From a virus, in IMG/VR virus record IMGVR_UViG_3300031825_000065, positions 1 through 24,730 of that record: a DNA stretch of 24,730 nucleotides. One strand, 5' to 3'. The notes beneath the pieces are model-generated. The model made no database searches, had not been told where the DNA came from, and saw nothing but the letters and a program-made list of their open reading frames with translations. A program made the position numbers and the translations under genes. Of the stretch, positions 1-24,730 are shown one piece after another. Numbering within the stretch: the stretch's first letter is position 1; each line of letters begins with the position of its first letter.

Positions 1-129
1 ATCCTTGACGCACTTCACGGGACCGTTCTCAAAATCGACGCCGCCAGAACCAGTGATTTCGCCATCATCGACAAATCCAGATCCACCGCATCGCTCACAC
101 GCCACCGGCTCGATGCCACCCTCGTTCAT
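1..129 (-). CDS. Small zinc-motif protein, N-terminal part (cut by window edge)
   Basis: This leftward reading frame starts with ATG at 129 and is open to the window edge, giving 43 visible residues. A GGAG ribosome site lies 7 bases before the ATG. The residues include CERCGGSGF at 11-19 and a second cysteine near residue 40 (VKCVKD), which resembles the CxxC-GxG repeats of DnaJ-like or zinc-ribbon knuckles. I infer a small zinc-binding phage protein. It is divergent from the rightward promoter at 217-244. The family cannot be named because the C-terminus is missing. Confidence 0.6.
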   Translation of the reverse strand, partial: MNEGGIEPVACERCGGSGFVDDGEITGSGGVDFENGPVKCVKD

Positions 130-216
130 CACATTTCTCCGCAGGTTCGACCATCGCTCGCCCTCCACGAAATGAATGATAGTCGATGAATCTGAGAGTG
201 CAAGGACTTTTTCGCC

Positions 217-244
217 TTGACGGCGCGAAAGTTTGTGCTATGCT
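217..244 (+). promoter_or_regulatory. Sigma70-type promoter with extended -10
   Basis: TTGACG (217-222) is followed by a 16-base spacer and TATGCT (239-244). TG stands one base before the -10, as in an extended -10 element. It faces the structured stretch at about 250-505 and the small-gene run from 562. The predicted start of transcription is near 251. This is seen from sequence only; the hexamers each match the consensus at four to five positions. Confidence 0.5.
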
Positions 245-255
245 TCATCTCAAGC

Positions 256-414
256 AGGGCAGAGGGTGATGAAAACACCGACCACAAGCGGGGTCCTAAT
301 CACATGTCAGCCTGCCTTGCCCTAGACTAGTTTCATGGTGGTCCGCTGGCAACTCGTACACTTTTTCCCCTGATCGTGTGCATTAGCCGTGACTGTCCCG
401 TCCGGGCGGGCCAC
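256..414 (+). ncRNA. Structured untranslated leader with two stem-closed modules
   Basis: No convincing gene is seen between 130 and 561. Just after the promoter, AGGGCAG (256-262) can pair with TTGCCCT (317-323), closing a 68-base module with an inner GGTG/CACC hairpin. GTGGTCC (338-344) can pair with GGGCCAC (408-414), closing a 77-base module with an inner GTACAC/GTGTGC stem. Each closing stem has 7 pairs including one G-U. The modules are separated by copies of ACTAGTTTCAT. Neither has a T-arm, so I do not call them tRNAs. A structured RNA leader is an inference; no known family is recognised. Confidence 0.3.
326..336 (+). repeat. ACTAGTTTCAT spacer repeat, copy 1
   Basis: This is an exact 11-base match to 421-431. 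It begins 3 bases after the first stem-closed module and ends 1 base before the second. Confidence 0.6.
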
Positions 415-420
415 TCTGCA

Positions 421-431
421 ACTAGTTTCAT
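421..431 (+). repeat. ACTAGTTTCAT spacer repeat, copy 2
   Basis: This is an exact 11-base match to 326-336. It ends 1 base before the acceptor stem of the tRNA-like element at 433-501, so both copies stand in the same position relative to a following stem-closed module. Confidence 0.6.
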
Positions 432-432
432 A

Positions 433-501
433 TGCCTCTTCTTATGGAGGAAAGCCCGCATAGCGGGTAAAGGGTGTGTTCGATTCCACCAGAGGCAGCC
501 A
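433..501 (+). tRNA. tRNA-like element with shrunken anticodon arm, encoded CCA
   Basis: The acceptor stem is perfect over 7 pairs: TGCCTCT (433-439) with AGAGGCA (491-497), then discriminator G498 and CCA (499-501). The T-arm at 473-490 reads GGTG-T-G-TTCGATT-C-CACC: a textbook arm with canonical TTCGATT loop and one bulged T at 477. A D-like arm pairs CTT (441-443) with AAG (452-454) around a GG-containing loop. The remaining hairpin pairs CCCGC (455-459) with GCGGG (463-467) around only ATA, so there is no standard 7-base anticodon loop. A 7-base loop would need the register GCATAGC and lack U33. I infer a decayed tRNA or a tRNA mimic, unlikely to decode. Confidence 0.45.
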
Positions 502-561
502 ATCAATGGGGGCACCCTTGCCATATATGAGTGGACTCGTTCATGGATGGAAGATCCTTGG

Positions 562-705
562 ATGCCCCCGCCTAACGTACTTGTATATACAGGTACGTTT
601 TTTTTCGCCCTAGCAATGGGCTGGCTAGGGAGGAAGCGGGATTATCTACGCGGCGAACCTAGCGAGAGTGCAAGCCGGGACTACAGCACAAAGGGTACAG
701 CGTGA
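562..705 (+). CDS. Small single-pass membrane protein, 47 aa
   Basis: The ATG at 562 is preceded by GGAAG with 8-base spacing; longer upstream starts (GTG 376, ATG 547) lack a good site and would read through the tRNA-like element. The product starts MPPP and has one hydrophobic segment (about residues 5-23, VLVYTGTFFFALAMGWLG), followed by RKR and a polar tail. This predicts one membrane helix with the positive tail in the cytoplasm. The last bases overlap a possible GTG start at 702. No family is recognised. A membrane role such as a small lysis or exclusion factor is only speculation. Confidence 0.5.
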   Translation: MPPPNVLVYTGTFFFALAMGWLGRKRDYLRGEPSESASRDYSTKGTA

Positions 706-812
706 ATATCAAGCCCGTAGGCGTTTCGTCACATGAAACCAATTTGATATTGTCCAAGCGGATGGTGACCCGTCTTGGATGCCCAAAGCGACCGACCGAC
801 CGACGGGCTTAG
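702..812 (+). CDS. Possible 36-aa basic peptide
   Basis: GTG at 702 overlaps the TGA of the preceding gene by 4 bases (GTGA), the junction style used throughout this genome. AAGGG lies 6 bases upstream. The frame ends at TAG 810-812 and encodes a basic peptide ending KRPTDRRA. It resembles nothing known. The short length and non-ATG start make it doubtful; the coupled start is the main support. Confidence 0.25.
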   Translation: MNIKPVGVSSHETNLILSKRMVTRLGCPKRPTDRRA

Positions 813-827
813 TCGAAAGGGTAAAGC

Positions 828-859
828 TGCCTAGGTTCAGTTTTTACTGCGCCTAGGCA
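828..859 (+). other. Long two-part stem-loop
   Basis: TGCCTAGG (828-835) pairs with CCTAGGCA (852-859). After a small internal loop, CAGT (838-841) pairs with ACTG (846-849) around TTTT. The 12 pairs make a strong hairpin between the micro-ORF at 812 and the gene at 914. No T-run follows on either strand, only a pyrimidine-rich stretch, so it is not a classical terminator. It could be an RNA stability or processing element, or a protein-binding palindrome. Confidence 0.45.
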
Positions 860-913
860 CAGCATTGCCCTTCTCTCTCCCTCCCTCTAAGCTTATAGCC
901 TTTAAACCCTAAT

Positions 914-1138
914 ATGTTGCAATTGGATCTTGACTTTACCCACCCACGAGATGTTGTAATCTCTTCGGTTTCTTTCGATTCCGAACATACCTATAGGAGA
1001 AGGAAATGGGTTGACGAGAATGGCTCATATGCCTATCACACAGGCCCTACCTTTTCCGGGAAAAGTGTTAAAGTGCATGAAGTTGCTCCTTGGGAAGAAC
1101 TACCATGCTCTCCGATTCCGCCATCCAAGCATTGCTAG
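914..1138 (+). CDS. Hypothetical protein, 74 aa
   Basis: This ATG-started frame begins the dense run of small rightward genes. No clear Shine-Dalgarno site precedes it, so the start is uncertain. The product is charged in its first half (MLQLDLDF, then RRRKWVDENGSYAYHTG) and ends in a proline/cysteine-rich tail that overlaps the next gene by 34 bases. No domain is recognised. The position fits small accessory or early phage genes. Confidence 0.5.
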   Translation: MLQLDLDFTHPRDVVISSVSFDSEHTYRRRKWVDENGSYAYHTGPTFSGKSVKVHEVAPWEELPCSPIPPSKHC

Positions 1139-1299
1139 TGCAACTCAATGAGCCATATAGTTGCTACCGGCATGCCGACGACACGCAGCGAATGCGAAGG
1201 GCGGCGGAAGTCATTGAAACCTTGATTTCCCACAACCATGCACTACACTTGCAACTGGAAGCATTTCGCTCCGAACTGAACAAAAGGGGAACATTATGA
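1105..1299 (+). CDS. Hypothetical helical protein, 64 aa
   Basis: I chose ATG 1105 over the upstream TTG 1090 because GGGAAG lies 7 bases before it. The sequence is predicted largely helical (QALLVQLNEPYSCYRHADD at the start, then EVIETLISHNHALHLQLEAF), ending in a heptad-like stretch suggestive of a short coiled coil. Its TGA overlaps the next ATG (ATGA), indicating translational coupling. Proteins of this size and helix content are common in phage early regions. I recognise no family. Confidence 0.6.
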   Translation: MLSDSAIQALLVQLNEPYSCYRHADDTQRMRRAAEVIETLISHNHALHLQLEAFRSELNKRGTL

Positions 1300-1514
1300 T
1301 GCAACAAGACCATGCCGATATCCAAGCGGCGTTGGCAACGATGATTGTTGATCGCCTGCCTAACTGCGGATTCATCCTGTTGACGGTGGATATCTTGGGC
1401 AACTTCAACATTGAGATGTCTTCCAATATTGCCAATGAGGAATTTGCTCGTGGCCTTATGCAGGAAGCATCTGAGCACTACACCTTATCCGATGCAAAAA
1501 CCACACCTCTATAA
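1296..1514 (+). CDS. Hypothetical protein, 72 aa
   Basis: It starts at the ATGATG immediately after AGGGGA (5-base spacing) and overlaps the preceding stop by 4 bases. The product has a hydrophobic core strand pair (CGFILLTVDILGNFNIEMSSN) followed by an amphipathic helix (EEFARGLMQEASEHY). That pattern suggests a small alpha/beta fold. No catalytic or metal motif is visible. It lies in the coupled small-gene run. Confidence 0.6.
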   Translation: MMQQDHADIQAALATMIVDRLPNCGFILLTVDILGNFNIEMSSNIANEEFARGLMQEASEHYTLSDAKTTPL

Positions 1515-1686
1515 ATGTTACGGTTCGTGGTGGTTGAAGATTCCAGACTTCACCACGGTTCATTTTACCTCCATGAACGCGGCATTGAACTACGCCTACG
1601 TTTACTCTCTAAAAACAGGATATGGTATCGATGAAACACGCGCACGCCTTCATGCTGGGCCATCACACGAAGGAATGGACGAATGA
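1492..1686 (+). CDS. Hypothetical protein, 64 aa
   Basis: ATG 1492 overlaps the previous gene by 23 bases. No strong ribosome site is visible, and in-frame alternatives exist at 1411 and 1435. The product begins MQKPHLYKCYGSWWLK and contains aromatic-rich strands (WWLKIPDFTTVHF), then a helix (AALNYAYVYSL). I infer a small compact phage protein of unknown function. The start choice is the main uncertainty. Confidence 0.5.
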   Translation: MQKPHLYKCYGSWWLKIPDFTTVHFTSMNAALNYAYVYSLKTGYGIDETRARLHAGPSHEGMDE

Positions 1687-1687
1687 T

Positions 1688-1813
1688 ATGAACATGCTCG
1701 AAGAGTTACTTGGATTCGACCCCTTGGAAGAGCCTTATTCGCCTTATACACATGCGATGGCACATTTCCACGTGGATTTGATTGATGACGTTTGGGTGGG
1801 ACAAATCAAATGA
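1688..1813 (+). CDS. Hypothetical acidic peptide, 41 aa
   Basis: ATG 1688 lies 1 base after the preceding stop and the frame ends with a TGA that overlaps the next ATG at 1810. The product is acidic and aromatic (MLEELLGFDPLEEPYSPY, later DLIDDVWVG). The frame begins further upstream at 1622, but that part overlaps the previous gene. No domain is recognised. Coupling on both sides supports it as real. Confidence 0.45.
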   Translation: MNMLEELLGFDPLEEPYSPYTHAMAHFHVDLIDDVWVGQIK

Positions 1814-2091
1814 ACGATGAAATAGACACCGTATATGATGATGATCGCGATGGTATCTCAGAACAATTGGGGGATATCGATGTTCTCGTTTCTTGTGCAC
1901 ACGAGGATCAATATGAAATGAAGGTGGAGATGTATTTCCGCCTCCCCGTCCTTTCTTCTTGTATTGAACGATCTGAGTTCATCCAGAAGCATGCGAAGGC
2001 GATGTTTCGTGCGATGAGTGATGAGATACATGTTTATGAATCTCTGGAAGACCATATCAATGGATGGTCTATTCCACCCAATTCTCATTAG
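1810..2091 (+). CDS. Hypothetical acidic protein, 93 aa
   Basis: ATG 1810 overlaps the previous TGA (ATGA) and is preceded by a GGTGGGA ribosome site 8 bases upstream. The N-terminal 25 residues are strongly acidic (DEIDTVYDDDRDG). A central strand region (YEMKVEMYFRLPVL) precedes a helix (SEFIQKHAKAMFRAMSDEI). It may be a small alpha/beta regulator, but no named family is recognised. Confidence 0.6.
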   Translation: MNDEIDTVYDDDRDGISEQLGDIDVLVSCAHEDQYEMKVEMYFRLPVLSSCIERSEFIQKHAKAMFRAMSDEIHVYESLEDHINGWSIPPNSH

Positions 2092-2093
2092 CC

Positions 2094-2330
2094 ATGAGCG
2101 CGCCAAAGAGAAAGAACGGCGCGCTACTGAAAGATATCGTCCGGGGATGCACATCAAAGGTACGTTACCCGGATCAGATCACGGCACGCGCCGCAGGTAT
2201 CTATTTGTCGGAGATGCATCATCATGCGTTGTATCTCTATCCCTGTAAATACTGCAAAGGCTGGCATCTGACGCGGCATGAGAACCGCATGAGCGCCAAA
2301 GCAGATGCAGATAGATGGATCAAGTTATGA
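2094..2330 (+). CDS. Small zinc-binding protein with CxxC-WHLT-H motif, 78 aa
   Basis: ATG 2094 starts 2 bases after the previous stop. The earlier in-frame ATG (2064) would overlap the neighbour. The first third is basic (MSAPKRKNGALLKD), and the C-terminal half carries CKYCKGWHLTRH, a C-x2-C-x2-WHLT-x-H pattern typical of short phage zinc-ribbon proteins. I infer zinc binding and possibly nucleic-acid binding; the biological role is unknown. Its TGA overlaps the next possible ATG at 2327. Confidence 0.65.
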   Translation: MSAPKRKNGALLKDIVRGCTSKVRYPDQITARAAGIYLSEMHHHALYLYPCKYCKGWHLTRHENRMSAKADADRWIKL

Positions 2331-2686
2331 CTTATTGTTGGTATTGTCCCCACGCACAGGGATGTGATATTTTTTGCAAGTTAGAGTCTACGCAACCCCC
2401 TTCACCTTTTCAAATGAACGAAGACCACCAATCCCCAACATACCTAGCATTAATTCCCATAGATTTTGATCTAAGCCGGGCATTGGGGGAATTGGGTGTC
2501 CTACTATGGCCATGCACCACGCTAATAGTGGGCGTAAAAGGTATTGATAAGCCATTGCTCCTACACATACCCACCCTACAGCCGGACGCCATCCAGCCAC
2601 AAACATTGAGGTCGATGCTGCCTCGGCTGTGTTCACCTGAATTTGCCCAAGTTGTAGCGCGAATTGATTTGCCATCTCCACTTTAA
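2327..2686 (+). CDS. Possible cysteine-rich small protein, antisense-overlapping the holin gene
   Basis: ATG 2327 overlaps the preceding TGA (ATGA coupling). The first residues, MTYCWYCPHAQGCDIFCK, carry four cysteines and look gene-like. From about 2388 the frame runs antisense through the 3' three quarters of the leftward holin gene, so the rest of the 119 residues is probably not selected as protein. Either a short gene has lost its stop, or it is a fortuitous frame. If it is real, the two genes overlap tail to tail by about 300 bases. Confidence 0.3.
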   Translation: MTYCWYCPHAQGCDIFCKLESTQPPSPFQMNEDHQSPTYLALIPIDFDLSRALGELGVLLWPCTTLIVGVKGIDKPLLLHIPTLQPDAIQPQTLRSMLPRLCSPEFAQVVARIDLPSPL

Positions 2687-2789
2687 GTAGATCAAGCTTG
2701 GCTGCATCCTGTTGGGTGTGGTCAGGCCAAATCTTGTTGATGATGGTACTGGCAAGATCAAGCCCGGCAGTGATGGGATCGAGTGGCAT
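2388..2789 (-). CDS. Holin of the three-helix GTA/HP1-like type
   Basis: Residues 50-73 contain the signature of this holin family: an N-TAEAAS region followed by FVAGWRPAVGW. Hydrophobic segments at about 70-92 and 108-124, with a shorter one between, fit three membrane helices; the length (133 aa) is usual. Holins form the inner-membrane lesion that releases or activates the endolysin. I prefer ATG 2789, because AGGAG stands 6 bases before it; the adjacent in-frame ATG 2792 is only 3 bases from it. It is the last gene of the leftward operon. No endolysin is recognised beside it. Confidence 0.8.
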   Translation of the reverse strand: MPLDPITAGLDLASTIINKIWPDHTQQDAAKLDLLKVEMANQFALQLGQIQVNTAEAASTSMFVAGWRPAVGWVCVGAMAYQYLLRPLLAWCMAIVGHPIPPMPGLDQNLWELMLGMLGIGGLRSFEKVKGVA

Positions 2790-2815
2790 CATATGCTCCT
2801 TGTATGGTGCACATT

Positions 2816-3079
2816 CTACTCCTGCGATTTGAGGAACGATTCAACTGCTTTGATGCTATCATGGGTAATAAGGGAGTGCCCGCAGATGGGGCACCTTTTG
2901 CCCGTTTTCTTCTTGTTTCTATTTAGAGCGGAATGTATGCCTGCTGGGTGACATCCGACACGACGAGCGGCTTCGGTAATTGTCATCGTTGGATCTTTGA
3001 CAAGAAGAGCAAGCGCCTTCTGACGCTTGCTTTCTAAATTGATGTGCCGGCCACGTGGTAGCGGCGGCTTTGGCGGCAT
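2816..3079 (-). CDS. Helix-turn-helix protein with C-terminal zinc knuckle, 87 aa
   Basis: The product starts with a basic, proline-rich arm (MPPKPPLPRGRH). Residues 31-56 read like a helix-turn-helix (TMTITEAARRVGCHP, then GIHSALNRNKKK). A CPICGH knuckle follows near residue 63. Short HTH plus zinc proteins act as DNA-binding regulators or resemble resolvase/terminase HTH domains. It starts 2 bases after the upstream stop, so it is co-transcribed with the 117-aa gene and lies just ahead of the holin. A regulatory role in late or lysis expression is inference. Confidence 0.6.
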   Translation of the reverse strand: MPPKPPLPRGRHINLESKRQKALALLVKDPTMTITEAARRVGCHPAGIHSALNRNKKKTGKRCPICGHSLITHDSIKAVESFLKSQE

Positions 3080-3081
3080 GA

Positions 3082-3435
3082 TTAGTCTTGCGGTATCAAA
3101 TGATCAAACGGCCATGCCGCTTGCGTCATGGGTTTAACATCATTCTTGAATGTTCTAATAACCCCATGTGATGGTTGTGGTTCTTCATGCACTTCAACCA
3201 CATTACCCGGTTTTTCCCACAACTGGCGCGTTAGTTTTATGCAACCAACTTCCCGCAGCCTACGCCAGCACTCACGCTCACGATGGAATGCACTGAGTTC
3301 AAATCCTTGGAGCGCTTTTCCCCAATTGTAGATACACCACATACAAAGTGATGGGTCATACCTCACGATCATCTTTCCATGAGGGTATTCTTTGAGATGC
3401 GAAACAAGCTTCTTGCTGTACTTCGTGGTGTACAT
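3082..3435 (-). CDS. Hypothetical protein, 117 aa
   Basis: ATG 3435 has AGGA 7 bases upstream. The product is rich in aromatic residues (MWCIYNWGKALQGFEL) and has a charged helix (FHRERECWRRLREVG). No catalytic motif is recognisable. It starts 1 base after the stop of the 24-aa micro-gene and is followed 2 bases later by the HTH gene, so translation of all three is likely linked. Confidence 0.6.
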   Translation of the reverse strand: MYTTKYSKKLVSHLKEYPHGKMIVRYDPSLCMWCIYNWGKALQGFELSAFHRERECWRRLREVGCIKLTRQLWEKPGNVVEVHEEPQPSHGVIRTFKNDVKPMTQAAWPFDHLIPQD

Positions 3436-3436
3436 A

Positions 3437-3511
3437 TCATGTTCCTTGGATACAAATGGTAGTAATTGCTGCCATGACGGCCAAAAATAGCATAAACAGG
3501 AAGTAAATCAT
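3437..3511 (-). CDS. 24-aa hydrophobic micro-protein
   Basis: ATG 3511 is preceded by TAAGGA with 9-base spacing. The frame ends at TGA 3437-3439, 1 base before the start codon of the next gene. The product, MIYFLFMLFLAVMAAITTIC plus four residues, is almost entirely a membrane helix. It is too short to be proven from sequence alone, but the good ribosome site, ideal hydrophobic composition and tight spacing support it. It may be a membrane micro-protein linked to the downstream holin, or a leader peptide for the 117-aa gene. Confidence 0.45.
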   Translation of the reverse strand: MIYFLFMLFLAVMAAITTICIQGT

Positions 3512-3553
3512 CGTAGCAATTCCTTATAAAAGCAAGTTGGTAGGAAATTTTGG

Positions 3554-3622
3554 CCCCTCTAAAGGGGGTAGCCTAAGAAGTATAGGTGATCAGATGGATT
3601 TTGTGCAAGGCGCTTGCGCGCC
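3554..3622 (-). other. Two stem-loops in the leftward transcript
   Basis: Read on the minus strand, GGCGC-GCAA-GCGCC (3609-3622) is a 5-pair stem closed by a GNRA-type tetraloop. CCCC (3564-3567) pairs with GGGG (3554-3557) around six bases. They lie between the 20-aa and 24-aa micro-genes. No T-run follows, so they look like RNA stability, processing or translation-control elements rather than terminators. No other gene is seen in 3512-3635. Confidence 0.45.
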
Positions 3623-3635
3623 CCGCATGTGCAGT

Positions 3636-3698
3636 CTAATCGTCCTCATCAAAAATGATGACGAAGAGTAACAAAGTGGCAACTGACAATAATAGCAT
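3636..3698 (-). CDS. 20-aa hydrophobic micro-protein
   Basis: ATG 3698 to TAG 3636-3638 encodes 20 residues. A hydrophobic stretch (MLLLSVATLLLFVIIF) is followed by DEDD, the pattern of a tiny membrane peptide with an acidic end. A GGGGA ribosome-site candidate lies 7 bases upstream, inside the 3' arm of the hairpin at 3707-3722. It follows the DUF932 gene in the leftward operon. Length alone gives little statistical support; composition and context are the evidence. Confidence 0.4.
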   Translation of the reverse strand: MLLLSVATLLLFVIIFDEDD

Positions 3699-3706
3699 GG
3701 CGCTAT

Positions 3707-3722
3707 CCCCGCTTTCGCGGGG
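3707..3722 (-). other. GNRA stem-loop overlapping a ribosome site
   Basis: On the minus strand CCCCGC-GAAA-GCGGGG is a perfect 6-pair stem with a GAAA tetraloop. It begins 8 bases after the DUF932 stop and its 3' arm contains the GGGG of the ribosome site for the 20-aa micro-gene. There is no following T-run on the minus strand. It may stabilise the DUF932 message or mask the micro-gene start. Confidence 0.5.
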
Positions 3723-3730
3723 ACTCCGTT

Positions 3731-4714
3731 TTAGAGTGAGGTCATAATAGCCAGCGCCTTGTTCTTGAGATCCTCGCCGGGGCCAAACCATGCTGAGTTA
3801 AGGCGGTTGTCGATGCTGGTAGCCCTTGCTTCATGGTCTACGTACTCTGTTACCGCATTCAGGAAGCCCCAGCCCGTACCGGCTACGCCCGTAATGTTAG
3901 AGCCTTGCCCGCCACCGTCGAACATGGAAAGGATCGACTTGAAAGCGCGTGAGTTGCTGATCTTGTCGATTGTCTCAAGATTCACTTCTGCATCCACTGG
4001 CTTGAGCAATTCAAACGCTAGACGTTCTGCGCGTGCCGCGCTGATTTGCTTGTCCGATAGCCGTTTCATGTTCTCTGCGAACCGGTTAAACTCAGTGTGC
4101 ACCAGCCCAAGCTTTGATTTCATTGACTCGGGATTGAACGTGGTCTTGTGTGATACCTTGTGCTGGCCGGATTCGCCTAGTGACATGGAAAGTGTGTTAT
4201 TACACACAACACGCACCGTAGTGAATTTGCCCATTGTGGCGAGCGTGCCATCGGCACCAGTGCACAGGAGTAAATATCCACCGATCTTGTCTCCCGGAAC
4301 CACCTCGCAGTCATCGCCGATGTTGGCAAGCGCCCAAAAGCGACGACCACCGAAGAGCGTTCCCGCCGTTTCGACTGCGAATCCAGCGCCTTGTGTCAAG
4401 TCACGGAAGAATTCGAGCACATCATGGGGTTGGACAACCTTGAATCCATCCCCTACTGTGCCAAGTGGCGCAAACGTATCAGACCGATAAAGTACCTTTT
4501 TGTCCGCTACCTTGCCGCGCACTTTCATGTTGTTGGCTTTGTAGCTGAATTCCACTGGCGCTTCCTGAATTGTCCAATCCATACCAGCGGATACCATCCA
4601 TTCTTCGATGGTTGCCCCCTTCTGGACCTTTTGTCCCAGACCATGCCATGGGGTTTCCCCCAAGTAGGCCATTTCCACGAAACCATTGTTACGTTCTGTC
4701 AATTGATGTGCCAT
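3731..4714 (-). CDS. DUF932 / phage-plasmid-like protein, 327 aa
   Basis: The N-terminus (about residues 14-30, EMAYLGETPWHGLGQ) and the following ATIEEWMVSAGMDW, LYRSDTFAPLGTVGDGF and VVQPHDVLEFF motifs mark the DUF932 (TIGR03299-like) family of plasmids and phages. The 327-aa length is usual. Its biochemical role is not established; such proteins are often found with replication and conjugation genes. The start is supported by GGGGAAAG 6-7 bases upstream. It lies between a 39-aa membrane peptide gene and a GNRA hairpin in the leftward operon. The family's plasmid association is worth noting beside the two parS-like sites. Confidence 0.85.
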   Translation of the reverse strand: MAHQLTERNNGFVEMAYLGETPWHGLGQKVQKGATIEEWMVSAGMDWTIQEAPVEFSYKANNMKVRGKVADKKVLYRSDTFAPLGTVGDGFKVVQPHDVLEFFRDLTQGAGFAVETAGTLFGGRRFWALANIGDDCEVVPGDKIGGYLLLCTGADGTLATMGKFTTVRVVCNNTLSMSLGESGQHKVSHKTTFNPESMKSKLGLVHTEFNRFAENMKRLSDKQISAARAERLAFELLKPVDAEVNLETIDKISNSRAFKSILSMFDGGGQGSNITGVAGTGWGFLNAVTEYVDHEARATSIDNRLNSAWFGPGEDLKNKALAIMTSL

Positions 4715-4726
4715 GATAGCTTTCCC

Positions 4727-4846
4727 CTAAAATGCTTGATGGACTACATTAGAAACCCATGTTTGCACCCATGGCTTGTCATAATTGCGACAAACCCAAA
4801 TCAAGAGTGCGAGCATGGATACGACAAAAAAGAGACGGTCTTTCAT
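4727..4846 (-). CDS. 39-aa single-pass membrane peptide
   Basis: ATG 4846 is preceded by GGGGG 4 bases upstream and the frame ends at TAG 4727-4729, whose G is followed by the ribosome site of the DUF932 gene. The product starts MKDRLFFVVSMLALLIWVC, a basic N-terminus plus one membrane helix, followed by a polar, tryptophan-containing tail. The tight spacing suggests translational linkage to DUF932. No family is recognised. The start codon lies 10 bases from the parS-like site at 4856-4871. Confidence 0.55.
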   Translation of the reverse strand: MKDRLFFVVSMLALLIWVCRNYDKPWVQTWVSNVVHQAF

Positions 4847-4855
4847 GATGCCCCC

Positions 4856-4871
4856 TGTTTCACGTGAAACA
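4856..4871. promoter_or_regulatory. parS: parS-type centromere site 1 (perfect palindrome)
   Basis: TGTTTCACGTGAAACA is a perfect 16-bp palindrome and an exact match to the conserved chromosomal parS consensus TGTTNCACGTGAAACA, bound by ParB of most bacterial phyla. It lies in the gap between the clamp gene and the 39-aa gene. With 15 fixed positions, about 2 x 10^-5 matches are expected by chance in a window this size. ParB binding is inferred; no parB gene is present here. Confidence 0.75.
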
Positions 4872-4873
4872 CT

Positions 4874-4910
4874 TCGTGCAAAAGTGCACGAGATAGGCGC
4901 TCAGCCTATC
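4874..4910 (-). other. Two adjacent perfect inverted repeats beside parS site 1
   Basis: TCGTGC (4874-4879) pairs with GCACGA (4886-4891), and GATAGGC (4892-4898) pairs with GCCTATC (4904-4910). The two stems abut each other, follow the stop of the leftward clamp gene by 14 bases and precede parS site 1. No T-run follows. They may end or process the clamp message, or form part of a partition complex. Confidence 0.5.
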
Positions 4911-4924
4911 CCTTGCATTTTCAG

Positions 4925-5482
4925 TTAATCCCTGAGTGGCATTATCACGCCCAAATATACATCTGGATTGTAGTCATTATCATTTAATACGAGAGCGGCC
5001 TTACTGCCGCGATGATAAACCCGTATGTAAGTGGCTTTTGACTTGCCATGGTATAATTGAGCCGCTTTCTCTAGTTGAAGCAATAGCTCCGGGTTGAATT
5101 GTGCTACTTCGCCTTGTGTGCGCGTTTGGTCGGCAGGTAGCACGCTCTTATAATCAGGGAATTTACCCTCTATTGGCGCATAAGATATATTGTCCCCATC
5201 TGGAAGAGTAATAGTCAAATGGCCTACGTCGAAGACGAGTTTTGCCTCGGCATGTTTGGCCCCGCATAACTTAACAAGCTTATCAATAGTATCATTTGAA
5301 ATGATGAAGTCAGCAGCATAAGGCTGCTCTTCCTGTAGCTTCAAACGTAGGAGTATGGTCCCTGTAGTAGCAACGAGCATGTTCTCTGTATAGAGAACAC
5401 CGTTTAGGTAGTAGCGGATATCCTTCTTCGCGGCAGCGCATTGCGCGGCACGCAGTTCGTTCATATAGATGATGATTTCCAT
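4925..5482 (-). CDS. DnaN-like mini sliding clamp, 185 aa
   Basis: The sequence follows the domain 2 and 3 pattern of the bacterial beta clamp: RYYLNGVLYTENMLVATTGT near residues 23-42, FPDYKSVLPADQ near 108-119, and a C-terminus YLGVIMPLRD like the conserved VMPMR ending of DnaN. Beta clamps are about 370 aa with three domains; domain 1 is missing here and domain 3 is short. The likely role is tethering a polymerase to DNA, or mimicking or blocking the host clamp. The start at 5482 has AGGGG 7 bases upstream. It is preceded by a 77-aa gene and followed by parS site 1. Confidence 0.75.
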   Translation of the reverse strand: MEIIIYMNELRAAQCAAAKKDIRYYLNGVLYTENMLVATTGTILLRLKLQEEQPYAADFIISNDTIDKLVKLCGAKHAEAKLVFDVGHLTITLPDGDNISYAPIEGKFPDYKSVLPADQTRTQGEVAQFNPELLLQLEKAAQLYHGKSKATYIRVYHRGSKAALVLNDNDYNPDVYLGVIMPLRD

Positions 5483-5506
5483 GATGTATCCCCTATGTTC
5501 CGGTTG

Positions 5507-5740
5507 TTACTGGTCGGCCCACCTGTATCCAGCGAACCACTCATCCAGTTCGGAGGGGTCACGCACAAATGAGGCGTCATGGCGCATGTAGCCAGCGCCA
5601 CCAATAGGCGTAACCTTGATGTCCTCATCCTCGGCACCCTCGATGTCATAATCGACGATGACAATGTCGAGCTCTTGGTCGGAGTCTAGGCCGGTGATCA
5701 AACCGCCCTCCACAGTGATAAGCAATCTAGGCTTGTTCAT
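5507..5740 (-). CDS. Conserved acidic phage hypothetical, 77 aa
   Basis: I chose ATG 5740, with AAGGAA 6 bases upstream, over the longer frame start at 5797. The product begins MNKPRLLITVEGGLITGLDS and continues with a second strand set (LDIVIVDYDIEGAEDED). This VEGG...VVDYD-EG layout recurs in small phage and plasmid proteins of unknown role. It ends with an aromatic helix (DEWFAGYRW). It is the first gene of the leftward operon, facing the long non-coding region. Confidence 0.65.
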   Translation of the reverse strand: MNKPRLLITVEGGLITGLDSDQELDIVIVDYDIEGAEDEDIKVTPIGGAGYMRHDASFVRDPSELDEWFAGYRWADQ

Positions 5741-6028
5741 TTGCGATTCCTTGTAGCGGGCAGGATTGCCCCGATAGCACACTAGGATCATCCCCAATGA
5801 GCTATCAATGTATCCTGCACCACCTAGCCCGTGTCACCCCTAGCATCCCTGCTTAGAGCGGGTTTGGCGGCATTCCAGCACTCTTAAAGACCCTGTAATA
5901 CCATCTAGCAGTAGCCGATGAGCATAGATGCGTAGTAGTGATTCCCCTTGTTGCCTACCATCTACTTCACGTAAGGCTTGCGCCCACTTCTACAATAGCG
6001 CATCGCTGTCACAATTACAAGAACTATC

Positions 6029-6049
6029 AACCCTTGTCCAGCAAGGGTT
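6029..6049. repeat. Perfect 8-bp inverted repeat next to parS site 2
   Basis: AACCCTTG (6029-6036) and CAAGGGTT (6042-6049) flank TCCAG. It ends 11 bases before parS site 2. No T-run follows it. Confidence 0.55.
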
Positions 6050-6059
6050 TGCGGTCTGT

Positions 6060-6075
6060 TGTTCCACGTGAAACA
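6060..6075. promoter_or_regulatory. parS: parS-type centromere site 2
   Basis: TGTTCCACGTGAAACA is identical to the classical Bacillus parS form and matches the pan-bacterial consensus at every fixed position. It sits in the long non-coding region between two perfect inverted repeats, about 1.2 kb from site 1. ParB binding is inferred from the sequence. Confidence 0.8.
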
Positions 6076-6080
6076 CCATG

Positions 6081-6098
6081 ACTTATACACCTATAAGT
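6081..6098. repeat. Perfect 7-bp inverted repeat with DnaA-box-like core
   Basis: ACTTATA (6081-6087) and TATAAGT (6092-6098) flank CACC. The left arm and loop read TTATACACC (6083-6091), which differs from the DnaA-box consensus TTATNCACA at the last base only. It lies 5 bases from parS site 2. An initiator or operator site is possible. Confidence 0.4.
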
Positions 6099-6410
6099 GG
6101 GGGTAAAATGCCTCATAGCCCACATATGCGTCATTCAATTCACCCAACAAGTACTGCGTATAACAACCATTATGTTAAATAGCACACCATATTATGAGCA
6201 CAATACATCTCATATCACCCATTTGTAACAGAGAGTCTCCGAAAACGCGGGGTTATACTGCGCTAATGGATCACATTGTTACAATTGATGCATAGAAGTG
6301 ACGGAAAGCATGCTTCGAAACCGCAGCGGGAGTCACGTTCCACTATCGGAGTCCTAATCCCAATCCCCCTACAAAAATTCCGGTTCCTATAGAAGAAGTC
6401 CTAAAAGTAA

Positions 6411-6436
6411 TTTTTTGGTCACATGGGCAATATGCT
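6411..6436 (+). promoter_or_regulatory. Weak promoter candidate for the late operon
   Basis: A TATGCT -10 candidate (6431-6436), the same hexamer as in the promoter at 239-244, lies about 30 bases before the first late gene. Only a T-run (6411-6416) is near the -35 position. The AT-rich stretch and the gene start just downstream favour it, but the -35 match is poor. Confidence 0.25.
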
Positions 6437-6465
6437 AAGATGCTTGGCACAAATGGGGCGAGAAG

Positions 6466-7089
6466 ATGACGACCAAGGTTGAGGTAGAGGTACTGGATGG
6501 GGGGCATGATTTGTTCATGCTGGAAGTGGTGCCATATCATCACCAGTTATATTTTTGTTTTACGTGGGATGCGTATCTGGCGTCCAGAAAAAAATTGGAG
6601 TTGGGGGAATATCAGGGGATTATCTGCGATGGAGTGACGACGACATTTACGACCGAGAGTGGGGCGCAATGTTATCTGGTGTGTATCAAAGAGGGGAGAA
6701 TAGACACGATGGTGCATGAATGCTGTCATGTCTGTTTTAATATTTTTGAGACGATAGGGGCTGATCCACGGCAATGTAATAATGAGCCATTTGCGTATTT
6801 GCTGGATTATATTGTGCGGATCATGCGGGAGGTTAATAATGGCGAGGCCGAAGACGAAAGGGATCAAGCAGGAGATTTGTCGGCTGATCGCCTTGGGAAT
6901 ACCGATCCAGTCGATTTTGATGGACGAGGACCCGGAGACGAAAGAAACCACGCCGAAAGCGGGCATGCCGTCTTGGGAAACAATCGTCTCTTGGTTGAAG
7001 ACGGACGAGTTGTTCCGGCTGGATTACGAACAGGCGAGGGTCTTTGGAGCCGATTATTTGGCGGATCGGATGCTGAGTCTGCTGGATGA
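6466..7089 (+). CDS. HExxH zinc metallopeptidase-like protein
   Basis: Residues 84-88 read HECCH, the HExxH zinc site, and NNEPFAYLLDYI (105-116) supplies a probable third glutamate ligand, E107. This arrangement is that of small phage zincin-like peptidases. The conserved part ends at about residue 125. From there to the stop (residues 125-207) the frame overlaps the terminase small subunit by 251 bases in another frame and becomes low in hydrophobic residues, so the tail is probably not conserved. Its place ahead of the terminase suggests virion maturation or host-wall processing, which is inference. Confidence 0.65.
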   Translation: MTTKVEVEVLDGGHDLFMLEVVPYHHQLYFCFTWDAYLASRKKLELGEYQGIICDGVTTTFTTESGAQCYLVCIKEGRIDTMVHECCHVCFNIFETIGADPRQCNNEPFAYLLDYIVRIMREVNNGEAEDERDQAGDLSADRLGNTDPVDFDGRGPGDERNHAESGHAVLGNNRLLVEDGRVVPAGLRTGEGLWSRLFGGSDAESAG

Positions 7090-7282
7090 GTTGCGGGCAG
7101 ATCCCAAGAAAGCGCCGGCTGTGAAGGCGGCGATGGAAGTGTTGAAGTGGCAGACGATGGTACGGAACAGCAAGTATAGTGAACGTAACATTGTGGAAAC
7201 GAAGTTGACGGGACCGATGGAGCCGGAGAAAGTGACGGCGGAGATTCGTCGGATCGAGAAAGAATTGAAACTGGTGAAATGA
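6839..7282 (+). CDS. terS: Terminase small subunit
   Basis: ATG 6839 has GGAGG 7 bases upstream and gives 147 aa, a usual length. The product starts with MARPKTKGIKQEICRLIALG, and PSWETIVSWL reads as the recognition part of a DNA-binding helix-turn-helix. FRLDYEQARVFGADYLADRM and the C-terminal KYSERNIVETKL follow the pattern of small terminases. It recognises the packaging site and presents DNA to the large subunit encoded at 7503. The zinc-motif gene at 7279 overlaps its stop by 4 bases. Confidence 0.8.
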   Translation: MARPKTKGIKQEICRLIALGIPIQSILMDEDPETKETTPKAGMPSWETIVSWLKTDELFRLDYEQARVFGADYLADRMLSLLDELRADPKKAPAVKAAMEVLKWQTMVRNSKYSERNIVETKLTGPMEPEKVTAEIRRIEKELKLVK

Positions 7283-7509
7283 TGATCATGCAAGGCTGGC
7301 AGTGTCCCTGCTGCAAGATGGTGTATGCGCCCACGGTGACATCCTGTGGATGTGAGCATGCCAAAGCGCAAGCGCCATGGTCGTCTCAGAAAGATAGTTC
7401 GAATCTAGCGGAAGAGATTCGCAAGGCACGGATGGGCGGGACGCCCATCGATGGTAATAAGCCGATGACAGCAGCGGATTACCAGCGCGAAAGTAAAATA
7501 CCATGGTAG
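7279..7509 (+). CDS. Small zinc-ribbon protein, 76 aa
   Basis: It starts at an ATG that overlaps the terminase small subunit stop (ATGA); in-frame ATGs at 7282 and 7288 are alternatives. Near the N-terminus WQCPCCKMVYAPTVTSCGC gives a Cx2C...CxC zinc ribbon, a pattern common in short proteins between phage terminase genes. The C-terminal half is polar and probably disordered, with RMGGTPIDGNKPMTAADY. It overlaps the large subunit by 7 bases. Function is unknown; an auxiliary role in packaging is inferred from position. Confidence 0.65.
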   Translation: MMIMQGWQCPCCKMVYAPTVTSCGCEHAKAQAPWSSQKDSSNLAEEIRKARMGGTPIDGNKPMTAADYQRESKIPW

Positions 7510-9065
7510 TCAAAGTCTCGGCTGCGGATTCGCAGCGTGCGAAGCTGGAAAAGCTCAAGCGCCTACGTGAGTTGCGCCGGGACTTCATGTTATTTGGCTA
7601 CAAGCCTTATGCAAGACAAAAGGAGTTTCATGATGCGGGCAAGAATTATCGCGAACGCTGTTTCATGGCCGGGAATCAACTCGGGAAAACCCTGTCTGCT
7701 GCGGCAGAAACGGCCATGCACGCCACTGGCCTCTATCCTGATTGGTGGGATGGGATTAGATTCCACCATGCGACTCGCGGCTGGGCGGCTTCCGTTAACG
7801 CCGAACTGGCTGTCAACGGTGCTCAACGCCTACTCTACGGGCCAATTACAGCCCCCGGTACCGGGATGATTCCGAAGGACCGGATTGTGGATAAAAAGAT
7901 GGCACGGGGCGTCCCGAATGCCATTGAATCCCTGACGGTCATGCATGTATCCGGCGATCTGTCGGAAATCAAGTTCAAAGGCTACTCGGACGGTCGCGAA
8001 TCGTGGCAGGCGGAAACACTGGATTACATCTGGTTTGACGAAGAACCGCCAATGGATGTCTACATGGAAGGCATCACACGGACCAACAATACGGGTGGAG
8101 TCGTTTACCTCACATTTACACCTTTGCTTGGATTGTCCGAAGTCGTGATGCGATTCCGTGGCGATCATCAAGACCGTAAGATGGTCAACATGACTATCGA
8201 TGATGTCGGTCATTACACTGCCGACGAAAAACGCAAGATCATTGCCCAATATCTTCCGCATGAACTGGATGCCCGCACCAAGGGATTGCCAATGCTGGGC
8301 GAAGGCATGATCTTCGCTGTTGCAGAGGAAATGGTGGCAGAACGCACACTCGTTGAAATCCCTGACCACTGGAAGCAACTGGTTGGACTGGATTTTGGGT
8401 GGGCGCACCCAACAGCAGCCGTCAGGATTGCATATGACACAGAAAACGATTGCGTCCACGTCATTTCTGCTTACCGACAAAGCAAGGAAACCCCCGTCAT
8501 TCACGCCGCTGCTATCAAACCTTGGGGTTTGTGGATTCCTGTCTCTTGGCCTCGTGACGGACTCCAAACGGATAAAGGCTCCGGTGAGCAGTTGGCCGCT
8601 ATATATCGAAAAGAGGGCCTTTCGTTACTTACCGAGTTCGCACAATTTCCGGATAAACGAGGGGTGGGGCTGGAGGCTGGATTACTTGAAATGCTACAGC
8701 GAATGCGAACTGGCCGCCTCAAAGTAGATGTTAATCTAGACAAATGGTGGGATGAGTTCCGTATGTATCACCGCAAGGATGGCAAGATCGTGGATGTCCA
8801 CGACGATCTGATCTGCGCGACAAGATACGCTATCATGATGCTGCGGTATGCTCGCAGCTACGATGAAGCCAAAGGCATGAAGGATCGTTGGGCGCAGCGG
8901 CGCAATATGGGTGGTACGACATGGATGTCAGCGAAAATTGTGAACCCTTGGGGGGATTGTGGCTATGCTCAAATTGTGGTTCCCCGCACTGTAGCGAGGA
9001 AGCCCTATTCGAGCATTTCTATTGGTCCCCGTTGTGTTGCCCACCCAATCTCACTGAGACGATGA
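7503..9065 (+). CDS. terL: Terminase large subunit (packaging ATPase-nuclease)
   Basis: The ATPase Walker A is AGNQLGKT (residues 56-63) and Walker B is LDYIWFDEEPP (173-183). The C-terminal RNase H-like nuclease shows GLDFGW with D297 and the acidic pair in DVHDDLICATRYA (431-443). These are all catalytic elements of a phage large terminase, which cuts concatemers and drives DNA into the prohead through the portal. The usual C-terminus lies near DRWAQRRNMGGTTWMSA (461-477). The next 43 residues overlap the downstream cysteine-rich gene in another frame and look unconserved. The start has only a weak ribosome site. Confidence 0.92.
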   Translation: MVVKVSAADSQRAKLEKLKRLRELRRDFMLFGYKPYARQKEFHDAGKNYRERCFMAGNQLGKTLSAAAETAMHATGLYPDWWDGIRFHHATRGWAASVNAELAVNGAQRLLYGPITAPGTGMIPKDRIVDKKMARGVPNAIESLTVMHVSGDLSEIKFKGYSDGRESWQAETLDYIWFDEEPPMDVYMEGITRTNNTGGVVYLTFTPLLGLSEVVMRFRGDHQDRKMVNMTIDDVGHYTADEKRKIIAQYLPHELDARTKGLPMLGEGMIFAVAEEMVAERTLVEIPDHWKQLVGLDFGWAHPTAAVRIAYDTENDCVHVISAYRQSKETPVIHAAAIKPWGLWIPVSWPRDGLQTDKGSGEQLAAIYRKEGLSLLTEFAQFPDKRGVGLEAGLLEMLQRMRTGRLKVDVNLDKWWDEFRMYHRKDGKIVDVHDDLICATRYAIMMLRYARSYDEAKGMKDRWAQRRNMGGTTWMSAKIVNPWGDCGYAQIVVPRTVARKPYSSISIGPRCVAHPISLRR

Positions 9066-9118
9066 CAAAGCGTTGGGAAGGCGCGGTTCATGGACGTTTT
9101 TTCAGGAGTGAAAAGTGA
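8921..9118 (+). CDS. Small cysteine-rich protein, 65 aa
   Basis: ATG 8921 has GGGTGG 5 bases upstream, inside the terminase gene. The product carries CSNCGSPHC and a later CCPP pair, suggesting one or two zinc sites, with an aromatic segment (FEHFYWSPL) between. It overlaps the 3' end of the terminase by 145 bases in another frame, and its stop overlaps the GTG of the FkbM gene. Function is unknown. The motif-rich sequence makes it more likely than the terminase tail to be the selected frame here. Confidence 0.55.
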   Translation: MDVSENCEPLGGLWLCSNCGSPHCSEEALFEHFYWSPLCCPPNLTETMTKRWEGAVHGRFFRSEK

Positions 9119-9954
9119 ATCTACAGGAATATGAACAGATCCAGCCGAACGTCATGGTGGATGGGATGCGTTTCTATACGCCGAATACGCACTGCGCATG
9201 GCGCATCGAGACGCTTTATACCAAGGAACCGGACACCATTGAGTGGCTCAAGGGCATGAAGGCTGGCGAAGTGCTCTATGATATCGGTGCCAATATCGGC
9301 CAGTATTCCGTGTTTGCAGCCCATCTTGGCGTGAAAGTCTTCGCCTTTGAGCCAGAAAGCCAGAATTTCGCCATTCTCATGCGAAACATCATGATGAACA
9401 ACATGCAGGACAGGATTGTGCCATTTCCGTTCTGTATTGGCGAAACATGCAAGGTGGACACGCTGCGATTGAGTAGCCTCGTTGGTGGTGGGTCGTGCCA
9501 CACATTCGGTTCCGACATGAATTTCAAGGGCGAGAACAAAGAATGGGCTGGCCGGCAAGGTTCTGTCTCATTTCCTATCGACCAACTGGTGAATGAGATC
9601 GGATTCACGCCGCCTGATCACATCAAGATCGACGTGGATGGTCTAGAATCAGACGTGCTGAAAGGCATGCAAGCGACGCTCAGGAATATTAAGTCTGTGC
9701 TGGTGGAGATGGATAGCAATCAAGAACGGCACATGGAATGGAAGCGACGTTTGGAGAACGATTATGGATTCCGCACCGAAGAAGCCCAAATCTTGGCTGC
9801 TAGACGCACAGAGGGAGCCTTTACCGGAATCGGCAACATTATCTTCTATCGAGATTCCGCCAACGTTTCTACAGTCGATTTGCAAACACCAGTGGGGACC
9901 GTGGAAAGCGATGCCGGACAAGCTGAGTCTGTCGGACTATCGCAAGCCGCCTAG
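9115..9954 (+). CDS. FkbM-family SAM-dependent methyltransferase
   Basis: GTG 9115 overlaps the previous TGA (GTGA) and has CAGGAG 6 bases upstream. DIGANIG (residues 56-62) is the SAM-binding loop, FEPE (78-81) ends the second strand, and HIKIDVDGLESDVLKG (169-184) is the characteristic FkbM post-motif. FkbM enzymes methylate oxygen atoms on sugars or other small groups, so the likely target is a glycan on the virion or host. The domain ends near NIIFYR (241-246). The last 33 residues overlap the next gene out of frame. It lies just before the tailspike. Confidence 0.85.
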   Translation: MNLQEYEQIQPNVMVDGMRFYTPNTHCAWRIETLYTKEPDTIEWLKGMKAGEVLYDIGANIGQYSVFAAHLGVKVFAFEPESQNFAILMRNIMMNNMQDRIVPFPFCIGETCKVDTLRLSSLVGGGSCHTFGSDMNFKGENKEWAGRQGSVSFPIDQLVNEIGFTPPDHIKIDVDGLESDVLKGMQATLRNIKSVLVEMDSNQERHMEWKRRLENDYGFRTEEAQILAARRTEGAFTGIGNIIFYRDSANVSTVDLQTPVGTVESDAGQAESVGLSQAA

Positions 9955-10018
9955 TCACTACTATTTGCCGCGCCAACGGTTTTGCCGTATTTGTGCGCTG
10001 CGGGAGTTTTTGAAATGA
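9764..10018 (+). CDS. Small zinc-finger-like protein, 84 aa
   Basis: ATG 9764 has GGAG 7 bases upstream although it lies 191 bases inside the methyltransferase gene. The C-terminal half carries CKHQWGPW and RFCRICALRE, a CxH...CxxC set typical of short phage zinc-finger proteins. The first 35 residues are proline/serine-rich and may be an extension. Its TGA overlaps the tailspike ATG. If the true start is later, it must use a non-ATG codon, since the next ATG falls after the CxH half of the motif. Confidence 0.5.
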   Translation: MDSAPKKPKSWLLDAQREPLPESATLSSIEIPPTFLQSICKHQWGPWKAMPDKLSLSDYRKPPSHYYLPRQRFCRICALREFLK

Positions 10019-11667
10019 TTAGACGTAGACATAGAGGGCCGGCTCCGGTTCCAGCCCCTGTTCCTGCGCCAACTCCGGCTCCTGCGCCAACCCCCACACC
10101 TTCACCGACTACAATAATGACGACCTCTAGCTTTGTTTTTGTTACCGATTATGCCGGATGTGATCCTACCGGCGTCACAAATTCCAATGCGGCATTTATC
10201 AGCGCGCAAAATGCGATTGCCGCTGGCGCGCATGGGCCAAAGGGCAGCGAAAATTCCAATAACATCGGTTTCAAATCTATCCACATTCCTCCGGGAACAT
10301 ATCTTCTGACCTCATCTGGTGCGTTATTAAATTCATCGCATTGGGGTTCTCGCACATGCGGAGTCGAATTTGTAGGAGATGGCGCACCCGGTACAGTTGT
10401 GATCTATTATCAACCATCTGTGGCTGGCCCATGCATGATTAATAATGACACGCTGCTCAATTTGCGCTTCAAGAACATCCAGTTCCACGGCACAGACGCC
10501 AATAGCGACCTAATGAATTCCACTTCCAATGGTGGCTCACAGGATTACCAGTTCGATAACTGCATCTTTTCTGGTACATGGAAGCGCGGCCTCTATCTTA
10601 ACGGAGGCAATAACAACAGCGAGTTCAAGTTCGATACCTGCGACCACTATGGAAGCTGGCAAGCCTTCCTCTATGCCGATGGAGCAACTGGCAGCGATCA
10701 ATTCCTGAATTATTGGTTCGACCATTGCAAGTATGAGAGCAATTCACCATGGGTAGACATGGCTGTAGGAGGGTCGATCAAGTTTACTGATGGCGATGTA
10801 AGTGGCTACGACCCCTCGTCTCAGACCTATCTTTTCAACCTGCGTGGTAATGGACATTCCCTAGGCGTAACCAACTTCTCAGTGAAGGGAATGCGCTTCG
10901 AACAGAAGACTGCTCAGGCAGGAATTATGTATAGTGAATGGGGTTTCGGCCAAATCCGTTTCTCCGATTGCGATTTCTCATCTCAAGCCTACCAGCCATA
11001 CGCACCTTCACAAATTTCTTGCCTGTTTGATCAAGGTGACAATGAAGGTTGCAATGTTGTATGGGACAACTGCGCCATTCAAGGAAAGCATCAATATATC
11101 TCAGGCAATGGTGCAATGGGTCAAGGAAGAGTCAGTTATCGTGACTGTGACTTTGACAACTTCGATTTCCCGGATGACGCCATTGTATTTGGCGGAGGTG
11201 GCCTCATTGGGTTACGTCCGGTTGTGAGAATGACTGGATGTCGCGGGACTGGCGTGGATGGAGTATTCGCTGATGCCGAAGTGGGTTGGCAGGATGTTGC
11301 AGGCGCTACGGTACGTCGCAAAGTGATCTCCATTAAGGATTGGGATGGCACTGGTCTACCTAGCGCTGGCTATGGCCCGCAAATCGTCAAGTTGCCACTA
11401 CATGCCATTATTACGCGAGTGACGATCAACCTACCAGCCAACTGCAATACATCCGGTTCTACGACCGCTGGCTTTACCGTTAAGGCTGGCTCTACCACGA
11501 TTGCGACGCTGAATCTGGCTCTTTACAAAAATGGAGGATCAGTAGATGCGACGACATTCTTCCGGTGTGATACTAGAGCTAACGGTGTGATCAGTCTTGT
11601 ACCAAAGGCCGGCAACGATCAGACTGCTGGGAATGGATCTGTATGTCTTGTAGAGTATATTGGGTGA
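10015..11667 (+). CDS. Tailspike-like protein with pectate-lyase-type beta-helix
   Basis: ATG 10015 overlaps the preceding stop; the product has 550 residues. After a basic MIRRRHRG start comes a linker of alternating proline and alanine/threonine (about residues 9-34). Residues near 41-105 (VTDYAGCDPTGVTNSNAAF, later IHIPPGTYLL) match the entrance to pectate-lyase-3 beta-helices found in phage tailspikes. Repeated short strands with D/N-rich turns follow, and the last 130 residues form a separate beta-rich cap. It probably binds or cleaves host surface polysaccharide. The N-terminus has no obvious virion-anchor domain; the linker may serve as one. Confidence 0.75.
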   Translation: MIRRRHRGPAPVPAPVPAPTPAPAPTPTPSPTTIMTTSSFVFVTDYAGCDPTGVTNSNAAFISAQNAIAAGAHGPKGSENSNNIGFKSIHIPPGTYLLTSSGALLNSSHWGSRTCGVEFVGDGAPGTVVIYYQPSVAGPCMINNDTLLNLRFKNIQFHGTDANSDLMNSTSNGGSQDYQFDNCIFSGTWKRGLYLNGGNNNSEFKFDTCDHYGSWQAFLYADGATGSDQFLNYWFDHCKYESNSPWVDMAVGGSIKFTDGDVSGYDPSSQTYLFNLRGNGHSLGVTNFSVKGMRFEQKTAQAGIMYSEWGFGQIRFSDCDFSSQAYQPYAPSQISCLFDQGDNEGCNVVWDNCAIQGKHQYISGNGAMGQGRVSYRDCDFDNFDFPDDAIVFGGGGLIGLRPVVRMTGCRGTGVDGVFADAEVGWQDVAGATVRRKVISIKDWDGTGLPSAGYGPQIVKLPLHAIITRVTINLPANCNTSGSTTAGFTVKAGSTTIATLNLALYKNGGSVDATTFFRCDTRANGVISLVPKAGNDQTAGNGSVCLVEYIG

Positions 11668-11671
11668 TACC

Positions 11672-11971
11672 ATGAAAACGCTTCTCGCTATCGTTCTTCT
11701 GCTGCTATCCAGCGGCGTTGCTTTGGCCCGCGATCCGGCCCAAGTCCGCGCATTCCGCAAGGATCATCCCTGCCCGGCCACGAACCAGACGACTGGTGCC
11801 TGTCCCGGTTGGGTGGTGGATCATATGATTCCGCTATGTGCGGGTGGGCCAGACGATCCCGCAAACATGCAGTGGCAAGATTATGCTTTGAGCAAGCAGA
11901 AAGACAAATTTGAAATCGAACTTTGTGGTCGTATCAAGAAATGCTCTCTCGTTACCCAAACCAAATCATGA
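11672..11971 (+). CDS. Secreted HNH-type endonuclease-like protein, 99 aa
   Basis: The product begins MKTLLAIVLLLLSSGVALA, a clear signal peptide with a predicted cut after residue 19. The mature part contains GWVVDHMIPLCAGGPDDPAN (47-65) and MQWQ, matching the DH...PL..GG....N.Q core of HNH nucleases. Four cysteines (34, 44, 56, 85) could form disulfides or bind metal. An exported nuclease next to the tailspike could degrade competing or host DNA outside the cytoplasm. ATG 11672 is preferred over the upstream TTG 11660. Confidence 0.7.
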   Translation: MKTLLAIVLLLLSSGVALARDPAQVRAFRKDHPCPATNQTTGACPGWVVDHMIPLCAGGPDDPANMQWQDYALSKQKDKFEIELCGRIKKCSLVTQTKS

Positions 11972-12126
11972 CTATCTGGACACCTGACGAATATCTACAA
12001 GACATCGATGAGGTACTAAACGATGATTATCCTGTACTTGATTTTAGCGATCTTGTCGATCCTGTTCACGATCTTGACGATGATTCTCTCGCCATTGCTC
12101 GCGCTAACCGCCGACTCGGCGGGTAA
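11968..12126 (+). CDS. Small acidic protein, 52 aa
   Basis: ATG 11968 overlaps the nuclease stop (ATGA). The product is strongly acidic: MTIWTPDEYLQDIDEVLNDD and later DDDS, ending in a basic tail. The last 104 bases overlap, in another frame, the membrane segment of the following gene, so its aspartate-rich middle may be a reflection of that helix's codons. No domain is recognised. The coupled start is the best support. Confidence 0.35.
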   Translation: MTIWTPDEYLQDIDEVLNDDYPVLDFSDLVDPVHDLDDDSLAIARANRRLGG

Positions 12127-12493
12127 TCTGCCATGGTGTTTACGGTGGTTCCAGACGTTTGATAGCACATTGGATGAGGGCTGGAAGAAGGGATATTTCG
12201 ATTGTCGCTACAAACCCATTGTAGGCATCCAATTGTGGTGGTATCGCATGCGCTGGCTTTGGCGCAATCCCGGTTATGGATTCGACCTATTCTTGGGTGT
12301 GGAATATGTCGCTCATGACTGGACGGTGCACCATCAGTCGGATGGCGTTTTTGTCGCCATGGATTCCCACGGACGATTTGAATACGAAACCCCGCGCTTC
12401 CACCTTGGCTGGAAAGCCTCGCATAACCTGAATGCTACCTATGGTACGCCGTATTGGGAGCGCATTCCTTTGGTCTTCTCGGTGAAGAAATGA
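12023..12493 (+). CDS. Membrane-anchored phage protein, 156 aa
   Basis: One N-terminal membrane helix (residues 1-29, MIILYLILAILSILFTIL) is followed by a soluble tryptophan-rich domain with LPWCLRWFQTFD (36-47), WWYRMRWLWRNPGYGFDLF (73-91) and a beta-rich end. GAGG lies 9 bases before the ATG. The LRWFQT...LRNP-YGF layout recurs in unnamed phage proteins near tail genes. It is probably in the inner membrane or the virion. The TGA overlaps the start of the oxygenase. Function is unknown. Confidence 0.65.
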   Translation: MIILYLILAILSILFTILTMILSPLLALTADSAGNLPWCLRWFQTFDSTLDEGWKKGYFDCRYKPIVGIQLWWYRMRWLWRNPGYGFDLFLGVEYVAHDWTVHHQSDGVFVAMDSHGRFEYETPRFHLGWKASHNLNATYGTPYWERIPLVFSVKK

Positions 12494-13134
12494 ACCCCCT
12501 AGAACACGTGGTTTACCAACTACGCAACGCCAAAATCAACGAGTATCCATTTCCTCACTTTTATATAGAAGAGGTGTTTCCATGGGATTTTTACGCAAAA
12601 TTGCGCGAAAATCTGCCGAAAGATGAAAACTACAGTGAAGAAGTGGGCAAGTACAAAGGCCGGCGTTTTGCCGATCCGGTAGACGATCTTTTGCAGCCAT
12701 TCAAGACCAGCTACTTTGCACAACAGGTACTGTTCACGTTCAAGGAAGGCTTTATGAAGCGCTTTCCTGATGGCGGAGCCAAGTTTTCTACCGATTGGCG
12801 GCTTGTGCGTGACGCGGAGGGATACTCCATTGGCCCGCATACCGATGCGCCGTGGAAAGTGGTTTCTCTCCTGTTCTACCTGCCGTATAGCGACGTGGAT
12901 TTCGATTGCGGGACCAGTATCTTCGTCCCCGACGATCACGAGACGACGAATATCGGAGGCCCGCATTTCAAGGAAGAGGGGTTCTCGAAAGCGTTTACTG
13001 CCCCCTATATTCCAAATTCTGTCTTCGGTTTCTGGAAAACTGACAATTCGTGGCATGGGGTAAGTGAAATTCAGCGTAAAATACAGCGGGACGTTCTCCT
13101 GTTCAATATTTACGACGCTGGGATGAGAAAATGA
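12490..13134 (+). CDS. 2-oxoglutarate/Fe(II)-dependent oxygenase
   Basis: The iron triad is visible: H117 and D119 in IGPHTDAPWK and H189 in SWHGVSEI. R200 (QRDVLLFNIYD) is placed to bind 2-oxoglutarate. The strand pattern VVSLLFYLPYSD and CGTSIFVP fits the double-stranded beta-helix of prolyl-hydroxylase-like enzymes. It probably hydroxylates a protein side chain, sugar or nucleotide. ATG 12490 overlaps the preceding stop by 4 bases. The closest plausible local substrates are the proline-rich tailspike linker and virion glycans, which is inference. Its stop overlaps the next gene by 4 bases. Confidence 0.8.
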   Translation: MNPLEHVVYQLRNAKINEYPFPHFYIEEVFPWDFYAKLRENLPKDENYSEEVGKYKGRRFADPVDDLLQPFKTSYFAQQVLFTFKEGFMKRFPDGGAKFSTDWRLVRDAEGYSIGPHTDAPWKVVSLLFYLPYSDVDFDCGTSIFVPDDHETTNIGGPHFKEEGFSKAFTAPYIPNSVFGFWKTDNSWHGVSEIQRKIQRDVLLFNIYDAGMRK

Positions 13135-13595
13135 GCAACTTTGACCCTTCAAGCCCGAGTTATGTGCCTCCGGGCGGATCTGTCCTGACAGACGGCAATT
13201 CGTTCAATTATGAAGAAGGCAATCAAACTGCCGTATCGTTGCTGGCGTCCTCTAGCCTATCAGCAGGAACGGCGGTAGTTGGCATCTCCAATCTTGGATG
13301 TAGAGGCGCTATCTTCCTAGTCAATGTCACGGCAATTCCCGGCAGCGCTTCCACTACCATCGCTCTCAAGTTGCGCGCCTCAGATCCGAATAGCGCGAAC
13401 AAATTTGTATTCGCCGCGCGTGGTCCTATTAGCGCGACTGGATTGGCTGGGTTTATGGTGTATCCGGGCATCTCTGCATCTGCCGCTGGCGTCTCTTCTG
13501 TATTGCCAAGGACATTCGATGCTTTGCTTTCTCTTTCTACCGGAGCCACAAGCAAAGAAGTGGTCCTTTCCATGAGCATGATGCGGATCAGGTAA
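13131..13595 (+). CDS. Virion-associated beta-rich protein, 154 aa
   Basis: ATG 13131 overlaps the oxygenase TGA. The product has a glycine/serine/proline-rich N-terminus (MSNFDPSSPSYVPPGGSVL) followed by alternating small and aliphatic residues typical of a beta-sandwich (GAIFLVNVTAIPG, IALKLRASDP). No enzyme motif is seen. Composition resembles the decoration-like protein at 22022. It directly precedes the portal gene, so a minor structural role is likely. Confidence 0.6.
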   Translation: MSNFDPSSPSYVPPGGSVLTDGNSFNYEEGNQTAVSLLASSSLSAGTAVVGISNLGCRGAIFLVNVTAIPGSASTTIALKLRASDPNSANKFVFAARGPISATGLAGFMVYPGISASAAGVSSVLPRTFDALLSLSTGATSKEVVLSMSMMRIR

Positions 13596-13599
13596 TGCC

Positions 13600-15834
13600 A
13601 TGATTACCGAAGACGAATTCCGCGAGAAAGCCAGTTCCCGCCGTCAAGAAGCGCAGGCGTTCCTGTCGCCTTGGCAGCGTGTTGCCCGTACTGATTATGA
13701 TTTCTGTTCAGGGAAGCAATGGGAAGCGGAAGATGAGACGTTGCTAGAACAGCAAAATAGACCCATCATCACATTCAATTACTCTGAAAAGATGATTGAT
13801 GCGGTGGCCGGCGCGGAAGTCTCCAATCGGCAGGAGGTTCGCTATGTGCCTCGGGAAATCACGGATTCTTCCGTTGCAGATTTATGGACAGAGGCTGGTC
13901 GTTGGGCGCGAGATCAATGTAATGCTGCGGACGAGGAAACAGATTCGTTCCGAGATTGCCTTATCTGCGGCATTGGGGCGACGCGTACCGCAATGGATTA
14001 TGAGGAAGAGGCGGACGGCATGATTGTCATGCATCGTCGCGATCCACTCACGCTCTTGTATGATCCAGCCGCTCGCAAGCCGGGTTTGGTGGATCGTCGC
14101 TATGATTTCGAATATGGCTGGATGGACGAAGAGGAAGCCAAGCTTCGTTGGCCCAAGATGGAATTGTGGGGCGGACAATCTCAGGATGACGGATTCAGTG
14201 GAGTTATCCAAACTGGCAATCGATATCGCGAGGATGTCGATTCTTCCGCTGATATCCACAAGGGACAAGTGGAAATCATGCTCTACGAATGCGTAGAGAA
14301 AGAGGCATATTATAAGATCGCAGATGGACAACAGATGCTGGAAATGTCGGCGGAAGAGTTTGCGCCGCTCCGGTCCGCTATCGACAAGGTTGGACTCAAG
14401 TATGTGAAGCTATTCAAGCGTGTGTACTATCGGGCATTCATGTCTGGGGACAGTATCCTTGAATGGGGCAAGTCTCCCTGCCAACATGGCTTCACACTCA
14501 ATTTCATGACTGGCAAGCGCGACCGGAATAGGAATTTCTGGTATGGCCTCACCCGCGTCATGAAAGACCCACAGCGCTGGGCCAATAAGTGGCTCTCTCA
14601 GATCCTGCACATCATCAACTCCAACGCCAAGGGCGGCATCTTGGCGGAAGTTGGCGCGTTTGTCGATCCGAAGGCGGCACAAGACGAGTGGGCCAATCCT
14701 GATAGCGTGACTCTTCTAAATGAAGGCGCTATCTCCGGGCAGAAGGTGCAGCAAAAGAACATGGCCGGCTACCCGAGCGGCTTGGATCGATTGATGGAAT
14801 TCGCTCTCAATTCGCTGCCACAAGTGACTGGTATCAATTTGGAAGCGCTGGGGCTGGCGAACCGGGATCAGGCAAACGTACTAGAACAATCGCGCAAACA
14901 AGCAGCCTATGGCCTGTTGGCTCCGATCTTTGACGCACTGCGGCGCTATCGGAAAGAGCAAGGCAAGGTGATGCTCTATTTCATCACAGAGTACATCTCC
15001 GATGGCCGGCTGATTCGCATCGTTGGACCGGATGGTGCCAAGGCGATTCCTTTAACCAAGACGCCCGGCGCGATTACCTACGATATCGTCGTAGATCAGG
15101 CCCCCAACTCGCCCGACCAGAAACAGAAGACATGGGAACAATTGATGCAGATTGTCCCGGTGATGATGAAGGAAGGATTGCCGGTGCCTCCGGATCTGCT
15201 TAACTACACGCCATTGCCGGCTGCGCTGGTGGATAAGTGGAAAGCATATATACAACAGGTTGGCGGGATGTCCCCGCAACAAATGCAGCAAATGCAGCAA
15301 CAGGTACAGCAACTTTCCCAAGAGAATCAATCACTTAAGCAAGATCAATCGGTGAAGATGGGTGAGCTTCAAATGAAGCGGGAAGTGGCTCAAGCCGATA
15401 ACATGTTAGCGACGCAAAAGGCGGCGGCTGACATGGCACTTGAGAAATTCAAGGTGGAATCCGAGCTTGCTATTGAGCAAATGCGTATGCGTGGTGAAAT
15501 GGCGCTGAATGAACAAAAGTTGGGTCATGATGCCAAAATGCAAAGCCAAAAAATCCAAGGCGATCTCAAAATCAAAGCCGCAAGTGCCGGTATCACGCCG
15601 AACGATGCAGGAGATTTGTCACTCAAACTGGATGCCACAGAGATTTCTGGCGCAATGCAGGCAATCGCGGAAAGTAACGCGCAACTCGGAAAAATGATCC
15701 AGCAGATTAGCGAGAACAATGCTAAGGCACTTGCTGAACTGGAACGTGCTCTCAATAAGCCAAAAAAGGTAATGAGGGATTCGTCAGGAAGGCCGATTGG
15801 CGTCAAGTCGGTAGATAAGCTGTCAGGTGATTAA
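13600..15834 (+). CDS. Portal protein (P22-like)
   Basis: At 744 aa it has the length and layout of P22-type portals. The N-terminal half shows WQRVARTDYDFCSGKQWE, RPIITFNYSEKMIDAVAG and DPLTLLYDPAA, features of the portal wing and stem. The centre (NLEALGLANRDQANVLEQS) resembles the portal stem-crown region. Residues about 565-690 are glutamine-rich and strongly helical (QQMQQMQQQVQQ, then charged heptads), a long C-terminal coiled coil like the portal barrel. Portals form the 12-mer DNA channel at one capsid vertex that docks the terminase. The start is 4 bases after the preceding stop. Confidence 0.82.
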   Translation: MITEDEFREKASSRRQEAQAFLSPWQRVARTDYDFCSGKQWEAEDETLLEQQNRPIITFNYSEKMIDAVAGAEVSNRQEVRYVPREITDSSVADLWTEAGRWARDQCNAADEETDSFRDCLICGIGATRTAMDYEEEADGMIVMHRRDPLTLLYDPAARKPGLVDRRYDFEYGWMDEEEAKLRWPKMELWGGQSQDDGFSGVIQTGNRYREDVDSSADIHKGQVEIMLYECVEKEAYYKIADGQQMLEMSAEEFAPLRSAIDKVGLKYVKLFKRVYYRAFMSGDSILEWGKSPCQHGFTLNFMTGKRDRNRNFWYGLTRVMKDPQRWANKWLSQILHIINSNAKGGILAEVGAFVDPKAAQDEWANPDSVTLLNEGAISGQKVQQKNMAGYPSGLDRLMEFALNSLPQVTGINLEALGLANRDQANVLEQSRKQAAYGLLAPIFDALRRYRKEQGKVMLYFITEYISDGRLIRIVGPDGAKAIPLTKTPGAITYDIVVDQAPNSPDQKQKTWEQLMQIVPVMMKEGLPVPPDLLNYTPLPAALVDKWKAYIQQVGGMSPQQMQQMQQQVQQLSQENQSLKQDQSVKMGELQMKREVAQADNMLATQKAAADMALEKFKVESELAIEQMRMRGEMALNEQKLGHDAKMQSQKIQGDLKIKAASAGITPNDAGDLSLKLDATEISGAMQAIAESNAQLGKMIQQISENNAKALAELERALNKPKKVMRDSSGRPIGVKSVDKLSGD

Positions 15835-16032
15835 ATGGCTACGAAAAAAGAAGTCTGCGAATTGCAAGCGTTGATTAACTGTAAGAATGTTGAGATTGAT
15901 GAACTTAAAAAGCGTGTCACTAATGCTAGATATGATGCGCTCAAGGAAATCATGCTGGCGATCCAACGCACAAAAGCAGAGAATCGCGAAATCCTTTTAA
16001 CCCTTGTCAGGGCACTGTCGAATCATGTCTGA
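15835..16032 (+). CDS. Small coiled-coil protein, 65 aa
   Basis: The ATG follows the portal stop directly, with AGGTGA upstream. The product is nearly all helix with heptad spacing (EVCELQALINCKNVEIDELK, later AIQRTKAENREILLTLV), predicting a short coiled coil. It overlaps the scaffold start by 8 bases. A head-assembly helper is plausible by position; no family is recognised. Confidence 0.6.
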   Translation: MATKKEVCELQALINCKNVEIDELKKRVTNARYDALKEIMLAIQRTKAENREILLTLVRALSNHV

Positions 16033-16903
16033 ATTCAATGCAATCCCCGCAGATATCGAGAAGTTTTTTGAAACCGGAGAACTTCCAACGAGTCTGGCTC
16101 CTGCCGATCCTGTTGCTGTTGCGGTGGTAGAGCCGCCCGTTGCAGCGCCTGCTCCTGCTTCCGTGGCAGAACCAGATCCGCCCCCTACTCCTGTCGTGCA
16201 GCCGCCCAATGCGGAAGCGTATTTGGAACAACTACGGCAGTTTGAAAAGGAACGTGCCGATAGTATGGAGAAGCAACTCAAGGAAATGCAAGACAAGCTT
16301 GCTGCCTTGACGATGCCACAAGCGCCGGACGTAGAGAAAGATCCGCTAGGACATTTGCTGCATGAAATCAAGACCATGCGGGAAAAGGTCGAGGCCATGC
16401 AGCAAGGTGAAGTCCAGAAGACGCAGCAAACACAGACTGAACGGATGCAGCAACAATTCATCCAGTCTGTGCATGCGTCGATTGAAGAGTTCAGCAAGAC
16501 GAACACGGACTATCAGCAAGCCTATCAGCATCTGCGCACTTCTCGCCTATCCGACTTGACATCTTCTGGCTACAGCAATGCGGAAGCTAATGCCATGTTG
16601 AATCAAGAGGAATTCAATATTTCTCTTCGCGCGGTGCAGAGCGGTAAGAATCCCGCTGAGATTGCCTACAACATGGCAAAGCGCTACGGCTATGTTCCGC
16701 AAGCCAAGCCTGCCGATCCTGAATCCAAGGTAGAGCAGATCAAGAAAGGATTGAAGGCGGACAGCGTGCCGGCTGGCAAACCCACGACTGCGGATATTAG
16801 CGTGGAAGCGGCCAAGGATGCATCAGATAAGGATCTGAACAACATGGTCGAGAATAGCTGGGAAAAGATGTTCGGCGTCCCCGACAAAGGCTCTATTTTC
16901 TGA
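16025..16903 (+). CDS. Scaffold-like head assembly protein, 292 aa
   Basis: ATG 16025 overlaps the previous stop. The protein has an acidic N-terminus, a proline/alanine/valine-rich disordered stretch (about 26-65), a long charged helix (AEAYLEQLRQFEKERADSME), a glutamine-rich coil and a C-terminal end with ENSWEKMFGVPDKGSIF. Low-complexity helical proteins between the portal and capsid genes usually are scaffolds that template prohead assembly and leave on maturation. The capsid gene lies 4 kb downstream, after the fibre and small-protein genes, which is further than usual. Confidence 0.65.
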   Translation: MSEFNAIPADIEKFFETGELPTSLAPADPVAVAVVEPPVAAPAPASVAEPDPPPTPVVQPPNAEAYLEQLRQFEKERADSMEKQLKEMQDKLAALTMPQAPDVEKDPLGHLLHEIKTMREKVEAMQQGEVQKTQQTQTERMQQQFIQSVHASIEEFSKTNTDYQQAYQHLRTSRLSDLTSSGYSNAEANAMLNQEEFNISLRAVQSGKNPAEIAYNMAKRYGYVPQAKPADPESKVEQIKKGLKADSVPAGKPTTADISVEAAKDASDKDLNNMVENSWEKMFGVPDKGSIF

Positions 16904-16911
16904 GGTAACAA

Positions 16912-19206
16912 GTGGCTGATTCCTTCGTTCGTGTCCCCGCTGATTCAGTTGGCAAAAAGGTAGACGCTACATCACTAGATGTCGGCGCAGATACCGTTTA
17001 TCGTCAACGTATCGTCGTTGGGGATAATGCTGCCACTGCTGAGTTTGCAACGGTCCTTGCTGGTGCTCTAAAGTGTTTCGGAACATTCTCAATTGGCGGA
17101 ACGCCTACCGTCAATGTCAACGGTGGTGTCGCCATCTCTGGTACTGCTATCATCGCTGGCGTCGTCTCTTTTGCGGCAGGCACTATACTGGATTCAATCA
17201 GCGCCACAGTGGGCGTGAAAGGTCAGGTGTCCCTTGCCGCAGGAACAAGTAATATCGGTTTCATCAATAATATCTCGGCAACAGTGGTTGTTTCGGGAAC
17301 TGTTTCACTTGGAGCCAGTACCGCCGTTATCGGCACCATTAATAATATCTCAGCTACCGTTACAGTTGCTGGGAACATCACGGTCGATAAAATCAGTGCC
17401 GCCGTGGTACTTGCTGCCGGCACTGCCAACATTGGCACTATCAACAATATCTCTGCTGCTGTTACTGTTTCCGGCAACGTCACAGTGGACAAGATATCTG
17501 CGACCGCCACGGCCATTATCGGCGGTTTCCTTGATCCTTCGGGACAGCAACGGAACGTAGTCGATTCTGCGAATACCGCTCTAAGAGTTAACGTTGTCGC
17601 AGGCTCAAGCGGCGGCGTGTCTCAGGTGGATGGAACTAGTTTCACATCTCAAGCTGCCAACTTTGTTCCTATTGGGGGGATATTTGATGATGCCGCCACT
17701 GACACCTTGTCAGAAAATGATGCGGGCGTTGTCAGACTAACTACGAATCGCGGTTTCCATGTGAATCTTCGTACTGATGGTGGTACGAAGATGGATGACA
17801 GTACCAATTCTGCCCTTCGTGTCAATGTCGTGGCGGGTGGCGCTGGCGGCGGCGCGGTATTCGGGCAGGTATCAGCCGGCGCTTCTCTGTCCGTTACTAA
17901 TGTGCCTGTCTTGATGGGCGGCAATGATAGTGTCGGTGGTGGTATTGCGCGTACCTTATTGCTAGATACGAGTGGCCGCATCATCCTTGGCGCTGGCGCT
18001 CAGAACATTGGCACAATCAATAACATCTCGGCGGCGGTTGTGCTTGCGGCTGGTGCCAACAATATTGGTACGATCAACAATATCAGTGCCACCATCGGTA
18101 TTACCGGTACGGTAGCTCTAGTCGCTGGCACGGTGATTAATAACATCTCCGCGACTGTCATCGTGGCTGGTGTTGTTTCGTTAGGCGCTGGCACCAACAA
18201 TATCGGGTTCCTAGACAAGATTTCCGCTACCGTCATTGTGGCAGGCGAAATCGCGAATGGTTCTTCCCTGTCCACCACGAATAAGCCAGTGTTGATGGGC
18301 GGTAATGATAGCGCTGGTGGCGCTGGTGGTGTTGCCAGAACACTTCTACTGGATACGAGCGGCAGGATTATTCTTGGCGCTGGCACGAACAATGTGGGTG
18401 CAGTATCAATTGCCGCTGGTACGGCATTGATGGGAGCCGTTTCCCTCGCTGCCGGTACAGCCAACATTGGTAGCATCAATAACATTTCTGCCACGATTGC
18501 CGCTGTGCTAGCGGCAGGCACGGCGAATATTGGGACGATCAATAACATTTCTGCTGCCGTGGTACTGGCGGCAGGGACAGCCAATATCGGCGCAGTTTCC
18601 AATGCTGCCGGTACTGCGCTCATGGGCGCTGTGTCGTTGGCCGCTGGCACGGCGAACATCGGTTTCATCAATAACATTTCTGCGACTGTCGTTGCTGCGA
18701 TCAGCGGTGGCATTGTGGCGCACAGCTTGTCGGTGACGGCTGGGAACGCCCCTCTCATCATGGGGATGCGTGCCCACTTGTCCGCCTCGGCGGCGGTAGG
18801 CAACAAGGCAGCTACCTATACATGGGGTGACAAGTTTGGACGACAAGTTGTCATCAAGAATCATCCAAGTCTCTTGCAGACTGCCTCGCATGGACCTAAA
18901 TGTGTCACTGTATCCACTTCTGCTACCGTCGCTCTTGTGGCTGCTCCGGGTGCTGGTTTGTCGGTATTTGTGACTCAAATAGCATGCACGAATGGATCTG
19001 CTACACTTACGCGGGCTGACGCTTATCCAGCGTCTGCGACTGCATCTTGTGTGACACAGATGTACATGGCTGCGAGTGGTGGCGGGTTCGTGCAGAATTT
19101 CGACCCACCAGTTCAAATCCTGTCAAATACTGCCCTGAATAGCCGCGTCAAGCCCAACGTATCGCAGGCTATTTTCGTGGTTCATTTCTATGTTGGGCCG
19201 AAGTAA
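16912..19206 (+). CDS. Repeat-rich virion fibre-like protein, 764 aa
   Basis: GTG 16912 has GAGG 6 bases upstream. After about 60 residues the product becomes a series of degenerate repeats around VLAAGTANIGTINNISAT. INNISA occurs nine times, with related DKISA/DSISA units, and a longer block (GGNDS..., LLLDTSGRIILGAG) occurs twice. The last 150 residues are non-repetitive and beta-rich. Small-residue repeats with regular N/G turns suggest a beta-solenoid or trimeric fibre. I infer a head or tail fibre; no receptor-binding domain is identified. The repeats use different synonymous codons (see findings). Confidence 0.65.
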   Translation: MADSFVRVPADSVGKKVDATSLDVGADTVYRQRIVVGDNAATAEFATVLAGALKCFGTFSIGGTPTVNVNGGVAISGTAIIAGVVSFAAGTILDSISATVGVKGQVSLAAGTSNIGFINNISATVVVSGTVSLGASTAVIGTINNISATVTVAGNITVDKISAAVVLAAGTANIGTINNISAAVTVSGNVTVDKISATATAIIGGFLDPSGQQRNVVDSANTALRVNVVAGSSGGVSQVDGTSFTSQAANFVPIGGIFDDAATDTLSENDAGVVRLTTNRGFHVNLRTDGGTKMDDSTNSALRVNVVAGGAGGGAVFGQVSAGASLSVTNVPVLMGGNDSVGGGIARTLLLDTSGRIILGAGAQNIGTINNISAAVVLAAGANNIGTINNISATIGITGTVALVAGTVINNISATVIVAGVVSLGAGTNNIGFLDKISATVIVAGEIANGSSLSTTNKPVLMGGNDSAGGAGGVARTLLLDTSGRIILGAGTNNVGAVSIAAGTALMGAVSLAAGTANIGSINNISATIAAVLAAGTANIGTINNISAAVVLAAGTANIGAVSNAAGTALMGAVSLAAGTANIGFINNISATVVAAISGGIVAHSLSVTAGNAPLIMGMRAHLSASAAVGNKAATYTWGDKFGRQVVIKNHPSLLQTASHGPKCVTVSTSATVALVAAPGAGLSVFVTQIACTNGSATLTRADAYPASATASCVTQMYMAASGGGFVQNFDPPVQILSNTALNSRVKPNVSQAIFVVHFYVGPK

Positions 19207-19221
19207 GCGGAGATGTCAATT

Positions 19222-19425
19222 ATGGCAGTCAGCAAAGGGAAGAAGTCCAAGAGCTACAGTGGCAAGATTAGCTTGCAGACTGGTGCGACCGTGAGCGGAA
19301 CCATGCCTAGTTCCAAGTCACCTTACAAGGGTGGACAAACGCAAAGCACTGGTGGCCGTGGCAATGCCACTCGCGGGATGACAAGCAATCCCGGTGGCGG
19401 CAAGAGCGGCAAGGTCAAGTGCTGA
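19222..19425 (+). CDS. Small basic glycine/serine-rich protein, 67 aa
   Basis: I chose ATG 19222 (MAVSKGKKSKS), with GGAG 9 bases upstream; ATG 19213 in the same frame has no spaced ribosome site. The product is rich in K, G and S (KSPYKGGQTQS, later GGGKSGKVKC) and is probably disordered. It is the first of three consecutive small basic genes between the fibre and a structural gene. DNA or RNA binding inside the capsid is a guess from charge. Confidence 0.55.
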   Translation: MAVSKGKKSKSYSGKISLQTGATVSGTMPSSKSPYKGGQTQSTGGRGNATRGMTSNPGGGKSGKVKC

Positions 19426-19427
19426 TC

Positions 19428-19577
19428 ATGGGCGAGAGCAAGAAAAGTCCTTGGCATCAAGGCATCTTGGGTGGCAAGAGTCGAGACTACACCACGACCG
19501 GACAAGTCGGCCAAGCGAAGCCGGCTCCCATGCCAAAGCAACCTAAACCAAAGCGTTCCTCAAAACGGGGTAGATAA
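19428..19577 (+). CDS. Small basic protein, 49 aa
   Basis: The frame runs from ATG 19428 to TAA 19575-19577, 2 bases after the previous stop. The product starts MGESKKSPWHQGILGGKS and ends with a lysine/proline-rich tail (KQPKPKRSSKRGR). It is strongly basic, like its two neighbours. No ribosome site is clear, so coupling to the preceding gene is likely. No family is recognised. Confidence 0.5.
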   Translation: MGESKKSPWHQGILGGKSRDYTTTGQVGQAKPAPMPKQPKPKRSSKRGR

Positions 19578-19750
19578 TGATGGCTAACTGGATCAAAGGT
19601 GCGATCAAGAAACCCGGCGCACTGCACAAAGAATTGGGTATTCCGCAAGGCAAGAAGATTCCGGCTAAGACGCTGGCTGCTGCTGCTAAGAAGCCGGGCA
19701 AGGAAGGTCAGCGCGCTCGCTTGGCTGAGACGCTTAAAAAGATGAAGTAA
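19577..19750 (+). CDS. Conserved-looking small basic phage protein, 57 aa
   Basis: ATG 19577 overlaps the previous TAA by 1 base, with GGGG 6 bases upstream; ATG 19580 is an alternative. The product reads WIKGAIKKPGALHKELGIPQ near its start, then GKKIPAKTLAAAAKK and RARLAETLKKMK, a lysine-rich helical pattern that recurs in short proteins beside phage head genes. The function is not established; a capsid-internal DNA-binding role fits its charge. Its TAA shares a base with the next ATG. Confidence 0.65.
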   Translation: MMANWIKGAIKKPGALHKELGIPQGKKIPAKTLAAAAKKPGKEGQRARLAETLKKMK

Positions 19751-20418
19751 TGGCGATCACGCTTAATGCACTGACTGCCGGCTCTACCGGCTCAGTGACA
19801 AAATTCACTATCAATGCCGCCCCGACCGGAGGGCGGCTTATTTTACTTGGGATTCGTACTAGTCCAGTCGGGGCATTTGAGACGCCGGGCGTCACGGGCG
19901 GCAGCTTGACATGGACATTAGTGAAGTCCCTGAATTACGATGTGGCGAATGGGCAGGGTATTGCCGTATTCAGATCCATGGGAACTAGCCCATCTGGCGG
20001 TGCGATTACTGTCTCTGCGGCTGGTGCGGCTAACTTCAACTGGTCGCTGGTAGAATTTGATGGCGTTATTTCCACGACATCTGCCGGCGACGCAGCGGTT
20101 CGACAGTTCAGTTTCAGTTCCTCGGCGGCTGGGACCAATGCCACAATGACATTGGCTGCATTCGGGAATGCCAATAATGGCACCTATCTTTGTGTCGCAA
20201 GTACGCCTGACAGTACATTTACGTTAAAATCAGGATACACAGAGATTCATGATGTGGGGGCCTTGGCGACTGGATGGCGCGCTGACAATGACACCACCCC
20301 AGCGGCGAGCGCCGATGTTGGTACTGTGACATGGGGCATTATCGCGCTAGAAATGATCGCTTCTGCTGGCGCAGTAACAAGCATATTTACCCGTTCCATG
20401 ATGGGCTGCGGACAATGA
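19750..20418 (+). CDS. Beta-rich virion protein, 222 aa
   Basis: ATG 19750 overlaps the previous stop by 1 base. The sequence is dominated by alternating small and aliphatic residues (SLTWTLVKSLNYDV, GIAVFRSMGTSPSGG, FNWSLVEFDGV), the pattern of beta-sandwich proteins in phage structural modules. No catalytic motif is seen. It could be a capsid decoration or tail protein. The C-terminal 25 residues (SAGAVTSIFTRSMMGCGQ) may be flexible. Confidence 0.6.
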   Translation: MAITLNALTAGSTGSVTKFTINAAPTGGRLILLGIRTSPVGAFETPGVTGGSLTWTLVKSLNYDVANGQGIAVFRSMGTSPSGGAITVSAAGAANFNWSLVEFDGVISTTSAGDAAVRQFSFSSSAAGTNATMTLAAFGNANNGTYLCVASTPDSTFTLKSGYTEIHDVGALATGWRADNDTTPAASADVGTVTWGIIALEMIASAGAVTSIFTRSMMGCGQ

Positions 20419-20419
20419 T

Positions 20420-20839
20420 ATGCTCGCTCTTTGGGAATTTTTTTGGAATGAGCCGGACTGGATTCCCGCTCCCCCGCCACCTGCTCCGCCTGTTGTTGGC
20501 AAGGATCAGGGGTCAGGGAAGGGGCATGGCCCATATATATTCGATGATTATGTGGCCGCATCTCCACAATATTGGGAAGCGCGGGAAGAATATCTAAGAA
20601 AACGCCTGCCCAAGCCCGAAGATATTCTAGCCGATGAGACAGTAGAAGTTGAAGAACCTCATCAGGTTATCGACCTGATCAAGCAGCGGAAAGCCGCAAT
20701 TGCACTGGCGAAACATGCGGCGACCGAACTGCAAATGATCAACCAAGTAAAGCTGGTTTCGGAACTAACTTTACAAATCGCCAGTCTTAGAGCACAATAT
20801 GACGAGGAAGCACTTCTATTGCTTCTTTTGAGTTTATAG
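20420..20839 (+). CDS. Hypothetical protein with helical C-terminus, 139 aa
   Basis: ATG 20420 follows the previous stop after 1 base. The N-terminus (MLALWEFFWNEPDWIPAPPP) is aromatic then proline-rich, followed by a glycine linker and two helices. The second (VIDLIKQRKAAIALAKHAAT onward) is long and amphipathic and ends in a leucine run (LLLLLLSL). The W-N-EPDW-P-PP opening recurs in small phage proteins. It may be a membrane-tethered or assembly factor. It is the last gene before the capsid leader. Confidence 0.55.
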   Translation: MLALWEFFWNEPDWIPAPPPPAPPVVGKDQGSGKGHGPYIFDDYVAASPQYWEAREEYLRKRLPKPEDILADETVEVEEPHQVIDLIKQRKAAIALAKHAATELQMINQVKLVSELTLQIASLRAQYDEEALLLLLLSL

Positions 20840-20843
20840 CCTG

Positions 20844-20927
20844 CTCCCTTGGAGGGAGTAGCGCATCCTATGCCGTGATGGCCGCCAAGTAAACCCGCGC
20901 AGGGTTTGCATAATCGCATTTATGCGA
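20844..20927 (+). other. Three stem-loops in the capsid-gene leader
   Basis: CTCCC/GGGAG (20844-20848 with 20854-20858), AAACCC/GGGTTT (20891-20896 with 20902-20907) and TCGCAT/ATGCGA (20914-20919 with 20922-20927) are all perfect stems within 100 bases. The last abuts the GAGG ribosome site of the capsid gene. No T-run follows the first, so it is not a plain terminator. They may protect the capsid message or mark an RNA-processing point. No gene is seen in 20840-20935. Confidence 0.5.
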
Positions 20928-20935
20928 GGCTTATC

Positions 20936-22009
20936 ATGGCTGTAACTTCATTTGCTACGGGTGACAACCTAGCAGTCAAGCTCTGGTCAAAGAAGATCGC
21001 TGTTGAAGCACTGAAACAGACGTGGGTCTATAAGTTCATGGGCCGCGACGACAACAGTGTGATCCAGATCCTCGATGACACATCCAAAGGACCGGGCGAC
21101 CGGATTCGCGTGCCTCTACGCCGCCTGCTCGCCGGTAACGGTGTGATTGGCGACCTGACGCTGGAAGGCAACGAAGAACGGATCAACTATTTCAACGACG
21201 ATATCATTATCAACCAGCTTCGCCACGCTGTGCGCGAAGGCGGTAAGTTTACCCGCCAACTGGTGCCGTTTGATATCCGCGAACATGCGCGCCTTAGTCT
21301 GCAAGACTGGTGGGCAGATCGTATCGATACGTGGTTCTTCAACCAACTGTGCGGCAATGCCGGCCAGACCGATCTACGCTTTACCGGGCTGCAAACTGCC
21401 GTGGCATCCGATTCGGACCACGTTCTATTTGCCGGTGGTGCAACCACTGACCAATCGCTGTCCGCTTCCGCAACCTACCGTTTCACGCTGACGCTCATTG
21501 ATATAGCAGTCGAAAAGGCCAAGACTTTGGCCGTTCCGATTCGTCCGATCATGATTAACGGCGAAGAAAAGTATGTGTTGTTTATGCACCACAACCAAGT
21601 TACCGACTTGCGTACCAACACGAATACCGGCCAGTGGTTCGATATTCAGCGTGCTGCGATGCAGGGTGGTAATGTCACCAAGAACCCAATCTATACCGGG
21701 GCGCTGGGTGAATACAACGGTGTTGTGCTGCATGCCTCGGCGCGTGTGCCGGCGTTCTCTGCGGGTAATGCCCTGTCCTCGGACGGTGGCCGTATCGCAG
21801 CGTTCTGCGGTGCGCAGGCAATGGCAATGGCCTTTGGCCGTGAAAACGGTCCCGAACGGTTCAATTGGGTCGAAGATTATTTCGACTATGAAAACCAGTT
21901 CGGCGTCGCTGCCGGCTGCATTGCGGGCATGAAGAAGCTGATCTTCAACGGGTCTGACTTCGCTGTGATCACTATGCGGACGTGGGGTCAAGCTCACACC
22001 ACGAGCTAA
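20936..22009 (+). CDS. Major capsid protein, N4-gp56 family
   Basis: The start MAVTSFATGDNLAVKLWSKK, then FMGRDDNSVIQI and GPGDRIRVPLRRLLAGNG, are typical of the N4-gp56 (HK97-fold) capsid family, as are PIMINGEEKYVLFMHHNQV and the end region ENQFGVAAGCIAGMKK. The 357-aa length fits. ATG 20936 has GAGG 6 bases upstream; the upstream in-frame ATG at 20906 would run through a hairpin. It forms the icosahedral shell. Its base composition is visibly more GC-rich than that of the left small-gene region. Confidence 0.92.
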   Translation: MAVTSFATGDNLAVKLWSKKIAVEALKQTWVYKFMGRDDNSVIQILDDTSKGPGDRIRVPLRRLLAGNGVIGDLTLEGNEERINYFNDDIIINQLRHAVREGGKFTRQLVPFDIREHARLSLQDWWADRIDTWFFNQLCGNAGQTDLRFTGLQTAVASDSDHVLFAGGATTDQSLSASATYRFTLTLIDIAVEKAKTLAVPIRPIMINGEEKYVLFMHHNQVTDLRTNTNTGQWFDIQRAAMQGGNVTKNPIYTGALGEYNGVVLHASARVPAFSAGNALSSDGGRIAAFCGAQAMAMAFGRENGPERFNWVEDYFDYENQFGVAAGCIAGMKKLIFNGSDFAVITMRTWGQAHTTS

Positions 22010-22021
22010 TAGGAGAAGATC

Positions 22022-22492
22022 ATGGCTGCTACTTACACTGCAACGGCTTGCCAGACCAATGCATCTGGCTTTTTCCTCACCCCGCCAAAGTACATCGAAA
22101 ACGGTGGCATTGTGCGGTCGGTTTCGATTGGTATCCCGATCTCGGCATCCAACACTGCCGTTATCCAGATGGTCCCTGTTCCGAAAGGGGCATCGATCTA
22201 CGATCTGGTGTTCGCATGGGATGCAGCCGGCACGACCACGCAATTTACCGTGAACATCGGGGATGGCAATTCTACCGGTCGGTATGTTACTTCGTTTTCT
22301 GCTACCGCATCCGGCGTCTGCCGGCTCGGTGCTGGCGTCGCCAGCTTTGCAGGGGCCGGATACTCCTACTCGGCGGAAGATACGATTGACGTATTTGTCA
22401 CTGCTGTGGCCTCCGGGTCTACCACGCCCGCAGGTACGTTCCGCCTCTCGATCCTCTACTCGATGGATCAATCCACGGACGGCAATAGCTGA
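22022..22492 (+). CDS. Capsid-associated beta-rich protein, 156 aa
   Basis: AGGAGAAG precedes ATG 22022 by 4-7 bases. Located 12 bases after the capsid gene, the product has the regular strand pattern of head decoration or stabilising proteins (GGIVRSVSIGIPISASN, IYDLVFAWDAAGTTTQF) and no enzymatic motif. It resembles the protein at 13131 in size and composition. It is the last gene before the intrinsic terminator. Decoration of the capsid lattice is the likely role. Confidence 0.65.
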   Translation: MAATYTATACQTNASGFFLTPPKYIENGGIVRSVSIGIPISASNTAVIQMVPVPKGASIYDLVFAWDAAGTTTQFTVNIGDGNSTGRYVTSFSATASGVCRLGAGVASFAGAGYSYSAEDTIDVFVTAVASGSTTPAGTFRLSILYSMDQSTDGNS

Positions 22493-22515
22493 TCACATTC
22501 TGTATTCCTGACGTT

Positions 22516-22538
22516 GCCCGCCTCGGCGGGCTTTTTTT
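22516..22538 (+). terminator. Rho-independent terminator of the late operon
   Basis: GCCCGCC (22516-22522) pairs with GGCGGGC (22525-22531), followed at once by seven T residues (22532-22538). It lies 24 bases after the last structural gene. Confidence 0.92.
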
Positions 22539-22565
22539 CGTCTGTGCTAATATCCACGATGGAAG

Positions 22566-22615
22566 CCCATCATGACACGGCGCGTATGAAGCGATGGGTG
22601 TAGAAGTCCGTGTCA
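22566..22615 (+). promoter_or_regulatory. Pseudoknot-capable leader of the TPR-glycosyltransferase gene
   Basis: CCCATC (22566-22571) can pair with GATGGG (22593-22598), while TGACACGG (22573-22580) can pair with CCGTGTCA (22608-22615). The order A-B-A'-B' allows a pseudoknot or two exclusive hairpins. It lies between the terminator and the ATG at 22642 and contains no gene. It may control translation or be part of a processed leader; no riboswitch class is recognised. Confidence 0.4.
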
Positions 22616-22641
22616 CCTAACAAATTCGTCAGGAAGCGAAG

Positions 22642-24216
22642 ATGCCCATCGAAGTGCAGATGCATGAGCAAGATCCCCATGTCCGGCAATTGATCGGACT
22701 CCCTCCCTCTACGCCCAAGGTCAAGAATCCTTTCTACGATGCCACGGAGCTAGAGAAGGCCGGCAAGCACAAGGAAGCCGGCGACATCTACAAGCAGCTT
22801 CTAAATGAAGATTTCGACAACAGTGTTGTCTTAGCAGCACTTGGAATGAATCTGGCCGTGCAGGGTGAGAATGGCATGGCACATGTTATGCTGTCTCGCG
22901 CCTTGGACAAGGCGGAACAGATAGTTACAGACTTCAAGAAGGTAGGCATTATCCAGAAGGATAGTGCTGATCCCAAGATCCTTGCCGACTTCCTCAAAAC
23001 GAAGAAAGCTGAGATCATGAATGCGCTTGGCACGTGCTGGAAGCATGAGAACAAATGCGACAAGGCGCGGTACTGGTTCGAACGAGCACAATCCATCGTG
23101 CCGCCCAATGCCGACATTCAGAACAACCTTGCTACGCTCTATATCAACGAAGGCAGTCCGGAACGGGCGATGTCGCATCTAGAGCATGCCATCCAGTTGA
23201 TGCCGGGTCACTCGCAAGCGCATTGGAATCGTTCTCTTTGCTATCTGGAAATGGGAGAGTACGAAAAGGGATTCAAGGAATACAAATGGGGCAAACGGGC
23301 GGAAGTCCGTATGGATCGCGTCTATACCAACAAGGGCAAGTTACCTGAATGGGATGGTTCTCCCGGCAAGACAGTCGTGGTGTATGGAGAACAAGGGATT
23401 GGTGACGAGATCATGTTCGCGTCCTGCCTGCCGGATATGATGAAGGACTGCAAGCAAGTCATTTTTGATTGCCATAAGAAGCTGCATGTCCTATTCTGTA
23501 ATAGCTTTCCTGCACTGGATATCTACCCGACGCGAGAAGATGAAAAGATCACTTGGCCCTACAAGCAAGATGGGACGCCTCGTTACCAGATCGATGCGAA
23601 GATCGCGATGGGGGATGTTCCGCAATTCTACCGCAACCGTCTTGAGGACTTCCCCGGCACCCCGTATATACAACCTACTACGGCAAATGAGCAACGTTGG
23701 GCTGACCGTCTCGCGGCATTGCCTGCTAAACCAAAGATCGGCATTGCGTGGATCGGTGGTCACAAGAAGACAAGAGTTGAGGTCCGATCTCTTAAACTTG
23801 AACAACTACTTCCGATCCTTTCGCTAGATGCCAATTTCATCAGCTTGCAATATACCAAGTGCGAGGATGAGATTCAGGCATTCGAGATGGCGCATCCCGA
23901 CATCAAGATTCACCATTGGCCGGAAGCTAACTATTCGGAGAACTATGATGATCAGGCTGGACTTGTGGCTAATCTTGATTTGGTCATTTGTTGTTGCACC
24001 AGTCTTGTCCATTTGGCTGGCAGTATGGGAGTACCAACGTGGGTACTTACTCCTAGCCGTCCTGCATGGCGGTATCGTCTTGACCTCGACTATATGCCTT
24101 GGTATGGCCGCACTGTTACTCTTTTTCGACAACAACCCAACACGATAGAGTGGGAACCTGTGGTGGCAGAAGTACTTGAGAATTTGAAGGATCTATTGGG
24201 GGCGACAAATGCCTAG
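22642..24216 (+). CDS. TPR-repeat glycosyltransferase (GT-B fold)
   Basis: AGGA lies about 7 bases before ATG 22642. Residues about 35-215 form tetratricopeptide repeats (KHKEAGDIYKQLLNEDFDN, DIQNNLATLYINEGSPERAM, HWNRSLCYLEMGEYEKGF). The C-terminal part from about 245 is a GT9/GT41-like transferase: GEQGIGDEIMF (249-259), IGIAWIGGHKKTR, and DLVICCCTSLVHLAGSMGVP with the nucleotide-sugar-binding helix. TPR-linked GT-B enzymes such as O-GlcNAc-transferase relatives modify proteins. It probably glycosylates a virion protein or host target. It opens the unit after the terminator. Confidence 0.82.
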   Translation: MPIEVQMHEQDPHVRQLIGLPPSTPKVKNPFYDATELEKAGKHKEAGDIYKQLLNEDFDNSVVLAALGMNLAVQGENGMAHVMLSRALDKAEQIVTDFKKVGIIQKDSADPKILADFLKTKKAEIMNALGTCWKHENKCDKARYWFERAQSIVPPNADIQNNLATLYINEGSPERAMSHLEHAIQLMPGHSQAHWNRSLCYLEMGEYEKGFKEYKWGKRAEVRMDRVYTNKGKLPEWDGSPGKTVVVYGEQGIGDEIMFASCLPDMMKDCKQVIFDCHKKLHVLFCNSFPALDIYPTREDEKITWPYKQDGTPRYQIDAKIAMGDVPQFYRNRLEDFPGTPYIQPTTANEQRWADRLAALPAKPKIGIAWIGGHKKTRVEVRSLKLEQLLPILSLDANFISLQYTKCEDEIQAFEMAHPDIKIHHWPEANYSENYDDQAGLVANLDLVICCCTSLVHLAGSMGVPTWVLTPSRPAWRYRLDLDYMPWYGRTVTLFRQQPNTIEWEPVVAEVLENLKDLLGATNA

Positions 24217-24553
24217 AGGTAATCCCGGAATTAGGCGTAAACCGCTGTTACAAGCGATAGAAGAAAAGTGTCTTATCACGCATTGTGGATGTTGGATTTG
24301 GCTTGGCTGTACAGATAAAGATGGTTATGGATTCGTCCGCGATCAAGGTAAGAATAAAAAAGTGCATCGTGTATTATATGAAATGATGCGCGGCGCTTTA
24401 GGCAATAGGTTGGCATGTCATACATGCGACGTGCCAACCTGCGTAAACCCATATCATATTTTTCCCGGAACGAACTCCGAGAACCAGATTGATTCTGTTC
24501 GTAAAGGTCGTGCTGCGGGCGTAAGGAATTTTAAGCATGCCGCAAATTACTGA
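24209..24553 (+). CDS. HNH homing-type endonuclease, 114 aa
   Basis: ATG 24209 overlaps the glycosyltransferase by 8 bases. CHTCDVPTCVNPYHIFPGTN (70-89) is the zinc-binding HNH core seen in phage-borne HNH_3 nucleases, with C70, H71, C73, C78, N80 and H83. CWIWLGCTDKDGYGFV (28-43) is the usual N-terminal strand pair. Such free-standing enzymes nick DNA and often spread as selfish elements. Its base composition is lower in GC than the upstream gene, which suits recent insertion. Confidence 0.85.
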   Translation: MPRGNPGIRRKPLLQAIEEKCLITHCGCWIWLGCTDKDGYGFVRDQGKNKKVHRVLYEMMRGALGNRLACHTCDVPTCVNPYHIFPGTNSENQIDSVRKGRAAGVRNFKHAANY

Positions 24554-24730
24554 TTCATATCGTCGTCTCCAAATCCAGTTACATAAGGAAAATCCAAGCT
24601 ATGGAACCAGCGGAGCCAAACACGCGGATCGTATCCTTGACCTCGCGCAGAAACTTAAAACAAAAGACGTGCTCGACTTCGGCTGTGGAAAACAAACCCT
24701 CCAAAAAAGTCTACCCTTTCCCATCCAGAA
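24537..24730 (+). CDS. SAM-dependent methyltransferase, N-terminal part (cut by window edge)
   Basis: ATG 24537 has AAGGA 9 bases upstream and overlaps the HNH gene by 17 bases. The 64 visible residues start MPQITDSYRRLQIQLHKENP and include VLDFGCGKQTL, a class I SAM-binding loop (D-x-G-x-G). The opening is typical of small phage methyltransferases that follow YxxLQ...NPxYG. The substrate is unknown. The frame is open at the right edge. Confidence 0.7.
   Translation, partial: MPQITDSYRRLQIQLHKENPSYGTSGAKHADRILDLAQKLKTKDVLDFGCGKQTLQKSLPFPIQ

Follow-up and report, generated by a model that had tools for sequence, protein, structure and literature searches.

ParB dimers at parS sites close with CTP, slide along the DNA and link it to ParA and SMC (PMC7053999, PMC8367383). 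A phage is reported to be held by the same protein; the genome of Bacillus phage phi29 is trapped in the spore through the host ParB (Spo0J), according to PMC9437464, which cites Meijer 2005. The phi29 genome holds TGTTTCACGTGGAACA four times without mismatch. This word is one of the two sites described below (parS2) in reverse complement, and one of its phi29 copies lies in a non-coding gap beside a bidirectional terminator hairpin. The earlier phi29 study reportedly links the entrapment in spores to parS sites on the phage, and the use of a host parS is thus a known principle for one phage family. Phages and plasmids that bear Par systems of their own often have centromeres other than the chromosomal parS word.

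The DNA analysed here (the window) is an entire IMG/VR virus record, a linear fragment of 24,730 bases that belongs to a P22-like podovirus. It encodes a P22-like portal protein, a Phage_capsid_3 major head protein, the large and small terminase subunits and a holin, together with a DUF932 protein and a sliding-clamp-like protein. Genomes of its relatives measure 44-48 kb, and since the near-complete metagenomic ones (45-48 kb) keep the window's gene order, about half of this phage's genome is probably missing. A search of bacterial contigs with the major capsid protein returned only two distant matches, and hence we assign no host. Positions 16912-19206 encode a 764-aa structural protein of repeated NIGTINNISA-type units, and similar repeats occur in the relatives. 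The features around the two parS sites are these:

3731-4714, minus strand: DUF932 / TIGR03299 phage/plasmid-like protein
4729-4848, minus strand: possible frame of 39 codons, read by eye, that includes a hydrophobic segment and lies between the clamp-like and DUF932 genes
4856-4871, no strand: parS site 1 (parS1), the perfect 16-bp palindrome TGTTTCACGTGAAACA, 0 mismatches to the bacterial consensus
4874-4891, no strand: hairpin adjoining parS1, TCGTGCA-AAAG-TGCACGA
4892-4910, no strand: second hairpin adjoining parS1, GATAGGC-GCTCA-GCCTATC, right after the stop codon of the clamp-like gene
4925-5482, minus strand: sliding-clamp-like protein (DnaN / phage processivity factor), second gene of the leftward set
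5798-6465, no strand: divergent gene-free region holding parS2
6029-6049, no strand: hairpin 1, arm 8, loop 5, AACCCTTG-5-CAAGGGTT, terminator-like on the minus strand with a weak T tract
6060-6075, no strand: parS site 2 (parS2), TGTTCCACGTGAAACA, 0 mismatches to the bacterial consensus
6081-6098, no strand: hairpin 2, arm 7, loop 4, ACTTATA-4-TATAAGT, which holds TTATACACC at 6083-6091
6839-7282, plus strand: terminase small subunit (Sf6-like), which opens the rightward packaging/structural operon

An earlier, sequence-only reading of this DNA had named a parS site at 6060-6075, flanked by an 8-bp inverted repeat at 6029-6049 and a 7-bp one at 6081-6098. All three are exactly where it placed them, and the site has the exact bacterial consensus. 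It is one of a cluster of two, 1.2 kb apart, which differ slightly in sequence and both match the 16-bp palindromic consensus TGTTNCACGTGAAACA with 0 mismatches. Both lie outside host-like genes. parS1, the sole perfect palindrome of at least 16 bp in the window, is set between the clamp-like gene and the possible 39-codon frame, which begins about 10 bp past it. Exact TGTTNCACGTGNAACA thus occurs twice, against 0.0001 occurrences expected from a first-order model of the window.

The same word recurs in phages far more often than comparable palindromes. TGTTTCACGTGAAACA was found in at least 120 IMG/VR stretches, compared with 1 for a composition-matched and 5 for a dinucleotide-matched control palindrome. 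Of 50,697 phage records, 315 matched words around parS, 16-18 bases long, exactly. Redundancy raises this count, as do numerous fragments entered as 'Listeria phage LM 4-...', in which host DNA could be present; three matched palindromes gave 0, 0 and 0 among the same 50,697. The parS2 variant plus its neighbouring bases was matched in 150 phage records, phi29 included. Phages with large finished genomes, among them phi29, Goe1, P100plus, DSS3P8, Lpa804, Woes, Huntingdon and CMP1, also contain the word. Across the viral loci, 46% of parS sites fall outside a rough ORF map vs 12% of random positions (p about 1e-27, assuming independent sites). Phages of ParB-bearing hosts (Bacillus, Listeria, Gordonia, Arthrobacter, Pseudomonas) dominate among the matches listed, none of which is a phage of Escherichia, Salmonella or Klebsiella.

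Some of these occurrences have unusual settings. Several gut Microviridae and Spiroplasma phage 4, with single-stranded DNA genomes of 4-6 kb, hold exact parS words that are very unlikely to be there by chance. On the 117 kb viral contig 3300037518_000322 (L114), which has no ParB HTH domain, a span of about 5 kb contains twelve parS words. Gordonia phages Woes and PatrickStar have parS as the exact midpoint of longer, perfectly paired inverted repeats (about 30-36 bp; L296:1071-1106, L296:1496-1523 and L313:594-625). The outer stems of the three are unrelated in sequence, which suggests that the extended dyad is maintained as such. A weaker excess of extended inverted repeats around parS is seen across 182 phage sites.

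We used HTH_ParB (PF17762), the domain that reads parS, as the marker for ParB. It was absent from all 50 parS-bearing viral contigs searched (15 to 201 kb), and no match above the Pfam cut-off was found in 14 parS-bearing phage records, nearly all of them complete genomes; Butyrivibrio virus Arian gave a single match below the cut-off. The identical search found the domain in 9 of 14 control genomes. ParB_N (PF02195) is also a domain of unrelated phage proteins; it was detected in 4 of the 50 contigs, in 3 of them above the cut-off. The 24.7 kb window, with about half of the genome probably missing, has no match to HTH_ParB, ParB_N or AAA_31 (ParA-type). In the parS-bearing phages studied, a site without its protein is the rule, and the natural reader of the site would therefore be the host's ParB.

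On balance, the window's two sites are probably host-type parS carried by a phage and loaded by the host's chromosomal ParB, which would tie the phage DNA to the segregation machinery. In favour of this are the near-zero expectation for two exact sites, the enrichment of the word over matched palindromes, the intergenic positions, the missing HTH_ParB in contigs, records and window alike, the phi29 precedent and the prevalence of ParB-bearing hosts among the listed phages. From such evidence we infer ParB binding, spreading, partition and a benefit to the phage. After infection, host ParB dimers would bind parS1 and parS2, close around the DNA as CTP clamps, slide outward and coat several kilobases. 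The coat would anchor the phage DNA to ParA/SMC, and hence to the segregating host origins. The likely benefit would be that an unintegrated phage genome is positioned, inherited evenly and retained while cells divide, starve or lie dormant.

The reading by host ParB is weakened by the missing half of the genome, which could hold a ParB, with or without ParA, that maintains a plasmid-like prophage. The fragmentary window leaves space for such a module, and the closest named relative gives it a precedent. This is podovirus ctDrO704 (MW202512.1), circular and 44.4 kb long, which shares 13 homologous proteins with the window (identity of about 71% for the major capsid protein, 54% for the terminase and 53% for the portal) and encodes a 282-aa HTH_ParB protein (L194:3940-4788). 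That protein, however, has no recognisable ParB_N domain, and the ctDrO704 genome has no parS word within 2 mismatches, nor is there a clear repeat around the HTH_ParB gene that could serve as its own ParB site. HTH_ParB is also absent from all 43 metagenomic relatives found by the major capsid protein, four of which have 71-77% capsid identity and are 26-48 kb long. Together with the frequent use of non-chromosomal centromere words by phage and plasmid partition systems, this makes a partition module of the phage's own rather unlikely.

Lack of conservation in the clade also weakens the reading by host ParB. Exact parS is absent from the 43 major-capsid relatives (one of them, G071, has a single site with one mismatch) and from 26 relatives by TerL, and 26 relatives by DUF932 have no parS with up to one mismatch. 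This last result led us to reject a link between parS and the DUF932 gene, seen in two other viral loci (L082 and L111). At the equivalent place, three relatives (G059, G065 and G067) have a divergent region with few genes, 0.5-0.8 kb long and without parS, and the window's intergenic region has only short chance matches to the same region of four relatives. Since capsid, TerL and DUF932 relatives all have no exact sites, the parS sites were acquired in the window's own lineage, probably recently. In G067, the region equivalent to that of parS2 holds a perfect palindrome, TTTTCCCGGGAAAA (L280:686-699), that includes the core of the site bound by Noc and precedes a helix-turn-helix gene by 37 bp; it was found at no other place among the loci examined.

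Such a gain fits a trait that comes and goes with host or life style, and it leaves room for a functionless site. The sites would then be a fragment recently picked up from a host chromosome, or else a word that arose by chance, and the lack of conservation in the clade speaks for this. We nonetheless consider this very improbable, given two slightly different copies 1.2 kb apart, neither in host-like genes, and the strong enrichment of the parS word in phages generally.

The region around parS2 was said by the sequence-only reading to be a 725-base gene-free stretch between divergent operons. The divergent operons are there, a leftward one and the rightward terminase/structural one, with a gene-free region of 668 bp between them. 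With hairpins defined by an arm of at least 7 and a loop of 3-10, this region has 2 vs 0.29 in shuffles (P about 0.03). They lie on either side of parS2, while those at parS1 follow it in tandem, so that 4 of the 18 such hairpins in the window adjoin the two sites. In a post hoc test, 0 of 3000 shuffles had parS flanked on each side by a hairpin no more than 35 bp away. Elsewhere, 21 of 146 parS sites at viral loci have a hairpin within 45 bp, compared with 7.7 at random positions in the same loci. As the sites prefer intergenic gaps, where terminators lie, the association probably reflects position, and the hairpins probably do not belong to the centromere. The 91-nt stretch folds with an unremarkable energy (z -1.26), and no RNA family or tRNA was found at the hairpins.

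The position of parS2 in a divergent regulatory region, and of parS1 10 bp upstream of a possible small frame, would also suit ParB acting as a roadblock or silencer between the operons, or the sites acting as decoys that draw ParB off the host centromere. Pseudomonas ParB can repress promoters near high-affinity parS, according to PMC5521831. However, with two sites per genome, little ParB would be titrated before amplification, and numerous phage parS sites sit in narrow gaps where both neighbouring genes run the same way, and not at divergent promoters. Regulation or a decoy as the role of these sites is in our view improbable. The same region also has an inverted pair of TTGTAACA words, at 6223-6230 (plus) and 6277-6284 (minus), a possible repressor operator. 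The word occurs 3 times in the window vs 0.6 expected, and judged on sequence the pair is a better operator candidate than the two repeats that the sequence-only reading had proposed as part of a possible operator hub.

That reading had also offered a combined centromere and origin, of which the centromere half has good support, with two exact parS sites, far beyond chance, of a class strongly enriched in phages, and the origin half does not. TTATACACC gives no evidence for DnaA because such nonamers are at chance level in the window (33 with up to one mismatch vs 39 expected). The gene-free region is slightly AT-rich (GC 0.46 vs 0.51) and has neither a significant repeat array nor a clear AT-rich unwinding stretch. 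The suggested GC-skew check does find the cumulative minimum of the window near 6.0-6.5 kb, with a clamp-like gene nearby, as an origin joined to a centromere and bound by DnaA might predict. However, the turn coincides with the switch of gene direction at the divergent operons, and a similar turn occurs at the divergent region of G067, which has no parS. We give a combined centromere and origin next to no probability. A DnaA-dependent origin as such was rejected as well, with one inexact box in place of a box cluster above chance, as was CtrA-type control of the kind described in an alphaproteobacterial phage (PMC9437464), as TTAA-N7-TTAA occurs once in the window vs 6 times expected.

Beyond this locus, we suggest more tentatively that host-type parS without a phage ParB may be a widespread, repeatedly acquired trait by which unrelated phages of ParB-bearing bacteria exploit host segregation as a cost-free means of partition, positioning or persistence, the window representing one lineage-specific acquisition. 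We found no survey of parS on phages in the open-licence literature and no earlier description there of the breadth of parS without ParB across unrelated phages. This pattern is of more interest than the single locus in the window. If true, it would make host chromosome segregation a recurrent target of phages, beyond phi29 and sporulation, with a bearing on carrier states, the retention of non-integrating phage genomes and the intracellular site of phage replication.

Compared with known systems, the window shares with bacterial chromosomal parS the identical 16-bp consensus and the presence of more than one site close together. Unlike them, its sites are borne by a phage, with no parAB in the fragment and no evidence of an oriC. 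Phage-borne ParABS modules, as in extrachromosomal mycobacterial prophages (PMC7157519) and P1, likewise place a centromere-like site on a phage, but they use the phage's own ParA/ParB, none of which was found in the fragment. phi29 is an unrelated phage for which dependence on Spo0J has been reported. Yet phi29 and its relatives (Salasmaviridae; host ParB = Spo0J) carry the exact 16-bp host parS word, as the window does, and the B103-like relative Goe1 has no HTH_ParB, again like the 24.7 kb fragment. By this analogy, the window's sites are best read as phage parS of the phi29 type.
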